Positions 1-64,000 of a stretch of DNA of 64,000 nt are shown here, one piece after another (within the stretch, counting starts at the first letter, position 1; each line of letters opens with the position of its first letter). The notes beneath the pieces are model-generated. The model saw only the letters and a list, made by a program, of their open reading frames with translations, was not told the DNA's origin and did no database searches. Location of the stretch: positions 124,001 through 188,000 of the forward strand of contig JACUUV010000001.1 of the NCBI GenBank assembly GCA_014859095.1, read 5' to 3'. The position numbers were made by a program, and so were the translations under genes. The DNA comes from Clostridia bacterium (GTDB lineage: Bacteria; Bacillota; Clostridia; Peptostreptococcales; Acidaminobacteraceae).

Positions 1-163
1 CATAGCCAAGCATGGTCATTCCAAGTGAATCACCCACCAAAAGACAGTCCACACCGGCGCGATCAAGTGTCTTGGCCATCGAATAATCATATGCGGTTAA
101 AACAGTTATTTTTTCTTTTTTCACTTTCATTTCTTGAAAACTTGCAACAGTGGTCTTAGCCAT
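1..163 (-). CDS. panB: 3-methyl-2-oxobutanoate hydroxymethyltransferase, N-terminal part (cut by window edge)
   Basis: Reading the minus strand from the ATG at 163 gives [19 protein letters not shown], then [10 protein letters not shown] and [17 protein letters not shown], the characteristic N terminus of PanB. This enzyme transfers a hydroxymethyl group from 5,10-methylene-THF to ketoisovalerate, the first step of pantothenate synthesis. LVGDSLGM carries the metal-binding Asp of the TIM-barrel family. The gene runs off the left end. Its start overlaps the stop codon of the upstream DUF2520 gene by 8 bp, and a GGAGG ribosome binding site lies in the end of that gene, so the two are very probably translationally coupled. 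Identification is firm although only about 54 residues are visible. Confidence 0.93.
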
Positions 164-1013
164 GGTTTTCCTCCTTCAAACGCGTTGAGATACCCTTTGC
201 GATTTCCTTGTCCAATCCTTTTTCAAGGGCGATTTCAACCGTATATTCCCCTAATTTCGAGTAAAGTTCCCGTTCCAATCCCGATAGGACCGACAGATGG
301 TTGTCAATGGTCTTTAAATCGCCTCTTACAATGGGACCGGTCATTGCTTTGACCGTACCAAATTGCCTGACGTTGTTTATCGTGCCTTCAACCAATGGCC
401 ATAGCGCTTTTAGCGCAAATTCTTTCGTATATCCAAGGGATTCAAATTGCTTGGTTCCAAAATCAAGTGTTGCCACCAGATAGTTGGATACCGCGACCGC
501 AGCCAAATGGTATTTGACCTTGTTCTCTTTGTCGATTTTGAAATATTTGATTTTATGATTGTTAAGCCAATTCATCATTTTTTCGTCCAAATCACCTTCG
601 ATACTGAAATAGGTGCTTGGAATCGACTTTTGTGCCTCATCGGGATCTGCGAAAGATTGAAGTGGATGAACACTCAATATTTTCGCTCCTTTTGACCGTA
701 ATGGCGCCAATACCTCAGAGGTGTGGACACCACTCGTGTGTAGTATGTACTTACGTGATAAAGATTCTGAAGCATTGGACAAATCCCTTACAACGACTTC
801 AATGGCATCATCATTTACAGCTATAATAATCAAATCACTGTTTAAAATCAAATCCTTCAGAGAGTCATATGCTATCGCATTGATTTTTTCAGCGGCGTAG
901 ATTGTATGGGCCATCGTCTTGCTGTAATAACCGGATACGGACTGGTCCACCCCATTGAAATACATCCCAAGAGACTTGCCGACAGCGCCTGCGCCTATAA
1001 TACCAATCATCAT
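156..1013 (-). CDS. Rossmann-fold DUF2520 protein, first gene of the pantothenate operon
   Basis: A 285-residue protein starting [18 protein letters not shown], an NAD(P)-binding Rossmann glycine pattern (GAGAVG) at residues 7-12. The N-terminal dinucleotide-binding part is followed by a helical C-terminal half of DUF2520 type (the segment around [16 protein letters not shown] and GPIVRGD). The architecture resembles ketopantoate reductase and other 6-phosphogluconate-dehydrogenase-like proteins. It sits directly upstream of panB with overlapping reading frames. A ketopantoate reductase role, filling the PanE step, is therefore an attractive inference, but it is not shown by the sequence. A GGAAGTG ribosome binding site precedes the ATG. 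Transcription probably begins near 1175 and passes a leader with an intrinsic terminator. Confidence 0.85.
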
Positions 1014-1037
1014 AGTGTGTCACTTCCTTTTTTTGCA

Positions 1038-1073
1038 ACAAAAAAACTCTTTCTGCACAAGACAAAAAGAGTT
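1038..1073 (-). terminator. intrinsic terminator inside the leader of the DUF2520-panB operon
   Basis: On the minus strand AACTCTTT and AAAGAGTT form an 8-bp stem around a 13-nt loop, followed immediately by seven T residues. It lies about 25 bp upstream of the DUF2520 start codon and downstream of other potential hairpins. Its position suggests attenuation rather than the end of another gene. An alternative stem, GTTAT-GTGAT-ATAAC, uses the same AAC that begins the terminator and could compete with it. Confidence 0.75.
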
Positions 1074-1186
1074 ATATCACATAACCTTTATTTCAGTCTC
1101 GGGCAAGTTTGCTCAGAGCCGTAATGGATTCAAAACATGGATCAATCGGAATGTATGGTCCTTTCGGTACCATCAGTATAATTATA
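1038..1186 (-). promoter_or_regulatory. structured 5' leader of the pantothenate operon (candidate attenuator or riboswitch)
   Basis: A TATAAT -10 box is read on the minus strand at 1186-1181. About 140 nt of leader precede the first gene. Positions 1173-1155 fold as ATGGT-A-CC-GAAA-GG-ACCAT, a stem with one bulged A and a GNRA-type tetraloop, and further pairings are possible downstream (CTC...GAG with an inner GCA...TGC). The leader ends in an intrinsic terminator. Bulged-A hairpins upstream of pan genes are known as the pan RNA motif, but I cannot verify membership by eye. No -35 box is convincing, because the repeat array occupies that position. Confidence 0.5.
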
Positions 1187-1195
1187 TCACAAAAA

Positions 1196-1620
1196 AAATA
1201 AGAATAGTGCGCTTTTTTTTTCAATGTTTTGTGAAACGAAACATTGGGCGTAGGTATGGTTCTCGCGAAGCGAAACTATACTAGCCTATGTCTTTATGTT
1301 CTAAATAGTACAAAAAGGAAACTTACCTACGCGTAAAATAAGAATAGTGCGCTTTCGCGCACTAATGGTGACTGAAATAGAATAAGTTTTCTTCAGTAAC
1401 ATCTTTAAATGTCAACTGAGACGCTAATAAGTTTCCTTCGGAAACTTACCTACGCGTAAAATAAGAATAGTGCGCTTTCGCGCACTAATGGTGACTGAAA
1501 TAGAATAAGTTTTCTTCAGTAACATCTTTAAATGTCAACTGAGACGCTAATAAGTTTCCTTCGGAAACTTACCTACGCGTAAAATAAGAATAGTGCGCTT
1601 TCGCGCACTATTCTTATTTT
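1196..1620. repeat. hairpin-rich repeat array with 123-bp tandem units
   Basis: A 123-bp unit begins at 1331, 1454 and 1577, the third copy being partial. Each unit holds several perfect small palindromes: GTGCGC-TTTC-GCGCAC, ACTGAA...TTCAGT, ACAT-CTTTA-AATGT and AAGTTTCC-TTC-GGAAACTT. The whole array is bracketed by AAAATAAGAATAGTGCGC at 1196-1213 and its exact reverse complement at 1603-1620. Before the tandem part, 1222-1331 holds a hairpin CAATGTTT...AAACATTG and a segment bounded by CGTAGG (1249) and CCTACG (1326). No coding potential is evident. A related copy in opposite orientation lies at 55454-55656. Confidence 0.9.
1581..1620. terminator. perfect 18-bp hairpin, terminator for the zinc-ribbon gene
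   Basis: AAAATAAGAATAGTGCGC (1581-1598), a four-base loop TTTC, then its exact reverse complement (1603-1620). It begins two bases beyond the minus-strand stop codon at 1622. Its T-rich outer arm makes it a plausible intrinsic terminator in both directions. It is also the last, partial unit of the repeat array, so it may be part of the repeat that has been recruited as a terminator. Confidence 0.7.
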
Positions 1621-1621
1621 A

Positions 1622-1780
1622 TTAATGTTCCCTAGTTTTGGTCTCATACATCATCGAATATTCGTGGTCGACTTCAGATTGACAAGTTTTACAAAGACTA
1701 TATTTATTCACTTTTTTCTCATCACCACATCGTTTGCAAAATTTCACTTCAAATTGATTACCTCTGATCGCATCTTTCAT
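1622..1780 (-). CDS. small zinc-ribbon protein (52 aa)
   Basis: The translation begins MKDAIRGNQFEVKFCKRCGD and later reads YSLCKTCQSE: two Cys-x2-Cys pairs 12 residues apart, the pattern of a small treble-clef or zinc-ribbon protein. The ATG at 1780 is preceded by GGGAGG with good spacing, and a perfect hairpin terminator follows the stop codon, so this looks like a real monocistronic gene. Function is unknown; small zinc ribbons often bind nucleic acid or protein partners. A 12-bp palindrome ATTGTATACAAT lies upstream at 1810-1821. Confidence 0.72.
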   Translation of the reverse strand: MKDAIRGNQFEVKFCKRCGDEKKVNKYSLCKTCQSEVDHEYSMMYETKTREH

Positions 1781-1809
1781 AAACTCGCCTCCCTATACGT
1801 TTTGGTATT

Positions 1810-1821
1810 ATTGTATACAAT
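1810..1821. promoter_or_regulatory. palindrome ATTGTATACAAT, candidate operator of the zinc-ribbon gene
   Basis: A perfect 12-bp inverted repeat 30 bp upstream of the zinc-ribbon start codon. TACAAT within it could also serve as a -10 box on the minus strand. No regulator can be named from this alone. Confidence 0.35.
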
Positions 1822-1925
1822 TATCCTCTTGTGAATATTGTACATGGGAATTATGCAAAATGCAACAATATTATTCAAAATAAGCTATTAAAATGATTTT
1901 TTTGATGTTTATTCCGTCATTTTCG

Positions 1926-2594
1926 CTATGTCTTTAATATTTTTATCCATTCAGAAAGATCTGATGGTCTTTCATTTGGAATGATTGCTCCAAGGTTTTC
2001 CAGGCAAGTGATGACGTTATATGGTAATAGTTCCAACTCATGGCCGATGCTCATTTCAATGCACTTTCCAAGCGAATAATAATCACTTCTATAATCGACA
2101 GTCTCAGGGGTGTACAATGCTTCAGGAGGCATAAAAAGTGTGGATCCCCTCCATTCGTCCCTCACCCTTCGATACTGAACGGACTGGGCCGTTCCAAAAT
2201 CAATGATATATACATGAAACTGACTGTCAAAAATCATGTTCTCAGGTTTGATGTCACAATGTATGAAGCCACTATTATGCAACTCATCCAAGGACACAAG
2301 AGCATTCAACAACAATTGATTGGCCGTAAACGAGCATAGCTTGGCCTCTCTTAACAGATTGAAAGTGTTGCCTTCTATGAATTGAAGCGCTATGTGCATC
2401 TCATCGCCACAGATGTTGTAATCGAGCAATTTGGGAAATGCATTTCCATCCAATTTTTGTAAGACCCCTACTTCTATGACTCCGGATTGGATCTCAGTCT
2501 TTTTCAAGATTACTTTATGCCCGGTTTTTTCCGAAACATAGAGCTCCTGTTTGCACCCACATCTCATCAAGTTGTATTGTGAAAGCCACTTCAT
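1926..2594 (-). CDS. Hanks-type serine/threonine protein kinase, small and cytoplasmic
   Basis: A 222-residue kinase domain: VILKK with the beta-3 Lys, FIHCDIKPEN (catalytic loop with the HxD Asp), IIDFGTA (metal-binding DFG), and a PPEAL sequence in the APE position before DYRSDYYSLG. All catalytic residues are present, but the glycine-rich loop is poorly conserved. No transmembrane helix and no PASTA repeats are visible. I chose the ATG at 2594 because GAGGT lies 9 bases upstream; the reading frame is open further upstream but would overlap the TadE gene. The upstream gene stops 7 bp away, so this kinase is the last gene of the pseudopilin operon. A link between phosphorylation and surface assembly is inference. 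Confidence 0.85.
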   Translation of the reverse strand: MKWLSQYNLMRCGCKQELYVSEKTGHKVILKKTEIQSGVIEVGVLQKLDGNAFPKLLDYNICGDEMHIALQFIEGNTFNLLREAKLCSFTANQLLLNALVSLDELHNSGFIHCDIKPENMIFDSQFHVYIIDFGTAQSVQYRRVRDEWRGSTLFMPPEALYTPETVDYRSDYYSLGKCIEMSIGHELELLPYNVITCLENLGAIIPNERPSDLSEWIKILKT

Positions 2595-2601
2595 TGCAAA
2601 T

Positions 2602-3168
2602 CTACCTCGATTCAATATTTTTATGACAATTTTTGCAGGGTTCATATCCTTTGGCTGCCGCTTCATCAATATCTATTGGAAATTTACTTTTTCTAAGATG
2701 AAAGCAGTGCTCCAAATGATATTTTTCCCCATAAGTTGTTATGTAGACTGTTGAAGACTCGAATTTCAGGCCATCATTATCGTTGCCCCTTTTGAAGGGG
2801 ATTTGAATTTTTTCAGTGCTTGAAAATGATAGGAACGTGTAATCATAAGAGATTATCCACAAATCGATGTCATGACCATTTACAGACTCAAGTGTGATTT
2901 CACTTATTTCGACAAAATGATCTACGAATCGATTTTCCGATTGCTTTTTTACCTTCGCCCACATCAGACCTTTCAACAGGTCTGTCCGATCTGAAAATGG
3001 CATTCCGATGATGTTCATTTCATCTGAGGCGCCTTGGACCACCCACTCCATCTGAGCATCCACATAGACGGTCAACAGCGTTCCTACACATCCAAATAAA
3101 AGCAGTAAAACCAAACTGATCACTATGGTAGCCTCAATTGTCACACTACCTTTCTCTGAACGTTTCAC
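2602..3168 (-). CDS. TadE-like pseudopilin with C-terminal Ada-type zinc-binding motif
   Basis: 188 residues starting at a GTG behind GGAAGGTGG. The N terminus KGSVTIEATIVISLVLLL is a classic TadE prepilin: a basic leader, a Gly for prepilin peptidase, a Glu at +5 and a hydrophobic helix. The last 45 residues read YHLEHCFHL...AAKGYEPCKNCHKN, matching the Cys-containing metal-binding motif found in Ada-type zinc domains and at the C termini of some surface proteins (YHx3C...GYxPCxxC). The combination puts a likely zinc site on an extracytoplasmic minor pilin. It is followed 7 bp later by the kinase gene and preceded closely by the DUF5702 gene. Confidence 0.8.
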   Translation of the reverse strand: MKRSEKGSVTIEATIVISLVLLLLFGCVGTLLTVYVDAQMEWVVQGASDEMNIIGMPFSDRTDLLKGLMWAKVKKQSENRFVDHFVEISEITLESVNGHDIDLWIISYDYTFLSFSSTEKIQIPFKRGNDNDGLKFESSTVYITTYGEKYHLEHCFHLRKSKFPIDIDEAAAKGYEPCKNCHKNIESR

Positions 3169-3184
3169 ACATCCACCTTCCCGT

Positions 3185-4975
3185 TCAATACTTGTTGACC
3201 ATTGCCATCACATTAAGCTTTTCATCAAATCCTTTCACAACATAGTCAACCTCAATCTTATGTCCAATTGAAAATCGGATCAGATTGAATCGGTTCTCGG
3301 AAACTTTCCTGATATTGGCATCCAGCAGCAACATCCCGCGCTCGGCGGTGACTTCCACCGGTTGAGCATATAACATGAGCCTCAAATAGTCCTGATAGTA
3401 CAATTTCCCGCTTTGTGGTTGAGGTTTCTTTGTTCCATTGCTTTCCATCAAGGTCGACAAACTGCCTTGCAACAGATCATCGAGGCCCAACACCCATTCT
3501 TCCTCTTTTTTTATGAAATGATGCCCTTCTCCCTTGTAAAGCGCTATCATATCCAGATATCCCTCCGCACTGCTCCATAGAGTCACCATTGCGCCGTATG
3601 CGATCGCGTTCCATGGCGCGGGCAAGACCGCTATCGTGCGTCCGACTTGAGAGGTTTTTGAAGCATCTGAAGCGATATGCATCATATTGGCGACTGTCCT
3701 TATTGAAAAGATTCGCATTTTAATGGTCTGAATGTTCTGTGGATCGGATTGCTTTCCTGCCAACAAATACTCTACTTCCCCTTTGATAACCGTTTTTCTT
3801 TCTGTTTTCGTTCCCAGTGGATTGAAGTTTCTGACGCTGCCTTTGTCAAAACTGTTAAGCACTCCCATCCAATATTCGGCATAGATTATTTGATCCAACA
3901 TATTCATCTCAGAGCGTTCTATGTTCATCGCTCCATCCAGATCCAAACCTTCAAGTGTCAACACCAAATTTTCAACCGGTTCGAGATTGAACAAAAGTTC
4001 ATCGATTGTACCCAACAATTGTGTGATTCTATTCAACAGTAGCGGTTTTGAGTCACAATGATCTTCAATGATACTGTCTATCAAAGCATTCCACTTTTCT
4101 TCCATTATGGAGAGCTCATAAGCACAAACTGTTTTTTGTGTTCTTAGGCCAGTCAACTCCTCCAATAGCACATCTTCTATCTCCGAAACCGCTTCAAGTT
4201 CCATGGTCTTCAGATCAATTTCTGTTTGAAAATCAGCCAACCCCTGACGGAGACGCACAATCTCATTATTGATATGCCTCAACTCCGATATACGATCTCC
4301 CCATTCTCCACTTATGCGAACCGACTCGATCAGGAGGACTTCATATTTTTGAATTTGTTTTTGCACGGTCTCTGATTCACTCTGAAGAAGAGCTTCATAA
4401 GAGTCGACCACTTCATTCAATTTGGCGTGTATATCATTTTCAATGCTCTTCAAGATGCTTTCAACGCTACTGGATGTTCTCAGCTTTTCAATGCTTTTAA
4501 CCGCGCTATGAAAGTCAAAGAATTTTTCCACCATCTTCTCAAACTTTTTGATCTGTTGAAGAAATGTGCTGGATTGTGAGGTTTGAAGATAGGGATGGAT
4601 CAATGTTCGAAGTTGATTGACAGCTTCAAGTGCGATGAGATTTCTTGACGCCATTGTCGTTGACTCGACAAAGTTGTTGGGATTGTCCATTTTATAATGG
4701 TCTACTTCAATATTTGTCACAACAACATGATCGTTGAGAGCCAAGATTTGATTTTGAATGACATCCTGATCCAAGTATGCCAAGATTCCATAATAGTCGA
4801 ATAAATGCGCATTATTGTTTGAAAGCTGCATTTCACTGACATTTCGGGTGTTTTTCATGACTTGGTTATCCAATTGATATGTCCTCAAATGGTCATAAAG
4901 GATAAAAATACCGATGGCTATGATCGGAACAATCAATAGCATGAAAATGGATATGCTGCCTCTATTCGATTTCAA
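3185..4975 (-). CDS. DUF5702/TadG-like membrane-anchored protein with coiled coil
   Basis: About 596 residues. The N terminus has RGSISIFMLLIVPIIAIGIF, a TadG-like N-terminal helix, followed by the QLDNQVMKNTRNVSE region. Residues of about 150-340 are rich in heptad-like Glu/Leu/Lys and are probably coiled coil. The rest is predicted extracellular. The start is uncertain: the frame is open to 4993 (TTG), but GGAGG at 4989-4985 favours the TTG at 4975, which overlaps the previous gene by 14 bp; GTG 4987 is another option. It belongs to a three-gene pseudopilin operon without a Tad ATPase or prepilin peptidase in this window. Confidence 0.72.
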   Translation of the reverse strand: MKSNRGSISIFMLLIVPIIAIGIFILYDHLRTYQLDNQVMKNTRNVSEMQLSNNNAHLFDYYGILAYLDQDVIQNQILALNDHVVVTNIEVDHYKMDNPNNFVESTTMASRNLIALEAVNQLRTLIHPYLQTSQSSTFLQQIKKFEKMVEKFFDFHSAVKSIEKLRTSSSVESILKSIENDIHAKLNEVVDSYEALLQSESETVQKQIQKYEVLLIESVRISGEWGDRISELRHINNEIVRLRQGLADFQTEIDLKTMELEAVSEIEDVLLEELTGLRTQKTVCAYELSIMEEKWNALIDSIIEDHCDSKPLLLNRITQLLGTIDELLFNLEPVENLVLTLEGLDLDGAMNIERSEMNMLDQIIYAEYWMGVLNSFDKGSVRNFNPLGTKTERKTVIKGEVEYLLAGKQSDPQNIQTIKMRIFSIRTVANMMHIASDASKTSQVGRTIAVLPAPWNAIAYGAMVTLWSSAEGYLDMIALYKGEGHHFIKKEEEWVLGLDDLLQGSLSTLMESNGTKKPQPQSGKLYYQDYLRLMLYAQPVEVTAERGMLLLDANIRKVSENRFNLIRFSIGHKIEVDYVVKGFDEKLNVMAMVNKY

Positions 4976-5336
4976 AGATTTTTTCACCTCCAAGCAGAAT
5001 CAACTTGAGTACCGGTCTGTTCAAACGCATCAGATTATAAGACGAATCAATTTCAAAAGTCTCTTTCTTCATGAGCTCCTGAAAAGGATTCCCGAAGCGC
5101 CTTCCATAATGGATGGTATATTTTGTCCAAACACCACGATTGGAAACTTTAAAATCATCACTTTTCATTGCGCCGACTCCGTTTAAAACCATTTGATCAC
5201 AAACTTGCATCAAAAATGCTCTTTCTGTTGAAAGTACTGTCAAATTCAATTCCGCTATAAAAAAAGCCATCACCATTATACAAAGGATCATAATCAGCAC
5301 AATGGGAATTATCATAGTTATCTCTGTCGTAAACAC
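4962..5336 (-). CDS. small TadE-like pseudopilin
   Basis: 124 residues beginning at a GTG with GGAAGTGAT about nine bases upstream. An in-frame TAA two codons before rules out a longer start. The N terminus FTTEITMIIPIVLIMILCI resembles the mature part of a TadE pilin (Thr-Glu just before the hydrophobic helix) but lacks the usual basic leader and Gly cleavage site. It is the first gene of the operon and overlaps the following DUF5702 gene. A strong promoter lies upstream. Confidence 0.7.
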   Translation of the reverse strand: MFTTEITMIIPIVLIMILCIMVMAFFIAELNLTVLSTERAFLMQVCDQMVLNGVGAMKSDDFKVSNRGVWTKYTIHYGRRFGNPFQELMKKETFEIDSSYNLMRLNRPVLKLILLGGEKIFEIE

Positions 5337-5368
5337 AAATTATCACTTCCATTATTTGACATGTAAAT

Positions 5369-5397
5369 AATGTACTATTTTTGTAATTAAATGTCAA
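5369..5397 (-). promoter_or_regulatory. sigma-A-type promoter of the pseudopilin operon
   Basis: On the minus strand TTGACA (5397-5392), a 17-bp spacer, then TACATT (5374-5369). It lies between the typA terminator and the first pseudopilin gene. Confidence 0.75.
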
Positions 5398-5403
5398 TAT
5401 CTG

Positions 5404-5434
5404 ATAAAAAAATAATGGGGAAATTCCCCATTAT
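5404..5434 (-). terminator. terminator of typA
   Basis: On the minus strand ATAATGGGGAA and TTCCCCATTAT form a long near-continuous stem followed by seven T residues, about 20 bp after the typA stop codon. Confidence 0.85.
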
Positions 5435-5455
5435 GGCTCAAAGCTTATTGATTTA

Positions 5456-7285
5456 TTATTCTGAAGCTTTACTGACCTTGCTTCTCGAACGCATACGATC
5501 GGTCTCATTCAAAATTCTTTTTCTGATTCGAAGTGCATCCGGTGTGATTTCAAGCAATTCATCTTCTTCAATGAATGTCAGTGCCTCTTCCATTGAAAAA
5601 ATCTTTGGAGGCAACAGTTTGATCGCATCATCGGATCCAGACGCACGTGTGTTGGTCAATTTCTTGTTTTTAGTCGGATTGACAGTCATATCTTCTTTTC
5701 TGGAGTTGATTCCAATGACCATTCCTTCATAGACATCAGTTCCGGCTGCAATCATCATTACCGCGCGCTCTGAAAGGTTATACAATGAAAACGCCATTGC
5801 AGTACCACCCTGTTGAGATACCAAAACTCCATTGTTACGAGACGGAATCTCACCTCTGTAAGGTTCATATGAATCGAATGATCTCAATAAAACGCCTTCT
5901 CCGCGGGTAACATTGATGAACTCACTTCTGTAACCCAGCAAACCTCTTGTTGGAACAAGGAATTCAACTCTTGTGAAACCATCTTCAGCGTGCATGGTTT
6001 CCATAGTGCCTTTTCGGATATTGAGTTCAGAAATGACCGTGCCGACATATGCATCAGGTACTATGGCTATGACTTTTTCTATTGGCTCATGTTTTGAGCC
6101 TTCAACAAACTTAAGCAAAACCTGAGGTTTCGAGACGGCAATTTCATACCCTTCTCTTCTCATGTTCTCAAGCAATATGGAAAGGTGCAATTCACCTCTA
6201 CCAGAAACTTTGAATCCGTCTTGAACAGAGTCAAGCGGTTCCACTCTAAGTCCAACATTTACCTCAAGTTCCTTTTCCAATCTGCCTTTGAGATGTCGGC
6301 TCGTAACGAACTTTCCACTCTTGCCACAAAATGGTGAGTCATTGATCAAAAAGTTCATTGACAGGGTTGGTTCTTCAATTTCCACTATTGGCATAGGCTC
6401 AACACAATCAGGATCGCAGATTGTTTCTCCAATGGATATGTCGTTGATGCCTGAAACTATAATCATATCTCCGGCATATGCTACGTCAACTTCTTTTCTC
6501 GCCATACCTTCATAAACGTATAATCTTCCGATTTTGCCGCGTTTGGAAGTGTTATCGCGTTTGGATATGACAATATTATCGTTTGGACGTATTGTGCCTC
6601 TGTAAACTCTTCCTATTCCGAGTCTTCCCACATAATCATCATAGTCCAGAGATGAAATCTGAATTTTTAATGGTTCATCGGAACTCACCGCATAAGGCTT
6701 GATGTGACTGAGAATCGTTTCAAAAAGTGGTGATAGATCCGAACTTTCATCTTCCATATTGTGTTTGGCAATTCCCTCTCTGGCAATACCATAGACTATA
6801 GGAAACTCAAGTTGTTCGTCTGTCGCTCCAAGTTCAACGAACAGGTCGAATGTCAGATCGACAACTTCTTCTGCACGTTGGTCTTTTTTATCAATCTTAT
6901 TAATAAACAGGATAGGTCTCAATCCTGCTTCAAGTGACTTTTTAAGAACAAAACGGGTTTGTGGCATCGGACCTTCACTGGAATCCACCAAAAGGATTAC
7001 GGTATCGACAGTTTGCATGATCCGTTCCACCTCAGATGAGAAATCAGCATGGCCTGGTGTGTCCACGATATTTATTTTATAGTCATTGTAAATGATTGAG
7101 CAATTTTTGGAATATATGGTAATGCCTCTTTCACGTTCCAAGTCATTGCTGTCCATGACACAATCAGGAACAACTTCATTGGCACGAAAAACTCCATTTT
7201 GACTTAAGAAAGCATCCACTAATGTCGATTTACCCGCATCGACGTGCGCTATTACGGCAACATTCATTATGCCTTTTACATTCAT
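5456..7285 (-). CDS. typA: ribosome-associated translational GTPase TypA/BipA
   Basis: 609 residues, the usual length of TypA. G1 is HVDAGKST near residue 15, with RERGITI (switch I), DTPGHADF (G3) and NKIDKKDQR (G4). The GTPase domain is followed by beta-barrel, EF-G III/V-like and C-terminal TypA domains (TRGLLGYRSEF, GTAMAFSLYNL). G1 has Ala-Gly-Lys-Ser where most TypA proteins have His-Gly-Lys-Thr; the position after Asp corresponds to a conserved His in several translational GTPases. I chose the ATG at 7285 because GGAG lies six bases upstream; an upstream ATG at 7297 lacks a ribosome binding site. It is monocistronic, with its own terminator. Confidence 0.93.
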   Translation of the reverse strand: MNVKGIMNVAVIAHVDAGKSTLVDAFLSQNGVFRANEVVPDCVMDSNDLERERGITIYSKNCSIIYNDYKINIVDTPGHADFSSEVERIMQTVDTVILLVDSSEGPMPQTRFVLKKSLEAGLRPILFINKIDKKDQRAEEVVDLTFDLFVELGATDEQLEFPIVYGIAREGIAKHNMEDESSDLSPLFETILSHIKPYAVSSDEPLKIQISSLDYDDYVGRLGIGRVYRGTIRPNDNIVISKRDNTSKRGKIGRLYVYEGMARKEVDVAYAGDMIIVSGINDISIGETICDPDCVEPMPIVEIEEPTLSMNFLINDSPFCGKSGKFVTSRHLKGRLEKELEVNVGLRVEPLDSVQDGFKVSGRGELHLSILLENMRREGYEIAVSKPQVLLKFVEGSKHEPIEKVIAIVPDAYVGTVISELNIRKGTMETMHAEDGFTRVEFLVPTRGLLGYRSEFINVTRGEGVLLRSFDSYEPYRGEIPSRNNGVLVSQQGGTAMAFSLYNLSERAVMMIAAGTDVYEGMVIGINSRKEDMTVNPTKNKKLTNTRASGSDDAIKLLPPKIFSMEEALTFIEEDELLEITPDALRIRKRILNETDRMRSRSKVSKASE

Positions 7286-7401
7286 ACTAAACTCCATTCA
7301 ATATTTTGCATTAAACAACTATATTATTTTATAACAAATCCAGGTAAAAATATACATTTATTTTTCTGATGTCTAAAAATTAACACTTCACCAAGACTCA
7401 G

Positions 7402-7433
7402 AAAACGCTTGTGCGTTCAAAACACACAAGCGT
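7402..7433 (-). terminator. terminator of the transglutaminase-like gene
   Basis: On the minus strand ACGCTTGTG and CACAAGCGT pair around an 11-nt loop and are followed by TTT. It begins six bases after the stop codon at 7439. Confidence 0.75.
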
Positions 7434-7438
7434 CATTT

Positions 7439-8242
7439 TTAGTATATTTTTGTAGCATCAAATAAAATTGATGATTTGTACATGGAAACAGTCTTATTTG
7501 CTTGAAGATAAGCCGCATCATAAGTGGTATCCACTGTTTGCCATTTGCCGTTCACATAGACTTCATTCCATGCATGGTATTGATCTGGGATCAGATCTGA
7601 ATAACCTTTGACCAATTTTGTGGGCACTCCAACACTTCTTAACATTGAAGCAAACAACACAGAATAATCATAACAAATGCCTTTCTTGTCATAAAAAACT
7701 TGATTGATATTTGGAATATAACCAGAACTTAGTGTTGAGATCTTATCGTAATCATATTTATAATTACTTGTGATATAATCATAAATGACTTTGACCTTTG
7801 CAGAATCGGATGTCATACCTTTAGTCAATGATTTGGCTTTCTGGACTGCAGGTGATTCGTCGGACCAATTGACCTCTATTACTGATTGCAAGAATATTTC
7901 TTGTCCTGATGTTGCACCGAGGTTGACTGTTTTTCTGACAACTTCCTTATATTTGTTGCCTTCGACATTTTGCATAAGCCTTACGAGATAATCACCTCTA
8001 CCCATTTGAAGCGGGAAGTAATTGAGTGAACCATCATCGTTGACTGGATACATGTATCTATTGCCATCCTTTTCCACTAAAAAAAGCAGCTTGGATTCAT
8101 AGACTTGATTGATACTGAGACTCACCATTCCAGATTGAATGGCTTCAGTTCCGATATTGGCACCTGCTGAAACAGCAAATGAAGACATGGATGTAACGGT
8201 AATGACCAACGACAAAAAAAACATCGACAGTATTTTTTTCAT
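7439..8242 (-). CDS. secreted transglutaminase-like (cysteine protease fold) protein
   Basis: 267 residues from the ATG at 8242, preceded by GGGAG. A Sec signal peptide is clear (MKKILSMFFLSLVITVTSM, cleavage near AVSAGA). The C-terminal half has the transglutaminase core: GICYDYSVLFASMLR (catalytic Cys), YHAWNEV (His) and QTVDTTYD (Asp). There is no LPXTG motif or membrane anchor, so the protein is probably secreted or cell-wall associated by other means. It could act on peptidoglycan or as a protease or cross-linking enzyme. A cyclic-di-GMP-I riboswitch lies immediately upstream, so expression probably responds to this second messenger. Confidence 0.85.
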   Translation of the reverse strand: MKKILSMFFLSLVITVTSMSSFAVSAGANIGTEAIQSGMVSLSINQVYESKLLFLVEKDGNRYMYPVNDDGSLNYFPLQMGRGDYLVRLMQNVEGNKYKEVVRKTVNLGATSGQEIFLQSVIEVNWSDESPAVQKAKSLTKGMTSDSAKVKVIYDYITSNYKYDYDKISTLSSGYIPNINQVFYDKKGICYDYSVLFASMLRSVGVPTKLVKGYSDLIPDQYHAWNEVYVNGKWQTVDTTYDAAYLQANKTVSMYKSSILFDATKIY

Positions 8243-8252
8243 AGAAAAAACT

Positions 8253-8338
8253 CCCTTCGGTAGCACGGCTGCCATTCATTTCTGAAAGGCCCTATGGCTT
8301 TGCGTCCCATCGTTTCCAATGGTTTGCCTTTATCGGTG
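8253..8338 (-). ncRNA. cyclic di-GMP-I (GEMM-I) riboswitch
   Basis: On the minus strand the conserved elements appear in order: GGCAAACC, a CCATTG-GAAA-CGATGG hairpin with the GNRA tetraloop, GGGACGCAAAGCC, GGGCC, then ATGGCAGCCGTGCTACCG. These match the GEMM-I consensus, including the tetraloop-receptor hairpin. The 3' end runs into GAAGGGAG, which includes the ribosome binding site of the transglutaminase-like gene. The outer stem (CTTC with GAAG) overlaps that site and there is no terminator before the start codon, so control is probably at translation. Confidence 0.9.
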
Positions 8339-8441
8339 AAGTACGTATACATTGCACCTTAAGTTATTAAGTTACATTCATCATAACACATAAACCCCAC
8401 AATCCATATAGAGGAATGATTTCAATTTTATGAACAAATCA

Positions 8442-9188
8442 TTACGGCACCAAAATAGCGTGCACTATCAATCTGTGAGTCGGGTTTCTGACTGGATCGC
8501 AAGTGACTAGTGTTATGATTTGGTCCTTTCTGTTTCTGTAAAGAACCGTTATATCGGTTGGTTCTACTATATGAGTCTTATAAACCTTATATTTGTACGT
8601 TTTTGACGTGGTCACAACTTCAATTGTATCCCCGATGGTCATTTCATCGAGTCTGTTGAACATGATACCATACGATCGCCCTCTGTGACCTGCGATCCCC
8701 ACATTTCCAATTTCACCAAAGTTGGAGGTTCCGGCTATTGTTGCTGCACCACGATTAAGATTATACTCTGTAGCGCCGTTCAATATCGGCATGGTCAAAT
8801 CGATTTTAGGAATGATTATTTTCCCGAGAGCTCCAGAGTTTGAAGTCTGGATCGGGGTAGGAACCGTCTCAGGATCTGATTCACTGGCCTGTGGCCGCAC
8901 AACTGGATCCAAATAATCTTCCGCAGGTATGATTTCAATATCCGGATCGGGTTGCAATAAACCACTTTCATCTCGGTCGGCAAGTTCACTCTCCTGTTCA
9001 AAGAGAATCTGCAATGCCAGATAATCAGCTTCGGAAAGCGTTTCAGACTCTATCTGCAGTTCCAATTCCGACTCAAATCCCTCCAAAAGCTTATTCTCCC
9101 AGTACCATATATAGGTTCGGCTTGCCAATGGGTAAGCCGCAACAAGAATACCTAGTATGATCAATAAAGTTGAAATCCTTTTTTTCAT
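8442..9188 (-). CDS. class D sortase
   Basis: 248 residues. An N-terminal membrane helix (LLIILGILVAAYPLAS) is followed by an acidic linker of about 90 residues and the sortase barrel. Catalytic residues are all present: GIAGHRG (His), TLVTCDP (Cys) and PTHRLIVH (Arg). Class D sortases cleave LPXTG-like signals and attach proteins to the cell wall. No substrate with a sorting signal is encoded in this window. It lies upstream of, and in the same direction as, the riboswitch-controlled transglutaminase-like gene, about 200 bp apart. The acidic linker between anchor and barrel is longer than usual. Confidence 0.9.
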   Translation of the reverse strand: MKKRISTLLIILGILVAAYPLASRTYIWYWENKLLEGFESELELQIESETLSEADYLALQILFEQESELADRDESGLLQPDPDIEIIPAEDYLDPVVRPQASESDPETVPTPIQTSNSGALGKIIIPKIDLTMPILNGATEYNLNRGAATIAGTSNFGEIGNVGIAGHRGRSYGIMFNRLDEMTIGDTIEVVTTSKTYKYKVYKTHIVEPTDITVLYRNRKDQIITLVTCDPVRNPTHRLIVHAILVP

Positions 9189-9253
9189 ATAACGCCTTCA
9201 CTTTCATTCAATCGTTTTATTCTTTTGAAATATATACCCCATTACAAGCATAA

Positions 9254-9277
9254 AAAAACCCGTAAACATTACGAGTC
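9254..9277 (-). terminator. terminator of the hydrogenase-sensor operon
   Basis: On the minus strand ACTCGTAA-TG-TTTACGGGT forms an 8-bp stem (one G-T pair) followed by a run of T. It overlaps the stop codon of the 56-residue membrane protein. Confidence 0.8.
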
Positions 9278-9439
9278 TTTAAAATGTGTGACACCACCTA
9301 GAATAATCAAGACAACCCCTGAACCAATCAGAAATACGCCTAGAGCCGTTTTAACATAAGAATCCATAGCCATCACGTAGCCTGAAAGTATAAGAAAAGC
9401 AATTGTGATTAGAATAAGTTTGATCCCGAACTTTCTCAC
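9269..9439 (-). CDS. small two-helix membrane protein (56 aa) coupled to the HATPase gene
   Basis: Starts at a GTG that shares GTGA with the stop codon of the preceding gene; AAGGAG lies just upstream. The product has two hydrophobic segments (LILITIAFLILSGYV and LGVFLIGSGVVLIIL) separated by MAMDSYVKTA, and ends before an intrinsic terminator. I recognise no family. The four-base overlap makes translational coupling likely, so it is the last member of the sensory hydrogenase operon. It could be a membrane partner of the soluble signalling proteins, but this is inference. Confidence 0.65.
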   Translation of the reverse strand: MRKFGIKLILITIAFLILSGYVMAMDSYVKTALGVFLIGSGVVLIILGGVTHFKDS

Positions 9440-10002
9440 TTCAAACTCCTTTCGCTCCCTTCAGAATAAATCTCAGCTAGACCTTCAGCGACATAGTCTC
9501 TTATCCATCTGATCACATCATTGTTGCTGATCGGCACTCCATCAAGCAATTTCTTAATTTCCTTTGAGTTTAGTGTAAAAGTATATCCGTTGTAATCGTG
9601 TGTATAAATCAAATCCATTTCATCACAACCGTTCAAGATGGTGACGATTGTCTCGGGCATGTTACCGAGTGGCACTCGATCGATGTGGCTATGCTTGAAA
9701 ACAGCTACGATTTCGGTGCCCATTCCGAGTTGTGAGTTGATATTGAAATAACCTTCGCATTGTTCAGCTGAAGATTTGAAAAGAGGTATGCCGAGGCCAA
9801 CTTTTCTGGTTGTCCTGGTTGTATAAAATGGATCGACCACTTTCATTACTGTGTCTGAATCCATCCCGACACCATCATCTTTGATCTTTATAGTCAGTTG
9901 ATCATCGATTATGTTTTCAATAATTGCGATTCTTAATACATCAGCTTCAGCTTTGATTGAGTTTTGAGCTATGTCCAGTATGTGTAAAGATAATTCTTTC
10001 AC
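9436..10002 (-). CDS. histidine-kinase-like ATP-binding protein of a hydrogenase-sensor cassette
   Basis: 188 residues, GTG start with AGGAGG eight bases upstream. The N-terminal 110 residues are a HATPase_c (GHKL) domain: HILDIAQNSIKAEA (N box Asn), KDDGVGMD (G1), and VGLGIPLFK (G2). There is no dimerisation or His-phosphotransfer domain of the usual kind and no membrane segment. The C-terminal 70 residues form a separate small domain. Such stand-alone ATPases recur next to sensory [FeFe] hydrogenases and PHP proteins in Clostridia. It overlaps the PHP gene (GTGA) and the downstream small membrane gene. Confidence 0.8.
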   Translation of the reverse strand: MKELSLHILDIAQNSIKAEADVLRIAIIENIIDDQLTIKIKDDGVGMDSDTVMKVVDPFYTTRTTRKVGLGIPLFKSSAEQCEGYFNINSQLGMGTEIVAVFKHSHIDRVPLGNMPETIVTILNGCDEMDLIYTHDYNGYTFTLNSKEIKKLLDGVPISNNDVIRWIRDYVAEGLAEIYSEGSERSLK

Positions 10003-10706
10003 AACTTCACCCTCCTCTTCAGATGATTGATCAATGCATATGTTGTTTTTTCTGTTAGTTCCAGACTCTGGATTGGTTCACTGATCTGTCCCAATGAGTG
10101 TGCATCGGAATTGATGAGAACTCCATAATGACCCAATATGTCTTGAGGGACAGATGCATTCATGAAAACCTCGATAAATTTCAGATTCAAATCTTCTGGA
10201 ATGAAGCCCAAATTGGACAGCATGCTATTGGAGCTCTTATTGATATGAGCAGGAACAATGACTCCGCCGAATTTGTCGACAAGCGCATTCAATTGATCCA
10301 AGCTCAGATTCAATGATAATATAAGCGCCCAAGGATACTCTTCAATTATGCTGTCTTCCTCATCCATGACCCATTGATTGCCAAAACGCTCCGGACGATT
10401 GGGCAATTGAACCCTATGTGCATCCAACTCGTTTTCAAATGTATTCAAAGCTTCCATATCAGGAAAATAGCAAAGAATATGAACTTCTTCCTTTGTCTGT
10501 ACTTCCATCCCGGGAACCACTAGAATACCCAATTGCTGCGCAAGACCCCTGATCACATCATTGTTTTTACCGGTATTGTGATCCGTAATGGAAATGATGT
10601 CCAAACCTTTCAAATAGGCCATATTGGCGATATTGTTAGGTGTCATTTCATCACTGCCGCATGGGGACAGGCAAGAATGGATATGCAGATCATAAAACAA
10701 TTTCAC
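9999..10706 (-). CDS. PHP-domain phosphoesterase
   Basis: 235 residues beginning KLFYDLHIHSCLSPCG. The HxH of PHP motif 1 is clear, with ITDHN (motif 2), VVPGMEV (motif 3 region with Glu), VIVPAHIN and LINSDAHSL (late His and Asp-His). These are the metal ligands of PHP phosphoesterases of the PHP/TrpH type, which hydrolyse phosphate esters of nucleotides or sugars. Starts at a GTG overlapping the stop codon of the DRTGG gene. In this cassette it may reverse a phosphorylation or degrade a nucleotide signal; the substrate is unknown. Confidence 0.85.
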   Translation of the reverse strand: MKLFYDLHIHSCLSPCGSDEMTPNNIANMAYLKGLDIISITDHNTGKNNDVIRGLAQQLGILVVPGMEVQTKEEVHILCYFPDMEALNTFENELDAHRVQLPNRPERFGNQWVMDEEDSIIEEYPWALILSLNLSLDQLNALVDKFGGVIVPAHINKSSNSMLSNLGFIPEDLNLKFIEVFMNASVPQDILGHYGVLINSDAHSLGQISEPIQSLELTEKTTYALINHLKRRVKL

Positions 10707-11038
10707 TATTTCACGCCTTCTTCATATAAAATTTTAAAGATCTCATAAGCCTCAAGTGGTGTCGTCAGTAAAACAACATCTTGCTCATCGGCTTTTTCTA
10801 TGGTCTCTTTCTCCACAGAAATTCCTTCTGGAATGATGATGCAAGAAAAATCAAGCAGAGATGCCACAGCGAGAATATTGCTATGTGTCTGAACTGTAAT
10901 CCAAGCTGTATCGTGTTTGCCTTTGGCCATGACCCAACTCAACAAATCACATGAGTAGACATTCAAAATCTCTCTTTCCTGATTAGATCCAGAAATCTTA
11001 ACAAAACCATGTTTTTCAATTAAATCCCTAACCAACAT
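10706..11038 (-). CDS. DRTGG-domain protein, second copy of the cassette
   Basis: 110 residues from the ATG at 11038 (AAGGTGG upstream); the frame is open for four more codons from a GTG at 11050. The alpha/beta fold, with MLVRDLIEKHGFVKISGS then WVMAKGKHDTAWITVQ and SCIIIPEGI, is typical of DRTGG-related proteins, small ligand-binding domains found with CBS domains, phosphotransacetylases and hydrogenase regulators. It is only distantly similar to the other DRTGG protein at 12785-13132. The ligand is unknown. It stands between the sensory hydrogenase and the PHP gene with overlapping ends. Confidence 0.72.
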   Translation of the reverse strand: MLVRDLIEKHGFVKISGSNQEREILNVYSCDLLSWVMAKGKHDTAWITVQTHSNILAVASLLDFSCIIIPEGISVEKETIEKADEQDVVLLTTPLEAYEIFKILYEEGVK

Positions 11039-11052
11039 TTCCTTGACCACCT

Positions 11053-12291
11053 TTATATTTTATTTGTAAATATACAATCTTCAAATTTTGCGAATCCATT
11101 AACAATGTCTTCAGCCAGCACTCTACAAGTGGGAGCACCACAGGCGCCACAATTCACACCGGGTAATTTTTGAGTCAATTCCTCTATTTGCGACATTTTC
11201 TCAAGCGCTTTCTTGAAATCTTTGTCAAGCTTGAATACAGGCATCGGTTTGATGGGCAAATCCCATTCCATATTTTCTGGAGTGAGGTCAATATCAATAT
11301 TGATCGGTTCATTCATTCCGTATAGATTGGTGAGTTTTCTTACTCGATTCTTACCGATGAATGTGTTCTCAACATTAAGTGGTCCTCCGACACACCCGTT
11401 TATACAAGCATAACCTTCAAAGAAATCCAAGGATTCCAGTTTTCCCAGTTCCATTGATTCAAGCACCCTGATGACTTCCTCAATACCGTCGACTGCAATG
11501 TAATCTTCAATTTCCATGGCATAACTCTGCCCGCCGACACGAGCCCAACCGATTCCCTTTCCAGTGGATTTCTGAAACTGCTTTTTAGGTTCGACCCTAT
11601 CGATAATTTTCATGATCTTATAGTAAACTTCCTCAGTGGATATGGCTTCATCAATGAAAGATTTGGATAAACCTATCGGATTCTTGATACAGGTCACTTT
11701 GGCAGGACATGGCGTAATGTATATGATTCCTATTTCATCGTATTCATGACCTTCACTGAGCAAACGCTTTTTGATTGCTCTTGCAGCTATTTCCATAGGT
11801 GCTTCCAGCTTGATGATATGATCGATCAAAGCCGGAAATCTGATTTGAATAAGCCTCGTGATGACAGGACAGTACGTTGAAATCATAGGCTTGCTCAAAT
11901 GAGCTTTGTCCAAAATACTATTTTCATAGACAGACAACAGTTCAGCAGCATGTGCCAAATCGTAGACTTCATCAAATCCCAAATCCAATAAAGCGTTATA
12001 CACTGTGTTCATGTCATATTCAATTGGAAATTGACCATAAAATGAGATTGCAGGTAGCGCCACCGTATACTTGAACTTTTTAATTACTTCCAGATTACTA
12101 ACCAGCGCGCCTTTAGCATGATATGGGCATACCTTTAAACACTCGCCGCAATCAATGCAACGAGATTCGATTATTTTCGCCTTATGATCCACAATTCGGA
12201 TGGCTTGAGTTGGACATCGGTCCAAACAATGTGTGCATCCATTGCAATAATCTTTTTCAAGAACTACTGAATGCCAATAAGTCTTTTCCAT
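11053..12291 (-). CDS. sensory-type [FeFe] hydrogenase (HydS-like, group C/D)
   Basis: 412 residues; the ATG at 12291 is preceded by GGAGG. Domains: two [4Fe-4S] ferredoxin motifs (CNGCTHCLDRCP and CIDCGECLKVCP), then an H-cluster domain, then a C-terminal FeS motif (NCGACGAPTC...C). The H-cluster loops are present but altered: STYCPVIT (L1), ITPCPAKVTC (L2) and YACINGCVGGPL (L3). The four expected cluster-ligand Cys remain. The proton-relay Cys of L1 is Tyr, and the Glu after L2 is lost, as expected for low-turnover sensory hydrogenases. Neighbours encode ATPase and phosphoesterase proteins instead of redox partners, supporting a hydrogen- or redox-sensing role. Confidence 0.85.
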   Translation of the reverse strand: MEKTYWHSVVLEKDYCNGCTHCLDRCPTQAIRIVDHKAKIIESRCIDCGECLKVCPYHAKGALVSNLEVIKKFKYTVALPAISFYGQFPIEYDMNTVYNALLDLGFDEVYDLAHAAELLSVYENSILDKAHLSKPMISTYCPVITRLIQIRFPALIDHIIKLEAPMEIAARAIKKRLLSEGHEYDEIGIIYITPCPAKVTCIKNPIGLSKSFIDEAISTEEVYYKIMKIIDRVEPKKQFQKSTGKGIGWARVGGQSYAMEIEDYIAVDGIEEVIRVLESMELGKLESLDFFEGYACINGCVGGPLNVENTFIGKNRVRKLTNLYGMNEPINIDIDLTPENMEWDLPIKPMPVFKLDKDFKKALEKMSQIEELTQKLPGVNCGACGAPTCRVLAEDIVNGFAKFEDCIFTNKI

Positions 12292-12322
12292 CAATTCCTC
12301 CAATACTCAAATTTACCCTTTT

Positions 12323-12775
12323 TCAATTTTCGTACTTAACAATCATTTTTATGTTGGTTCCTGTCCCCATTTCTGATTCAATAATGAAAACATCACTCAT
12401 TTTTTTCATGTTGGGTAATCCCATACCAGCTCCGAATCCCATTTCTCTTGCAACATTAGTCGCTGTGGAGAAGCCTTGTGTCATAGCAAGATCAACATTT
12501 TCAATACCGGGTCCGCAGTCTTCCACATAGATTTCTATACAATCCGATTTAATAAACACCTCAATATTGCCTCCATTGGAATGGATCACGAGGTTGATCT
12601 CTGCTTCATATGTCGCAATGGCGACACGTCTGACGATATTGGCATCTATGGCTAGTTGTTTGAGCATTTTCTTGATCTTGCTCGAAGCCTCGCCCGCTCT
12701 GGAGAAATCGTCGTTTGCTACATCATAATGCAACTTTAGAGCTACATTTTTTTCATTTTTTTCATACGTGTTCAT
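12323..12775 (-). CDS. RsbW/RsbT-like anti-sigma-type ATP-binding protein
   Basis: 150 residues with a single HATPase_c_2 (serine kinase-type) domain: RVAIATYEAEINLVIHSNG (N box), VEDCGPGIE (G1) and GFGAGMGLPNMKKM (G2). Family members phosphorylate anti-sigma antagonists on Ser or bind sigma factors. No sigma factor or STAS antagonist is encoded nearby, so the partner may be another protein of this cassette. RBS GGGGA precedes the ATG. It is 10 bp downstream of the first DRTGG gene and 31 bp upstream of the sensory hydrogenase. Confidence 0.82.
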   Translation of the reverse strand: MNTYEKNEKNVALKLHYDVANDDFSRAGEASSKIKKMLKQLAIDANIVRRVAIATYEAEINLVIHSNGGNIEVFIKSDCIEIYVEDCGPGIENVDLAMTQGFSTATNVAREMGFGAGMGLPNMKKMSDVFIIESEMGTGTNIKMIVKYEN

Positions 12776-12784
12776 AGAGTCCCC

Positions 12785-13132
12785 TTAAATTTTTATGCCT
12801 CTAAGTCCATGTTGAAACAATATCCCTGAAACCGTAAATAACGATTCTCTCGTCATCATCAAAAGTATTTGCTTTTCTTCTGCCAGAGCAATGACCTCAT
12901 TGCATGGAGTCTTTCCACGAACAAACAAGATAACTTTCAAATCCAGCATTTCTGCTGTTCGTATGACTTGTTGATTGATGAGTCCTGTAATCAATAATGT
13001 ATCTTCTTCTACATAAGCAAGCACATCACTCATCAAATCCGATCCAAAGGCAGTGACTACTTCGTGTTCAATACCTTGCTTGAAAGCGAGAATCTCGGCG
13101 TTTACAACGTCTGCTATGTATTTTATCTGCAT
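12785..13132 (-). CDS. DRTGG-domain protein, first gene of the sensory hydrogenase operon
   Basis: 115 residues after a strong AGGAGG. The sequence MQIKYIADVVNAEILAFKQG with GSDLMSDVLAYVEEDTLLITG matches the DRTGG family seen next to clostridial hydrogenases. It lies at the head of an operon of six or seven genes running to 9269. A sigma-A promoter inside the 3' end of tmk and a Rex-like operator precede it, so the whole cassette is probably expressed when NADH is high. Ligand and partner are unknown. Confidence 0.78.
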   Translation of the reverse strand: MQIKYIADVVNAEILAFKQGIEHEVVTAFGSDLMSDVLAYVEEDTLLITGLINQQVIRTAEMLDLKVILFVRGKTPCNEVIALAEEKQILLMMTRESLFTVSGILFQHGLRGIKI

Positions 13133-13174
13133 ATTTGCCTCCTTGTGCGTAATAGCGTAAAATACTGTGAAATT

Positions 13175-13192
13175 AAGTTAATATTTTAACAA
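13175..13192. promoter_or_regulatory. Rex-type redox operator of the sensory hydrogenase operon
   Basis: On the minus strand TTGTTAA-AATA-TTAACTT, 16 of 18 positions matching the Firmicutes Rex consensus TTGTTAANNNNTTAACAA. It lies 11 bp downstream of the -10 box, so bound Rex would block early transcription. The same arrangement is seen upstream of hydABC. Confidence 0.75.
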
Positions 13193-13203
13193 TAATTTCT
13201 TAC

Positions 13204-13232
13204 ATTATAGCATCTTTAAAGGAATACTTCAA
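13204..13232 (-). promoter_or_regulatory. promoter of the sensory hydrogenase operon
   Basis: On the minus strand TTGAAG, a 17-bp spacer and TATAAT at 13209-13204. The -35 box lies inside the last codons of tmk. The Rex-like operator follows the -10 box. Confidence 0.65.
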
Positions 13233-13845
13233 TTTCTTTTACGGATTCTTCACAGACTTCCTCAATACTGTTTTCTGCATTGATTATTCGGATTCGCTCG
13301 GGAAACTTACTCGCCAATTCCAGATAACCTTCTCTCACCAACTTGTGAAATTCAAGGGTTTCCATATCCAGCTTATTGATTTCCCTATCCGGATTTGAGT
13401 TGATTCTCGCCAGACCGATCTCAGGATCCACATCCAGATAAAGTGTTAAATCCGGTAAGAACCCTTCTGTTGCAAAAAGATTCATTTGATATACTTCGTC
13501 TACTCCTATCCCTCTGACATAACCTTGATAAACCATAGATGAATCCACAAATCGATCAAATACGACCACTTCGATGCCGGAACGGATTGCAGGAATCACT
13601 TTCTCAATCAGATGTTGACGTCTCGCCGCGGCGAAAAGCAAAGCCTCTGTCCTGTGATCCATTTCATCATGCGTCTTGTCCAAGATGATTTCTCTTATCT
13701 TTTCTGAAATTGGAACCCCACCCGGCTCTCTGGTGATCATATGTGATATACCCTTGGATTCAAGATGAGTCTTGATTTTTTCTATTACAGATGTTTTTCC
13801 GGCACCTTCTCCGCCTTCAAGTGATATTACTACGGTTTTGGACAT
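13216..13845 (-). CDS. tmk: dTMP kinase
   Basis: 209 residues, normal length. Walker A is LEGGEGAGKTSV near residue 10; the DR(x) motif DRFVDSSMVYQG and the TREPGG substrate motif are intact. The enzyme makes dTDP from dTMP. AGGAGG precedes the ATG. It sits between hydA and the hydrogenase-sensor operon, separated from hydA by a terminator, and the next operon's promoter lies in its 3' end. There is no functional link to hydrogen metabolism beyond position. Confidence 0.93.
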   Translation of the reverse strand: MSKTVVISLEGGEGAGKTSVIEKIKTHLESKGISHMITREPGGVPISEKIREIILDKTHDEMDHRTEALLFAAARRQHLIEKVIPAIRSGIEVVVFDRFVDSSMVYQGYVRGIGVDEVYQMNLFATEGFLPDLTLYLDVDPEIGLARINSNPDREINKLDMETLEFHKLVREGYLELASKFPERIRIINAENSIEEVCEESVKEIEVFL

Positions 13846-13907
13846 TCTTTTATGACCTCCTAAATTGACCTTATCCTCATTTTAAACTATTTGTGCACAT
13901 TTTGAAA

Positions 13908-13936
13908 CAAAAGAAAACCGTCCAATTAAGGACGGC
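13908..13936 (-). terminator. terminator of the hydABC operon
   Basis: On the minus strand GCCGTCC and GGACGGT pair around TTAATT, followed by TTTCTTTT, 15 bp after the hydA stop codon. Confidence 0.85.
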
Positions 13937-13950
13937 TTCTAAATTCACAG

Positions 13951-15696
13951 TTATAATGGAAACTTTGCTCTCGATACATAGTGTGTATGCAAGAGTTCAT
14001 GAGCTTTATGACTGTTTGGTTTGCCAAGATACTCATCGTAAAGTTTTTTGATTTCTGGATTCTTGTGTGATTTTCTCACAGATTTCGATGCATCTTCAGA
14101 ATAAAGTGCCTTTGCTCTTTCTGCACGAATATCAATAACATTTCTTACATTTGCAGGTTGAATCGGCTGACCGCCACCGTTGACACATCCTCCTGGGCAA
14201 GCCATCACTTCAATGAAATGATAATCCGCTTCGCCTGATTTGATTTTTTCAAGCAAAACACCTGCATTGGTAGTATTATGCGCAACAGCTATTTTGACAT
14301 CCAATCCGCCAATATTCACAGTAGCTTCTTTGATGCCTTCGAGCCCTCTTACTGCAACATAATCCACATTCTCAAGGTCTTCACCTGAAAGGACATCTGC
14401 AACTGTTCGAAGAGCTGCTTCCATAACACCACCAGTAGCTCCGAAAATTACGCCAGCACCCGTGTAATCGCCCATGAATGCATCGAAAGCGCCTTCTTCA
14501 AGTTTATCAAACTCGAGTCTGGCTTCTTTGATCATGAGTGCAAGTTCTCTGGTTGTAATAGAAATATCAACATCTCTAATACCGTTGACTTCGAGTTCAG
14601 GTCTTACAATCTCCGATTTTTTAGATGTACAAGGCATTACAGAAACAACTACGATATCTTTAGAATCGATACCATGTTTTTCAGCATAGTAACTCTTGGC
14701 AAGCGCACCAAACATATTTTGAGGCGATTTACAAGAAGACAGATGCGGTAATAATTCAGGATATTGGAATTCGATGTATCTGACCCAACCTGGAGAACAA
14801 GATGTGATCATTGGCAATACGCCACCATTTTGAATTCGGCCGAGCAATTCTGTGCCTTCTTCCATTATGGTTACATCAGCTGCCCAGTTCGTGTCAAACA
14901 CTTTATCAAAGCCTAATTTTCTAAGCGCTGTAGCGAGTTTTCCAGTTACGTTAGTTCCTATTGGGAATCCGAATTCCTCACCAAGTGCCGCTCTTACAGC
15001 CGGAGCCGATTGAACAATGACATGCTTGGTCTTGTCTTCGAGGACATCCCACACCAATTGTGTGCTCGGCTTTTCAGACAATGCACCTACAGGACAAACT
15101 ACCATACATTGTCCACAATAGATACATGGTACATCTCTCATGCTCATGTCAAATGCTGGGCCAACAGTGGTCTCAAATCCACGGTTGGTGAAATCGAGGA
15201 TACCGATTCCCTGTACATTTTTACATGCGCTCACGCAACGTCCACAAAGGATACACTTGCTTGAGTCTCTGATGATTGATGGTGAAAGATCGTCATAGCT
15301 TACTTCTCTTTTTGCTCCTGAATATCTGATTTCACGAATCCCAAGTTCTTCAGATACACTTTGAAGTTCACAGTTCTTGCTTCTGACGCATGTTGTACAT
15401 TCTCTATTATGGTTTGCAAGCAAAAGTTCAACTGTACTCTTTCTCGCTTTTCTGACTCTATTGCTGTTTGTGTTGATGACCATGCCTTCTCTTACTGGAA
15501 GAACACATGATGCCTGAAGCGCTCTTGCTCCTTCAACTTCAACCACACAAACTCGGCAAGCGCCTACTTCATTGATATCTTTTAGGAAACAAAGTGTTGG
15601 GATATCAATACCTACAGTTCTGGCAGCTTCTAAAACCGTCAACTCTTTTGGTACTTCATACTGGGTACCGTTTATGGATAAAGATACGTTACTCAC
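13951..15696 (-). CDS. hydA: NADH/ferredoxin-dependent [FeFe] hydrogenase, catalytic subunit
   Basis: 581 residues from a GTG at 15696 with AGAGGTG upstream. Order of domains: [2Fe-2S] plant-type (CRVCVVEVEG and surrounding Cys), His/Cys FeS segment (HNRECTTCVRSKNCELQ), two [4Fe-4S] motifs (CILCGRCVSAC and CIYCGQCMVVCP), then the H-cluster domain with TSCSPGW (L1), MPCTSKKSE (L2) and MACPGGCVNGGGQP (L3). L1 has Ser where many enzymes have the second Cys of TSCCP, with an additional Cys 25 residues later in SSCKSPQN. This belongs to the group A enzymes that confurcate electrons from NADH and reduced ferredoxin to protons or bifurcate them from H2. Last gene of the operon hydC-ferredoxin-hydB-hydA. 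Confidence 0.92.
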   Translation of the reverse strand: MSNVSLSINGTQYEVPKELTVLEAARTVGIDIPTLCFLKDINEVGACRVCVVEVEGARALQASCVLPVREGMVINTNSNRVRKARKSTVELLLANHNRECTTCVRSKNCELQSVSEELGIREIRYSGAKREVSYDDLSPSIIRDSSKCILCGRCVSACKNVQGIGILDFTNRGFETTVGPAFDMSMRDVPCIYCGQCMVVCPVGALSEKPSTQLVWDVLEDKTKHVIVQSAPAVRAALGEEFGFPIGTNVTGKLATALRKLGFDKVFDTNWAADVTIMEEGTELLGRIQNGGVLPMITSCSPGWVRYIEFQYPELLPHLSSCKSPQNMFGALAKSYYAEKHGIDSKDIVVVSVMPCTSKKSEIVRPELEVNGIRDVDISITTRELALMIKEARLEFDKLEEGAFDAFMGDYTGAGVIFGATGGVMEAALRTVADVLSGEDLENVDYVAVRGLEGIKEATVNIGGLDVKIAVAHNTTNAGVLLEKIKSGEADYHFIEVMACPGGCVNGGGQPIQPANVRNVIDIRAERAKALYSEDASKSVRKSHKNPEIKKLYDEYLGKPNSHKAHELLHTHYVSRAKFPL

Positions 15697-15738
15697 GATT
15701 CGTACACCTCTTTCTTATAATCTTGTTAAGTTACTGAA

Positions 15739-17538
15739 CTACTGTTTAACAATAACTTTCTTCGGACATTTAGGGATACAAGCGCCACATTTGATACAGA
15801 TTGCCTGATCAATCACGTGTTGTTGCTTGACTTCACCGCTGATTGCATCAACAGGACAAACTCTCTTACAAGCTGTACAACCGATACATCCCTCGTCTAA
15901 AATGACGATTGACAATAAGTCTTGACACATGCCTGCAGGACATTTTTTGTCTACAACGTGAGCAAGATACTCATCCTTGAAATACTTAAGTGTCGACAAT
16001 ACTGGATTTGGAGCAGTTTGACCCAATCCGCAAAGTGACGAATCTTTGATTGTGTATGCCAATTCTTCCAATTGCTCAAGGTCTGCCATGGTGCCGGCTC
16101 CTGAAGTGATTCTTTCCAGAATCTCGAGCATTCTTTTGGTACCTTCTCTACATGGAACACATTTACCACATGATTCATCCACTGTGAAATCAAGGAAAAA
16201 TCTTGCGAAGTCCACCATACAGTTTGTGTCATCAACGACAATCATACCACCGGATCCCATCATGGAGCCAAGTGCTGTAAGCGTATCAAAGTCTATTGGA
16301 GTATCGAGATGATCCACTGTCAAACAACCACCTGATGGACCACCGGTTTGAACCGCTTTGAAGGCTCTGCCGTTTGGAATACCACCACCGATATCATAGA
16401 TAACTTCTCTGAGTGTTGTACCCATCGGAATTTCCACAAGTCCTGTATTGTTGATCTTTCCACCTAATGCGAAAACTTTTGTGCCAGGAGATTTTTCAGT
16501 ACCAAATGATGTGAACCAATCTGCACCTTTTAAAATAATTTGTGCTACTGATGCATATGTTTCAACGTTATTGATTACAGTTGGCTTTCCGAAAATACCT
16601 TTTTCTGCCGGGAATGGTGGCTTTGGTCTAGGCATTCCTCGTTCGCCCTCTATTGATGCGATCAATGCCGTTTCTTCACCACATACGAACGCTCCAGCGC
16701 CTAATCGGATTTCCATGTCGAAATTGAAGTCCGTATCGAAAATCCTCTCACCCAAAAGTCCCATTTCTTTAGCTTGTGCAATCGCTATACCGAGTCTTTT
16801 AACCGCTATAGGATACTCCGCACGGATATATACATATCCTTTTTCAGCTCCGATGGCATATGCAGCAATTGCCATGGCTTCTATTATTGAGTGTGGATCT
16901 CCTTCTAGGACCGAACGGTCCATAAATGCTCCCGGGTCACCCTCGTCAGCATTACATGCCACATATTTGATGTCGCCTTTTGATTTCCTGGTAAATTCCC
17001 ATTTGAGTCCAGTCGGGAAACCACCGCCGCCTCTACCTCTGAGTCCGGATTTTTTGATTTCATTGATGACATCTTCCGGTTTCATTTGAGTTAGTGCTTT
17101 ACCAAGTGCCTGATAACCGTCAAAAGCGATATAATCATCGATGACTTCAGGATTGATCACACCACAGTTTTGAAGAACGACACGTCTTTGTTTTTTATAG
17201 AAAGTAACATCGTTGATAGATGTTAGAATATCAGTCACATCAGCTGATTTATCAACAAACAGCAAATCTTTTACAATTCTACCTTTTAAAAGATGCTCAT
17301 CTACAATTCTCTCGACATCTTTTTGCTCAATTCTTGAATAAAACGTTCCCTCAGGGTAAACGATACAAATTGGACCCGCTTCACAAAGTCCGAAACAACC
17401 CGTTCTTACTACCTTGACTTCTTTGTCCAGGCTTCTTTCCTTCAATGCTTGATTGAACATTTCTTCTATGGTCAACGATCCTGAAGAAACACAGCCTGTA
17501 CCGCCACAAACAAGCACATGCGCTCTATAAAAATCCAT
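15739..17538 (-). CDS. hydB: electron-bifurcating hydrogenase subunit, NuoF-like NADH/FMN protein
   Basis: 599 residues. N-terminal thioredoxin-like [2Fe-2S] domain (CGGTGCVSSG, CFGLCEAGP), then the NuoF core with the glycine-rich flavin/NAD loop (GLRGRGGGGFPTGLKW and ACNADEGDPGAFMDR), a SLBB-like segment, the [4Fe-4S] motif CGKCVPCREG, and a C-terminal pair of ferredoxin clusters (CIGCTACKRVCP and CIKCGACIPKCP). This is the diaphorase subunit where NAD(H) and the bifurcating flavin meet. GGAGG precedes the ATG, 28 bp after the small ferredoxin gene. Confidence 0.94.
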   Translation of the reverse strand: MDFYRAHVLVCGGTGCVSSGSLTIEEMFNQALKERSLDKEVKVVRTGCFGLCEAGPICIVYPEGTFYSRIEQKDVERIVDEHLLKGRIVKDLLFVDKSADVTDILTSINDVTFYKKQRRVVLQNCGVINPEVIDDYIAFDGYQALGKALTQMKPEDVINEIKKSGLRGRGGGGFPTGLKWEFTRKSKGDIKYVACNADEGDPGAFMDRSVLEGDPHSIIEAMAIAAYAIGAEKGYVYIRAEYPIAVKRLGIAIAQAKEMGLLGERIFDTDFNFDMEIRLGAGAFVCGEETALIASIEGERGMPRPKPPFPAEKGIFGKPTVINNVETYASVAQIILKGADWFTSFGTEKSPGTKVFALGGKINNTGLVEIPMGTTLREVIYDIGGGIPNGRAFKAVQTGGPSGGCLTVDHLDTPIDFDTLTALGSMMGSGGMIVVDDTNCMVDFARFFLDFTVDESCGKCVPCREGTKRMLEILERITSGAGTMADLEQLEELAYTIKDSSLCGLGQTAPNPVLSTLKYFKDEYLAHVVDKKCPAGMCQDLLSIVILDEGCIGCTACKRVCPVDAISGEVKQQHVIDQAICIKCGACIPKCPKKVIVKQ

Positions 17539-17566
17539 TTGATTACCTCCTAATAAGTTTCAACGA

Positions 17567-17932
17567 CTATTCGACTGCACCGATAGTAAATTCTTTGACT
17601 ATGTTTCCGTTAACGATGTGTTCAGCAATGATTCTTCTTGCTTTCTCTTCAGTCAACTCAACATAAGTCACTTTCTCTTCGCCTTCTTTGTATACTTCGA
17701 TCAATGGTTCCAATCTGCATACGCCGATACATCCGGTTTGAGTTATTGTCACATCACTAAGTCCTCTTTTTTGGGCTTCATCCATAAGAGCAGTCAAGAC
17801 TGGTCTGGCTCCCGCCGCGATTCCGCAAGTTGCCATGCCTACTACGATTCTCGTACCGACACGTTCTTTTCTGATATCCACTTTTTTAATTGCTTCATCT
17901 CTTAATTTTGAAAGTTCCGCTAATGATTTCAT
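17567..17932 (-). CDS. small thioredoxin-like [2Fe-2S] ferredoxin of the hydrogenase operon
   Basis: 121 residues with GMATCGIAAGARPV and QTGCIGVCRLEP, the four-Cys pattern of thioredoxin-fold [2Fe-2S] domains (C-x-n-C...C-x3-C). An identical gene order is common in Clostridia and Thermotogae hyd operons, where it is sometimes called HydD. It may be an extra electron carrier or an assembly partner; its exact role is not settled. Eighteen base pairs downstream of hydC. Confidence 0.85.
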   Translation of the reverse strand: MKSLAELSKLRDEAIKKVDIRKERVGTRIVVGMATCGIAAGARPVLTALMDEAQKRGLSDVTITQTGCIGVCRLEPLIEVYKEGEEKVTYVELTEEKARRIIAEHIVNGNIVKEFTIGAVE

Positions 17933-17949
17933 TTAATGCCTCCTAATAT

Positions 17950-18429
17950 CTAACCGTTATACTTTTGGATAATTCCAGGAATATCCGCGACAACAAGTCT
18001 GCCATATACATCTTCGTTCACTGTCAATACAGGTGCGAGTCCGCAAGCTCCGATACAACGGGTAGCTTCAAGCGAATATTTACCGTCCAAAGAAGTTTTT
18101 CCAACTCCAACTCCAGTCAATTCAACGACTTTGTCGATAAGTTGTTGCGCGCCTCTTACATAGCATGCCGTTCCTAGACATAAGCTGATCAGATAATCGC
18201 CTTTAGGCTCAAGAGTAAACTGTGAGTAAAAAGTCACCACACCATAAATCTCTGCCAAAGGTACTTTCATTTTTTCAGAAATTGTTTTTTGCACTTCAAG
18301 TGGAATCGCTCCGAAAATATGCTGCGCTTCATGAAGAATTGGCATCAAAGGGCCTTGCATGTCTTTGTGTGATTCAATGACTTCATGAAGTTTTGCAAAA
18401 TTTTCTTCAGTTAGATAGTTCTTGGTCAT
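17950..18429 (-). CDS. hydC: electron-bifurcating hydrogenase subunit, NuoE-like
   Basis: 159 residues of the NuoE family: a helical N-terminal domain with HEAQHIFGAIPLEVQ, GVVTFYSQF, then the thioredoxin-like [2Fe-2S] motif CLGTACYVRG...CIGACGLAP. It docks on HydB and supplies a [2Fe-2S] cluster. First gene of the operon, with GGAGG before the ATG and a long leader that carries two hairpins and a Rex-like operator. Confidence 0.93.
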   Translation of the reverse strand: MTKNYLTEENFAKLHEVIESHKDMQGPLMPILHEAQHIFGAIPLEVQKTISEKMKVPLAEIYGVVTFYSQFTLEPKGDYLISLCLGTACYVRGAQQLIDKVVELTGVGVGKTSLDGKYSLEATRCIGACGLAPVLTVNEDVYGRLVVADIPGIIQKYNG

Positions 18430-18519
18430 TAATTGTTCCTCCTTTATACATCCTTAAGTTAATGATAAAGCTCGCCGGGCTTTATCGAATTCCTAGTTGG
18501 TTACTAGGTCATAACTTAT
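18430..18519 (-). other. hydC leader with two hairpins
   Basis: Between the predicted transcription start near 18541 and the hydC start codon, the minus strand holds CCTAGT-AACCA-ACTAGG and GATAAAGC-CCGGCGA-GCTTTATC. Neither is followed by a T run. They might stabilise the messenger or tune translation. No riboswitch class is recognised. Confidence 0.5.
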
Positions 18520-18537
18520 TTGTTAAGAAATTAACTC
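18520..18537. promoter_or_regulatory. Rex-type redox operator of hydABC
   Basis: On the minus strand GAGTTAA-TTTC-TTAACAA, 16 of 18 positions matching TTGTTAANNNNTTAACAA. It lies 10 bp downstream of the -10 box. Rex releases DNA when NADH rises relative to NAD, so the hydrogenase would be induced when reducing equivalents need disposal. Confidence 0.78.
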
Positions 18538-18547
18538 ATCAACTACG

Positions 18548-18576
18548 ATTATAACATAGTCACTTTTGTTTGTATA
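18548..18576 (-). promoter_or_regulatory. promoter of hydABC
   Basis: A perfect TATAAT is read on the minus strand at 18553-18548. The -35 region 17 bp away is poor (TATACA at 18576-18571), which is compatible with a regulated promoter. Confidence 0.6.
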
Positions 18577-18627
18577 GTCTTTAACAATCTTTTCTATTGC
18601 ATAATTTTTTGCAATAATCAAAGCAAA

Positions 18628-18652
18628 AAAAAGACAGTTTCCACTGCCTTTA
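18628..18652 (-). terminator. terminator of the uvrBAC operon
   Basis: On the minus strand AAAGGCAGT-GGAA-ACTGTCTTT (one G-T pair) followed by a long T run. It overlaps the uvrC stop codon. Confidence 0.85.
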
Positions 18653-20518
18653 CTTGAAGAATTCATATATTTTCTGTGCCACTTTCCGATTGAGTCCCTG
18701 TACACTCAGCAGCTCATCCAAACTGGCTTTTTGTATGGCTTCGATCGATTTGAAATGTTTCATGAGCGCTATCCGACGTTTCTCACCGATCCCTTCGATT
18801 TCATCCAGAATCGAATGAACCATTTCTTTGGATCTGAGTGATTTATGGTATTCTATTGCAAATCGGTGAACTTCGTCCTGAATTTCGCTGATCAGTCTGA
18901 AAGCGCTATTGTGTTCCTTCAATTTTCTGAGAGTCCCATTAAAGTAAAGATCATCCGTTTTGTGATAGTCATCTTTCACCATACCTGCAATCGGAATATG
19001 GATCTCCAAGGCATTGAGTATTTCATTGACAGCATTCACGTGCCCTTTGCCACCGTCAATCAGAATCAAATCGGGGAAAATGGAAAAGGATTTTCCTGTC
19101 TCGTCAGCCATTTTCTGTTCTTCAAGTCCTCTTTTGAAACGTCTGTACAGAACTTCCTGCATGGAACCGTAGTCATTTGATCCTTCAATGGTTTTAACCC
19201 TATATCGCCTATAGTCGCTGCGTTTTTTAACGCCACCATCGTACACAACCATACTTCCGACCGAATGAACACCAGAAGTATTGGAAATATCATAGGCCTC
19301 AAGTCGTTTTAATGGAATATTATCAGGAAGTTCGAGCATGGTTCTCAATTCATTTTCAGCTTTGTTTCTGAATGACAACTCTTTTTCGATACGGGTTTGA
19401 AACTTCATGATGTATTCTTTCGCATTTTTTTCGACCAGTTCGATGGTTTTCTTTTTTTCACCTTTCAAAGGTACAGAGATGATGACTTTATGACCGCTCA
19501 ATTTGCTGAGCCAAGTGCTATAAAGTTCCATACCGTCCATTGCATCCGACAAATAGATTTCTCTAGGTATGTCGTTGGATCCCAAATAGTATTGGGTGAT
19601 GAACGAACTCAACAAATCCGATGCGGCGACATGATCGGCATTGGCAACATTGAAGGATTCACGGCCTACGATTTTCCCGTTTCTGACTTGAAACAACATG
19701 ACACAAGTTTTTTCCTCATAGCTGTAATACGCAACATAGTCTTGGTTTTTGTCATTGGTCTGAAGTGCTTTTTGCTTTTCATTGAGAGCTTTGAGCGCCA
19801 CGATCTGGTCGCGGTATGCGGCTGCATCCTCATATTTCAATTCAGAGGCCGCTTTGGTCATTTTTTCTTGAAGGTCTTTGAGCAACCATTCTTTGTCCCC
19901 GTTCAAGAAGCGAATGATCGCTTGGATGTATTCCCCGTATGCTTCCTTTGTGATCATATGATTGCAAACGCCGGCACATCTACCAATATAGTAATTCAAA
20001 CAAGGACGATCAACTTTTTCAGTGATTTTTCGGCTGCATTCTCTTATTGGAAATATGGTCTGAATCACTTCGAGTGTGATGCGTACTTGCTCAGCCCCGG
20101 TGTATGGACCGAAATATTTGTAAGCGCCCTTTTGATAATTTCTCGTCATGAAAACCCTTGGAAAATCCTCTCCTAAAGTGATGACTATATAAGGATAGTT
20201 CTTATCATCCTTAAGGAGGATGTTGAACCTGGGCAAATGTTTCTTGATCAGGTTGGCTTCCAATATGAGCGCTTCCATCTCACTATCTGTAATGATGTAT
20301 TCAAATGAAGCAATATTCACCACCATGGTCTGGGTTTTGGGAAGATGCTTGCTAAAACCTCTAAAATAAGAACTCAACCTGTTTTTAAGGAATTTTGATT
20401 TGCCCACATAAATGATTTCACCAGTAGCATCCTTCATTACATAGACACCAGGAAGCTGAGGCACGCTTTTTAATTGTTCTTTGATGTTTTCCTTGACCTC
20501 AAAAGTATCATTAGGCAT
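18650..20518 (-). CDS. uvrC: excinuclease ABC subunit C
   Basis: 622 residues. GIY-YIG nuclease at the N terminus (PGVYVMKDATGEIIYVGKS), a central UVR motif (LKYEDAAAYRDQIVALK), an RNase H-like endonuclease domain (RLEAYDISNTSG and ILIDGGKGH with catalytic Asp), and C-terminal helix-hairpin-helix motifs (GIGEKRRIALMKHF, VQGLNRKVAQKIY). UvrC makes both incisions in nucleotide excision repair. Last gene of the operon uvrB-uvrA-uvrC, 12 bp after uvrA. Confidence 0.96.
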   Translation of the reverse strand: MPNDTFEVKENIKEQLKSVPQLPGVYVMKDATGEIIYVGKSKFLKNRLSSYFRGFSKHLPKTQTMVVNIASFEYIITDSEMEALILEANLIKKHLPRFNILLKDDKNYPYIVITLGEDFPRVFMTRNYQKGAYKYFGPYTGAEQVRITLEVIQTIFPIRECSRKITEKVDRPCLNYYIGRCAGVCNHMITKEAYGEYIQAIIRFLNGDKEWLLKDLQEKMTKAASELKYEDAAAYRDQIVALKALNEKQKALQTNDKNQDYVAYYSYEEKTCVMLFQVRNGKIVGRESFNVANADHVAASDLLSSFITQYYLGSNDIPREIYLSDAMDGMELYSTWLSKLSGHKVIISVPLKGEKKKTIELVEKNAKEYIMKFQTRIEKELSFRNKAENELRTMLELPDNIPLKRLEAYDISNTSGVHSVGSMVVYDGGVKKRSDYRRYRVKTIEGSNDYGSMQEVLYRRFKRGLEEQKMADETGKSFSIFPDLILIDGGKGHVNAVNEILNALEIHIPIAGMVKDDYHKTDDLYFNGTLRKLKEHNSAFRLISEIQDEVHRFAIEYHKSLRSKEMVHSILDEIEGIGEKRRIALMKHFKSIEAIQKASLDELLSVQGLNRKVAQKIYEFFK

Positions 20519-20530
20519 TCGCTTACCTCA

Positions 20531-23356
20531 TTAATTCTTAAGCATTTTTTTCAAATATGCGCCTGTATAGGATCGCTTAACCTTTGAAACCTCTTCAGGC
20601 GTTCCGGTTGCAATCACTGTACCACCCTTGTCACCACCGTCCGGTCCTAAATCGATGATGTGGTCCGCAGATTTTATGACGTCCAGGTTATGCTCGATCA
20701 CCACCATGGTATTTCCCGCATCCACCAGCTTTTGAAGCACCTCTATCAGGTTATGGACATCGGCAGTGTGAAGACCGGTAGTGGGTTCATCGAGAATATA
20801 GAGCGTCTTTCCTGTGCTCATCTTGCTGAGTTCGGTCGCCAGTTTGATTCTCTGTGCCTCACCTCCGGACAATTGGGTTGAAGGTTGACCTAGCCTGATA
20901 TAATCCAAACCAACATCATGCAAGGTCTTTAGCTTGCGTTTGATTCTAGGAATGTTTGTAAAAAATTCAAGAGCTTCTTCAACAGTCATATCCAAAACTT
21001 CCGATATGGACTTATTCTTGTATTTGACTTCAAGCGTTTCCCTGTTGTATCGCTTTCCTTTGCACACATCACATTGAACATACACATCAGGCAAAAAATG
21101 CATTTCTATTTTAATGATGCCGTCACCTTTACAATGTTCACATCTTCCACCGCTGACATTGAAACTGAATCGACCCTTCTGATATCCCCTGATTTTGGCT
21201 TCTGGAGTCTGCGCGAACAAATCCCTGATGAAGTCAAAAACACCAGTATAGGTGGCGGGATTGGAGCGGGGTGTTCTTCCGATAGGCGATTGATCGATTT
21301 CTATGACTTTGTCAATATGTTCAAGTCCTCTAATGTCATCATGTTTGCCCGACTTCATTCTGCTGTGGTTGATTTTGATGGCACAGGATTTGAATAATAT
21401 CTCATTGATCAATGTGCTTTTTCCTGAACCTGAAACTCCTGTAATCACACACAGGACACCAAGTGGAATGTCAACATTAATATTTTTGAGGTTGTTTTCA
21501 GTGGCGCCGATAATCGATATCATATTGCCATTTGATGTTCTTCTCGATTCAGGCACTTCCACTTTCTTGCGTCCGGACAAATACTGACCGGTTATGGACG
21601 CATCCGACGCCAAAATGTCGTCGATGGTCCCTTCAGCTATTATATAACCTCCGTGTTCCCCGGCTCCTGGTCCAAGATCCAAAATATAATCCGCTTCCAT
21701 GATGGTTTCCTCATCATGCTCCACGACCAAAAGTGTATTGCCTAAATCTGTGAGATTGCGTAAAGTTTTTAACAACTTTTGGTTGTCCTTTTGATGCAGG
21801 CCGATACTCGGTTCATCCAATATATACAAAACCCCGACCAGACCCGAACCAATTTGTGTCGCAAGACGAATTCTCTGGGACTCCCCTCCGGAAAGTGTAC
21901 CTGCGGCTCTTGATAACGTCAAATATTCCAGGCCGACATTTTTAAGAAAATTGAGTCTGGCGTTTATTTCTTTCAATATTTGTTCTGCTATATGTGTTTG
22001 GGTGAGGTTCAACTCCAGATCACTGAAAAATTCAATCGCATCTTTCACTGACAACTCTGTCACTTCCCAAATGTTTTTCCCGCCAACTGTGACTGCAAGA
22101 ACTTCATCTTTAAGCCTTTTTCCGTGACAGGTGCTACATTCGATCATGCTCATGAACTCGTCTATTTTTGCTTTCATATATTCCGAATTGGTTGCTGCAT
22201 AACGTCTTTCATAGTTGACAACCAAACCTTCAAATGCACGGTTGAACTCTGCATAACCGACATACTTGCTGTCATAATTGAACGTGATCTTTCGATCACC
22301 GGTCCCATAGAATATTTCTTTTTTCAGACTATCAGGCAATTCTCTGAAAGGCACATCTTGTGTCACTCCAGCCTCTTCAAGCAATGCATTGATCATATTG
22401 ACATAGAAAGTTCCCTCCGCACTGTTGGCAATCGGTAAGAGTGCCCCTTCTGCTATGGAAAGCTTGACATCAGGTACGAGAAGCTCCGGATCCACCTTTT
22501 TTGTGAATCCCAATCCGTTACAATCCGGGCATGCGCCATATGGTGCGTTGAACGAGAACATTCTCGGCTCCATTTCAGATATGCCCTGACCATGGATCGG
22601 ACATGAGAATTGGGTGTTGAATACCAGATCCTCTCCGTCAATCACATTGATGATGATCAGACCCTCAGATAATCGGAGCACTGTTTCCAGTGAATCGGTG
22701 AGCCTTTGCTGCATGCTCTCTTTTATGACCAATCTGTCCACTACCACTTCTATCGTATGTTTTTTGTTTTTATCGAGGATAAGCTCATCTGAGAGGTCAA
22801 TAGTCTCACCATTGACTCTGGCTCTGACAAAACCTTCTTTTTTTAAATTATCCAATATTTTCTGATGGAGTCCTTTTTTTCCTGTTACTAGGGGTGCCAA
22901 CACTTGTATTTTAAGTCCCTCTTCCAGTTTCATGATCTGATCCACTATCTGGTCGATGGTTTGTGGTGCAATTTCAATGCCGCATACAGGACAATGCGGG
23001 GTACCTGCCCTTGCGTACAACAATCTGAGATAATCATATATTTCAGTCACAGTTCCCACTGTGGAACGCGGATTCTTACTGGTCGTTTTTTGATCGATGG
23101 AGATTGCAGGTGACAATCCCTCTATATATTCAACATCCGGTTTCTCCATTTGTCCCAAAAATTGTCTGGCATACGAGGATAAACTCTCCACATATCTTCT
23201 CTGACCTTCCGCGTAGATCGTATCAAAAGCAAGAGATGACTTGCCCGATCCACTAAGACCAGTTATTACCACGAATTTATCCCTTGGAATCGTCACATCG
23301 ATGTTTTTTAGATTGTGCTCTTTGGCACCCTTGACAAATATTTTATCTCTACTCAT
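20531..23356 (-). CDS. uvrA: excinuclease ABC subunit A
   Basis: 941 residues, normal length. Two ABC ATPase modules: Walker [15 protein letters not shown] and [14 protein letters not shown], with signatures [14 protein letters not shown] and [14 protein letters not shown]. Zinc modules are visible as [16 protein letters not shown] and CEHCKGDG...CDVCKGKRY. UvrA finds DNA damage and loads UvrB. It lies 15 bp after uvrB in the same SOS-regulated operon. Confidence 0.97.
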
Positions 23357-23371
23357 TATCTTATCCTCGAA

Positions 23372-25345
23372 TCATTTCATCGTTTTTATTTCCACTATCA
23401 TATCTCGGAGTTCGGCGGCACGTTCGAACTGGAGATGTTTGGATGCCTCGTACATCTCGAACTCAAGACTCTCGACATATTCTCTGCGTTCTTTTTTCGT
23501 CATTTTCTTGATTCGGTCCACCTCATAGATTGCATCGTCATCGGCGACAATGGTTGCTTCGATGACTTCCCTGATCGCTTTTATGATGCCTTGAGGCGTA
23601 ATGTTGTGCTCAATGTTGTATGCTTCTTGAATTGCTCTTCTTCTATTGGTTTCATCGATTGCGAACTTCATGGACTTGGTGATCACATTGGCGTACATGA
23701 TGACTCTTCCGTTGATATTTCTAGCGGCACGGCCAATGGTTTGAACAAGGGAAGTCTCCGATCTCAAAAAACCTTCCTTGTCCGCATCCAAAATTGCAAC
23801 CAAGGAGACTTCCGGCAAATCCAAACCTTCTCGCAACAGGTTGATTCCCACCAAAACGTCAAAGACACCTTTTCTGAAGTCTCTGATGATGGTCATGCGC
23901 TCCATTGTCTTGATCTCCGAGTGCATGTATCTGACTTTCACATCTATTTTTTTGAAATAGTCTGTCAAGTCTTCAGCCATTTTTTTAGTCAAGGTGGTCA
24001 CAAGAACGCGTTCGTTGATTGCAACACGCTTCATGATTTCGCCATATAGGTCGTCAATCTGATTTGTTGTCGGTCTTACTTCTATTTCAGGATCCACCAA
24101 TCCAGTAGGCCTTATGATCTGTTCAACTATTTTTTCGCTCTTCTCATATTCATACGGGCCTGGTGTGGCGCTCACATATAAAAGCTGATGGGCCAACGAT
24201 TCGAATTCCTCAAAGTTGAGAGGTCGATTGTCCATTGCCGAAGGCAAGCGAAAACCATAATCCACAAGAGACTGTTTTCTGGTCCTGTCACCGCCGAACA
24301 TTGCTCTGATCTGCGGTATGCTCACATGCGACTCGTCCACCACGATCAAAAAATCATCGGGAAAATAATCCAGCAGTGTATAGGGTCTACTGCCTGAAGG
24401 CCGCCCTGACAACACTCTCGAGTAATTTTCAATGCCTTGACAGAAGCCCATCTCTTTTAACATCTCAAGATCGTATTTGGTTCTTTGTTCAATGCGCTGT
24501 GCCTCAATCAACTTGTTGTTGTCCTTGAAGAACTTGACTTGATGCTCGAGTTCCTCTTCAATGACCTCGATCGCCGCTTCAAGTTTATCTTTGGGTGTCA
24601 CATAATGTGAAGCGGGATAAATCGTCAAATGTGTTCTGTATCCCAGAATTTCTCCTGTGAGCGCATTGACTTCGGCAATCCGATCCACCTCATCACCATA
24701 AAGTTCGATACGATAAGCACGCTCAAACTCATACGCAGGCATGACTTCAATCACATCTCCCCTGACTCTGAATGTGTTTCTGGTGAAGTTGATGTCATTT
24801 CTCATATATTGAATGTCTATGAGCCTATGCAGTATTTCTTCTCTCGATTTTTGCACTCCCGGTCTGACAGTAAGTGTCATGCTGGAGTAATCGATCGGGT
24901 CACCCAGTCCATAGATACAGGAAACGGATGCGACGATGATGACGTCTTTCCTCTCAAATAAAGCCGATGTGGCTGAGTGTCTTAATTTGTCAATCTCTTC
25001 ATTGATGGAGGCATCTTTTTCAATATATGTATCCGAGCGCGCGACATAAGCCTCTGGTTGGTAGTAATCATAATAACTCACAAAGAATTCCACGGCGTTG
25101 TCAGGGAAATACTCTTTAAATTCTGAAGCCAGCTGAGCGGCTAAAATCTTATTGTGTGCGATGACCAATGTCGGTTTTTGAACTTTTTCGATGATATTTG
25201 CCACAGTGAACGTTTTTCCGGAGCCAGTGACTCCCAGAAGTATATTGTGTTTCTTGTCGTCCATGATATCATCAGCAATTTGTTCTATGGCAAGGGGTTG
25301 GTCACCTGTAGGCTTATATTTGGAAACTACTTTGAATCGATCCAC
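23372..25345 (-). CDS. uvrB: excinuclease ABC subunit B
   Basis: About 657 residues. Walker [14 protein letters not shown], the damage-probing beta-hairpin ([15 protein letters not shown]), DEAD-like VVDESHV, the helicase motifs TIGRAARN and [10 protein letters not shown], and a C-terminal UVR helix pair. I prefer the GTG at 25345 because GGAGG then has seven-base spacing; the GTG at 25351 is almost in contact with the ribosome binding site. First gene of the uvrBAC operon, behind a strong promoter and a LexA box. Confidence 0.96.
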
Positions 25346-25356
25346 AATCACTCCTC

Positions 25357-25370
25357 CAAACGTTTGTTCG
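25357..25370. promoter_or_regulatory. LexA (SOS) box of uvrBAC
   Basis: On the minus strand CGAAC-AAAC-GTTTG, one mismatch from the Gram-positive consensus CGAACNNNNGTTCG. It begins eight bases after the -10 box, over the start of transcription, and ends just before the ribosome binding site. Confidence 0.85.
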
Positions 25371-25377
25371 TATTTTT

Positions 25378-25406
25378 ATTATATCGGTTTCCATTTCCAT
25401 AGTCAA
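25378..25406 (-). promoter_or_regulatory. promoter of uvrBAC
   Basis: On the minus strand TTGACT (25406-25401), 17-bp spacer, TATAAT (25383-25378). Near-consensus sigma-A promoter. Confidence 0.88.
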
Positions 25407-25411
25407 TGCAG

Positions 25412-25447
25412 AAAAAAGGGCATATGTATGAATCATACATAATGCCC
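25412..25447 (-). terminator. terminator of the ftsEX-M23-S41 operon
   Basis: On the minus strand GGGCAT(T)ATGTATGA and TTCATACATATGCCC pair almost perfectly, followed by six T residues. Confidence 0.85.
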
Positions 25448-25463
25448 CCATTTCAGTACTTTC

Positions 25464-25661
25464 TTATTGTACCCCCCACCATGTCAAATAAGCAATTAAA
25501 CCGATCACTATGACTGTAATGCTAAGTGCTACTGTCACAACAATCTTTTTACTGTCATGAATCGATGATTGGTCTTCACCTTTATAAATTTCCGTTTTAG
25601 TCAATCCTTCAACCATTTCCTTGATCGTGTCCACTTCCATTCTGATTTTTTGAGTATTCAT
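25464..25661 (-). CDS. small single-pass membrane protein (65 aa)
   Basis: The ATG at 25661 follows AAGGAG with five-base spacing; a GTG two codons upstream overlaps that site. The first 40 residues are charged and polar (VDTIKEMVEGLTKTEIYKGED), then one membrane helix (VVTVALSITVIVIGLIAYL) ends with TWWGVQ at the C terminus. This is a tail-anchored arrangement. It follows the S41 protease by 22 bp and is followed by a terminator, so it belongs to that operon. No family recognised. Confidence 0.7.
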   Translation of the reverse strand: MNTQKIRMEVDTIKEMVEGLTKTEIYKGEDQSSIHDSKKIVVTVALSITVIVIGLIAYLTWWGVQ

Positions 25662-25683
25662 ATTCACTCCTTGATCAAAAGTA

Positions 25684-26907
25684 TCAGTTCAATTTTTCAC
25701 TCAAGACCTCGATTGCCCTTTGTAATTGATTGTCATCTTCATCCGTTGGAGACTCGAGTTCAAAATAAGATTCGTCCATTTCAATGAATATGTCCGGTTC
25801 TATTCCGATACCGTGAATGTTCATCCCGTTCGGAGTGAAATATTGTGATGTCGTCAATTTAAAACCGGTATTCAGGTCATAGGGTTTGACGATTTGGACG
25901 ACCCCTTTCCCAAAAGTCGTGGTGCCTATGATGGTAGCTGCTCCATGATCTTTGAGTGCTCCTGTCAGAATCTCGGATGCACTTGCCGATCCGCCATCTG
26001 TCAGGACGACCCACTCGACATCATATTTTTTGGCATCTGAATAAAATTCCTCATTGTCGCCATTCCTACCCTCTGTGTAGACAATCATCTTTTTCCCAAG
26101 CATCAAATCCGCAATTTTGACACATTGACTCAAATAGCCACCTGGATTTTGTCTCAAGTCAAGAACAATACCCTTTGCACCGGCACCGATAAGATCTTTG
26201 GTATGTTGATCAAATTCACTTGCTGAATTGTCATCAAACATCGAGAGCCTTAAATAACCCATTTGATCATCCAACATTCTTGACTTAACGACCTTTATGT
26301 CTATCCACGCACGTATGATTTCGACATCAAATGTGGTATCTTTGGAAGGTCTGTATATTGTTAGAGTAACAGGTGTGCCAGGTTCTCCCTTGATGATTTT
26401 GATTGCCCCATCCATAGTATCCGCATTAAAAGGGTCTCCATTTACAGCGGTTATGATATCTTTCGCAACCAAGCCCACTTTATCGGCAGGTGTGTCTTCT
26501 ATAGGTGAGACGATTTCAATCTGATTTTTGTCATTTGGAGTCAGATAGATTCCGATTCCAGGATATTCACCTGTCGACGATTCCATGTAGCTTTTGAACT
26601 CATCTGAATTCATATAGACTGAATATGGATCATTTAAAATCTCAAACAATCCTTTTTTCATGCCCTCAATCAAAATATCATCATTGATATCGAGATAATA
26701 ATTTTTCAAAATATAGTTTTTCAAGTCTTCAACTTCACCGTATTTTTCATAAAATGTTCTATAATCATCCATATCTTTTTGGTTGATGACCAATTTGTCA
26801 CCGACGTTTATTTGAATGAATGAAGTCACAAAAAATGTGGTAGTGGCAGTTATGAGAACAAGGAATACACTTAGTACGATCACAAACGATTTTTTCAATT
26901 CATACAC
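25684..26907 (-). CDS. S41-family carboxy-terminal processing protease
   Basis: 407 residues. N-terminal membrane segment (FVIVLSVFLVLITATTTFF), a PDZ domain (GIGIYLTPNDKNQIEIVSP...AVNGDPF) and a C-terminal S41 catalytic domain: LDLRQNPGG, TDGGSASASEI (nucleophile Ser) and GTTTFGKGVVQ (catalytic Lys). CtpA-like proteases act outside the membrane and often cleave or activate cell-wall hydrolases. Directly downstream of the M23 hydrolase gene (1 bp gap) and ftsEX, which fits this role. Confidence 0.93.
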   Translation of the reverse strand: MYELKKSFVIVLSVFLVLITATTTFFVTSFIQINVGDKLVINQKDMDDYRTFYEKYGEVEDLKNYILKNYYLDINDDILIEGMKKGLFEILNDPYSVYMNSDEFKSYMESSTGEYPGIGIYLTPNDKNQIEIVSPIEDTPADKVGLVAKDIITAVNGDPFNADTMDGAIKIIKGEPGTPVTLTIYRPSKDTTFDVEIIRAWIDIKVVKSRMLDDQMGYLRLSMFDDNSASEFDQHTKDLIGAGAKGIVLDLRQNPGGYLSQCVKIADLMLGKKMIVYTEGRNGDNEEFYSDAKKYDVEWVVLTDGGSASASEILTGALKDHGAATIIGTTTFGKGVVQIVKPYDLNTGFKLTTSQYFTPNGMNIHGIGIEPDIFIEMDESYFELESPTDEDDNQLQRAIEVLSEKLN

Positions 26908-26908
26908 C

Positions 26909-28042
26909 TCAATTTCCTTTTACATAAGTTAATGGTTCTACATATTCCCCGTTCATACGTACCTCAAAATGCAAATGTGGTCCGGTTGAATAACCGGTAC
27001 TTCCCAATAATGCGATATTATCCCCTTTTTTCACTACTGAACCAACTGAAACATTTATGGAATCATTATGTGCGTAAAGCGTGGTATATCCGCCTCCATG
27101 GTCAATTATGATCGCTTTGCCGTAGCTACCGAACCAGTTGGCATAGACGACGGTTCCCGTTTGTGCGGCAACAATAGGTGTGCCCCTCGGTCCTGCAATA
27201 TCGATTCCCGTATGCATCTTGTACTGTTTGGAAATCGGATGCAGTCGATTGCCGAACGGAGATGTGATCATGTAATGACCCGGTACAGGCCACATCATTT
27301 CGCCACCGACATATGTTGCGGCCAATTCCAGATTCTTGATGATTTCAGTCAATTTGTTGGCTTCATCAAGCAATGCGTCTTCCATCTCGACCAACGCGAC
27401 TTCGTCATTGATCAACTCTTTTTTATAGGCGATCAAATTATTGAGCGCTACATTGAGCTCGTTCTGTTTTGTGATCTTATTTTTGAAAAGTGCCAGCAAA
27501 TCATCTTTTATAATTTCCAACTCCACTTTTTTCTGCTCGATGATATCCCTTTGTTCTTTTAAGGATTGAATCAGATTTTGGTCGTGCACGAGAATTTTCT
27601 GGAGCATATCGATTCTGGACAGCAAATCCGTGAAATCCTCAGCTCCGAAAAGGACCTCCAAATACCCAACAGATCCAGTCTTGTACATGACCCGGAGTCT
27701 TTGGTTCAAAAGTTCATTTTTATCGGCGATCTTGATTTCAGCCTCTGCCAGTTCATCTGTCTTTACAATGATTGCACTTTCAGTCGCCTTGATTTCTCCA
27801 TCGAGATCTATGATTTCTTTTTCAAGTGTTTTGACTTGAGTCGTGACATTTCTGATTTTTTGATTGGTTTCCGATTGAAGGCTTTGGTTGTTGTCAATCG
27901 ATGCATCGAGTTCTTCCATTTGTATTCTGAGTTCTTCGAGTTCACGTTCTCTTCTTTTGATTTCATCATTTGCAGAAACGATACCTGTAAAAGTGATGGT
28001 GAAAATCAAAAGTAGGATCAATCCGCTTCGGATCTGTCTCAT
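26909..28042 (-). CDS. M23 peptidoglycan hydrolase with coiled coil (EnvC-like)
   Basis: About 377 residues. Signal peptide (SGLILLLIFTITFTGIVSA), then a coiled coil of about 200 residues rich in Glu/Leu/Lys, then a LytM domain: HTGIDIAGPRGTP (metal His and Asp), VVYANWFGSYGKAI, LYAHN and GPHLHFEV (HxH). All metal ligands are present, so it should be an active endopeptidase, unlike many EnvC proteins. It presumably docks on FtsX and cuts septal or lateral wall. Start chosen at ATG 28042 with GGGGGGTG upstream; an ATG at 28048 is possible. Confidence 0.9.
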   Translation of the reverse strand: MRQIRSGLILLLIFTITFTGIVSANDEIKRRERELEELRIQMEELDASIDNNQSLQSETNQKIRNVTTQVKTLEKEIIDLDGEIKATESAIIVKTDELAEAEIKIADKNELLNQRLRVMYKTGSVGYLEVLFGAEDFTDLLSRIDMLQKILVHDQNLIQSLKEQRDIIEQKKVELEIIKDDLLALFKNKITKQNELNVALNNLIAYKKELINDEVALVEMEDALLDEANKLTEIIKNLELAATYVGGEMMWPVPGHYMITSPFGNRLHPISKQYKMHTGIDIAGPRGTPIVAAQTGTVVYANWFGSYGKAIIIDHGGGYTTLYAHNDSINVSVGSVVKKGDNIALLGSTGYSTGPHLHFEVRMNGEYVEPLTYVKGN

Positions 28043-28055
28043 ATTCATCACCCCC

Positions 28056-28949
28056 CTAAACATTCAAGTACTTGCGCATTGACCAAATACTGCCAAGTGC
28101 ACCAATACCTGCGCCAATGACCACAAATAGAAAGACAATATCACTCATGAGCGCTTCCGGTCTAATGACGTATACTGAAATGATGGCATAAAAATCTGAA
28201 CCGAGCACTTCGTATATATAATCATATCCAAGCCTGATCATGCCGGCTGCTATACCCGCGCCCATCAAACCCAACAGGGTTCCTTCCGTCAGGAAAGGCC
28301 ATCTGATGAACCAGTTTGTCGCTCCAACATATTTCATGATATTGATTTCACGTTGTCTCGCGTTGACTGCGAGTTTTATGGTGTTGTGAATGATGAAAGT
28401 GGAAATGCCAATCAAAACAAAGATGACAATCATACCTGTTTTTCTGATCACTTCTGTGGCGGCGAGCAATTTTTCAACGATATCCTGATAGGATTTGATT
28501 TCCTCTATCCCTTGAAGGACCTGCATTTGCTTAAGGACGCTCTCGGAATAGTAAATATCCTTCAAATAGACGACCAAAGAACTCGGAAGAGGGTTTTCCT
28601 CCAAACCTTCAAGAAGATACGCATTGTCTTTCCATGAGGATTTCATGTTGAGCAGTGCATCGCTTTTACTTTCATATACGACCTCGGCCACGCCTTCGAA
28701 GCCTTCTATCGTGCTTTTCAATTCCTGAATGTCTTCTGCTGTTGCCGTTTCAGCCATATAGGCCTGTATAGAGTCGAATTGATCTTTGGCGGATTGTGCG
28801 ATGGAGTTGATATTGATTATGATGGCGAAAATAATCCCCAATATAATCAATGTCGCTGCCACGGAAGTCACAGAAGCTATACTCATCAGCCTGTTGCGCC
28901 AAAGACTTTTTATAGCTTCTTTCAATGTAAATAATGGTCTAATCGTCAT
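28056..28949 (-). CDS. ftsX: cell division protein FtsX
   Basis: About 297 residues, starting MTIRPLFTLKEAIKSLWRN, with four membrane segments (one near residue 25, three in the C-terminal half) and a large extracellular loop between the first two, the FtsX pattern. It forms a complex with FtsE and controls a peptidoglycan hydrolase outside the cell. I chose the ATG at 28949 (GGGAG nine bases upstream); an ATG at 28955 is also possible. It overlaps the end of ftsE. Confidence 0.94.
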   Translation of the reverse strand: MTIRPLFTLKEAIKSLWRNRLMSIASVTSVAATLIILGIIFAIIININSIAQSAKDQFDSIQAYMAETATAEDIQELKSTIEGFEGVAEVVYESKSDALLNMKSSWKDNAYLLEGLEENPLPSSLVVYLKDIYYSESVLKQMQVLQGIEEIKSYQDIVEKLLAATEVIRKTGMIVIFVLIGISTFIIHNTIKLAVNARQREINIMKYVGATNWFIRWPFLTEGTLLGLMGAGIAAGMIRLGYDYIYEVLGSDFYAIISVYVIRPEALMSDIVFLFVVIGAGIGALGSIWSMRKYLNV

Positions 28950-29625
28950 AGCCATACACTCCCACTTTGTCATCTCTGGCAACCTCACCGTTTTCCAGTG
29001 CTATTACCCTTTTCTTCATAATGTCTACAATTTCTCGGTCGTGAGTCGCCATAAGAATTGTGGTACCTCTACGGTTGATGGTACGTAGTACTTTCATGAT
29101 TTCCCATGAGGTATCCGGATCCAAGTTACCCGTAGGTTCATCAGCGATCAAAATGGGTGGATTATTGATCATGGACCTTGCAATGGAAACTCTTTGTTGC
29201 TCTCCACCAGACAATTGGTTGGGATAAAAGTTGCCCTTACCGGAAAGTCCTACCAGTGCCAAAATCATCGGTACTTGTTTTCTGATGTTTCTTTGTGGTG
29301 TGCCAAGTATTTCCATGGCAAAAGCTATGTTTTCATAAACTGTTTTATTTGGCAACAATCTGAAATCCTGGAAGACGACACCGACTTTACGTCTCAAAAA
29401 AGGCACCTTTCTACGATGCATCTTATTGATCAGCAGATCATCCACGGTAACTTTTCCAGTGGTCACATTGACTTCTTTTAAAATTGCTTTGATAAAAGTT
29501 GATTTGCCGGCACCGCTCGGTCCCACCAAAAAAACGAATTCACCCTTGTCTATTCTCACATTGACGTTGTTTAGCGCCATTACACCGTTGTCATATCTTT
29601 TAGAGACGTTGCTAAATTCAATCAT
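28939..29625 (-). CDS. ftsE: cell division ATP-binding protein FtsE
   Basis: 228 residues. Walker A VGPSGAGKSTFI, Q-loop VVFQDFRLLP, signature LSGGEQQRVSIAR, Walker B LIADEPTGNLD and the His switch (ATHDREI). AGGAGAG precedes the ATG. First gene of the operon ftsE-ftsX-M23 hydrolase-S41 protease. Confidence 0.96.
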   Translation of the reverse strand: MIEFSNVSKRYDNGVMALNNVNVRIDKGEFVFLVGPSGAGKSTFIKAILKEVNVTTGKVTVDDLLINKMHRRKVPFLRRKVGVVFQDFRLLPNKTVYENIAFAMEILGTPQRNIRKQVPMILALVGLSGKGNFYPNQLSGGEQQRVSIARSMINNPPILIADEPTGNLDPDTSWEIMKVLRTINRRGTTILMATHDREIVDIMKKRVIALENGEVARDDKVGVYGYDD

Positions 29626-29766
29626 AGTACTCTCCTAATCCAAAGTTCGTTATTATTCATTATAAACAATTCACAGTAAACCGTAAACCCTAATACTTAT
29701 TATACCTGTACTTTTAAGCATTTTTAATAGTATAATTATTAAATAAATATTACAGGAGGCCATACG

Positions 29767-30336
29767 ATGGAACTAAAAAAAGCTCTGCGTAAAGAGGTGC
29801 TCACCAAACGGACGCATTTAAGCGAATACGAATGGAAATCAAAGAGCGAAAGCATTGCAAATGAACTACTCAAACTGGATATAGTAAACCAAGCGAAAAA
29901 TATCGCTTCTTTTGTAGATTTCAGAAATGAGGTTTCGACAGACGCCATCAACAGATGGATTCTCTCAAGTGGAAAATCGCTTTTTTTGCCGCTGATTGAC
30001 ATGAAAAGTCGAACTATGACTTTTTACAAAATCATGGATCTGAACGAATTGGTGCGAAGCAACTACGGTATAATGGAACCGAATCCTTCTATCCATGAAA
30101 TTATTGACCCACACCGGATTGAACTGTTCATTACTCCGGGTATAGCCTTCGACCCGAACGGTTATCGGTTGGGCTATGGGGGTGGTTTTTATGATCATCT
30201 TTTTGCGGGTTTAGGGATAGAAATTCCTAAAATCGGACTGGCTTTCGATCTGCAATGTGTAACAGATTTGCCACTTGAGCCTTTCGATATGCGCATTACC
30301 CATTTGGTCACTGAATATGGTGTGAAAAAATTTTGA
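29767..30336 (+). CDS. fau: 5-formyltetrahydrofolate cyclo-ligase
   Basis: 189 residues. LKKALRKEVLTKR at the N terminus, FVDFRNEVST, then the family signature RLGYGGGFYDHL. The enzyme converts 5-formyl-THF to 5,10-methenyl-THF with ATP. AGGAGG precedes the ATG. Monocistronic and divergent from ftsE; the 141-bp gap presumably holds both promoters. Confidence 0.93.
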   Translation: MELKKALRKEVLTKRTHLSEYEWKSKSESIANELLKLDIVNQAKNIASFVDFRNEVSTDAINRWILSSGKSLFLPLIDMKSRTMTFYKIMDLNELVRSNYGIMEPNPSIHEIIDPHRIELFITPGIAFDPNGYRLGYGGGFYDHLFAGLGIEIPKIGLAFDLQCVTDLPLEPFDMRITHLVTEYGVKKF

Positions 30337-30358
30337 GATTTGGATTTCTGTCAACAAT

Positions 30359-30397
30359 AAGAGATGGTGAGACCCGATTAGATCCCACCATCTCTTT
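30359..30397. terminator. shared terminator of fau and the Lon-like gene
   Basis: AGAGATGGTG and CCACCATCTCT form a long stem with a 15-base loop; T-rich on the plus strand and A-rich before the stem, so it can act in both directions between convergent genes. Confidence 0.85.
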
Positions 30398-30404
30398 TTA
30401 TTTT

Positions 30405-32840
30405 TCAATGCTCTTTACTTGTTGTACTTTTACTTGAGGATTTTGAAGAGGCTTTGGCATCTTTTGCCAATGTTTTCAACCGTTGATCCACAAGAGCGTA
30501 AATGGTGCCCGCCTGAAATTCTCCTGACTTTAGTCGCTTTCCGGGCTTTCGGTCCGTCAATATTTCTATGCCCTCATCCACATGAGAAATTGCCCAGATG
30601 TGAAATTTTCCCTTCTTGACAGCCTGAACAACTTCATCGTCAAGCATTAGATTCTTGACGTTTTGAATTGGAATGATCACACCTTGGTCACCGTTGAACC
30701 CTTTATGTTTGCAAACCTTATAATAGCCTTCGATTTTTTCATTCACGCCACCTATGGGTTGAATGAAGCCCCTTTGATTGACTGACCCTGTAACCGCAAT
30801 CGATTGATTGATTGGGACTCCTGAAAGGTCCGACAACAATGCATAGAGTTCCGTACTGGATGCGCTATCTCCGTCGATTCCGGAATAGAGTTGTTCAAAT
30901 ACGATACTTGCCGTCAAAGCCAGAGGTTTGTCCTGAGCGAACATACGTCCCAAAAATCCAGTCAGGATCATTACTCCCTTATCATGGATTTTCCCACTTG
31001 TTCGCGCTTCGCGTTCGATATTGATGATGCCTTGTCTGCCTTGATATGTGGATACGGTGATTTTAGATGGTTTCCCAAAACTGTACTGACCGACACCAAT
31101 AACCGCCAATCCATTGATTTCACCTACTTTAAATCCATCAACATCAATCAGGTATATGCCTTCGTCAAACATTTCGAGCATATTTTCTTCGTATTTGTTT
31201 GCCCTGAGCCATTTTTCCTCAAGTGCTTTCTGCACATGTGCTCTGCCCACGGTATTTTCCTTATAATAATTTGCCCACGCATCCGACTCGATGATCAGAT
31301 CTCCCAATGTCTTGAGATGAGCGGTCAATTTCCCTTGATTGTCCGCCAGTCTTGTGGCATGTTCCACTAAAAGCGCCACAGCTCCAGGGGTGAAATGATT
31401 GAGACTCTCCATTTGACATTTGGTGGTGACGAATCTCGCGAACTTCTGAATACTCTCATGATCTCGATCCATATCCACATCAAAATCCGCCATTACCTTG
31501 AACAACTTTTGAAACTCCTCATCGTATTCGTTTAAAATCAAATAAGTATAATAATCTCCGATGATAATGACTTTCACATCAATTGGAATCGGACCGGGTT
31601 TGATGGTCTGAGACACCAAAGCACCAGAAAAAGCCGCACGGGAATCAATGGAAACCGACTCGTCCAGAAGGCTTCTCTTTAGGCTCTTCCATGCAAATGC
31701 ATTGGTTAGGATATCTTTTGCCAGCAAAATAAGGTACCCGCCATTCGCTCGATGTAGCGCACCAGGTTTGATCATCGTGAAGTCTGTTTTCATGACGCCC
31801 ATCTCATTGACGTATTCTATGCTGCCCGCGAGATTATAATATGTCGGATTGGATTCGAAAACGACAGGTGCCCTTTTGACTTCACTATTGTCCACAAATA
31901 GATTGATTCTATAGCGTTCAAAAAATGTTTCATTGTTTTCCTGAGTCATCGCCAAGATTGCAAGAGGATTGCTTTCATCAACTTCAGAATCCTTTTCTTT
32001 AAAATGTTCGAGATTTTCAACAATGTCATCTTCCAATAGTTCAATGTATCTCTTGATCTCATCATTTTCTTTATGTTTTTCCTTGATGCTGTCCAGATGA
32101 AATTTGACCAAGTGCCTGCCCATTTGCTCGTCCAGGCTTTTCAATCTCAATCTTAGGTTTTCTTCTTCAATCCTAAGCTTGTTGAACAGGTCAATAGTTT
32201 CCAGACTCAATTTTTGCGAGCTTTCAAGCAATGTCTCATACTCTTTTTGGGTGATTGAGTTATACGCTTCCTCGCTCATGGGCTTGCCCTCTTTTAGTGG
32301 AATGCTCACTATGCCCTTTTCTGTGAGAGAAAACACAAAACCATATTTTTCCCCAAGATCATTGAGATTTTCGACGATATTGTTCGACTTGATATTGTAT
32401 TCCTCAACCAACTTTTGTCTCGCATTCTCATAATCCCTGCTCGAAAATATCTCTATGATGCCTCTCCTAAGGAAACGGATGGCGCGATTGACTCTATTGA
32501 TGAAATTTTTGGCTTGCCCATTCTCGATTTTGATGGCGATCGGGTGATATGGATCTTTGAAATTATTGACATAGACCCAGTCACTTGGAGCGGGTCTTTT
32601 GATGGCCTGTTCTTCAGCCAACATATTCACAAAACTGTTTCTTCCTGTTCCCCAAGGTCCCGACACGTAGATGTTGTATCCCTTCTTGGTGACATCCAGC
32701 CCGAATTGCAGTGCTTTTTTTGCCCGCTCCTGACCTATGATTCCTCTGATGGGTACAAGTTCTTCCGTTGTGCTGAAGTCAAATACGGATTCATCACATT
32801 TGTTGTATAATTGCTCCGGTTTAAGTTTCAAAATTTCCAT
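30405..32840 (-). CDS. Lon-family ATP-dependent protease (LonB/LonC-like)
   Basis: 811 residues. N-terminal AAA part with IIGQERAKKAL, VSGPWGTGRNSFVN (Walker A variant GPWGTGRNS, with Arg in place of Lys), a long helical insertion at about residues 150-300, then LHRANGGYLIL and the rest of the AAA module. The C-terminal Lon protease domain has DGDSASSTELYALLS (catalytic Ser) and GGVNEKIEGY (catalytic Lys). There is no N-terminal LAN domain as in LonA. The Walker A Lys replacement is seen in this subfamily and questions whether it hydrolyses ATP. GGAGG precedes the ATG. Confidence 0.88.
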   Translation of the reverse strand: MEILKLKPEQLYNKCDESVFDFSTTEELVPIRGIIGQERAKKALQFGLDVTKKGYNIYVSGPWGTGRNSFVNMLAEEQAIKRPAPSDWVYVNNFKDPYHPIAIKIENGQAKNFINRVNRAIRFLRRGIIEIFSSRDYENARQKLVEEYNIKSNNIVENLNDLGEKYGFVFSLTEKGIVSIPLKEGKPMSEEAYNSITQKEYETLLESSQKLSLETIDLFNKLRIEEENLRLRLKSLDEQMGRHLVKFHLDSIKEKHKENDEIKRYIELLEDDIVENLEHFKEKDSEVDESNPLAILAMTQENNETFFERYRINLFVDNSEVKRAPVVFESNPTYYNLAGSIEYVNEMGVMKTDFTMIKPGALHRANGGYLILLAKDILTNAFAWKSLKRSLLDESVSIDSRAAFSGALVSQTIKPGPIPIDVKVIIIGDYYTYLILNEYDEEFQKLFKVMADFDVDMDRDHESIQKFARFVTTKCQMESLNHFTPGAVALLVEHATRLADNQGKLTAHLKTLGDLIIESDAWANYYKENTVGRAHVQKALEEKWLRANKYEENMLEMFDEGIYLIDVDGFKVGEINGLAVIGVGQYSFGKPSKITVSTYQGRQGIINIEREARTSGKIHDKGVMILTGFLGRMFAQDKPLALTASIVFEQLYSGIDGDSASSTELYALLSDLSGVPINQSIAVTGSVNQRGFIQPIGGVNEKIEGYYKVCKHKGFNGDQGVIIPIQNVKNLMLDDEVVQAVKKGKFHIWAISHVDEGIEILTDRKPGKRLKSGEFQAGTIYALVDQRLKTLAKDAKASSKSSSKSTTSKEH

Positions 32841-32925
32841 AGGACCTCCGTTCTATCATTACCTATTCTGTTATAACATTTCTGTTATTTTGTTTCTACC
32901 CCGATTTCATGCATTAACAACAAAA

Positions 32926-32955
32926 AAAGATTGTGGCCATAAGCCACAATCCAAA
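32926..32955 (-). terminator. terminator of the S1-domain gene
   Basis: On the minus strand GATTGTGGC-TTATG-GCCACAATC followed by seven T residues, just after the stop codon at 32960. Confidence 0.88.
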
Positions 32956-32959
32956 GCAA

Positions 32960-34117
32960 TCATTTTAATTTCAAATTCTTAAGTTTATCTCCGAACAGAT
33001 CACTGAGTGTTGTGGTTTGTTCGGGCTCTTCCTGAGTCATTTCCAAATAGTCTACTTCATCAAGAGTATCCACAGCCTTGAGACTTAAGGCCATTCGATG
33101 TTGCTCCGCATCGATATCGAGCACCATTACTTCAACAGTGTCTCCGACTTTGACAATTTCAGAAGCCTGGTTGACATGTTGGTCCGATAGCTCTGAAATA
33201 TGGATCAAACCTTCTATGCCTTCCGTGAGCTCAACAAATGCGCCAAATGGTGTCAATCTTGTCACTTTGCCTGTGACGATGTCATTGACATGGTGTGTCA
33301 CATAGATATTTTCCCATGGATTTTCTTGGACATCAGCAAGTTTTAAGCTGATTTTCTCTTTTTCACGATCGACATTCATGATGACAACATCCACAACGTC
33401 ACCTTCTTTGAGTACCTCGGAAGGATGCTTCACACGTTTCCAAGACATCTGAGAAACATGGATCAAACCATCTATTCCACCCAAATCCACAAACGCGCCA
33501 TAATCAGCCAATCTTACTACCGTACCGCTAAGCTTGTCCCCAATGGAAATCCTGGAAAGTCTGTCTGATCTGTTGGATTCCGCTTCACGTTTTAAGATGG
33601 ATTTATGGGATGCGACCGCTTTTTTCGTATCCAATTGGAACTCAATCAATTGTACCATCAATTTGGTGCCCACGTAAGCATCCAGATTTTCCACGAAACT
33701 CAATGACAATTGTGACGCAGGGATAAAAATCCTTGCCGTTTTGTAGACACCCACAACGCCACCTTTTACGGCTTCCTTGATTTTGAGTTCGAAAGACTTC
33801 TGATCCGTGTACATTTCACCTAGCATGTCCCAAACCAATAACGCCTCTGCCCGGTTGAGTGACAAAAGTACATTGCCATCCCCATCATCCACTTTGATCA
33901 CATATACTGAAACCTTTTGTCCAGGTGCATAATCGAGTGGATTCTCATCCGGCATTTCATTTTTGGGTACTACGCCATCTGCCATGAAATTGATGTTCAC
34001 CATCACTTCCTCTGCATTGGATGAAATAACGGTACCTTCCACTACATCGCCTTTGGATAGTCTTTCTGTTGTATCAAACTTGTCGAGCCAATCTCCCATT
34101 GACATATGATCTGACAT
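32960..34117 (-). CDS. S1-repeat RNA-binding protein (ribosomal protein S1-like)
   Basis: 385 residues with four S1 repeats, starting at about residues 20, 105, 190 and 275. The third and fourth are most typical: DKLSGTVVRLADYGAFVDLG with IDGLIHVSQMSW, and VTGKVTRLTPFGAFVELTEG with IEGLIHISELS. Such four-repeat proteins replace long S1 in Firmicutes and are often annotated rpsA or ypfD. It binds messenger RNA at the ribosome or in the cytoplasm. AGGAGG precedes the ATG. It follows the WecG/TagA gene by 15 bp. Confidence 0.88.
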   Translation of the reverse strand: MSDHMSMGDWLDKFDTTERLSKGDVVEGTVISSNAEEVMVNINFMADGVVPKNEMPDENPLDYAPGQKVSVYVIKVDDGDGNVLLSLNRAEALLVWDMLGEMYTDQKSFELKIKEAVKGGVVGVYKTARIFIPASQLSLSFVENLDAYVGTKLMVQLIEFQLDTKKAVASHKSILKREAESNRSDRLSRISIGDKLSGTVVRLADYGAFVDLGGIDGLIHVSQMSWKRVKHPSEVLKEGDVVDVVIMNVDREKEKISLKLADVQENPWENIYVTHHVNDIVTGKVTRLTPFGAFVELTEGIEGLIHISELSDQHVNQASEIVKVGDTVEVMVLDIDAEQHRMALSLKAVDTLDEVDYLEMTQEEPEQTTTLSDLFGDKLKNLKLK

Positions 34118-34132
34118 GATAGCCTCCTGTTT

Positions 34133-34891
34133 TTATGATTTTTCAGTTGGTCCGGCCAAAAATACCTTGATGAGGAATTTTGGCAAAACCATCATTCTTC
34201 CAATTCTTGAGGGTTGCAACAGCAATCTGTAAAGCCATTCGATACCCATTTTTTGAAACAACACCGGTGCTCGTTTGGCGGTCCCCGCAAAAACATCGAG
34301 CGATCCTCCAACTCCCATTGCAACCTTGGTGTGAAGAAGTTTTCGATTCTTATAGATCCACTTCTCCTGTTTAGGTGCGCCAAGTGCCACGAAGAGAACA
34401 TCTGGTTTTAGCCCGTTGATCTCATCCAAGATTCCAGGGGAATCCTTATCCTCAAAAAAGCCGTCACGTTGTCCCTTTACCGTAAGATTAGGATATCGGT
34501 GTTGAATATTGATAGCAGCCTTTTCGGACACACCCGGTTTACCACCGAAAAGATATATGGACTTTCCCGATAAATTGCAGTACTCAAGTATGCGGGTCAT
34601 CATTTCAATTCCCGGGATTCGCTCCTCAAGCCCCAAATGATGGACTTTGGAAGCTATGATCACCCCTATGCCATCCGGAATCACCAGATCGCCTTCCACA
34701 AGAATGCTCATGAATTCAGGATCTTCCTGAGCTTTCATGACGATCTCAGCATTGGGGGTGAAGACCATATGAGTGCGATCCTTGTCGCTTGACATGAACG
34801 TCAAAAACTTATTATAAGCCCCTTCAGAGGATAATTTGTCAAATTTGACACCAAAAATCTTGACTGAACTATTACTTTTGTTACTTTCCAT
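34133..34891 (-). CDS. WecG/TagA/CpsF-family glycosyltransferase
   Basis: 252 residues. The family core is clear: FTPNAEIVMKA, IPDGIGVI, RIPGIEMM, YLFGGKPGVSEKA, and DVLFVALGAPKQEKWI. The family transfers ManNAc or related UDP-sugars to a lipid-linked GlcNAc in teichoic acid or polysaccharide synthesis. The C terminus is basic and probably membrane-associated (RLLLQPSRIGRMMVLPKF). No other wall-polymer genes are in this window, so the acceptor is unknown. Overall high confidence for the family. Confidence 0.93.
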   Translation of the reverse strand: MESNKSNSSVKIFGVKFDKLSSEGAYNKFLTFMSSDKDRTHMVFTPNAEIVMKAQEDPEFMSILVEGDLVIPDGIGVIIASKVHHLGLEERIPGIEMMTRILEYCNLSGKSIYLFGGKPGVSEKAAINIQHRYPNLTVKGQRDGFFEDKDSPGILDEINGLKPDVLFVALGAPKQEKWIYKNRKLLHTKVAMGVGGSLDVFAGTAKRAPVLFQKMGIEWLYRLLLQPSRIGRMMVLPKFLIKVFLAGPTEKS

Positions 34892-34903
34892 GTACCCTCC
34901 CGA

Positions 34904-35833
34904 TCATGATTCGATATTTCGATTAGATGTGGCTATAACGATTCGGCTGACCAAAACAAAAATCAAAACCAAAACGAGGCCATAAACCGTTGCTTTGGCA
35001 TATTCCAAAGATGAGATACTGTGCAAATCCATAACTGCCATTTTAAGACTCAATGTGCCCAATAGTACGAAGGGAAACATCCACTGCCTGTAGCCTCTTG
35101 CAGCAAAAAAAATGCCTCCGACCATGAACGCGAATGAGAAACGAAAAGGTAACAGACCATTGTAAAACAGATAGATTGCGCTTAAATGAAATACAACCAA
35201 AATAAGTTCATATACTTTCATAGTGTCCTTAAGCAGCCGCTTCAAATCTTCTATGAAATAGCTATGCTCCACCAGTTCGCGGATTTCCCTCTTATAACCC
35301 ATTTTGACAATATAGATCATAGCCATGAAAAAAAGGACAACTGCCGAACTTATATTTTCTGCACCTATGTATCCTGAAACCGTACTATAAATACTTCCAA
35401 TTTGTACGATGATAAAAACAATCACCGCATACAGTAGACTTTTGACCATGATGCCCCGTGAAGTGAACACCTTGTCACTGAGCAACAAATCCTTGACGTA
35501 TTCTATGATGAACAATGCCCCAAGAACCGGAAACACTGTTTGAATCAATATGCCGTTGATTGCCCCACCATATTCGGAACCTGTCAAATTCAGAGCAGTA
35601 ATCCCAACAACGCTGGCTGTGAGCAAAACCATCTCAAAAACAAAGGAGATATCAAACGCTATTTTCAGTACGATGAGCGCAAGTACTATCAAACCCAATC
35701 CGCTCATATTGAAAAGTTCAAACAAACGAACAGATTCCGTTGCAAAGACATCCAACGTGACAATAAACTCATATCCTGTCGCGATCAAGCTGAGAACAAC
35801 CACCATCAAATAAACGATTTTCTTGTATTTCAT
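34904..35833 (-). CDS. integral membrane protein of unknown function
   Basis: 309 residues with about eight or nine hydrophobic segments (for example VVVLSLIATGYEFIV, LIVLALIVLKIAFDI, YAVIVFIIVQIGSIYS, VYGLVLVLIFVLVSRIV). No charged catalytic motif is visible. GGGGG precedes the ATG. It lies upstream of the WecG/TagA gene by 12 bp and downstream of endoA, so it may be co-transcribed with the glycosyltransferase and could serve wall-polymer synthesis, but nothing in the sequence shows it. Confidence 0.75.
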   Translation of the reverse strand: MKYKKIVYLMVVVLSLIATGYEFIVTLDVFATESVRLFELFNMSGLGLIVLALIVLKIAFDISFVFEMVLLTASVVGITALNLTGSEYGGAINGILIQTVFPVLGALFIIEYVKDLLLSDKVFTSRGIMVKSLLYAVIVFIIVQIGSIYSTVSGYIGAENISSAVVLFFMAMIYIVKMGYKREIRELVEHSYFIEDLKRLLKDTMKVYELILVVFHLSAIYLFYNGLLPFRFSFAFMVGGIFFAARGYRQWMFPFVLLGTLSLKMAVMDLHSISSLEYAKATVYGLVLVLIFVLVSRIVIATSNRNIES

Positions 35834-35878
35834 GGAAATACCCCCATTAAAATACCTGCATATCCAGATATACAGGCA

Positions 35879-36235
35879 TCATATTTCTTCCTCAAAAAGC
35901 CCCAAACTGATCACAAGCGCCTTGTCAACCAAAGACATGTCTTCGCTCTCAAGCTGTCCCAACTTTTGAATCAATCTTGTTTTATCTATAGTTCTCACCT
36001 GTTCAAGCAACACAACAGAATCCCTGACCAGACCGACTTTCGATGCCTCGATTTCCACGTGAGTAGGCAGTTTGGCCTTTGCGATTTTAGCTGTGATTGC
36101 TGCAACGATGACTGTTGGACTGTATTTGTTCCCGATATTGTTCTGTACGATCAAAACGGGTCTTTGTCCACCCTGCTCGGAACCTCGAACAGGTGATAAA
36201 TCCGCAAAATAGACATCGCCTCTTTTAATATTCAC
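35879..36235 (-). CDS. ndoA: EndoA/MazF-family mRNA interferase toxin
   Basis: 118 residues. [53 protein letters not shown] and [13 protein letters not shown] reproduce Bacillus subtilis EndoA almost motif for motif, including the active-site Arg and Thr. Start: the GTG at 36235 gives the usual N terminus (VNIKRGD); an ATG at 36247 and an ATG at 36253 lie inside the antitoxin gene. The two genes overlap or touch at the antitoxin stop, so translation is probably coupled. The toxin cleaves messenger RNA at short sequences. The order acpS-alr-endoAI-endoA is as in Bacillus. Confidence 0.93.
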
Positions 36236-36236
36236 T

Positions 36237-36476
36237 TTAATTATCATCTCCATTCAAGTTTTCTTCAAATATGCTTATGGATGAAAGACAATCCACAAGA
36301 CCGAACTCACAAAAATCCAAATTGATTTGCGCCATGACCTCATAACCATTGCGCATGGCCTCATCAGCATGATATTGCCTCAATGATTCCTTGACACGTA
36401 AAGTGACAGCCAATTCCCCAATCGTATTCGAATAAGCCGTCAATGTTCTATTTAAGTACTGCGTCCGATTTTTCAT
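36237..36476 (-). CDS. EndoAI-like antitoxin
   Basis: 79 residues from the ATG at 36476 (GGGGG upstream). The C-terminal part, [16 protein letters not shown]...[10 protein letters not shown], aligns well with the toxin-neutralising tail of EndoAI (LMRRGYMEMAKINL). The N-terminal 40 residues ([23 protein letters not shown]) do not show a convincing ribbon-helix-helix sequence, so DNA-binding may be altered. Position between alr and the toxin gene supports the call. Confidence 0.8.
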
Positions 36477-36575
36477 AAGTACCCCCATGCATTAACCGAC
36501 AAAAGTGAAACCAGTACCTTACCCCCATTAATTTTATATATATTTTGCAATTATCATATCATAAATTCAACTTGG

Positions 36576-37769
36576 CTACCATAGTGAACTCAAATTCAGA
36601 CTTAAATTGGCATCCTCGAAATGAAGGGTTTCACCCTTAAGGGTATATTTCCTGGGCACTCTCTTGCCAATCAGACATACGGTTTCATAATTGATCGTAC
36701 CGAGCATTTCAGCGTAGTCATCTATGGATATGAATTTGTCATCCGCACTGCCGAACAATGTGACAACCTCGTCCACTTTCACACTAATGCCATCCACTTC
36801 CATCATGCACTGATCCATGCAAATCCTACCGACAATCGGCTTGATCTCACCATGTATGATCCCTTTTGCCTTATGAGTCAGCCCTCTGGAAAAACCATCC
36901 GCATAACCAATGGGAAGTGTAGCGATCTGAGTTCTTTTTGGTGCGATGTATTTAAGACCATAGCTCACACCTTCGCCTTCTTCAACCATTTTCACTTGGG
37001 CGACCTGGGCTTTGAGGGACATCACTTCCTTCAGCACAATATGTTCGTGATCGACTTCAGGAGAAGGATATAGCCCATACAGCATGATTCCCGCACGCAC
37101 CATATCAAAATTATACTCAGGGCAGTCGATGATCGCCGCACTGTTGGAAACATGCTTGATTGGAATGTGAAGCCCTTTCGCCTCAAGCGCATCAGTCACC
37201 CACAAGAACCGCTTTACTTGCTCATGCGTAAAGGATTTGTCCGTTTCATCCGCTGCGGCGAAATGGGTGAATATGCCCTCCACTTCGATATTGGGTAGTT
37301 TTGAGATCCGGATTATAGAATCGATCGTTTCACTTGTGATGGCCATCCCGACACGTCTCATTCCCGTGTCCAATTTGATATGGATTTTCAGATTCTTATT
37401 GAGTTCGAGAGCTTTGTCAGAAAATCGATTGGCTTGAGATTCATGAAAAATCGTTTGAATCAATCGGTTTTCGATGACGTCTGAGGCAAGTTGGCTTGGC
37501 GTGTAGCCCAAAATCATTATTTCTGTCTCCGGATAAGCATTTCTGAGTTGTAACGCTTCCGACAAAGTGGCCACAGCAAATCTGTCCGCACCGTTTTCCA
37601 GAAGTGTCCTGCCAATATGTACCGCTCCATGACCATAACCGTCTGCCTTGATTACAGCCGTGACCAGTGTGCTTTCTTTGACGCTTCTCTTGACTTCGTT
37701 TATGTTGTGTGCCAGATGATCCAAATTGATTTCCGCCCAGACAGGTCGAGTGGACTGCATTCTATTCAT
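36576..37769 (-). CDS. alr: alanine racemase
   Basis: 397 residues. AVIKADGYGHG contains the PLP Lys, RRVGM and IFTHFAAAD are typical of the barrel, and GVSYGLKYIAP carries the second catalytic Tyr region. It makes D-alanine for peptidoglycan. GGGAGAATT precedes the ATG. In an operon with acpS upstream (18 bp) and the EndoAI/EndoA pair downstream. Confidence 0.96.
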   Translation of the reverse strand: MNRMQSTRPVWAEINLDHLAHNINEVKRSVKESTLVTAVIKADGYGHGAVHIGRTLLENGADRFAVATLSEALQLRNAYPETEIMILGYTPSQLASDVIENRLIQTIFHESQANRFSDKALELNKNLKIHIKLDTGMRRVGMAITSETIDSIIRISKLPNIEVEGIFTHFAAADETDKSFTHEQVKRFLWVTDALEAKGLHIPIKHVSNSAAIIDCPEYNFDMVRAGIMLYGLYPSPEVDHEHIVLKEVMSLKAQVAQVKMVEEGEGVSYGLKYIAPKRTQIATLPIGYADGFSRGLTHKAKGIIHGEIKPIVGRICMDQCMMEVDGISVKVDEVVTLFGSADDKFISIDDYAEMLGTINYETVCLIGKRVPRKYTLKGETLHFEDANLSLNLSSLW

Positions 37770-37787
37770 ATTCTAATTCTCCCGATT

Positions 37788-38165
37788 TTATAATTTTTTC
37801 ATTGCTATTGCAAATGCTACAGCATATTTTGCAGTATGTGAGATGGTCAGTATGATGTGATCGATCTCCAAGGATTCAGCCAAAATCTGCGCACCATTGT
37901 ATAGGTTCACTATGGGTTTGCCCATCTCATCACGCAGTATTTCGATGTCGATGAGGTTAAACCCCCTTATGCCTGTTCCTAAGGATTTGGATACAGCTTC
38001 TTTAGCCGCAAAATTTGCAGCAATGGTTTCAATATTCATCATTTTTTTTTCGAAAAACATGCATTCATCTTCTGTAAAAAACCGCTCCAGAAATCTTGGG
38101 TTCTTATTCAACAATGCCTTGATTCTATCAATTTCCAGCAAGTCGACACCATTTCCATATATCAC
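37788..38165 (-). CDS. acpS: holo-[acyl-carrier-protein] synthase
   Basis: 125 residues from the GTG at 38165, which gives the standard N terminus VIYGNGVDLLEIDRI. FFTEDECMFF, AANFAAKEAVSKSLGTGI (metal and CoA site) and ILTISHTAKYAVAFAIA complete the family pattern. It transfers phosphopantetheine to ACP. The frame stays open to an ATG at 38189, which has no ribosome binding site. Confidence 0.93.
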   Translation of the reverse strand: MIYGNGVDLLEIDRIKALLNKNPRFLERFFTEDECMFFEKKMMNIETIAANFAAKEAVSKSLGTGIRGFNLIDIEILRDEMGKPIVNLYNGAQILAESLEIDHIILTISHTAKYAVAFAIAMKKL

Positions 38166-38240
38166 AAATCCACATCCGATCATTTTCATTGAATAACAAT
38201 ATAATTATATGCTTTCAAAGCAAATCTGTAAATATTCTCT

Positions 38241-38918
38241 TTATCTCAGCTCGATTCGAGTTTCATTCCCAAATCTGTCTTTAATCTCCATCAGCTCAAG
38301 CGGTGAGAACGCGGTGAAATGAGTTTCTTCCAATTGTTCATCAGAAAAACGGTAATTTTGGATGACCCACAATTCACCGGGTAGAATCATTGTCTTGATC
38401 CGATCCAAAACTTGACTGGAATGAAACTCCTTCATGATTGTAGTCCTGAATTCGTATTCAACTGTTGAAGCTCTAAGCAACCGCATGGATTGACGGATGT
38501 TTTCCACCGGTGAGACATCCAATCCGGTAGTTAGCGCGTAATTTTCAAAATCACTCTTCAGGTCCATCGCCACATAGTCGACACCAGCTTCAATTGCTCT
38601 TCTCAGCATTTCTGGATTTGTGCCATTGGTATCGAGTTTGACTTTCATTCCAAAATCCTTTAGGCTTTCCACAAGTTTGGGCAAACCACTGTGCATCGTC
38701 GGTTCACCACCTGTAATCACTACACCTTCAAGTACATTTTTCCGTTTTTCTATATGGTCAAAAAATCGATTGGTCACTGAAAGTTCTCCGATGTGGTGAT
38801 CGATCAACGACCCATTATGGCAGTAAGGACATCTCAAATTGCATCCCGAAGTGAAAATCACAGCACTGATCAACTTTGGAAAATCCACAAACGATGTTTT
38901 AATGAAATCATAAATCAT
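38241..38918 (-). CDS. nrdG: anaerobic ribonucleotide reductase activating protein
   Basis: 225 residues. Radical SAM motif CNLRCPYCHN with the preceding IFTSGCN, GGEPTMHSGL (SAM-binding GGE) and DTNGT. It creates the glycyl radical on NrdD. Twelve bp downstream of nrdD; GAGG precedes the ATG. Confidence 0.94.
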   Translation of the reverse strand: MIYDFIKTSFVDFPKLISAVIFTSGCNLRCPYCHNGSLIDHHIGELSVTNRFFDHIEKRKNVLEGVVITGGEPTMHSGLPKLVESLKDFGMKVKLDTNGTNPEMLRRAIEAGVDYVAMDLKSDFENYALTTGLDVSPVENIRQSMRLLRASTVEYEFRTTIMKEFHSSQVLDRIKTMILPGELWVIQNYRFSDEQLEETHFTAFSPLELMEIKDRFGNETRIELR

Positions 38919-38930
38919 AATTTTGCCTCA

Positions 38931-41033
38931 TCAGAATTGGTTGAAAGTCTGTCGATCCCTGAATTCTTCCTGCTTACCGTCATTCCATGTTTTGATGGGA
39001 CGATAGTAGCCTACAACCCTGGACCAAACTTCAGTGGGTTTACCGCAATCCGGACAGATATGCACTTCTCCGGCTATATATTTGTGATCTTCGCAAATGC
39101 TGAAAGTGGGCGTGATTGTGAAGTATGGCAACCTGTAATGTTGAGTCACCTTTTGAAGCAACTTTCTGACCACGTCCTTGTCGTTTGTCTTTTCCGGGAT
39201 AAATCCATGGAATACCGTTCCACCTGTATATTTGGTCTGAAGTACGTCCTGGTGGTCCAGAGCTTCAAATATATCATTTGAATACCCTACTGGAAGTTGA
39301 GTGGAATTCGTATAATATGGGATAGCCTCACCCGAAGTTGTTATCGACGGATATCTTTCCTTGTCCATTTTTGCGAAGCGGTAAGCCGCACCTTCTGCTG
39401 GACTCGCCTCAAGATTGTAAAGGTGGTCAGTCTCCTGCTGAAATCTGATCAAAATCGCATTCATAAAGTCTAGTAAGTCTTCAGCAAACTCGCGACCTTT
39501 GTCTGTTGCTATGTTTTCTTCACCGTTGGTGAAGTTGATGATGCATTCATTCATTCCGTTCGGCCCTATGGTCGCGAAGTGATTGTGCCAATATTCATTG
39601 TTGCTCTCGAAGATTTCTTGCAAATAGAACTTTGAATAAGGGTATAGTCCCTTGTGCATGTTTTGTTCCAAAATCAATCTTTTGGCTTCCAAAGAATCCT
39701 TTGCGATTTCCATCAAACGCTCCAGCCTGTTGGTCAACTCCTCGTAGGATTTCGACAGATAGCCGATCCGCGCCATATTGATTGTGACGACCCCTATGGA
39801 TCCTGTTTTAGGGTTGGCTCCGAACAATCCACCGCCCCTTTTGATCAAAGCCTTGTTGTCTAGTCTGAGCCTGCAGCACATACTGCGGACATCTTCAGGA
39901 TTAAGGTCGGAATTGACGAAATTGCTGAAATACGGAGTACCATATTTGGCCGTCATTTCCATTATTTTATCTGAAACTTCATTATTCCAATCCCAAGAAT
40001 CCGTGATGTTGTAAGTTGGAATCGGAAATGTGAATACTCGTCCCTTTGCATCCCCTGCCATCATCACTTCACAAAAGGCAAGGTTGATCATGTCCATTTC
40101 TTTTTGATAGGTTCGATATGTCTTGTCGTAGATCCGCTTTCCTCCGATGATGATTGGCATGTCAAGGTGCGTCACCGGGACTTCCTTATCCATGGTGATG
40201 TTGAAGAAAGGCGTTTGAAAGCCTACTCTGGTGGCTATATTCATGTTGAAAACGAATGTTTCCATGGAACGCCTGACTTCCGAGTAAGTCAATTCATCAT
40301 GGGCTATGAATGGCGCCAACAATGTGTCAAAATTCGACACCGCTTGAGCGCCTGCCGCTTCACCCTGAACGGTATAAATGAAGTTGACCAGTTGCATCAG
40401 TGCGGTGTCAAAGTGACTTGCAGGGGATGATTCAATCTTGTTTGCGACACCCCCGAAGCCTTTGAGAAGAAGATCTTCCAAGCTCCAACCGCAGCAATAG
40501 GTCGACAACAGTCCTAGATCATGTATGTGTAGGTCGCCTTCTTCGTGAGAGGTCCTGACGATTTCAGAGTAGACATTATGAAGCCAAAATGTTTTTGAAG
40601 CTTTGGAGATAATGTGATTATTAAGCCCTTGTAACGAATAGCTCATATTGGAATTTTCCCTGACCAACCAATCGTTTTTTCCTATATAATCACCAAATAA
40701 TGACAGAATATCCATCGCCGTCTGTTGATTAACTCTTTTTATTTTATGTTCATACCGATATTTGATATAAGCTTTCGCCGTGTCATACTCACCCATACGC
40801 ATCAATACATCTTCGACAGCATCCTGTACAGTTTCAACTTTTGGATAGGAATCCGTCATTTTCTCATTCAGGTATAGTATGACATAATCGGTGATGACTT
40901 CTGATAGTTTGATCAATTCTTTTCTTAACCTTGACGGTTTTGAAGCCACAAGCGCTTTAAACACGGCAACTTCAATTTTTTTTGAATCAAATATCTTAAG
41001 TTCGCCATTTCTCTTCTCAATTAATGGATACAC
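38931..41033 (-). CDS. nrdD: anaerobic ribonucleoside-triphosphate reductase
   Basis: About 700 residues. An ATP cone at the N terminus (VYPLIEKRNGELKIF), the barrel with HIHDLGLLSTYCCGWS and GSIGVVTINMARIGY, a C-terminal zinc site (CEDHKYIAGEVHICPDCGK) and the glycyl-radical segment RVVGYYRPIKTWNDGK. It reduces NTPs to dNTPs without oxygen. I chose the GTG at 41033, behind GGGGGACGG; the frame is open to 41084. Two NrdR boxes lie upstream. Confidence 0.95.
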   Translation of the reverse strand: MYPLIEKRNGELKIFDSKKIEVAVFKALVASKPSRLRKELIKLSEVITDYVILYLNEKMTDSYPKVETVQDAVEDVLMRMGEYDTAKAYIKYRYEHKIKRVNQQTAMDILSLFGDYIGKNDWLVRENSNMSYSLQGLNNHIISKASKTFWLHNVYSEIVRTSHEEGDLHIHDLGLLSTYCCGWSLEDLLLKGFGGVANKIESSPASHFDTALMQLVNFIYTVQGEAAGAQAVSNFDTLLAPFIAHDELTYSEVRRSMETFVFNMNIATRVGFQTPFFNITMDKEVPVTHLDMPIIIGGKRIYDKTYRTYQKEMDMINLAFCEVMMAGDAKGRVFTFPIPTYNITDSWDWNNEVSDKIMEMTAKYGTPYFSNFVNSDLNPEDVRSMCCRLRLDNKALIKRGGGLFGANPKTGSIGVVTINMARIGYLSKSYEELTNRLERLMEIAKDSLEAKRLILEQNMHKGLYPYSKFYLQEIFESNNEYWHNHFATIGPNGMNECIINFTNGEENIATDKGREFAEDLLDFMNAILIRFQQETDHLYNLEASPAEGAAYRFAKMDKERYPSITTSGEAIPYYTNSTQLPVGYSNDIFEALDHQDVLQTKYTGGTVFHGFIPEKTNDKDVVRKLLQKVTQHYRLPYFTITPTFSICEDHKYIAGEVHICPDCGKPTEVWSRVVGYYRPIKTWNDGKQEEFRDRQTFNQF

Positions 41034-41047
41034 TTTTTCCGTCCCCC

Positions 41048-41094
41048 TAACAATATAATGTATTAACAACTTTATTATACACAATATCTAGATG
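41048..41094. promoter_or_regulatory. pair of NrdR boxes upstream of nrdDG
   Basis: CAATATAATG at 41051-41060 and CAATATCTAG at 41082-41091 each match nine of ten core positions of the NrdR consensus (CwAtATaTwG). They are spaced 31 bp, three helix turns, which is the usual NrdR spacing. NrdR represses ribonucleotide reductase genes when dATP is plentiful. Confidence 0.75.
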
Positions 41095-41132
41095 TTTTTT
41101 CGTCTTTTTTGAATTGTTTCGAAAAAAATATC

Positions 41133-41154
41133 ATCATATCAAACTCGATATGAT
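41133..41154. promoter_or_regulatory. perfect inverted repeat upstream of the HD gene
   Basis: ATCATATC-AAACTC-GATATGAT, an 8-bp perfect inverted repeat 29 bp before the HD start codon. TATGAT within it could be a -10 box. Candidate operator; regulator unknown. Confidence 0.35.
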
Positions 41155-41183
41155 AAAATATCAGTAAGTTAGCGGAGGTCGGT

Positions 41184-41711
41184 ATGAATATTTATAACGC
41201 CATACATATAGCGATTCAGGCGCATGATCAGCAAAAAAGAAAGATCGACAACGACATTTATGTCACTCATCCACTGGAAGTCGGGATGCTCCTCGCAAAA
41301 AACGGTTTCAGTGATGAAATGATCGTAGCTGGAATTCTTCATGATACCATTGAGGATACATTGTTGGAACTGAAGTCTGTAAGAGATCAGTTCGGGGAAA
41401 TCGTTGCAGATTATGTCGATGCCTGTACGGAACAAAATAAAAATTTGCCTTGGCTAGAAAGAAAACTCGCATATCTTGAACACATGGAAAGTGCTTCAAG
41501 TGAAGTGCTCTTCATTATATGTGCTGACAAAATCAGTAACATCAAAAGCATCTACAGAAACCAAGACGAAACGATTTGGGAAAAATTCAATGCTGGATAT
41601 GATGATCAAAAATGGTATTACAGCTCCGTTCTAAGGGCATTGTCTCCTATTTCAGACCATGTACTATACAAGGAACTCGCTTACTATGTAAAGGAAGTTT
41701 TTAAAATCTGA
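41184..41711 (+). CDS. HD-domain phosphohydrolase, RelA/SpoT-hydrolase-like (small alarmone hydrolase type)
   Basis: 175 residues consisting of one HD domain: AIHIAIQAHDQQKRK, YVTHPLEVGMLL (first His), AGILHDTIEDT (HD) and CADKISNIKSI (last Asp). The arrangement matches the hydrolase domain of SpoT and small alarmone hydrolases (MESH1), without synthetase, TGS or ACT parts. It might degrade (p)ppGpp. A GCGGAGGTCGGT ribosome binding site precedes the ATG; an intrinsic terminator follows. Confidence 0.82.
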   Translation: MNIYNAIHIAIQAHDQQKRKIDNDIYVTHPLEVGMLLAKNGFSDEMIVAGILHDTIEDTLLELKSVRDQFGEIVADYVDACTEQNKNLPWLERKLAYLEHMESASSEVLFIICADKISNIKSIYRNQDETIWEKFNAGYDDQKWYYSSVLRALSPISDHVLYKELAYYVKEVFKI

Positions 41712-41716
41712 ACTCT

Positions 41717-41748
41717 AAAAACCACCATTTGATCAAATGGTGGTTTTT
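41717..41748 (+). terminator. terminator of the HD gene
   Basis: AAAACCACCATTTG and CAAATGGTGGTTTT form a near-perfect palindrome followed by TT, just after the stop codon. Confidence 0.88.
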
Positions 41749-41930
41749 CTACTAAGAATCTATTTACGCCTGTCAAAATTATAAAAGGGGGATAAATGTA
41801 ACCCTTGTTGCAATTCAATTTTGTAGCCTTTAAACTTCAATAGATATACTGTTAACATTCATTAATATCCGTTAAGGATTGGTAATTCGTCTGAAAAATT
41901 GGATATATTGTTCAAATTCTTTCTGTTTTC

Positions 41931-42009
41931 TAACCCTTTATTGGTGAGGCGTTAATATTGTAGACTTATAATTGACCTATAGTATAAAACATCTTATAAG
42001 GAGGTCCAC
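41931..42009 (+). promoter_or_regulatory. upstream region of the first DUF4342 gene, shared with the second
   Basis: The segment TAACC...TTGGT...TTAA...TTATAATTGACCTATA at 41931-41993 recurs, with small changes, before the second DUF4342 gene at 42471-42526. Both contain TTATAAT and a second A/T-rich CTATA element and end with an AGGAGG-type ribosome binding site. The remaining 41749-41930 holds nothing I can identify. Confidence 0.55.
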
Positions 42010-42456
42010 ATGTCAATCACTATAGAACAAATCGATCAAATCATGGATCGAACAAAAGTGAGTTACAAAGAAGCAAAAGAAATGCTTGAAAAACATGGAG
42101 GTGACGTACTGGAAGCCATCATCGAAATCGAGAATAAAAATGAGGCTCCTGTAGAAAAAGAGCATGCGATCAAAAAAGAGACCGTCAATGAATGGAAAGG
42201 AAAATTCAAATGGGCACTGAAGCAATTCGGAAAGCTGATCCAAAAATCACTACTGATCAAAATCGTATGGAAAAAACAAGATCAGTTCCTTTTTGAACTT
42301 CCCTTGTTGGTCGTTTTGATCATCACCTTCTGGATGATGCCATTTTCATTGATTGCTATTGTCCTTCCATTCTTCTTCGGTATTAAAATGATGTTCAAGC
42401 GTGAAAGTGGTCATGAAACCGACATCGCAAGCTGGATCAAAAAGAAGACAGAATAA
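42010..42456 (+). CDS. DUF4342 protein with UBA-like N terminus, copy 1
   Basis: 148 residues. The N-terminal 40 residues, ITIEQIDQIMDRTKVSYKEA then MLEKHGGDVLEAIIEIE, are a UBA/NAC-like three-helix motif. A charged linker follows, then a membrane-proximal DUF4342 part with two hydrophobic stretches (LLVVLIITFWMMPFSLI and VLPFFFGIKMM). Family function is unknown. It is a paralogue of the next gene, with related upstream sequences, and stands before a two-component system. Confidence 0.8.
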   Translation: MSITIEQIDQIMDRTKVSYKEAKEMLEKHGGDVLEAIIEIENKNEAPVEKEHAIKKETVNEWKGKFKWALKQFGKLIQKSLLIKIVWKKQDQFLFELPLLVVLIITFWMMPFSLIAIVLPFFFGIKMMFKRESGHETDIASWIKKKTE

Positions 42457-42546
42457 TTTCTATCCAAATTTTAACCATTCTTTGGTTGTGCATTAAGGTT
42501 AATATTTTATAATCGAACTATAATAAAAATTAAAGGAGGCATTCAT

Positions 42547-43041
42547 ATGTCAGTAAGTTTGGAAAAAATCGATATGCTCATGGAAAGGGCTAACATAAGT
42601 TACAAAGAAGCTAAAGAGGCCCTTGAGCGAAATGATGGAGATATGGTTGAGGCACTTATAGAACTCGAAGCATCCAACAAGACAGGAAAAGCAAAACTTC
42701 AATCCAAATCAGTTAATGTACATGTGCAATCCAGAAAAGGCACCCCACACAAATCAGACACAGATTTCTTTGAAGATGTCAAAAAGTTTTTCGAAAAAAT
42801 GCATAAGACAAGCTTCATCATCGGAAAAAAAGGACATCGAGTTCTCGATATTCCTTTAACCATTGCAGGTCTGATTGTACTTTTCACAATGCCGGTCTCC
42901 CTGTTCCTCTTGATTCTCCCATACCTATTCGGATATAAAATCCTCATATTGGATCCGGACGGCAAGAAGATGAAGGTTGAAGACGCTTTTGATTTTGGCA
43001 ATGCGCCAAAAGAAGAAAAAGAAGAAGATCGAATGAGATAA
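42547..43041 (+). CDS. DUF4342 protein with UBA-like N terminus, copy 2
   Basis: 164 residues, similar to copy 1: VSLEKIDMLMERANISYKEA at the N terminus, DGDMVEALIELE, a longer basic linker, then LTIAGLIVLFTMPVSLFL and LILPYLFGYKIL. The C-terminal tail is acidic (KEEKEEDR). AGGAGG precedes the ATG and a long terminator follows, so it is transcribed separately from, or together with, copy 1 but not with the response regulator. Function unknown. Confidence 0.8.
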   Translation: MSVSLEKIDMLMERANISYKEAKEALERNDGDMVEALIELEASNKTGKAKLQSKSVNVHVQSRKGTPHKSDTDFFEDVKKFFEKMHKTSFIIGKKGHRVLDIPLTIAGLIVLFTMPVSLFLLILPYLFGYKILILDPDGKKMKVEDAFDFGNAPKEEKEEDRMR

Positions 43042-43059
43042 GAAATCCTTCACTCCCAA

Positions 43060-43101
43060 AAACCCAGACGTCTGAGATATGACATTCAAACGTCTGGGTT
43101 T
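43060..43101 (+). terminator. terminator after the second DUF4342 gene
   Basis: AAACCCAGACGT and ACGTCTGGGTTT, a perfect 12-bp stem with an 18-base loop. It has only a short T tract but is bidirectionally T/A-flanked. Confidence 0.75.
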
Positions 43102-43171
43102 GCTTTGCATTCACACACACAAAATGCTATATTAAAATATATATGATATCGATTACAAATGGAGGTTCCAA

Positions 43172-43861
43172 ATGCAAAAAATCTTGATTGTCGAGGATGA
43201 TGTCAAAATCGCACGTTTTATTGAACTTGAACTCAAGCATGAAGGATTTTCTGTCGATTCCGCCCACGATGGCAGGGTCGGACTCGACAAGGCACTTGAA
43301 GGTGAATTTGATCTGGTCATTCTTGACATTATGCTACCCGGGCTCAATGGTATGGAAGTCTGTAGACGTCTAAGATTGAACTCGGATATTCCAGTCATCA
43401 TGCTTACAGCTAAAGATGACACAATGGACAAAGTCATGGGACTGGATTTCGGTGCGGATGATTATATGACCAAACCCTTCGCCATTGAGGAATTGCTCGC
43501 AAGGATTCGCCGAATATTCAGGAAAAATGCTTCACAGCCTCAAACACCGACCAATATTTTCATCTCGGGAAGACTCAAGATCGACTACAATCAATACACG
43601 GCATCTTATGATGGCAAGTCGGTGGAGCTCACAAAGACTGAGTTCGATTTGCTCCATTATCTCGCCGAAAACAGAAATATCGCTCTTTCCAGAGAACAGA
43701 TTCTGGATAAGGTCTGGGGATATGATTACTTCGGTGAAACCAAAATTGTAGATGTCTACATAAGATATTTGAGAAGTAAGATCGACGATTGTTTCAGCAC
43801 CAAATTCATTCACACCGTCAGAGGGGTAGGTTACTTATTCAAAGATGAAGATCATAAGTAA
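43172..43861 (+). CDS. OmpR/PhoB-family response regulator
   Basis: 229 residues. Receiver domain with ILIVEDD (acid pocket), DLVILDIMLPG (phospho-Asp), MLTAKDD and TKPFAIEEL (Lys); then a winged-helix Trans_reg_C domain (VELTKTEFDLLHYL...YIRYLRSKIDD...IHTVRGVGYLF). ATGGAGG precedes the ATG. Overlaps the histidine kinase gene by 17 bp. Confidence 0.95.
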   Translation: MQKILIVEDDVKIARFIELELKHEGFSVDSAHDGRVGLDKALEGEFDLVILDIMLPGLNGMEVCRRLRLNSDIPVIMLTAKDDTMDKVMGLDFGADDYMTKPFAIEELLARIRRIFRKNASQPQTPTNIFISGRLKIDYNQYTASYDGKSVELTKTEFDLLHYLAENRNIALSREQILDKVWGYDYFGETKIVDVYIRYLRSKIDDCFSTKFIHTVRGVGYLFKDEDHK

Positions 43862-45500
43862 AGACACGGAAGAAATGCAACAAGCTGTAAAAACACCTCC
43901 CCCACGCAAAAGAAAAACCGGGGATGGTGACACATCGGGACGTTCTGTTGTAAAACCTTCCACTTCCAGTAAGACAGAACAACGCAAGGCTCATCTGGAA
44001 AAGGAAAAACGTCGCCGGGAACAAATCAAAAATAAAAAAGTGGCTCCCGTCACTTCTGAAAAAAAGATTGAAAACAGCGAACCCACCTATTTCGAGACAA
44101 TGATAGAAAAGTTCGTTTCTTTGTTGCGCTTCAACATCACGTTCAAACTAACGCTCGGTTACACACTGCGTCTTATTTTTTTGATTGTGTTCCTGTTTGT
44201 GGTGGTGTATGGTTCGTTTTCATTTTATCTATATTTCACCGCACAAAATGAAATGGATTCCAGTTACGCTTTGGTAAATAGCACATTGACCGAAACGGGA
44301 ACTTACGAGAATGAGGGTCTTGAGAGATATTTGAATTCAGAAGCTTTGGAATTTTATGTTTACAACCAGAACAAGGATCTTGTTTTTTACAACTCAGACA
44401 CGCCTCTCACTTATGAAGAATCCATCCAATTCTATGAGTACGATTTCAGGGATTTTCCAAGGTTTCCTGATTTGATTCGCTTTGGAACCTATATCGACAT
44501 TCAAACCGAACCCGTGTATTTCTCAATCCAGAAAAAGATGGAACCCCTGCAAAACATCATTGAATCCACTTTTCCAATAGGTTTTGTGCTCTGTTTTGTG
44601 CTGATTATATCCTCTATAGCTTCAGCTTCCAAAATGGCCAACAAACATCTGAAACCGATCCACACCATGACGGAACAAGTGAAGGATATGTCGGCTAACA
44701 ATTTGAGCACACGCCTCAACGTCAGCGGCACCAAAGATGAACTCAAGGATCTGTCCCATACGTTCAATAAAATGTTGGATGACATCCAGAAGAGTTATGA
44801 GCGTGAAAAACAATTTGTTTCTGACGCTTCGCACGAACTCAGAACACCTATTGCAGTCATAAAAGGTTATGCTGGTATGCTTAACCGATGGGGCAAAGAC
44901 GATCCTGAAATTCTCAATGAAAGCATTCAGGCTATTTTAGGTGAAACCGACAATATGCACAGTTTGGTCGAAAGTCTGTTGTTCATCGCGCGAAATGACA
45001 AAGGCACTCTTAAAATGGATATGGATCACTTCAATCTCTCCGAACTCATTTGTGAAATCGTCAAAGAAACTAAAATGATTGATACGCAACATAAGATCAT
45101 TGAGGCTATTGAAGAAAACGTCCCATTTTATGGTTCAATGGACAAATTGAAGCAAGCTCTGAGGATATTTGTTGACAACAGCATCAAATATACGCCAGAT
45201 GACGGTGAAATCAGTATAGTGCTCAGAACATCAGAAAAACATAACATCATTATCATATCTGACAATGGCATAGGTATTTCCAAAGAAGATTTGCCACACA
45301 TTTTCGACCGTTTTTATCGTGCAGACAAATCAAGAACAAAAATGAAAGAAAACCAGCACGGAGGCACTGGTTTAGGTCTATCCATAGCAAAAATAATCAT
45401 TGAGCAGCATCGCGGACGCATCCAAGTGGATAGCGCGCTCAATGAAGGTACCAAATTCACACTTCTTATTCCAAAGCCTGAAGAGGCACCTCAGATATAG
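43845..45500 (+). CDS. sensor histidine kinase (HAMP, HisKA, HATPase)
   Basis: 551 residues. An unusually long basic cytoplasmic N terminus (about 85 residues, PPPRKRK and KEKRRREQIKNKK), two membrane helices (near 105-125 and 235-255) bounding a sensor loop of about 110 residues, a HAMP segment, HisKA with SDASHELRTPIAVIKGY (phospho-His) and an ATPase domain (DNSIKYTPDDGEI, DNGIGISKEDL, GGTGLGLSIAK). The basic N-terminal tail before the first helix is not typical. Alternative starts further in are possible. The terminator sits inside the convergent gene. Confidence 0.93.
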   Translation: MKIISKDTEEMQQAVKTPPPRKRKTGDGDTSGRSVVKPSTSSKTEQRKAHLEKEKRRREQIKNKKVAPVTSEKKIENSEPTYFETMIEKFVSLLRFNITFKLTLGYTLRLIFLIVFLFVVVYGSFSFYLYFTAQNEMDSSYALVNSTLTETGTYENEGLERYLNSEALEFYVYNQNKDLVFYNSDTPLTYEESIQFYEYDFRDFPRFPDLIRFGTYIDIQTEPVYFSIQKKMEPLQNIIESTFPIGFVLCFVLIISSIASASKMANKHLKPIHTMTEQVKDMSANNLSTRLNVSGTKDELKDLSHTFNKMLDDIQKSYEREKQFVSDASHELRTPIAVIKGYAGMLNRWGKDDPEILNESIQAILGETDNMHSLVESLLFIARNDKGTLKMDMDHFNLSELICEIVKETKMIDTQHKIIEAIEENVPFYGSMDKLKQALRIFVDNSIKYTPDDGEISIVLRTSEKHNIIIISDNGIGISKEDLPHIFDRFYRADKSRTKMKENQHGGTGLGLSIAKIIIEQHRGRIQVDSALNEGTKFTLLIPKPEEAPQI

Positions 45501-46152
45501 TGGAAATTGTCTCTATATCAAAAGGGGTGCCTTTTTTTATTTGATCATGAACCGCAAGACCAAATTTTAAACATTGGTCGGTATACTCGCCTTTATCAAA
45601 AGCATAGATAAAACCACACATGAAAATTCCAAGATCATAGGAATTCCAATCCAGATTTCCGACTTCAAGTTTATAATCAAGGGCATCAATTCCTCGCTCA
45701 TAATAATGAATCAATCCGTCAGGTTTGAGAGTCACACACATTTTGCTCGCACTTTCATCGAAGTCACGTGACATGCCAATCCTAAAGGTATAGTCACATT
45801 GGTCAGCAAAATTTGAATCTGATTCTGAATCAATGGCACACCAGACATCTCTCCCATAAACTTTTGCGAAATCCAGTGCAGGCAAAATGGAAGCATTGGT
45901 TTTGACAATGATGTTTTGATGGATCTTCAATTCTTTCCCAAGTCTTACCCAGTCGATCTGTTCAGAAATCTCACCATAGGATACGATTCTATTATCATTC
46001 AACCAAGTTCTAAGTTTTTCAATTTCATCCATATCAGGAGCAGTGAAATGAACAGTGACATTATAGCCCATCTTTCTGAGAAGCAAAGCTTCTATATTCA
46101 TTTCTTCTCTTGGACCTGCTGAAGTTCCCCCGATGATCAACACATTTTTCAT
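45466..46152 (-). CDS. degenerate PfkB/ribokinase-like protein
   Basis: 228 residues. VLIIGGTSAGPREEMNIEAL at the N terminus and YDLGIFMCGFIYAFDKGEY near the C terminus recall PfkB sugar kinases (GGxxxN... and GAGDxFxxGF), but the catalytic GxGD motif is replaced by sequences such as SYDLGI. It is also shorter than the usual 300 residues. It is probably a non-catalytic or very divergent relative; I would not name a substrate. The last 35 bases overlap the 3' end of the convergent kinase gene. Downstream gene of the addBA-cysQ-hutD operon. Confidence 0.5.
   Translation of the reverse strand: MKNVLIIGGTSAGPREEMNIEALLLRKMGYNVTVHFTAPDMDEIEKLRTWLNDNRIVSYGEISEQIDWVRLGKELKIHQNIIVKTNASILPALDFAKVYGRDVWCAIDSESDSNFADQCDYTFRIGMSRDFDESASKMCVTLKPDGLIHYYERGIDALDYKLEVGNLDWNSYDLGIFMCGFIYAFDKGEYTDQCLKFGLAVHDQIKKGTPFDIETISTISEVPLQALE
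45484..45538 (+). terminator. terminator of the two-component operon, inside a convergent gene
   Basis: AGGCACC (45484-45490) pairs with GGTGCCT (45526-45532), enclosing GATATAG / CTATATC; seven T residues follow. It lies within the coding sequence of the PfkB-like gene on the other strand. Confidence 0.75.
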
Positions 46153-46178
46153 AGCCGTTCCTTTCTCTAATGTTCATT

Positions 46179-46823
46179 TTAGTTATTATATGAAACAACT
46201 GTTAAAATTATGTTCACGCTATCCGAATCTTCATTGATCAATACCAAATCCATAGCATCCTCAATCTCTTTGGTATTCATATGAATCAACATCATTTCAG
46301 ACGAATTTATGGATTCATTATCCAAAATACAGGTACCGTCATAGGAATAGATTCCAATGGTGACTCTTGAATGTTGCCTGGACAGTCTGCTGTCAAAAGC
46401 TTCATTGAAGATCTGAGATAATTTCTTGGGTTCATATCGCATCAACTTGGAATGTTTGATCAAACCGTGTACACCCTCTTTGAACATCAAGTTGAAATCA
46501 GTAGCCTTTCCTAAACAGATTGTATCCCAATCGCCTCTAAAACCATGTGATTGAAATGGTTTAAGTGTGATCTCAAATATGGACCTCAAATTGTTGGAAT
46601 GTTTTAATTTCATCTGTGAATCCAGAGGCATGATCCATCGTTTCACTCCACTCAAAGCTGTGAAATTCGATGTGTCCTCTGTGACCGTAGCTGTACTCAC
46701 ACGCCATGTGAACTCGCGTTTGTCAAAGTCCGCATATTCAGGATAAAGATAAATCTCAGAACTTTCACCTGAAGCCCACATTGTTTTCTTTTGCATTTCT
46801 TTGGAAATTTTTTGTAATCTCAT
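46179..46823 (-). CDS. HutD/Ves-family protein
   Basis: About 214 residues. FTWRVSTATVTEDTSNFTAL with SGVKRWIM is the signature region of the HutD family (WRVSxAxV), a cupin-like fold whose function is not established. GGAGG precedes the ATG at 46823 with five-base spacing; the frame is open to a TTG at 46847, overlapping cysQ. It is in the operon addB-addA-cysQ-hutD. HutD genes usually accompany histidine use in other bacteria; none is present here. Confidence 0.78.
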   Translation of the reverse strand: MRLQKISKEMQKKTMWASGESSEIYLYPEYADFDKREFTWRVSTATVTEDTSNFTALSGVKRWIMPLDSQMKLKHSNNLRSIFEITLKPFQSHGFRGDWDTICLGKATDFNLMFKEGVHGLIKHSKLMRYEPKKLSQIFNEAFDSRLSRQHSRVTIGIYSYDGTCILDNESINSSEMMLIHMNTKEIEDAMDLVLINEDSDSVNIILTVVSYNN

Positions 46824-46843
46824 CATTTCCTCCAGGCTTAACG

Positions 46844-47635
46844 TCAAATCTTGCTTAAATCCATTTTATTGTTCCAATTGTTCAGAATATAAAATCCTTT
46901 GTTGAGTTTGTCATGCTCCAAATAATCGATATCACGGTCATCCAATCGCCTCAGGAGGCCTCCAGCCTCCTTGACGATGCATTCCATGGCACAGGTGTCC
47001 CATTTCATGGACAATCCAAAATTATAATAGACATCATAAGACCCTTCCGCAATCAGACAGCCTTTGATTGAACTCCCCATTTCAGTGACACTGAGTATGA
47101 CATCCGCATTGTGGCTGAGAAATTTCTGCGTTCTTTTTGAAGGATGCGAGCGGCTGATCAACAAGTGATAAGGTTTTTCACGTTTTGAAACATGCAATTC
47201 AGTGACTTTTTCATCAGAAAGCGCTTTTTTATATGCGCCTTCACCACTCACAGCATAGTAGATTATCTTCTTGACAGGAAGATATACAACTCCAAGAACA
47301 ACCTTTCCCTCCACAATCAGACCGATGTTGACGGCAAACTCACCATTTTTCTTGATGAATTCTTTTGTTCCGTCCAAAGGATCGATTACCCAAAAACGCT
47401 TTTTGTCAAAACGGCTTTCATCATCGATCACTTCTTCTGAAAGCATTCCATCCTCAGGAAACATACTTGCCAAACGCTCTAGAATGATTGTGTTTGATGC
47501 AAAGTCGGCTTCAGTGACCGGAGAAGTATCTTCCTTATAGGCAACGACAAAGTCCTTGTTGTAGATTTCCATAATTTTCTCGCCTGCCGCATATGCGGCA
47601 TTCATTGCACACTGCAGTTCATTTTCAAACATCAT
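46844..47635 (-). CDS. cysQ: 3'(2'),5'-bisphosphate nucleotidase (CysQ, inositol monophosphatase family)
   Basis: 263 residues. DTSPVTEADFASN, SEEVIDDESRF, FWVIDPLDGTKEFIKKNGEF (metal-binding DPLDGT) and KWDTCAMECIV (second Asp motif) are all present. CysQ hydrolyses 3'-phosphoadenosine 5'-phosphate to AMP. No sulphate-assimilation genes are visible nearby. AGGTCGGT precedes the ATG. Nine bp after addA. Confidence 0.88.
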   Translation of the reverse strand: MMFENELQCAMNAAYAAGEKIMEIYNKDFVVAYKEDTSPVTEADFASNTIILERLASMFPEDGMLSEEVIDDESRFDKKRFWVIDPLDGTKEFIKKNGEFAVNIGLIVEGKVVLGVVYLPVKKIIYYAVSGEGAYKKALSDEKVTELHVSKREKPYHLLISRSHPSKRTQKFLSHNADVILSVTEMGSSIKGCLIAEGSYDVYYNFGLSMKWDTCAMECIVKEAGGLLRRLDDRDIDYLEHDKLNKGFYILNNWNNKMDLSKI

Positions 47636-47643
47636 ACCGACCT

Positions 47644-50600
47644 CTATTTCTGGAATGTGAAGAATTGGTCCACGTCAAAATAATACAGATGCATTTCTTT
47701 GACAGGTTTACTTGAAAGTGTTTCAATTGCTTTTTTATAATACTGAAGTTGTATTCCATACTTGGCGGACAAATCAGATAACGATTTTTTACCGACGTGA
47801 TCGGTTTTATAATCGACGAGCACATATCCGTCATCTTCCTCAAAATACAAATCTATGACCCCTTGTACAAGTTGCTCGTCATCCAGCAAAACAAAAGGTC
47901 TCTCTTTGTGGATGTTGATACTTTGCCTTAATCTTATACCCATTTCGGTATTAAGAAAAGAAAGAATTTTTTGTGGCTCCAAATGTTCACATTCTTTTTC
48001 AGACAATGCATTCGATTCTCTTAGATTTTCTATTTCAATTGCAATACTTTCAAGACTATGTTCCGCTCTGAGATCGATGCGTTCAAGCACCTTGTGCGTT
48101 GCTGTGCCTTTCTCCATCGGAGTTAGGGGTTGCTCTGATTTCAGAAACTCCGGAACGGCCGATAAAGCGGGTACGTTATAGACGGAATCATCCATGGATC
48201 TTTTTTTCTCGGAAACAGAGACTTTGAGCGGTTTGAAATTTTTATCGATCTGAGGCAGTTCATATGACAGCCTCCTTTCTATCGCCTCATCCACCTCAAG
48301 TTTTCCGGGATTGGTTTTCTTGATCTTTTCCCAGAACTCATATCGCTTTAATTGGTCCTGCTCGACTTTTCTCTCCGTTTGCACAAGGTTGGATTCAGAT
48401 GTCTTATTGATCGACACCGCACCGCCGGTTCCAAAAGCGGGCATGAGCCAATCCACAAATCCACCTGATGAATAAAGACCATAGTAGTTGATGTCCCTCT
48501 CCCAAGCGCTGGATTTGGCATTGAGATCGTTCACCGTTGCAAATAGAATCATTCGGTCAACGGCTCTCGTCAGTCCAACATAGAGCACGCGCATTTCCTC
48601 TGACAACGTCTCTCTTTTCATTTCTTCTTTCAAAACAAACTGAGGCAATGATTTGGACTTGACTCTTAGATCCAAATCCACATGTGAAAGCCCCACTCCC
48701 AGATTCTTATGCAAAATAAGATCACCATAGGTGTCCATCATATTGAATTTTCTCCCCAATCCACTTATGATGACGACTGGAAATTCAAGACCTTTGGATT
48801 TATGGATGCTCATAAGCCTTACGACATCCTCTTCCTCGCCTATACTGCTTGCGACACCCATATCGCCACTGGTCGATGTCATTTGATCGATGAAAGTTAT
48901 GAAATGGGATAGCGTGAACAATCTTGAGTTTTTAAGATCCGTCGCCCGATCCACAAGCAATTTCAAATTGGCTTGTCTGGCCACTCCACCTGGCATTGCT
49001 ATGACATAGTTGTAATAACCCGAAGTTTGCATCACATCCCATATCATCTCATCCAACGGAAGATAACGTGTTTTCTCACGCCAATCCTCCAATTGCTTTA
49101 AAAATGTTTCAAGTCTTTTTTTGGATTTGAACTCAATGCTTGATTCTTCCACTATTTTTTTGCATTTGTAGTAGTAGAAATGAGTATCTACTGTCAAAAT
49201 TTTTAGATTTGCGATTTCCTCAACGTCAAGTCCGACCACCGGTGATCTTAAGACGGTCAACAATGGAAGGTCTTGCAAAGGGTTGTCTATGATTTTTAAA
49301 AGCTCTACCAGCATTTTGATTTCCAGTGCGTCAAAATAACCGGTCTGACTGTCTGCGTAAAGGGGTACGCCCTCTTCCATGAAAACATGTTCAAAAGTTG
49401 GTGTCCATGATTTTGAACTTCTGAGAAGCACTACGATGTCTTTGTACCGACAGCCCCTTAACACCTTTTCTTTTGGAAAATATAAGTTTGTTCCTATCAA
49501 GGTTTTGATTCTACCCGCAATAGCCCTAGCTTCGAGTTCGTCAGTTCTTAGTTCGGTCTCCACATCATCCTCAGGTTCTTCATCCAATCGTTTTTTGGAT
49601 AGGATATTGACTTCGACATAGGGTCCGCCGGTTTCCTCGAAATGCATTTTACCATATAATTTTGCGGTGTGGTCGTACGTCACATCCCCCAGTTTTTCGG
49701 ACATGATTTGCTCAAACACCGTGTTGACCTGGTCGAGAATATCCGTCCTCGTTCTGAAATTGTTTTTCAAATCTATTCGAACGAACTGTTCGGATGCCTT
49801 TTGAGCCAATTTCAAATTGAGCGTTTCGATAGCCAAGTTGGAATCTTCGATGTCTTCAATCAACTCATCAAAGTGTGTATACGTTTTATACTTTTCTATA
49901 AAAAGTTCTGGATCTGCGAGACGGAACTTGTATATGCTCTGTTTCACATCACCGACCATGAAAAGATTGTTCTTGCGTTTGATCCTATTAATGATGGTTT
50001 CCTGTATGGCACTGGAATCCTGGTATTCATCCACGAATATATAATCCATTTTGTCCCTGTAGACCTCACAGATGCGCGAGTCCTCGAGGATCTTGATTGC
50101 AAAATGCTCAAGGTCGTTGAAGTCCATTAGATTTTTTGACCGTTTCAATTGGCTGAATCTTTCCTCAAACGCCAATGTCAACCGACATAATTCTTTCAAC
50201 ATTTCTGAAAGTGCAGGCATTTCAGCTTCGTATCGGTCCACTTCCTTATAGTCAAAGAATTTTTTCATGCTCTCAAAAATCTGTTTTTTTACCATTTTGT
50301 CTCTTATGACATCTTTGACTTCTATGATCAACGCCTCATCATAAAACTCTCTTTCATTTTTCTTGATGGAAGCTATTCGATCAAATTTCGATCCTGCCAT
50401 GGTCATCCCAAGAGCTTTCAGACCAATCTCAGCGCTCTCCGCAAGTCTTTCGAACATTTGGATATCCGAGCTGAAAGTAGGAATATAGGGTTCTGGACCG
50501 CCTGGTTCGTTACATAGTTCAGATGCCTTTTGAAGGAGTTGGATAGCTCCTTCGATTTTGTCCGATATCTGATCCAGCAAAATTTTCTCCCACAGCATTC

Positions 50601-51213
50601 TTAATGGATGGTCTGGTTTCGAGTAAGCGTCCATTTGGTATTCCAACCATTTGACAGGATAAGGTTGACTTAGGATGAAACCATAAAGTTGCTTGATCAT
50701 CAGTCTCAGTTTTTCATCATTACGATTTCCTGAAAAAGCTTCAACAAGATTTTCAAATTCCTCGGTGGGACCTTCATAAGAAGCTTCAAGAACTTCATCC
50801 AAAGCCTGTTCAATCAAAATAAGTCTGTCGGTGTCTCTGATCAGCCTGAAATTTGGATCTATATCCACACTTTGAAAATGATTGCGTATGATGTCCAGAC
50901 AAAAAGCATGAAAAGTTTTGATATTTGCCCTGTTTAGCAGCTTGATCTGTTCATGCAAGGCGCTCCCATCAGCTTCATGGGTCTCAATTGCCTCGGCAAG
51001 GGCCTCTTCAATTCGGCTGCGCATTTCTCCTGCTGCGGCATTTGTATAGGTCACCACGAGCATTCTGTCCACTTGAGTCTCTTTACTCAGGATCAATTGG
51101 GTGATGCGCTCCACAAGTACGGCCGTTTTTCCCGAACCGGCAGCTGCTGACACAAGAATATTCGTATTTCTCAAATCTATGGCCGCACGCTGTTCAAGTG
51201 TCCAATTAGCCAT
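47644..51213 (-). CDS. addA: ATP-dependent helicase/nuclease subunit A
   Basis: 1189 residues; the ATG at 51213 has GGAGG five bases upstream. UvrD-type helicase: VSAAAGSGKTAVLVER (Walker A), FVDEYQDSSAIQE (motif II), SIHKSKGLEFPVVI and VLYVGLTRAVDRMI; C-terminal RecB-like nuclease with VQGVIDLYF and YVLVDYKTDHV (catalytic Asp, Lys). With AddB it processes broken ends and makes 3' overhangs at Chi sites. Overlaps addB by 8 bp. Confidence 0.95.
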   Translation of the reverse strand: MANWTLEQRAAIDLRNTNILVSAAAGSGKTAVLVERITQLILSKETQVDRMLVVTYTNAAAGEMRSRIEEALAEAIETHEADGSALHEQIKLLNRANIKTFHAFCLDIIRNHFQSVDIDPNFRLIRDTDRLILIEQALDEVLEASYEGPTEEFENLVEAFSGNRNDEKLRLMIKQLYGFILSQPYPVKWLEYQMDAYSKPDHPLRMLWEKILLDQISDKIEGAIQLLQKASELCNEPGGPEPYIPTFSSDIQMFERLAESAEIGLKALGMTMAGSKFDRIASIKKNEREFYDEALIIEVKDVIRDKMVKKQIFESMKKFFDYKEVDRYEAEMPALSEMLKELCRLTLAFEERFSQLKRSKNLMDFNDLEHFAIKILEDSRICEVYRDKMDYIFVDEYQDSSAIQETIINRIKRKNNLFMVGDVKQSIYKFRLADPELFIEKYKTYTHFDELIEDIEDSNLAIETLNLKLAQKASEQFVRIDLKNNFRTRTDILDQVNTVFEQIMSEKLGDVTYDHTAKLYGKMHFEETGGPYVEVNILSKKRLDEEPEDDVETELRTDELEARAIAGRIKTLIGTNLYFPKEKVLRGCRYKDIVVLLRSSKSWTPTFEHVFMEEGVPLYADSQTGYFDALEIKMLVELLKIIDNPLQDLPLLTVLRSPVVGLDVEEIANLKILTVDTHFYYYKCKKIVEESSIEFKSKKRLETFLKQLEDWREKTRYLPLDEMIWDVMQTSGYYNYVIAMPGGVARQANLKLLVDRATDLKNSRLFTLSHFITFIDQMTSTSGDMGVASSIGEEEDVVRLMSIHKSKGLEFPVVIISGLGRKFNMMDTYGDLILHKNLGVGLSHVDLDLRVKSKSLPQFVLKEEMKRETLSEEMRVLYVGLTRAVDRMILFATVNDLNAKSSAWERDINYYGLYSSGGFVDWLMPAFGTGGAVSINKTSESNLVQTERKVEQDQLKRYEFWEKIKKTNPGKLEVDEAIERRLSYELPQIDKNFKPLKVSVSEKKRSMDDSVYNVPALSAVPEFLKSEQPLTPMEKGTATHKVLERIDLRAEHSLESIAIEIENLRESNALSEKECEHLEPQKILSFLNTEMGIRLRQSINIHKERPFVLLDDEQLVQGVIDLYFEEDDGYVLVDYKTDHVGKKSLSDLSAKYGIQLQYYKKAIETLSSKPVKEMHLYYFDVDQFFTFQK

Positions 51214-54200
51214 TTTTGCCTCCATCACTTACCTTCAATAATACTTCTTCGTTGGTATAGCTCTTTAAAACTCTGAAACGGTTGCTTTCAAAATGAGTGT
51301 CAAACTGACACAAAGCCTTGTAATCGCAATAGTCACAACTCTTGAAAGTCCCTGATTGACAAGGCTTGATGTCTATCTTGCCATCAACGAGCTCATCCCC
51401 AACTTCCACAATGGTCTTTTTGACCCAATGGATCATATCATAAAAACTCTCAAGGGGAATTGTCTTCGAATCCTTTGTGAAAGAACCGTCATTTTTTATT
51501 TTGATTTGTACAACTTGTGATTGACTGTTTTCATAGAGGGATTCGTCCAGATTCTTGAGAACGTTGATATCATCCACCACCAGACCATCAAGCTTCAGTT
51601 CACCCGCAATCTGCTTTTCAACCATTTCCTTGACTTGTTCAGCAGTCTCTATCATCGGGTCGTCAATCTTGAAATAAAATGCTCCGGCTGGTAACAGCTC
51701 AGCAGATTTGAAATACTCGGGATGACCAAGACAGGCATCCAGATATACCATCAATTGCATTTGGAGTCCGTTGTAGATGTCTGAGAGCGACAATTGCTTC
51801 GATCCCGATTTATAATCAATTATTTTCACATAACTTTTCCCATTGGTTTCGAGCACATCAATTCGATCGATCACGCCTCTCAGTAAAATCTTCTCACCAT
51901 TCGACAAAGTAAGAACTATTGGGGGAACACTGTTCATTCCATCAGAAAATACCATTTCAAAAGCGGCCGGAACGAATTTTCCAAGTCTCAAATGCTCTGT
52001 AAGTGTCTTTGCGGCACGTCTGGAGACTCTCTTTAATTTTCTGATCATGTATTGATATTGAAATTTTGAACGGAACAGTTCCGTATCGACCATCGAGTCG
52101 ACGATTGCACCGATCATCTCATCACAAACTTCATCTGTCAGTTCAGACCAGTTCAGACCCAGTTCATAAATCTGTTTCCCAAACAATTCCAAAGTCTTGT
52201 GAAACAAAATACCAACGTCGGGATATTCCAGGGAAAAGTTTTTGACAGGTCGTGGTTTCAATCCTGTTGAAACAAAGTATTTGAATGGACATTGAATATA
52301 TTCCTCAAGTCTAGAGACACTCGTCTTGATCGGCAGGTCATACAAAGAGCGCACAATGTCCCCGTTGATCCTATCCACCATGTTGTCGTATCTTAAAGCA
52401 TCCATGAGATGGGAAATCTCAATCGGTTCGTTCTTGCAATACCATTTGAACACATCCACCCAATCTTTTCGGATTGGATTGCCATCCATGGCACGTCGCA
52501 TTTCAATTGCGAGATGTCTCAATGTCGATTTGCTTGTAGAAATATGATGATGAGTGGAAAGATCCTCTTCCTCGTAGATGCGTTCGTGTTCTATCTTAAG
52601 CGACAGATCCACCTTTCTTGCTTTGGAAATCAGATAGGACGCCCTTAAAGCGGCACCTTCCGCATCCGATTTGGCATAGCTCAGATATAACCTTTCGCTT
52701 GGTCTCGTCACTGCGCTATATATGTTGAATGTTTCCTTGTCCACAAACATTTTACTATCCGACAAGAAACGGCCACCTTTTTCGTGAAGTTTCTCTTTTT
52801 CAGTCTCTGAAATCAACTGTTGATCACTTCCCACTTCAGGTAAAATGCCATCATTGATTCCAAGGATGAACAACACTTTTATGGGATGCGCTCTGGAACG
52901 ATCCAATGATCCGATAAGAATTTGATGCTCATTGAGTGGTAAAAGTCCGACTTCCATATGTTCGAATCCTGTCTCAAGTAAGCCGGTAACCACGTCAAGC
53001 GATACTATTTCATCTCCCATGATTGCAACCAATTGATCAAAAAGTTCCATTGTCTTGTTCCAAACCTGGGTAAAACGTTGTGCTTCATCATAATGATGGG
53101 TCTCAGTGAATTTTTTAACCGATCTGTCTATATCTTCCAGTATCCTCATTTCCACCAACATGTTGTAAAGGACTGAAATGACCTCACGTGTGCTTTTGGA
53201 TTTGAGTTGATTCAATGGTTGGATGGTCCTATAAAGTCTTGCTCTGACCAGATCTATGCTGTCCAGATCCAAACCCTCAAGCGCCGGACGGGTAAAGGGT
53301 GTCTTCAAATGATATGTTTTGATTCCATACTGCTTGATATAGAGTTCAAATGCCGATATGACGTGATGAGGCAACTGATAATAACCAGTTTTAAGCAATT
53401 GAATCATATGTTCCGTTTTTTTAGGTTCATTGACCGCCTTAAAAAGCGACAATATGAAACGGATCAACGGATTGGATAACACACTCGCTTTGATGTCAAG
53501 AAAGTATGGCAAATCATATGCGTTGAATATTCTTTTTATTGCCATCTCATATTCAGGAAGTGCGTTGGTCACCACTGCGATATCACGCCATTCGTACCCG
53601 TCTTCCCTGACGCATTTTACAATTTCAATCGCACAAGTCTCGATTTCACTGAGCCTGTTGTTCGATGCTATAATTCTTATGTTGTCATTATTGAACGAAC
53701 TGGCTTTATAAGGATAAATCATCAAATTTTCAGCAAAATGTTCAATTCTCTCATTGCCAAAGGGTCGGTCAAAAACCATCTTTTTCACTTCGATTTTTAC
53801 GGTTTCTCCTATCTCGAGAATCTTTCGCACCATTTTATCTGTATGGTTGAATGTTCCTCTGTTTTGTTTCAAATCCCATGAAACCGTGATGGTCAGATTT
53901 CTGGAGCTCTGAGCGATCCGACTCAATATTTCATACTCCTGCACAGTGAAACTGTCAAAACCATCCACCCAGACGTCGGAGTGATTCAGCAATTCAGTTG
54001 TGGGCATGACTTCAAGGAGCAGGTTGTAATAATCCTCATCATCAAAAAAGAGTTCTCCCTTTTCATTTTCATATCCCTCAAAAATGGTTTTCAGATCTTT
54101 GATTTTGAATTTGAGCAGGCTTTCAACTTCGATGCCCTCATAAATGCGCTCCAAATCCTCCGGAACAATCATATTTTGCTTGAGTTCTTGAATTAATTCA

Positions 54201-54565
54201 TGGAACTTTAGTAAAAACCCGGGTTTATCATAAGCATTCTTATAAAGATGCAAGACATCCTCACTTGATATAAACACTTTTCTCAACAACATCAACTTTC
54301 CCATTTCAGTGATAATGGGCTGATTGATGTTACCGACCTCCTCAAAAATTCTATGCATAAGTCTTTTGAAACTGATGATTTCTACACCCAGTATTCCGTT
54401 CATTCCGGAATGGGAAACGAACTGCTTCTCAGCCTCAAGAGTGAATTGCTCGGGAACAATCAAAATGGTCTCATTATTTTTCCCATTTTCGATGTGTCTC
54501 TTCATTTCTTCATAAACGGTGTATGTTTTGCCACTTTTTGCCTGTCCCATGAATAAACGTATCAT
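51206..54565 (-). CDS. addB: ATP-dependent helicase/nuclease subunit B
   Basis: 1119 residues. N-terminal MGQAKSGKTYTVYEEM (Walker A-like), central inactivated helicase, and a C-terminal RecB nuclease with YVKIIDYKSGSKQLSL. The four iron-sulphur Cys typical of AddB are present: EEYIQCPFKYF, then CQSGTFKSCDYCDYKALC. First gene of an operon addB-addA-cysQ-hutD-PfkB-like. Confidence 0.94.
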   Translation of the reverse strand: MIRLFMGQAKSGKTYTVYEEMKRHIENGKNNETILIVPEQFTLEAEKQFVSHSGMNGILGVEIISFKRLMHRIFEEVGNINQPIITEMGKLMLLRKVFISSEDVLHLYKNAYDKPGFLLKFHELIQELKQNMIVPEDLERIYEGIEVESLLKFKIKDLKTIFEGYENEKGELFFDDEDYYNLLLEVMPTTELLNHSDVWVDGFDSFTVQEYEILSRIAQSSRNLTITVSWDLKQNRGTFNHTDKMVRKILEIGETVKIEVKKMVFDRPFGNERIEHFAENLMIYPYKASSFNNDNIRIIASNNRLSEIETCAIEIVKCVREDGYEWRDIAVVTNALPEYEMAIKRIFNAYDLPYFLDIKASVLSNPLIRFILSLFKAVNEPKKTEHMIQLLKTGYYQLPHHVISAFELYIKQYGIKTYHLKTPFTRPALEGLDLDSIDLVRARLYRTIQPLNQLKSKSTREVISVLYNMLVEMRILEDIDRSVKKFTETHHYDEAQRFTQVWNKTMELFDQLVAIMGDEIVSLDVVTGLLETGFEHMEVGLLPLNEHQILIGSLDRSRAHPIKVLFILGINDGILPEVGSDQQLISETEKEKLHEKGGRFLSDSKMFVDKETFNIYSAVTRPSERLYLSYAKSDAEGAALRASYLISKARKVDLSLKIEHERIYEEEDLSTHHHISTSKSTLRHLAIEMRRAMDGNPIRKDWVDVFKWYCKNEPIEISHLMDALRYDNMVDRINGDIVRSLYDLPIKTSVSRLEEYIQCPFKYFVSTGLKPRPVKNFSLEYPDVGILFHKTLELFGKQIYELGLNWSELTDEVCDEMIGAIVDSMVDTELFRSKFQYQYMIRKLKRVSRRAAKTLTEHLRLGKFVPAAFEMVFSDGMNSVPPIVLTLSNGEKILLRGVIDRIDVLETNGKSYVKIIDYKSGSKQLSLSDIYNGLQMQLMVYLDACLGHPEYFKSAELLPAGAFYFKIDDPMIETAEQVKEMVEKQIAGELKLDGLVVDDINVLKNLDESLYENSQSQVVQIKIKNDGSFTKDSKTIPLESFYDMIHWVKKTIVEVGDELVDGKIDIKPCQSGTFKSCDYCDYKALCQFDTHFESNRFRVLKSYTNEEVLLKVSDGGKNG

Positions 54566-54725
54566 AATGCCTCCAAGTTTTAACCGGCGAGTTGATATAT
54601 TTTACCATTTTTCAATAGGCCTATCAAGGAATATGCCTAATGGACAATGCAGAAAGGTTGTATTCCCATATTTATTTTTTCATGAAATAAGTGTATAATT
54701 TATCCATCACAACTAAGGAGGATTT

Positions 54726-55418
54726 ATGAAGTTATCACACAGGTTGTTAATCTTGTTTTTGAGTGTTGCCCTATCTCTGAACATATTCTTATTGGTATTT
54801 GAGCATTATGCTTTTAATTCCAATTATTATATAGAGAATTTTTTGGCTCTTGGCGTAGATGAGACAGTAGGAATTTCTGAAAATGATTTGGTCAGCGTTA
54901 CAGAGGCATTGGTTTCATATATTGACGATGGTAGTGGGAATCTAATGACCACCGCTGTCGTGAATGGGACAAACGTGGTCTTTTATAATGTCAAAGAGCG
55001 TATTCATTTGGATGACATCTATATTCTCGCAAAAAATGCCAGAATGTTTGTTTTTGTGCTTCAAGTTTTGATGGTACTTGCATTGCTCACATTGTTCTAT
55101 TCTGCAAAAGGAGACATTCGGTACTTTCTTAAGCCACTTAAAGGAGCACTCTGGTCGGCACTCGCATTTATCACATTTCTTGGTTCACTCTATTTTGTGG
55201 ATTTCAATTGGGCTTTCTATCGTTTTCATGAGATCTTTTTCTCAAACGATCTCTGGCTCCTCGATCCACGTACCGATCGTCTGATTCAACTCATGCCTCT
55301 TGAATTCTTTATCGGATTCACACGCACCTGGCTTTTGACTGCTGTGTTCGCGCATATTCTGTTGTTCATGATATATCTCCTACTAAAACTTTTGATTAAA
55401 AAATTTGATAATGAATAA
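54726..55418 (+). CDS. TIGR01906/DUF1461-type membrane protein
   Basis: 230 residues with about five membrane segments (LLILFLSVALSLNIFLLV near the start; then near 100-118, 140-155 and the C terminus). Between the first two lies an extracellular loop containing SYIDDGSG and ERIHLDDIY, typical of the DUF1461 family. Function unknown. AAGGAGG precedes the ATG. The stop codon is part of a long hairpin terminator. Confidence 0.82.
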   Translation: MKLSHRLLILFLSVALSLNIFLLVFEHYAFNSNYYIENFLALGVDETVGISENDLVSVTEALVSYIDDGSGNLMTTAVVNGTNVVFYNVKERIHLDDIYILAKNARMFVFVLQVLMVLALLTLFYSAKGDIRYFLKPLKGALWSALAFITFLGSLYFVDFNWAFYRFHEIFFSNDLWLLDPRTDRLIQLMPLEFFIGFTRTWLLTAVFAHILLFMIYLLLKLLIKKFDNE

Positions 55419-55454
55419 GAAATCATTTGCTTTGCAAAAGATTTCTTATTCATC
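55410..55454 (+). terminator. terminator of the TIGR01906-type gene
   Basis: ATGAATAAGAAATC...TTTGC and GCAAA...GATTTCTTATTCAT form a long stem that includes the stop codon. The palindromic repeat begins immediately after. Confidence 0.75.
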
Positions 55455-55656
55455 GCGTAGGTAAGTTTCCGAAGGAAACTTACCTAGCGTCTCAGTCGAT
55501 ATTTGAAGATGTAATTGAGCATAATAGGTTTTGAATTACTAAGTTGGTATCAATATGCTTTAATACTATTACGAACATAGTCACATAAGCTCCTGTGTTA
55601 GCAGGCAAACACTATGTCGCCCAATATTTCCGCTTTGCGGAAATATTGGGCCTACG
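55454..55656. repeat. second, inverted member of the palindromic repeat family
   Basis: The first 60 bases (CGCGTAGGTAAGTTTCCGAAGG and onward to GAAGATGT) match, with about six differences, the reverse complement of part of the 123-bp unit at 1.3-1.6 kb. The element runs from CGTAGG (55456) to CCTACG (55656), and contains GGTAAGTTTCC...GGAAACTTACC, GTAATT...AATTAC, CATAGT...ACTATG with an inner CCTG...CAGG, and CCCAATATTTCCGC-TTT-GCGGAAATATTGGG. It separates two genes and has no coding potential. Confidence 0.85.
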
Positions 55657-55658
55657 AG

Positions 55659-55703
55659 TAAAACAAAAAAACGAACTTCACTTGTGAAGTTCGTTTTTTT
55701 GTT
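55659..55703. terminator. terminator of the DUF523/DUF1722 gene
   Basis: AAAACAAAAAAACGAACTTCAC and its near reverse complement form a hairpin with a TTGT loop; flanking A and T runs allow use in both directions. Confidence 0.85.
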
Positions 55704-56681
55704 TTATAATCCTTTCCCAGAATCAGTAACCTCTATCAAATCCGTAGGAAACATATTGAAAATGGTCTGATTCTTAAGATAAGGTTCATCAAATCGGATC
55801 ACCCATGATCGGATGATCATCAATACGCTTGAAAACGGAATTTTCTTGTTCTGATATTGTTCGAGCTGGTCAAAGAAAAAAGATTTTTCATCTTTGGAAA
55901 GCTCATTTTTGAAGTAACCAAACAAATGAAGCAACATATTGGTGTTCTTGCCGCTATTTGGATATGTCGAGTAAATGGGAAGCATCGCTTGCTCATATAG
56001 TTTCAGCACTTCATCTGGTTGATGGTGTTCATGGTTGGCGACGATTTTGCCCATTTGCGACAAAGCCTTTTGATGATAAGCCATGAACAGATATTTGTTT
56101 TTGGTATGGAAAGCGACCAATGGACTTGTTTTCTTGATGGCATTGACTTCGCTTACCACATTTCTGAACTCAAAATGTAAAAATAATGACATCAAAAAAT
56201 GCTCTCTGATGTTGAAGTGCATCAGTCTTCCATCGTCCTCCGTTGGAAGATTCGGAAAATGCGATTTGATGGCACCACCGAAAAATCCGTTGGTCTTGTC
56301 TATACTCGGGACTTTACCCGCTGAGTGGTAATATTTGGCGTCCTTCAGTCCGCACGTCGGTGACTTGCATTTCAAGATCACACCGTCAAATTCAGTTTGA
56401 TTGTTTTCCTTGAAAAAGTTATCCATGAATTTTTCCATGTCCGGAGTCCGATCGGTGCCTTTATAGGAATCCACGAGTTTGAATCCGCTGTCGGTCTTGA
56501 TAATCCGTATTGCTTCTCTTGGTGACGGTAGTCCAATGGCCATTTCAGGACATACCGTCACAAAATCGACATACTCCTTCAATTTTTCGATGGTCTCGTT
56601 TTTGATAACACTTCCGTCATATCTACAATTGCAATGCTCGAGACATGCACTGCATAATATTTTGGGTCTGGATAGTCCCAT
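55704..56681 (-). CDS. DUF523 and DUF1722 domain protein (YbgA-like fusion)
   Basis: 325 residues. N-terminal DUF523 with ILCSACLEHCNCRYDG (conserved Cys) and VCPEMAIGLPSPREAIRI, and ILKCKSPTCGLKDA; C-terminal DUF1722/YbgA region with HEHHQPDEVL and IPFSSVLMIIRSWVIRF. The clustered Cys may bind metal or an iron-sulphur cluster. Function unknown. AGGAGG precedes the ATG. Ends at the terminator shared with the repeat region. Confidence 0.88.
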   Translation of the reverse strand: MGLSRPKILCSACLEHCNCRYDGSVIKNETIEKLKEYVDFVTVCPEMAIGLPSPREAIRIIKTDSGFKLVDSYKGTDRTPDMEKFMDNFFKENNQTEFDGVILKCKSPTCGLKDAKYYHSAGKVPSIDKTNGFFGGAIKSHFPNLPTEDDGRLMHFNIREHFLMSLFLHFEFRNVVSEVNAIKKTSPLVAFHTKNKYLFMAYHQKALSQMGKIVANHEHHQPDEVLKLYEQAMLPIYSTYPNSGKNTNMLLHLFGYFKNELSKDEKSFFFDQLEQYQNKKIPFSSVLMIIRSWVIRFDEPYLKNQTIFNMFPTDLIEVTDSGKGL

Positions 56682-56696
56682 TTGCTCCTCCTATCG

Positions 56697-57326
56697 TCAG
56701 TTCTTGATATATTCTCTGACTTTAAAACCTTTTTCTTCAAGTTTCTTGACAATCCTATCAGGGTCATCACTTTTCACACGAATCGATATTTCTTGAATGC
56801 CCATGACTTCAGTATCAATCAGAGCGATGTTCGAAATGTTGCCGTTGTTTTTTGAGATGATTTCTGCGATTTTGCTGAGTACGCCCTTGAAATCATCGGT
56901 GTATATGGAAATTTTGGAATTGTTGATACCGTAAATTTTAGTGAGCACACCAAACAAAGCATTTTGCGTGACGATACCTAAAAATTCATCCCGTTCATTG
57001 ACAACTGGTATAAATCTTACTTTGTTCTTGAAAAAGATTTCAGCAGCCTCTTCAACGAACAAATCGGGTTTGACTGGATCAATGCGGTTATGGATGAATG
57101 AACTCACCGGTCTGGATAAAAATTCTTGAATATCGGGATGATCTTCGCTGAAAAATGTGTCATAAATATATTGCTTTGATAAAAATCCTATAAATTTCTT
57201 GTTTTCTGCCACCGGCAAAGATAAAAAACCATTCTTCTCAATGAGTTCAATGGCATCTTTCGCCGTGTCGTTCGGTTTTAAAACCGTTAGTTCGTTCGCT
57301 GAGACCATAATTGCTCTAATTTTCAT
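56697..57326 (-). CDS. CBS-pair and ACT-domain protein (AcuB-like)
   Basis: 209 residues from the ATG at 57326 (GAAAGGGG upstream). Two CBS repeats (ELTVLKPNDTAKDAIELI, then FIPVVNERDEFLGIVTQNAL), followed by an ACT domain (ISIYTDDFKGVLSKIAEII...NISNIALID). Such proteins sense adenine nucleotides or amino acids. Sixteen bp upstream of the DUF523 gene, with which it may be co-transcribed. Divergent from htpG. Confidence 0.85.
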   Translation of the reverse strand: MKIRAIMVSANELTVLKPNDTAKDAIELIEKNGFLSLPVAENKKFIGFLSKQYIYDTFFSEDHPDIQEFLSRPVSSFIHNRIDPVKPDLFVEEAAEIFFKNKVRFIPVVNERDEFLGIVTQNALFGVLTKIYGINNSKISIYTDDFKGVLSKIAEIISKNNGNISNIALIDTEVMGIQEISIRVKSDDPDRIVKKLEEKGFKVREYIKN

Positions 57327-57433
57327 AATATTACCCCTTTCAATTGTGCTTGTTTTTTTTTTTTGCCATTCGTAGTATGTATATCCCAAAATAATGATAT
57401 CACAACAAATAGTTCAATAATTTAATTTTGCCG

Positions 57434-57460
57434 TTAGCACTCTTTAACTTTGAGTGCTAA
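57434..57460. promoter_or_regulatory. perfect CIRCE element (HrcA operator)
   Basis: TTAGCACTC-TTTAACTTT-GAGTGCTAA, an exact 9-9-9 CIRCE. It lies between the CBS-ACT gene and htpG, seven bases before the -35 box of the htpG promoter. Confidence 0.95.
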
Positions 57461-57467
57461 TTCCATC

Positions 57468-57496
57468 TTGACTTTTTGATATCGTGGCTATATCAT
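57468..57496 (+). promoter_or_regulatory. promoter of the htpG-lrgAB operon
   Basis: TTGACT (57468-57473), 17-bp spacer, TATCAT (57491-57496), about 37 bp before the start codon. Confidence 0.7.
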
Positions 57497-57532
57497 ATTT
57501 TTATAGAAATTATTAAAGGAGTGAACAATACA

Positions 57533-59383
57533 ATGAAAACCCAAAAAGGCAATCTGTCCATTCATAGTGAAAATATTTTCCCGATCATCAAGAAATGGTT
57601 GTATTCCGACCATGATATTTTTGTGAGAGAATTGGTTTCCAATGCAAGTGACGCCATAACCAAAATCAAAAAACTAACCACAATGCAAGAAATCGACTTG
57701 GACCCGGATGAGCAATTCAAGATTGGCATTCATCTGAACGAAACTGAAAAGACACTTACCTTTTCAGATAACGGAATAGGCATGACCGATGAGGAAATCA
57801 AGAAATACATCAATCAGATCGCATTTTCAGGTGCGGAAGATTTTCTGAACAAGTATAAGGACAAATCAGACAAAGACCAGATCATAGGTCACTTTGGACT
57901 TGGATTCTATTCGGCTTTCATGGTTGCCGAAAATGTCGAGATCCACAGTTTGTCCTATCAGAAAGATTCGGAACCGGTAATCTGGCGCTGCGACGGCGGT
58001 ACGACTTTCGAAATGGAAAAAGGCACCAAAACAACCCGAGGAACGGACATCATTTTGAATATCAGTGAAGATGGCAAAGAATTTTTGAATGAATACAAAC
58101 TCAAAAACATCATAGAAAAATACTGTTCCTTCATGCCTTATGAAATCTACCTCACAGTGGAAGGCAAAACTGTGGAAGATGAAATCAAGCCAATCAACAC
58201 CACTCTTCCCCTCTATGCCAAAGCACCTTCGGATTGCACCGACGAAGAATACAAAGACTTTTATCAAAAAACTTTCAACGACTACAAGGAACCCTTGTTC
58301 TGGATCCACCTCAACATGGATTACCCTTTCAATTTGAAGGGAATTTTATATTTCCCAAAATTGAATACGGAATTTGATACCATTGAAGGTCAAATCAAAC
58401 TTTACAACTCACAAGTCTTTGTAGCCGACAATATCAAGGAAGTCATTCCGGAATTCTTGCTGCTGCTTAAAGGCGTCATCGATTGCCCTGATCTTCCACT
58501 CAACGTTTCCAGGAGTTTTCTACAAAATGACGGATTCGTCAGAAAAATTTCAACCTATATCAGCAAAAAAGTAGCTGATAAACTGGGTGGTCTTTTCAAG
58601 ACGGAGAGGAATTCATTTGAAGCATTTTGGAACGATATTAGTCCTTTCATAAAATTCGGGACACTCAAAGACGAAAAATTTTATGAGGGTGTGGAAAAAA
58701 TCCTCATGTTCAACACTACAGACAATCGTTTCGTGACACTCGACGAATACCTTGCAGATGCCATCGGAAAGCACGAAAACACTATTTTCTATGTCTCCGA
58801 TCCTATTCAACAGGCACAATACGTCAGAATGTTCAAAGAACAAGAACTCGAAGCTGTGATTTTGGATCACCATATCGATCAGCCTTTCATTTCACTTCTT
58901 GAATCAAAGCGTGAAGGCATATCGTTTGCAAGAGTTGATGCGGACCTCAATGAACACTTCAAGGAAACCCATGACTGGAGCGAAGATGAGAAGGCCGTCA
59001 TACTCGAAAAACTGGAAGCACAATTTAAAAAAGCCCTTCACCTCGATAAAATCAAAATTCAACTCGAAAAAATGAAAAATGAAGGCCTGTCCAGCATGAT
59101 CATTCTTTCCGAAGAATCGAGAAGAATGCAGGACATGATGAAAATGTACAGTGTTTCAGGCATGAATCCCGATCTGTTCAAAACCGAAACAACGTTGTTG
59201 CTCAACATCAAACACCCTCTGGTTCAGCATTTGATAGAGAATGAGGAGGCATCCGAAGAAATTCGTTTTATGATTTGTGAACAACTCTATGATTTGGCGA
59301 TGCTCAGCCACACACATTTGTCGCCCGAGGCGATGACAAAGTTTATAAAACGCAGCAATGATCTATTGTTGCGATTGATCTGA
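57533..59383 (+). CDS. htpG: molecular chaperone HtpG (Hsp90)
   Basis: 616 residues, typical length. Start at the ATG after AAGGAGTGAACAATACA. N-terminal GHKL ATPase: ELVSNASDAITKIKKL (N box), FSDNGIGMTDEEI, GHFGLGFYSAFMVA, GTDIILNI; middle and C-terminal domains intact (NVSRSFLQND). The upstream perfect CIRCE suggests HrcA control, unlike the class III regulation of htpG in Bacillus subtilis. The stop codon overlaps the lrgA start (TGATG). Confidence 0.96.
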   Translation: MKTQKGNLSIHSENIFPIIKKWLYSDHDIFVRELVSNASDAITKIKKLTTMQEIDLDPDEQFKIGIHLNETEKTLTFSDNGIGMTDEEIKKYINQIAFSGAEDFLNKYKDKSDKDQIIGHFGLGFYSAFMVAENVEIHSLSYQKDSEPVIWRCDGGTTFEMEKGTKTTRGTDIILNISEDGKEFLNEYKLKNIIEKYCSFMPYEIYLTVEGKTVEDEIKPINTTLPLYAKAPSDCTDEEYKDFYQKTFNDYKEPLFWIHLNMDYPFNLKGILYFPKLNTEFDTIEGQIKLYNSQVFVADNIKEVIPEFLLLLKGVIDCPDLPLNVSRSFLQNDGFVRKISTYISKKVADKLGGLFKTERNSFEAFWNDISPFIKFGTLKDEKFYEGVEKILMFNTTDNRFVTLDEYLADAIGKHENTIFYVSDPIQQAQYVRMFKEQELEAVILDHHIDQPFISLLESKREGISFARVDADLNEHFKETHDWSEDEKAVILEKLEAQFKKALHLDKIKIQLEKMKNEGLSSMIILSEESRRMQDMMKMYSVSGMNPDLFKTETTLLLNIKHPLVQHLIENEEASEEIRFMICEQLYDLAMLSHTHLSPEAMTKFIKRSNDLLLRLI

Positions 59384-59745
59384 TGAAGCTGATCCTGCAG
59401 TTTGGCCTATTGATCGGATTCTGGTTGTCGGGAGAAGTGCTCAGCTCGATCCTGGAATCCATCATAGCCATACCCGGATCCATTCTCGGCATGGTGCTCC
59501 TATTCATCGCTTTGACTTCAGGTGTGTTGAAAGAAAAGCAAATCAAGGATATCGGGGACTTCCTGCTGACCAATATCGCCTTCTTCTTTGTTCCTGCAAG
59601 TGTGGCGATTCTAGCACTTGACAGCATCAGTGGAGAACATGTGACTCCACTGGTCATAGTTGCGCTTGTATCGACATTTGTCACCATGGTTGTCACAATG
59701 CTGGTAACTCATATTCTCACTAAGGGCAAGGAGGCGAAAAAATGA
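59383..59745 (+). CDS. lrgA: LrgA/CidA-family membrane protein
   Basis: 120 residues, four membrane helices, with IPGSILGMVLLFIAL (family motif) and FFFVPASVAIL. Such holin-like proteins pair with LrgB; in Bacillus the pair imports pyruvate (PftAB). The start overlaps the htpG stop codon, so translation is coupled. Confidence 0.92.
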   Translation: MKLILQFGLLIGFWLSGEVLSSILESIIAIPGSILGMVLLFIALTSGVLKEKQIKDIGDFLLTNIAFFFVPASVAILALDSISGEHVTPLVIVALVSTFVTMVVTMLVTHILTKGKEAKK

Positions 59746-60437
59746 TTCGTGAATTGACTTTTTCACCTGCTTTTGGAATCCTGGTCACCATACTGGCTTA
59801 TCAAATGGGGGCTTTCATCAAGAAAAAGACCGAGTCCGATTTTGCCAACCCCTTGTTGATTGCCCTTGTTCTGATTATTGGATTTTTGAAAGTCTTTGAT
59901 ATACCTTATGAGAATTACAAACTCGGTGGCGATGGCATTCATTTTATGCTGAGCCCACTTACCGTCGCCTTGGGACTGATGTTATACCGTCAACGAGAAA
60001 CCATCAGAACCTATTTCCTGAGTCTGATGATTGGCATCACTTCTGGTGTGCTGGCATCTTTTTTCAGTATATTATTACTCAGCAAGTTATTGAAATTGCC
60101 TGAAGCATTTTTGATTTCCTTGCTGCCAAAATCCATAACAACGCCTATGGCTCTGTCACTGAGCGAAATACTCGGCGGAACAGGTTCACTTACAGTAATA
60201 ATGGTGATACTGACAGGCATCGGTGGTGCTTTTATGGCGCCTTGGGTTTTAAAACTGTTGCGCGGTGTCAACCCTATTGCGGTTGGTGTCGGCATAGGAA
60301 CAGCCTCACATGCTGTCGGTACAGCCAAAGCGCTTGAAATCGGCGAAAAAGAAGGAGCACTCAGTAGCGCTGCCATAGGCCTTGCCGGCCTTATAACAGT
60401 TGTACTGGTACCCCTTTTGTATCAAATATTCGGTTAA
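59742..60437 (+). CDS. lrgB: LrgB/CidB-family membrane protein
   Basis: 231 residues with about nine hydrophobic segments; LLPKSITTPMALSLSE, GIGTASHAVGTAKAL and IGLAGLITVVLVPL are family motifs. AAGGAGG before the ATG, four-base overlap with lrgA. Its last codon overlaps the end of the convergent 2-oxoacid oxidoreductase gene. Confidence 0.94.
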   Translation: MIRELTFSPAFGILVTILAYQMGAFIKKKTESDFANPLLIALVLIIGFLKVFDIPYENYKLGGDGIHFMLSPLTVALGLMLYRQRETIRTYFLSLMIGITSGVLASFFSILLLSKLLKLPEAFLISLLPKSITTPMALSLSEILGGTGSLTVIMVILTGIGGAFMAPWVLKLLRGVNPIAVGVGIGTASHAVGTAKALEIGEKEGALSSAAIGLAGLITVVLVPLLYQIFG

Positions 60438-61312
60438 ATCATTCCATCCAGCAACTTTTCGATGTCGTCGGGCTTTCTATCGTAAAGCACCAAAGGTTTT
60501 GTGATATGAGGAATTCGCGCCATAAAATCGGATTTGTTCTCTTTGTAAAGGATGCCCATTGGAATCCCTTCATCACCAAACATCTGTGCCACTTCAAAGG
60601 CTTTGATCTTGTCCGTCGGATCGTAATCGTCAGAGAGTTTGAACGCTCTATCCTTATACCATTTGAATGTATTGATCTTATTGAATGAAACACAAGGCTG
60701 CATGACGTCTATAAGGGCATATCCCGTATAGTCCATTGCGGCTTTTATCATTTCCCCAAGATGTTCCGAGTCTCCGGAAAAACTTCGCGCTACGAATCCA
60801 CAACCTAGACTGATCGCCAGTGCAAGCGGACGAATCGCTTCAGACCTCATGCCATCAAACTGTAACCTGGTGATTTGCCCAAGTGGAGTGGTGGGAGATC
60901 CTTGTCCTTTTGTGAGGCCATAAACCTGATTGTTATGGACGATATGCACAATGTCTATATTTCTTCTGATATTGTGCATAAGATGATTGCCACCTTCACC
61001 ATAAGTGTCACCGTCGCCGGAATTCAAAATGATTTTGAGGGTATTGTTGGCCACGTGAGCACCAAGTGCTGAAGGAAGTGCTCTTCCATGGAGAGTGTTG
61101 AGGCCATGTGCATGGATATAGTGTGGCAGTTTTGCCGCTTGACCGATACCTGACACCAATAGGACGTCCTGGGGTTTCAGTCCCGCGTCGAAAAGTGTTT
61201 TATTGAGCGTATCGAGTATACTAAAATTACCACATCCCGGACACCAACTTGTAGGGTTGTTCGTTACAAATGGATTGTCCACAGTTTTAAGTGCATCTAT
61301 TTGATCAATCAT
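60434..61312 (-). CDS. 2-oxoacid:ferredoxin oxidoreductase, beta subunit
   Basis: 292 residues. TSWCPGCGNFSILDTL, then GDGDTYGEGGNHLMHNIRRN (thiamine diphosphate motif) and NNQVYGLTKGQGSPTTPLG. With the alpha subunit it oxidises a 2-oxoacid to acyl-CoA and reduces ferredoxin. Start ATG overlaps the alpha stop by 8 bp. The substrate (2-oxoglutarate or branched-chain oxoacids) cannot be told. Confidence 0.92.
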   Translation of the reverse strand: MIDQIDALKTVDNPFVTNNPTSWCPGCGNFSILDTLNKTLFDAGLKPQDVLLVSGIGQAAKLPHYIHAHGLNTLHGRALPSALGAHVANNTLKIILNSGDGDTYGEGGNHLMHNIRRNIDIVHIVHNNQVYGLTKGQGSPTTPLGQITRLQFDGMRSEAIRPLALAISLGCGFVARSFSGDSEHLGEMIKAAMDYTGYALIDVMQPCVSFNKINTFKWYKDRAFKLSDDYDPTDKIKAFEVAQMFGDEGIPMGILYKENKSDFMARIPHITKPLVLYDRKPDDIEKLLDGMI

Positions 61313-62978
61313 TTTTAATCACCTCATAAGCTTCTTTAATGAATGAGGACGTGAATGGTCTTCCGTCATATCTGTTGATGCTGTGACTGAACTTCACACC
61401 TGTCTCCATTCTTAATATTTTGCCAAATTGGTTCATGGCATTGCCTTCCACATTTACCACTCTCATTTCAGGTTTTATGAATGGTTCAAGCACATTTTCC
61501 CTGATGGGGAAAACATCTGTGAACGCTATCATGGCCACTTCATTACCAGTTAAATTGAGCTCATCTATCGCTTCCCTAAGAGCGCCATAAGTGGATCCCC
61601 AAGATATGAAAAGCGTGTCATAATTCTCGGAACCGTAAAATTCAGGAGCATCCAGCTCTTTTTTGATGGCCTCCATCCTATTTAAGAACTTGTTTTTTAG
61701 AGCGATGGTCATCTCTTCCGACTCGGTCACTTTTCCATATTCGTCGTGTACGTGTGAATCCGTCATGATGAGCGTTTGATTGTCCAAACCGGGATATTTT
61801 CTATTGCCTGAAACATTTTCAAAATCATAGCGTTTGTATTTGGGATCGAAATCCTCTTTGAGATGTCGTTGGATCTTCAGTGAAGCTGTATCGAAACGTT
61901 CCATGCTCTGAACAGAATCCGCAAGCAATTGGTCTGTGAGTATGATGACCGGGACTTGATATTTTTCGGCCAAATTGAATGCTCTGAACGTGGAATAATA
62001 GGCGTCCGAAACGGTTCGGGGAGCCATCACGATTCTGGCGAACTCACCTTGAGAAGCGGTCACAACGAAAGCGAGATCCCCTTGTTCCGTTCTGGTTGGA
62101 AGTCCTGTGGCCGGCCCAGGTCTTTGAACGTTGCAGATGACTATCGGGACTTCACTGACAGCCGCAAAACCAATGGACTCGACCATAAGCGAAAATCCAC
62201 CACCGGACGTACCCGTCATCGATCGCACCCCGTTTGATGCCGCACCAATCGCTGCCATTGCAGCAGCAATCTCGTCCTCTGCCTGCTCAACGACTATGTT
62301 CATTTTCTTCTCATGCGTCGCCAGATAGTTCATGATTCCCGTCGATGGCGCCATAGGATAAGCACAATAAAATCCGAGACCGGCGCTCAGTGCTCCTAGG
62401 GCAACTGCTTGATTACCGTTCAAGATGATGCGCTCATCATCTGTCCGAATGGGCATATGAACACTTTTCATCTGTTCGAATCCCCATTTTGCACAACTGA
62501 TATTTGTTGAATTGATCGCCTCGGACCATTTTTTGTTGTTAATTTTATCCAAAACGGATGCATCACCACCAAACCATTTGATGACCATTCCCACTGCAAC
62601 CATACCAAATGCATTTTTGTTTTTTGTGATGTTTTTCAGACCCTCCTCATCCACCCAAATCGATTTTCCATCAAAATTATTTTTCGATTTCAGGCCATCA
62701 AGAGCGATCAACATTCCATCCGTTTTGATTTGCGCACCAACATTTTCGATGGCTTCGGCATTTAGGGCAATAAAGATGTCCGCATGTGCTTCGGTGGAAT
62801 AAACCCTTTCCTGACCAATTGTGATCGTCGAGTAGTTGTAACCACCTCTGACACGGGACATATAATTCTTATAGGCATATATTTCATAACCTTCTTGTTT
62901 CAGCAGTTTTTCCACATAAAGTTCTACAGTATTGATTCCCTCGCCTGCGGCACCTGCTATAATAATAGTTTTTTTCAT
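61305..62978 (-). CDS. 2-oxoacid:ferredoxin oxidoreductase, fused gamma and alpha subunit
   Basis: 557 residues. The first 180 form a gamma domain (IIIAGAAGEGINTVE, SRVRGGYNYST, NKNAFGMVAVG); then the alpha domain (GNQAVALGALSAGLGFYCAY, PMAPSTGIMN, GTSGGGFSLM, VQRPGPATGLPTRTEQGDL). No ferredoxin domain is attached and no delta gene follows. It matches KorA-type two-subunit enzymes. First gene of the pair. Confidence 0.92.
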   Translation of the reverse strand: MKKTIIIAGAAGEGINTVELYVEKLLKQEGYEIYAYKNYMSRVRGGYNYSTITIGQERVYSTEAHADIFIALNAEAIENVGAQIKTDGMLIALDGLKSKNNFDGKSIWVDEEGLKNITKNKNAFGMVAVGMVIKWFGGDASVLDKINNKKWSEAINSTNISCAKWGFEQMKSVHMPIRTDDERIILNGNQAVALGALSAGLGFYCAYPMAPSTGIMNYLATHEKKMNIVVEQAEDEIAAAMAAIGAASNGVRSMTGTSGGGFSLMVESIGFAAVSEVPIVICNVQRPGPATGLPTRTEQGDLAFVVTASQGEFARIVMAPRTVSDAYYSTFRAFNLAEKYQVPVIILTDQLLADSVQSMERFDTASLKIQRHLKEDFDPKYKRYDFENVSGNRKYPGLDNQTLIMTDSHVHDEYGKVTESEEMTIALKNKFLNRMEAIKKELDAPEFYGSENYDTLFISWGSTYGALREAIDELNLTGNEVAMIAFTDVFPIRENVLEPFIKPEMRVVNVEGNAMNQFGKILRMETGVKFSHSINRYDGRPFTSSFIKEAYEVIKND

Positions 62979-63074
62979 ATAACCACCTTTATCAGAATAA
63001 TTGAAAGTAATTTGATATTTATATATACCAAAGATCCGATTAAAATATCAATCTTTACGTTTATTTAACCAAAA

Positions 63075-63107
63075 AAATCCAAGACGCAATAAATACGTCA
63101 TGGATTT
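63075..63107 (-). terminator. terminator after the M29 peptidase region
   Basis: On the minus strand AATCCATGACG and CGTCTTGGATT pair (one mismatch) around a 9-base loop and are followed by TTTTT. Confidence 0.78.
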
Positions 63108-63111
63108 CATC

Positions 63112-63327
63112 TTAATTTCTTGACTCGTCTGAATAGATGAAACATATTTCAGTGTCGAGAAGTCTTTTGATGATCTTGCTGACTTTACGTTCTTCTCCCA
63201 GTGTGATGAAAATCAGGGTGAACACTTCCCAAAGAAACACCCAACCACCTATAAAGATGCCTTCTTTAAGGACGGACACGACAATGCCCGACTCGGCGGA
63301 ATAGAAATTGTCATAGGCTTCTCTCAA
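63112..63327 (-). CDS. short orphan ORF resembling the C-terminal part of a membrane protein
   Basis: 71 residues if the TTG at 63327 is used; no ribosome binding site is convincing. One membrane-like segment (EGIFIGGWVFLWEVFTLIFI) with a charged tail. The frame is open up to, and continuous with, the TAG of the M29 peptidase gene just upstream. The sequence looks like the end of a larger protein, so this may be a remnant or a mis-started gene. Terminated by a hairpin. Confidence 0.4.
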   Translation of the reverse strand: MREAYDNFYSAESGIVVSVLKEGIFIGGWVFLWEVFTLIFITLGEERKVSKIIKRLLDTEICFIYSDESRN

Positions 63328-63351
63328 AGCTTTTTCATTGACTTCATTTTT

Positions 63352-64000
63352 CTACAACACAAAATTACCATGTTCAAATATCAATACTTCAACGCCATCC
63401 TTGTTAATTCCTGAGATTTTCATATCTTTGGTACCAATCATGAAATCTTCATGTGTTATGGAGTCGTTGATGCCCCTTTTGATCAACTCGTCAGAATTCA
63501 GCTTTTCGCCACCTTCGATACAGACAGGATAGGCTTTTCCAAGGGCCAGATGACACGCGGCGTTCTCATCAAACAGAGTATTGTAAAATAAAATACCCGT
63601 ATTTGAAATCGGTGAATCAAATGGTACAAGGGCGACTTCACCAAGATACTTGGAACCTTCATCCGTTTCAATCAACCGTCTCAGATTCTCATACCCTGTC
63701 TTTGCCTTGAAATCAACAACAGCGCCCTCTTTAAATTCAATTTCAAAATCCTCAATGAGGCTGCCGTTGAAATTCAGAGGCATCGCACTGACCACTTTCC
63801 CATTGACACCATCGCGCTTCGGAGCTGTGAAAACCTCTTCCGTGGGCATGTTGGCAATGAATTCGTGTCCATCAGGTGTAAGATCGGATCCGCCGAGCCA
63901 CAAGTGTCCTTCAGGCAATTCGACATGCAGATCTGTTCCAAGATCATTGGTGAAATGAATGGACTTGAAACGATGGTCATTCAACAGATCCATCTGTTTT
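63352..64000 (-). CDS. M29-family metallo-aminopeptidase, C-terminal half (cut by window edge)
   Basis: The visible 216 residues include TDLHVELPEGHLWLGGSD, FIANMPTEEVFTAPKRDGVN (metal-binding Glu), KYLGEVALVPFDSPISNTG (Glu) and ACHLALGKAYP with the later ITHEDFMIGT (His and Asp), the pattern of AmpS/aminopeptidase T. The frame continues past 64000 (codons K and Q before the first visible Met), so the start is outside. Ends with a TAG. Confidence 0.9.
   Translation of the reverse strand, partial: KQMDLLNDHRFKSIHFTNDLGTDLHVELPEGHLWLGGSDLTPDGHEFIANMPTEEVFTAPKRDGVNGKVVSAMPLNFNGSLIEDFEIEFKEGAVVDFKAKTGYENLRRLIETDEGSKYLGEVALVPFDSPISNTGILFYNTLFDENAACHLALGKAYPVCIEGGEKLNSDELIKRGINDSITHEDFMIGTKDMKISGINKDGVEVLIFEHGNFVL

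Follow-up and report, generated by a model that had tools for sequence, protein, structure and literature searches.

The window analysed in this work, a stretch of 64,000 nucleotides from a Clostridia bacterium (G000:C17:124001-188000), contains an array of palindromes in which a unit of 123 bp is exactly repeated. The question raised by this locus is what the repeated unit consists of and how it came to be amplified there. A preliminary description had reported exact 123-bp periodicity, identity of adjacent units and several hairpins within each unit. These observations were borne out: TRF gave a period of 123 with 2.4 copies and 100% matches over 1317-1610, a repeat search found that the 123-nt copies 1317-1439 and 1440-1562 are identical and that a third start of 48 nt follows at 1563, and the hairpins can be read straight from the sequence. 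The array contains no gene, as had also been stated, and the ORF listed at 955-1284 is probably spurious. The components of the locus are listed below (window coordinates).

1195-1621: the whole array, made up of a partial T copy, the B module with the CAATG hairpin, two full 123-bp units and an intact terminator-like palindrome (repeat searches)
1622-1780, minus strand: ORF of 52 amino acids with CxxC pairs (translation), the stop codon of which abuts T
1580-1621, minus strand: T, the intact terminator-like palindrome, with a 19-bp stem and a 4-nt loop (arms 1580-1598 and 1603-1621, 100%)
1545-1578, minus strand: A module of unit 1, GCGTAGGTAAGTTTCCGAAGGAAACTTATTAGCG (G000:C17:125545-125578)
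1488-1517, minus strand: segment of the unit 1 tail holding an inverted patch; its counterpart in unit 2 is at 1365-1394
1457-1487, minus strand: partial T copy of 31 nt separating units 1 and 2 (L062, duplication of 31 nt)
1422-1455, minus strand: A module of unit 2 (G000:C17:125422-125455)
1334-1364, minus strand: partial T copy of 31 nt separating unit 2 from the partial unit (repeat search)
1317-1332, minus strand: first 16 nt only of a third A module, fused to older sequence
1248-1286, plus strand: B module, GCGTAGGTATGGTTCTCGCGAAGCGAAACTATACTAGCC, a bulged stem with a GCGAAGC tip
1222-1246, plus strand: CAATG hairpin (CAATGTTTTGT-GAA-ACGAAACATTG) ahead of the B module
1195-1215, minus strand: leftmost partial T copy, comprising the loop and the 3' arm; it represents the duplicate left on the far side by the first insertion

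Along the minus strand, the 52-aa ORF (end 1622), whose product looks zinc-ribbon-like by eye, is followed by T (1621-1580), by an A module with its tail and a 31-nt partial T, then by a second A module, identical in its tail, and a second partial T, and finally by the 16-nt A start, the inverted B module with the CAATG hairpin and the last partial T; the next minus-strand ORF beyond the array is 1013-156. It follows from this order that the 123-nt unit consists of a C, an element of 91 nt and 31 nt of copied terminator. The "unit" seen in the window is thus an element plus a copied terminator, and the earlier statement that there is no spacer has to be corrected: about 31 nt in each 123-nt unit are a copy of the terminator-like palindrome of the neighbouring gene. 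The inverted repeat reported to bracket the array is present (1192-1212 and 1603-1623, 21 nt, 95% complementary with a perfect core of about 18 nt), but it is not a terminal repeat of the transposon type, because the right arm is one half of T (1580-1621) and the left arm a partial T copy; the idea of transposon ends was therefore rejected. An Rfam scan of 1195-1621 yielded nothing at gathering score. Elsewhere in the window there is a c-di-GMP-I-GGC riboswitch aptamer above the Rfam gathering score (8255-8337, minus strand) and a 21-bp tandem repeat (59037-59078, 2 copies, 85%).

When the array was used as BLAST query, 49 matches were obtained in its own genome (G000); thus the unit, with its CGTAGG/CCTACG ends, is dispersed. 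Occurrence at this place only, together with an artefactual period, had been named beforehand as what would refute the description, and it does not apply. The congeners G001, G002 and G003 gave at least 23, at least 22 and at least 4 matches, respectively, and among the 61 genomes searched by BLAST matches were found in these four, which belong to one genus, with at least six weak ones in G048. A structural pattern detected 35, 56, 42 and 3 modules in G000-G003. In the other genomes of the order any pattern match was seen in 9 of 293, one each except for G258, whose six matches are unrelated in sequence to the family; a reversed control pattern gave similarly small numbers. The exact A module was present in 45 stretches of the named genome collection, which may not hold the window's own record; they come from the MAG assemblies JAIOSU (titled Clostridiales bacterium) and JAGXHV (Bacillota bacterium), congeners already counted. 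Among the genomes searched, the family is genus-specific, found here in only one genus. Plasmid or phage origin was rejected, since no element match was found in either the plasmid or the phage collection.

The family comprises at least six module families with the common frame GCGTAG[GT]T-stem-GNA-like loop-stem-TAGC[GC], the A core being GCGTAG[GT]T-hairpin-TAGC[GC]. The elements are non-coding and 57-185 nt long, a length of 57-58 nt being recurrent, and the modules are dispersed in high copy number at extragenic positions with GTAG at the 5' foot of the hairpin, two traits of GTAG-tagged REPs. For closer analysis we used 72 non-redundant A modules in loci L054-L208, counting orthologous and tandem copies separately and leaving out modules less than 60 nt from the left or less than 120 nt from the right end of a locus. 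The base before GCGTAG is C in 70 of the 72, and the loop is GNA in 54. These modules were picked by pattern, which makes their conservation partly circular; a search by hairpin only found GCGTAGTT or GCGTAGGT preceding 55 of 59 hairpins. Hairpins with GNA loops have exceptional stability when DNA is single-stranded. The better fold of the B module is that of its GTAG strand (-7.0 kcal/mol, compared with -5.4), and the A module is nearly strand-neutral (-6.8 on the GTAG strand against -6.6 kcal/mol). In G003 three copies of one related family lie among tRNA genes (G003:C17 and C6; L033, L037).

The A modules are accompanied by a second hairpin. In 62 of the 72 a hairpin with a score of at least 9 ends no more than 2 nt from the base that precedes GCGTAG. 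Random positions drawn from these loci showed such a hairpin in 11 of 3000 cases, and the opposite side of the modules in none of 72. A less strict test, made earlier on all GCGTAG[GT] sites at score 7, had been positive for 58 of 76, the random rate being 14%. As a rule the adjoining hairpin is a terminator-type palindrome with an A-tract and a T-tract. For the B modules, ATTGG, the end of a CAATG-type hairpin, stands directly before GCGTAG in 27 of 28. The orientation of flanking ORFs, which were called mechanically and are not annotated genes, fits this arrangement: of the 60 modules with an ORF no farther than 150 nt on the T side, 47 have the nearest one co-oriented, most T-side stop codons being 22-62 nt away, and the nearest far-side ORF is opposed in 44 of 58. 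The window locus is exceptional in that both neighbouring genes run in the same direction. A near-identical terminator, AAAGCCAAGAGTGC...GCACTCTTGGCTTT, occurs at the unrelated loci L023, L024, L074, L092, L105 and L150, as if it were a repeat in its own right.

Orthologous loci were located with a joined flank query and compared. At G000:C121 an element lies behind a terminator, the G002 counterpart is an empty terminator, and in the filled site 21 nt (loop and 3' arm) are repeated after the 58-nt element. The G001 counterpart of G000:C46 is likewise an empty terminator, the far-side duplicate in G000 having decayed, and at G000:C56 the hairpin is kept without the element in G002. G001 lacks the element of G000:C48:36.7k and has another terminator there; the G003 counterparts of G000:C48:140k and C37 are without element. 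The insert at G000:C39 counts against insertion behind terminators, as neither G001 nor G002 has a terminator at its site. Elements shared by two or three species at other loci show that some insertions predate the species split. The far-side duplicate is a general feature: a suffix of T of at least 10, 12 or 14 nt recurs beyond 24, 17 and 14 of the 72 A modules, respectively, whereas swapping T between loci gave permuted means of 2.4, 0.6 and about 0.5 (0.48 for at least 14 nt). That the long duplicate (at least 14 nt) is retained at only 14 of 72 sites, two of them from one tandem array (L104), has to be counted against the insertion model. At L056 the duplicate of 25 nt extends beyond the end of the palindrome, which shows that the hairpin foot is not an absolute boundary.

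Two other explanations have to be weighed against these comparisons. The elements could be MITE-like and owe their movement to a conventional (DDE) transposase with a preference for terminators and target duplications of 20-31 bp. The long duplicates at filled sites and the clean single insertion at G000:C121 opposite the empty G002 site would agree with this, but elements of 57-58 nt without terminal inverted repeats and with variable 3' ends would not, and we regard it as unlikely. Alternatively, the elements could be neither mobile nor selfish but selected structures behind terminators, retained at convergent gene ends and serving in RNA 3'-end protection, termination back-up or protein binding. 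Such a role would account for the position behind ORFs, the strong conservation of the hairpin and a compensated pair change in T: one stem pair of the window's T differs, A-T to C-G, from G001 and G002. The terminator at C104, too, shows compensated differences, at several pairs. Taking into account that presence varies between congeners at one locus, that the family is absent outside the genus among the genomes searched and that there is no Rfam match (see above), we consider a purely selected element improbable.

At the window locus itself G001 and G002 carry the same insertion without the extra unit. Together with seven places in the fetched loci where A modules of one orientation start less than 200 nt from each other (periods 123, 48, 103, 80, 108, 80 and 160), this supports the earlier suggestion of recent amplification. 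The patch in the unit tail is inverted in the window, whereas G002 has it forward in its orthologous locus; 22 of 26 aligned positions agree (0 of 2000 letter shuffles were as good), suggesting template switching. That this control relied on simple shuffles is a limitation. In the simplest reading, a foldback template switch in the lineage of the window would have been followed by return to T and by exact duplication of the unit. That the 123-bp repeat is an assembly artefact is very hard to believe: G000 is an assembly of 134 contigs, several of which end inside these repeats, and the exact copy number in the array is uncertain for this reason, but other unit lengths occur at other loci and in other assemblies, and misassembly of the congeners' form does not explain the inverted patch.

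The inverted patch also bears on whether a dedicated transposase is needed. It is conceivable, though we doubt it, that template switching during replication is enough for the palindromes to spread and rearrange: a polymerase that stalls at the terminator hairpin would copy a distant GTAG hairpin and re-enter the terminator at the loop. Besides the patch, junctions near hairpin loops, the alternation of A and B module halves at several loci and the highly variable tails would be expected from such a process; what it leaves unexplained is the fixed C-GCGTAG start (70/72), the recurrent length of 57-58 nt and the one-sided position. L139, L088 and L011 show this alternation for 3' halves, in the order A half, tail, B half, tail, and the joints lie close to hairpin loops. 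Seven elements of 57-58 nt with largely intact terminator duplicates have tails that are 58% identical (43% beyond position 7), too little for fresh copies of one source, which counts against the insertion model; either there are many diverged source copies, or each insertion produces a new tail.

As to a mobilising enzyme, the preliminary description had pointed to a Y1 (REP-type) transposase. This was a promising hint in that GTAG is at the hairpin foot and each of the genus's four genomes has Y1 genes (6, 2, 2 and 3 domain matches in G000-G003), but only one of the 13 Y1 loci (L049) has part of an A module adjoining, which counts against the insertion model, and no RAYT flanked by the same REPs was found among the 13 loci (neighbourhoods of up to 1.5 kb, draft assemblies). 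At L049 half an A module lies at a broken contig end, and a GGGGACAGGT end is on the other side. Three long Y1 proteins scored 72.5, 52.5 and 21.7 bits against NF047646 (REP-associated transposase; cut-off 80). By eye, the motif reads HYH in L046, HLH in L049 and KYH in L052; because KYH replaces the HUH-type motif, the last may be inactive. It is a short Y1-like protein (L052 1147-1800, minus strand) with one HUH His apparently changed to Lys, encoded upstream of a thioredoxin-reductase-like ORF, and similar proteins occur in the other three genomes (L047, L048, L050), encoded next to the same gene as far as the loci show; it is possibly domesticated. The protein of L041 is a plain IS200 transposase, and GCGTAGGT near its gene was rejected as neither A nor B module.

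A second dispersed repeat, GGGGACAGGTNNNAATTGGTACC, has 42, 42, 30 and 0 copies in G000-G003 (e.g. L049 978-1000, L044 1374). Its GGGGACAGGT...GGTACC ends bracket a Y1 gene in G001 (L044) and partly in G000 (L049); the repeat is a family separate from the modules and lacks GTAG. A modules stand beside GGGGACAGGT ends in 8 of 72 cases, against about 1.4 expected from density, and this adjacency and the arrangement at L049 are suggestive, not proof. Spread by reverse transcription was rejected, since RVT_1 had no match in the draft assembly of G001, which has more modules than the other genomes. Also rejected was an autonomous element of 8 kb with module-bearing ends on contig C90, its ORFs reading by eye as ordinary chromosomal genes.

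Taken together, the interpretation given in the preliminary description is partly supported. We give about even chances to the reading that the array is a locus of genus-specific, GTAG-tagged palindromic elements that are inserted 3' of terminators and mobilised in trans by a Y1 enzyme, the unit having been amplified later. The terminator would fold as single-stranded DNA, probably at the replication fork, and a Y1 (HUH) transposase that acts on single strands and belongs to the RAYT/TIR-associated type would insert a folded GTAG hairpin in trans at the terminator's 3' foot, half of the terminator hairpin being duplicated by gap repair or staggered joining. Direct repeats and palindromes would then promote template switching and slippage in replication, and give rise to the 123-bp units. 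As the intact terminator stays beside its gene, little cost to the host is expected. The published Y1/RAYT chemistry, cleavage between C and T in the parts examined of PMC8266576, does not predict a target duplication of 20-30 nt. More tentatively, the family may represent hairpin-targeted mobile DNA, in which a single-stranded palindrome lands at the 3' foot of a terminator and duplicates half of it, and the terminator survives for reuse; repeated rounds or slippage would build arrays of element plus half-terminator.

Several known systems resemble this family in part. A CRISPR array was rejected, as unique spacers are lacking and the two 123-bp units are identical. Group IIC introns insert behind intrinsic terminators; unlike them, the elements described here are non-coding and only 57-185 nt long, and RVT_1 is absent from the draft assembly of G001. 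The BOX elements of pneumococcus are likewise modular intergenic repeats, a likeness of description. By analogy, the family appears to work like the GTAG-tagged REPs (RAYT/TnpA-REP), with which it shares GTAG at the 5' hairpin foot, extragenic position often behind genes, high copy number, several families per genome and, in the B module, a bulged stem, a feature required in E. coli according to the parts examined of PMC8266576. It differs from them in the second, usually terminator-like hairpin directly before GTAG, in the far-side terminator duplication and the conserved TAGC[GC] after the stem, and in that no REP-flanked RAYT was seen among the 13 Y1 loci scanned here. The Y1 gene with GGGGACAGGT...GGTACC ends (see above) resembles TIR-associated Y1 transposases (TIRYT), but here the bracketing ends belong to the separate family without GTAG. 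The opposed A and B modules of the window, with GTAG outside, are reminiscent of the REPINs of Pseudomonas fluorescens SBW25. Since inverted pairs are a minority here (of the 68 A modules with 250 nt available downstream, 7 have an inverted partner within 250 nt and 53 have no partner), the family was not classified as REPIN.

The new features are the terminator-adjacent position and the half-terminator duplicate. The word "terminator" does not occur in the parts examined of PMC3733652, PMC3116915 and PMC8266576, nor "Firmicutes" in those of PMC3733652 and PMC8266576, and no description of this arrangement was found in the literature searched, the coverage of which excludes most subscription papers. 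If the proposed reading is true, the insertion mechanism of REP-like elements could be studied in a natural system in which filled sites can be compared with empty ones, the landing structure is defined and the scar can be recognised, and landing behind a terminator that is kept intact would be a harmless strategy. It would also offer a simple reason for the flanking sequence in tandem REP clusters, as in the tandem clusters of near-identical REPINs, which include flanking sequence according to the parts examined of PMC3116915.

Follow-up and report, generated by a model that had tools for sequence, protein, structure and literature searches.

[FeFe] hydrogenases of the M2e type whose genes lie near kinases and bifurcating hydrogenases have already been published. 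One of them is TamHydS of Thermoanaerobacter mathranii (PMC8163306, PMC13104023), which, like the HydS protein analysed here, carries a C-terminal Cx2Cx4Cx16C motif, lacks a PAS domain and has lost the proton-relay Cys, and both genes are located beside those of a kinase-like ATPase and a bifurcating hydrogenase. M2e HydS was shown to have an increased affinity for H2 and to stabilise the Hred state (PMC8163306), and M2e enzymes encoded beside kinases had already been proposed to act as sensors (PMC8163306, PMC3561251). In PMC3561251, a survey from 2012 of organisms that produce H2 and ethanol, M2e entries such as Cthe_0335 and Athe_1292 likewise lie close to genes for a bifurcating hydrogenase and for a histidine/serine kinase; the passages of it examined here make no mention of DRTGG or PHP genes, of fusions or of co-occurrence counts. 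The route of M2e signal transduction was posed as an open question (PMC8163306), and the limited knowledge of the M2e functional complex was also mentioned (PMC13104023). No description of the full cassette, its fusions or its Rex sites was found in the literature searched, where DRTGG and hydrogenase appear together in one paper that mentions each word a single time.

The window, i.e. the whole stretch of 64,000 nt that was analysed, carries on its minus strand a cassette spanning 13132-9269, which according to ORF calls and Pfam/NCBIfam profile searches consists of seven genes in the order DRTGG-1, SpoIIAB/RsbW-like ATPase, HydS, DRTGG-2, PHP, HATPase-2 and a 56-aa protein. The first two gaps measure 9 and 31 nt; the remaining genes are no more than 14 nt apart or overlap by 1-4 nt, so that the ORF coordinates and domain matches bear out the seven tightly packed genes of the earlier sequence-only reading. 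The cassette is located behind hydC-(2Fe2S)-hydB-hydA and tmk and has a promoter (TTGAAG-17-TATAAT with an extended -10 TG, recognised as a sequence motif at 13204-13232, minus strand) and an intrinsic terminator (9254-9280, minus strand) of its own.

HydS (11053-12291, minus strand) was recognised by PF02906 (105 bits), a C-terminal PF04060 match and Fer4, and starts with the ATG at 12291 preceded by GGAGG. It comprises two N-terminal [4Fe4S] motifs, the H-domain and the C-terminal Cx2Cx4Cx16C motif, with no small-subunit domain. The H-cluster ligands C145, C199, C300 and C304 (numbered from the TTG at 12303) are present and are 100% conserved in the alignment of cassette HydS homologues, a Tyr stands directly before C145 at the position of the proton-relay Cys299, the Glu after L2 is missing (TPCPAKVTC), and the Met353 position, which is Ser/Thr in group D, is occupied by the Thr of TPC. 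The ligands, the Tyr and the missing Glu had been noticed earlier and were all found again. HydS shares 51% identity with its T. wiegelii counterpart. No PAS domain was matched by Pfam in HydS, which sets it apart from the group C (PAS) sensory [FeFe] hydrogenases; judged by its domain layout and its H-cluster and relay residues, it can be assigned to group D (M2e).

The gene downstream of DRTGG-1 codes for a GHKL ATPase and putative serine kinase (12323-12775, minus strand; PF13581, 34.7 bits). Its score of 55.6 bits with TIGR01925 (spIIAB) is below the 135-bit cut-off for the SpoIIAB/RsbW anti-sigma family. The structure matches of its profile are to SpoIIAB only (E about 3e-10). The N box aligns to the SEAVTN of SpoIIAB, the catalytic Glu and Asn (E57, N61) are kept in 88/88 members, and the G1/G2 boxes (D86, G88, G90, G115, G117, G119) are invariant or nearly so in the same 88, so the protein carries the residues expected of a GHKL serine kinase. 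It thus resembles the anti-sigma serine kinases SpoIIAB/RsbW in its GHKL fold, E-x3-N N box and stand-alone nature, and differs from them in its score, in being linked and fused to HydS and DRTGG, and in the lack of STAS or sigma factor genes in the locus. No STAS antagonist or sigma factor was detected in the window locus or the flanking genes scanned, so the usual gene set of partner switching is not seen there; nor was a HisKA or receiver domain found by Pfam in the cassette set, which does not fit a two-component system.

Of the two small proteins flanking this pair, DRTGG-1 (115 aa; 12785-13132, minus strand) scores 30.3 bits with PF07085, and its AF2 model (pLDDT 97.4) is best matched by Foldseek to the CBS-DRTGG region of C. 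perfringens pyrophosphatase (E 1.4e-7). DRTGG-2 (114 aa; 10706-11050, minus strand, with the ATG at 11038 as the probable start) reaches 20.3 bits, below the Pfam cut-off, while its orthologue in the T. wiegelii locus L084 passes at 29.1 bits. Both are DRTGG domain proteins by Pfam score and, for DRTGG-1, by fold match. Compared with the clostridial pyrophosphatase (3l2b, 3l31), they share the DRTGG fold, and CBS pairs recur in some cassettes, but they are stand-alone, possess a conserved DL(M/L)S motif and have no enzyme domain. D32, M34 and S35 of DRTGG-1 are invariant across 82 loci, as is S38 in the DLLS motif of DRTGG-2 (81/81). Ser35/Ser38 was considered as a phospho-acceptor by analogy with RsbV/SpoIIAA and rejected: this serine is equally kept in eight DRTGG-HydS gene pairs without the kinase, so its invariance does not speak for phosphorylation, and it is probably structural or ligand-binding.

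The PHP-family metallophosphoesterase (9999-10706, minus strand) was assigned by NCBIfam PHP models and a PF02811 score of 22.5 bits, below the cut-off. All nine putative metal ligands (H8, H10, D42, H43, E68, H76, H154, D201, H203) are conserved in 78 members, as expected of an intact PHP phosphoesterase site, and the matches include nucleoside bisphosphate phosphatase, exoribonuclease and EndoQ. HATPase-2 (9436-10002, minus strand; PF02518, 49.6 bits) is a stand-alone ATPase of the GHKL type that is extended by 80 aa at its C-terminus and has no phospho-acceptor domain. Its AF2 model (pLDDT 93) matches kinase CA domains and MutL in Foldseek, and the D10-x3-N14 motif is invariant, with Asp in place of the expected catalytic Glu. 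In most relatives it is encoded inside the hydABC operon, between nuoE and the 2Fe2S gene. The 56-aa hydrophobic protein (9269-9439, minus strand), whose ORF overlaps HATPase-2, has no Pfam match and is an optional member with homologues limited to part of the lineage.

A search across other genomes, suggested by the sequence-only reading, showed that both gene order and co-occurrence hold. Among 398 Bacillota genomes, 160 have an M2e-type HydS, and the RsbW-like gene is present in 158 of these (Fisher p about 1e-94) and the PHP gene in 149 (Fisher p about 5e-87). The full DRTGG-RsbW-HydS-DRTGG-PHP order was found in 51/66 loci with flanks; in about a third the cassette runs straight into nuoE-HATPase-2-Fd2-hydB, and in others it lies beside or divergent from hyd operons. 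Since both the order and the gene content are found again across the phylum, the gene set is far from chance. Natural fusions join DRTGG to RsbW (L191, L197, L199, L257), RsbW to HydS in two genera (L252/L273, L275), HydS to DRTGG in two genera (L221/L268, L267), PHP to HATPase-2 (L036/L080, L187-L190) and, once, HATPase-2 to Fd2 (L224), so the components very likely function together in a single assembly. In several lineages a CBS pair is fused to the RsbW-like kinase, which points to nucleotide control. Order, co-occurrence and fusions together strongly support the view that the cassette genes belong to a single system built around a hydrogenase of the sensory type. Some cassettes lie next to rnf and not hyd (L039, L082, L195, L238) and others have no HydS (L193, L194, L203-L205), so H2 is not the sole input and HydABC not the sole possible target.

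The neighbouring hyd operon, also on the minus strand, codes for HydC, the NuoE-like subunit of the bifurcating enzyme (17950-18429; PF01257, 156.6 bits), the thioredoxin-like [2Fe2S] protein Fd2 (17567-17932; NF041612, 48.6 bits), the NuoF-like subunit HydB (15739-17538; an ORF in the conserved operon position) and the catalytic [FeFe] hydrogenase HydA (13951-15696; NF040763, 922.6 bits); a second HydA-type gene is located in the host genome away from the cassette. Rex-like sites, accepted at no more than 2 mismatches to the published consensus, were found just downstream of the cassette -10 (TTGTTAA-AATA-TTAACTT, 13175-13192) and twice upstream of the hyd operon (18520-18537 and 18570-18587, the latter overlapping the -35 of the hyd promoter at 18576-18548), each with 2 mismatches. 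Rex is encoded in the host genome, and its binding upstream of orthologous hyd operons has been published (PMC6391272, PMC8457756). Such sites precede the cassette in 18/70 loci (about 0.5% expected) and nuoE in 21/50 (about 1% expected), and none was found in three control sets by the same scan. A Rex operator as a universal feature of the cassette was nevertheless rejected, as a wider family-level sample gave only 2/52 at this threshold; the feature is strong in this lineage and specific to it. The Rex-like operators, the terminator at 9280-9254 and the usual membership of HATPase-2 in the hyd operon had not been pointed out in the sequence-only reading. That reading had found no regulator and left the output unassigned, which stands within the window but has to be amended by these operators, by rex lying beside the cassette in some relatives (only in other families; none of the 80 named loci has it) and by hydABC being the usual neighbour.

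The chances are about even that the cassette is a phosphorylation switch, gated by H2 or redox, whose target is the electron-bifurcating hydrogenase or, for cassettes next to rnf, Rnf. This reading starts from the observed conserved unit, its fusions, the intact active sites and the Rex-like operators; from these we infer H2 sensing, phosphotransfer and its direction, and HydABC as the target. HydS would bind H2 or equilibrate with ferredoxin, and its redox state would set the activity of the bound RsbW-like serine kinase, with the two DRTGG proteins as regulatory, possibly nucleotide-responsive, subunits. The phosphate would be removed by the PHP enzyme, HATPase-2, paired with PHP and Fd2, may relay the state to HydABC (Rnf for the rnf-adjacent cassettes), and Rex would adjust the amounts of sensor and hydrogenase to NADH. 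A phosphorylation pathway had been proposed earlier, and the intact kinase-type active site and PHP metal site lend it indirect support.

Partner switching, in which the RsbW-like protein would act as an anti-sigma or anti-regulator kinase holding an unlinked transcription factor such as a sigma factor or Rex, with DRTGG replacing STAS antagonists, seems unlikely. Its closest solved relatives are all SpoIIAB, rex adjoins the cassette in some genomes, and kinase, small partner and phosphatase match the RsbW/RsbV/phosphatase triad in kind; despite that, no sigma factor or STAS gene was seen among the annotated loci, rex adjacency is 0 of 73 in the named set, and the DRTGG serine parallel to that of RsbV is kept without the kinase. 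The absence of a synthetase or cyclase from the set and the invariant kinase-type N box likewise make nucleotide signalling improbable, in which adenine nucleotides would be ligands of the DRTGG (and CBS) domains, a nucleotide second messenger the substrate of PHP, and the ATPases conformational switches and not protein kinases, even though the fold match to the pyrophosphatase regulatory region, the CBS-RsbW fusions and the nucleotide-processing enzymes among the PHP matches would all suit it. Very little probability is given to the ATPases, DRTGG and PHP proteins assembling or protecting HydABC and HydS, with HydS as a low-activity catalyst: the place of HATPase-2 inside most hyd operons and its single fusion to Fd2 agree with such a role, whereas the missing group A proton relay residue of HydS, the low activity of a characterised M2e enzyme (PMC6984386, PMC8163306) and the second HydA-type gene elsewhere in the host genome argue against it.

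Extending the phosphorylation switch to a widespread, so far undescribed class of H2/redox signalling in anaerobes, in which a SpoIIAB-type serine kinase is under the direct control of an [FeFe] hydrogenase and, together with DRTGG modules and a protein phosphatase of the PHP family, regulates HydABC/Rnf post-translationally, is a tentative suggestion. The system is present in about 40% of the sampled Bacillota genomes, usually beside hydABC and sometimes rnf, and would have consequences for the way in which fermenters and anaerobes of the gut or rumen match their electron flow to H2 pressure; the conserved set and natural fusions name likely signalling partners and interfaces of M2e hydrogenases. 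In the T. wiegelii locus (L084), which shows the ten-gene order, hydS lies between genes for the RsbW-like ATPase and a DRTGG protein; no DNA-binding domain was detected there, and the AraC label given to the hydS neighbour is therefore probably a misannotation.

The cassette is a unit of seven genes on the minus strand (13132-9269) coding, in order, for DRTGG-1, an RsbW/SpoIIAB-like ATPase, the M2e-type (group D) [FeFe] hydrogenase HydS, DRTGG-2, a PHP protein, a second, stand-alone GHKL ATPase (HATPase-2) and a 56-aa hydrophobic ORF product, with the genes either overlapping or separated by no more than 31 nt. Since it has its own extended -10 promoter (13232-13204) and intrinsic terminator (9280-9254), it probably represents a single operon. 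Upstream on the same strand are located the electron-bifurcating hydrogenase (HydABC) genes, namely hydC/nuoE, the gene for the thioredoxin-like [2Fe2S] protein Fd2, hydB and hydA, with a terminator and tmk following them.

This gene order, interpreted in the sequence-only reading as an H2/redox signalling cassette around a sensory hydrogenase, recurs in other genomes. A scan of named genomes resulted in 80 loci, Thermoanaerobacter wiegelii (L084) being among those with a conserved cassette, and the five-gene core DRTGG-RsbW-HydS-DRTGG-PHP is complete in 51 of the 66 loci with adequate flanks (window counted). Twenty of these 51 continue directly into nuoE, HATPase-2, Fd2, hydB and hydA, so HATPase-2 is in most cases a member of the hyd operon; the window and its relatives instead carry it at the cassette end. 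Among 398 Bacillota genomes, HydS is carried by 160, the RsbW-like gene by 169 and the PHP gene by 155, and co-occurrence of HydS with the RsbW-like gene was found in 158/160 HydS genomes (Fisher p ~1e-94) and that with PHP in 149/160 (p ~5e-87), both values overstating the certainty as the genomes are not independent. More distant HydS genes within the same order sit outside the cassette.

Several pairs of neighbouring genes are fused in one relative or another, in frames that are open and free of stops: DRTGG-1 with RsbW (L191, L197, L199, L257), RsbW with HydS (L252/L273 and L275, two genera), HydS with DRTGG-2 (L221/L268 and L267, two genera), PHP with HATPase-2 (L036/L080 and L187-L190) and HATPase-2 with Fd2 (L224). 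These fusions are the strongest evidence that HydS is physically or functionally coupled to the kinase-like and DRTGG proteins, and likewise PHP to HATPase-2 and a hydrogenase-associated 2Fe2S protein. In several lineages a CBS pair is present at the N-terminus of the RsbW-like protein.

HydS has a pair of [4Fe4S] motifs at its N-terminus, followed by the H-domain and, at the C-terminus, a Cx2Cx4Cx16C motif; no PAS or small-subunit domain was detected by the Pfam scan. This layout has been published for M2e/group D enzymes (PMC6984386, PMC8163306). All four H-cluster Cys are present in 88/88 cassette homologues examined; the residue preceding the L1 Cys is Tyr in the window and Ala in 50/88. 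The earlier description of a sensory-type enzyme holds. M2e sensory hydrogenases located upstream of bifurcating hydrogenases and near a histidine/serine kinase were already listed in PMC3561251, and the same arrangement was noted in Thermoanaerobacter (PMC3608648). TamHydS of T. mathranii was reported to be flanked by an ATPase and an 'AraC regulator' (PMC8163306), whereas the gene following hydS in T. wiegelii codes for a DRTGG protein with no DNA-binding domain detected, so the AraC label, judged from T. wiegelii, is probably wrong. No description of DRTGG proteins with these hydrogenases, of the fusions or of cassette Rex sites was found in a search covering few subscription papers.

With the published Rex consensus TTGTTAANNNNTTAACAA (PMC8457756, citing Ravcheev 2012), sites with two mismatches were found just behind the cassette -10 (13175-13192) and before hydC (18520-18537 and 18570-18587). 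When up to three mismatches are allowed, the whole window has 7 matches where chance predicts 7.6, so it is the placement of the sites and their conservation that carry the argument. At up to two mismatches, sites occur upstream of the cassette in 18/70 regions (0.5% in shuffles) and upstream of nuoE in 21/50 (1% in shuffles), with none in three control sets (0/88, 0/50, 0/32); a family-level sample was weaker (2/52 and 3/42). Rex is encoded in the window's genome (236 bits), and rex lies just upstream of the cassette in L191, L196, L197, L199, L203, L205, L218 and L257. Rex binding ahead of orthologous hyd operons has been published (PMC6391272, PMC8457756); no report of Rex at the HydS cassette itself was found among the papers searched.

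The N-box catalytic Glu and Asn of the RsbW-like protein align with those of SpoIIAB (YEAEIN vs SEAVTN) and are intact in 88/88 sequences, with the G1 and G2 boxes retained. These residues are a serine-kinase mark established from SpoIIAB, and by analogy the protein is a putative serine kinase. PHP retains H8, H10, D42, H43, E68, H76, H154, D201 and H203. HATPase-2, in which Asp replaces the N-box Glu, has a predicted fold (pLDDT 93) matching kinase CA domains and MutL. For DRTGG-1 the fold is predicted with confidence (pLDDT 97.4); its structural matches are HPr kinase N domains and, at E 1.4e-7, the CBS-DRTGG region of the pyrophosphatase from C. perfringens. We favour a kinase-phosphatase switch that would be gated by H2 or redox through HydS and would act by phosphotransfer on HydABC, or on Rnf instead at cassettes next to rnf genes, for which RnfC was confirmed. 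The unit, its fusions and the intact active sites are observed, while H2 sensing, phosphotransfer and the target are inferred. Less probable alternatives are partner switching directed at a sigma factor or at Rex, nucleotide signalling, and a chaperone role.

HydS-free cassettes also exist (L193, L194, L203-L205), which suggests that the kinase/DRTGG/PHP core can take other inputs. They are otherwise complete (DRTGG, RsbW, DRTGG, PHP, HATPase-2), their RsbW is extended at the N-terminus (by CBS in the single one that was scanned), and in L203 the cassette is followed by nuoE-Fd2-hydB.

The invariant DRTGG Ser35, located at a helix start, was not counted as evidence of phosphorylation, since it is also present in eight kinase-free DRTGG genes directly preceding HydS. 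Such kinase-free pairs, 11-14 nt apart, occur in L043, L044, L056, L064, L085, L106, L107 and L123, and in several kinase-free loci an Asp/Glu racemase-family gene follows the pair. Non-cassette M2e-like HydS genes in L052, L053, L058, L065 and L069 lie (nearly) directly upstream of nqrBCDEF-like genes, at the nqrA position; searched with PF05896, some of these genomes gave no NqrA and others weak matches only. This may be a hydrogenase-linked Nqr complex. A same-strand NAD kinase gene repeatedly adjoins non-cassette HydS (L053, L055, L058, L059, L069, L071, L073 and others). In the window, a c-di-GMP-I-GGC riboswitch (8255-8337, minus strand) directly precedes a secreted transglutaminase-like gene (7439-8275), and a sortase-like gene (8442-9188) adjoins them.
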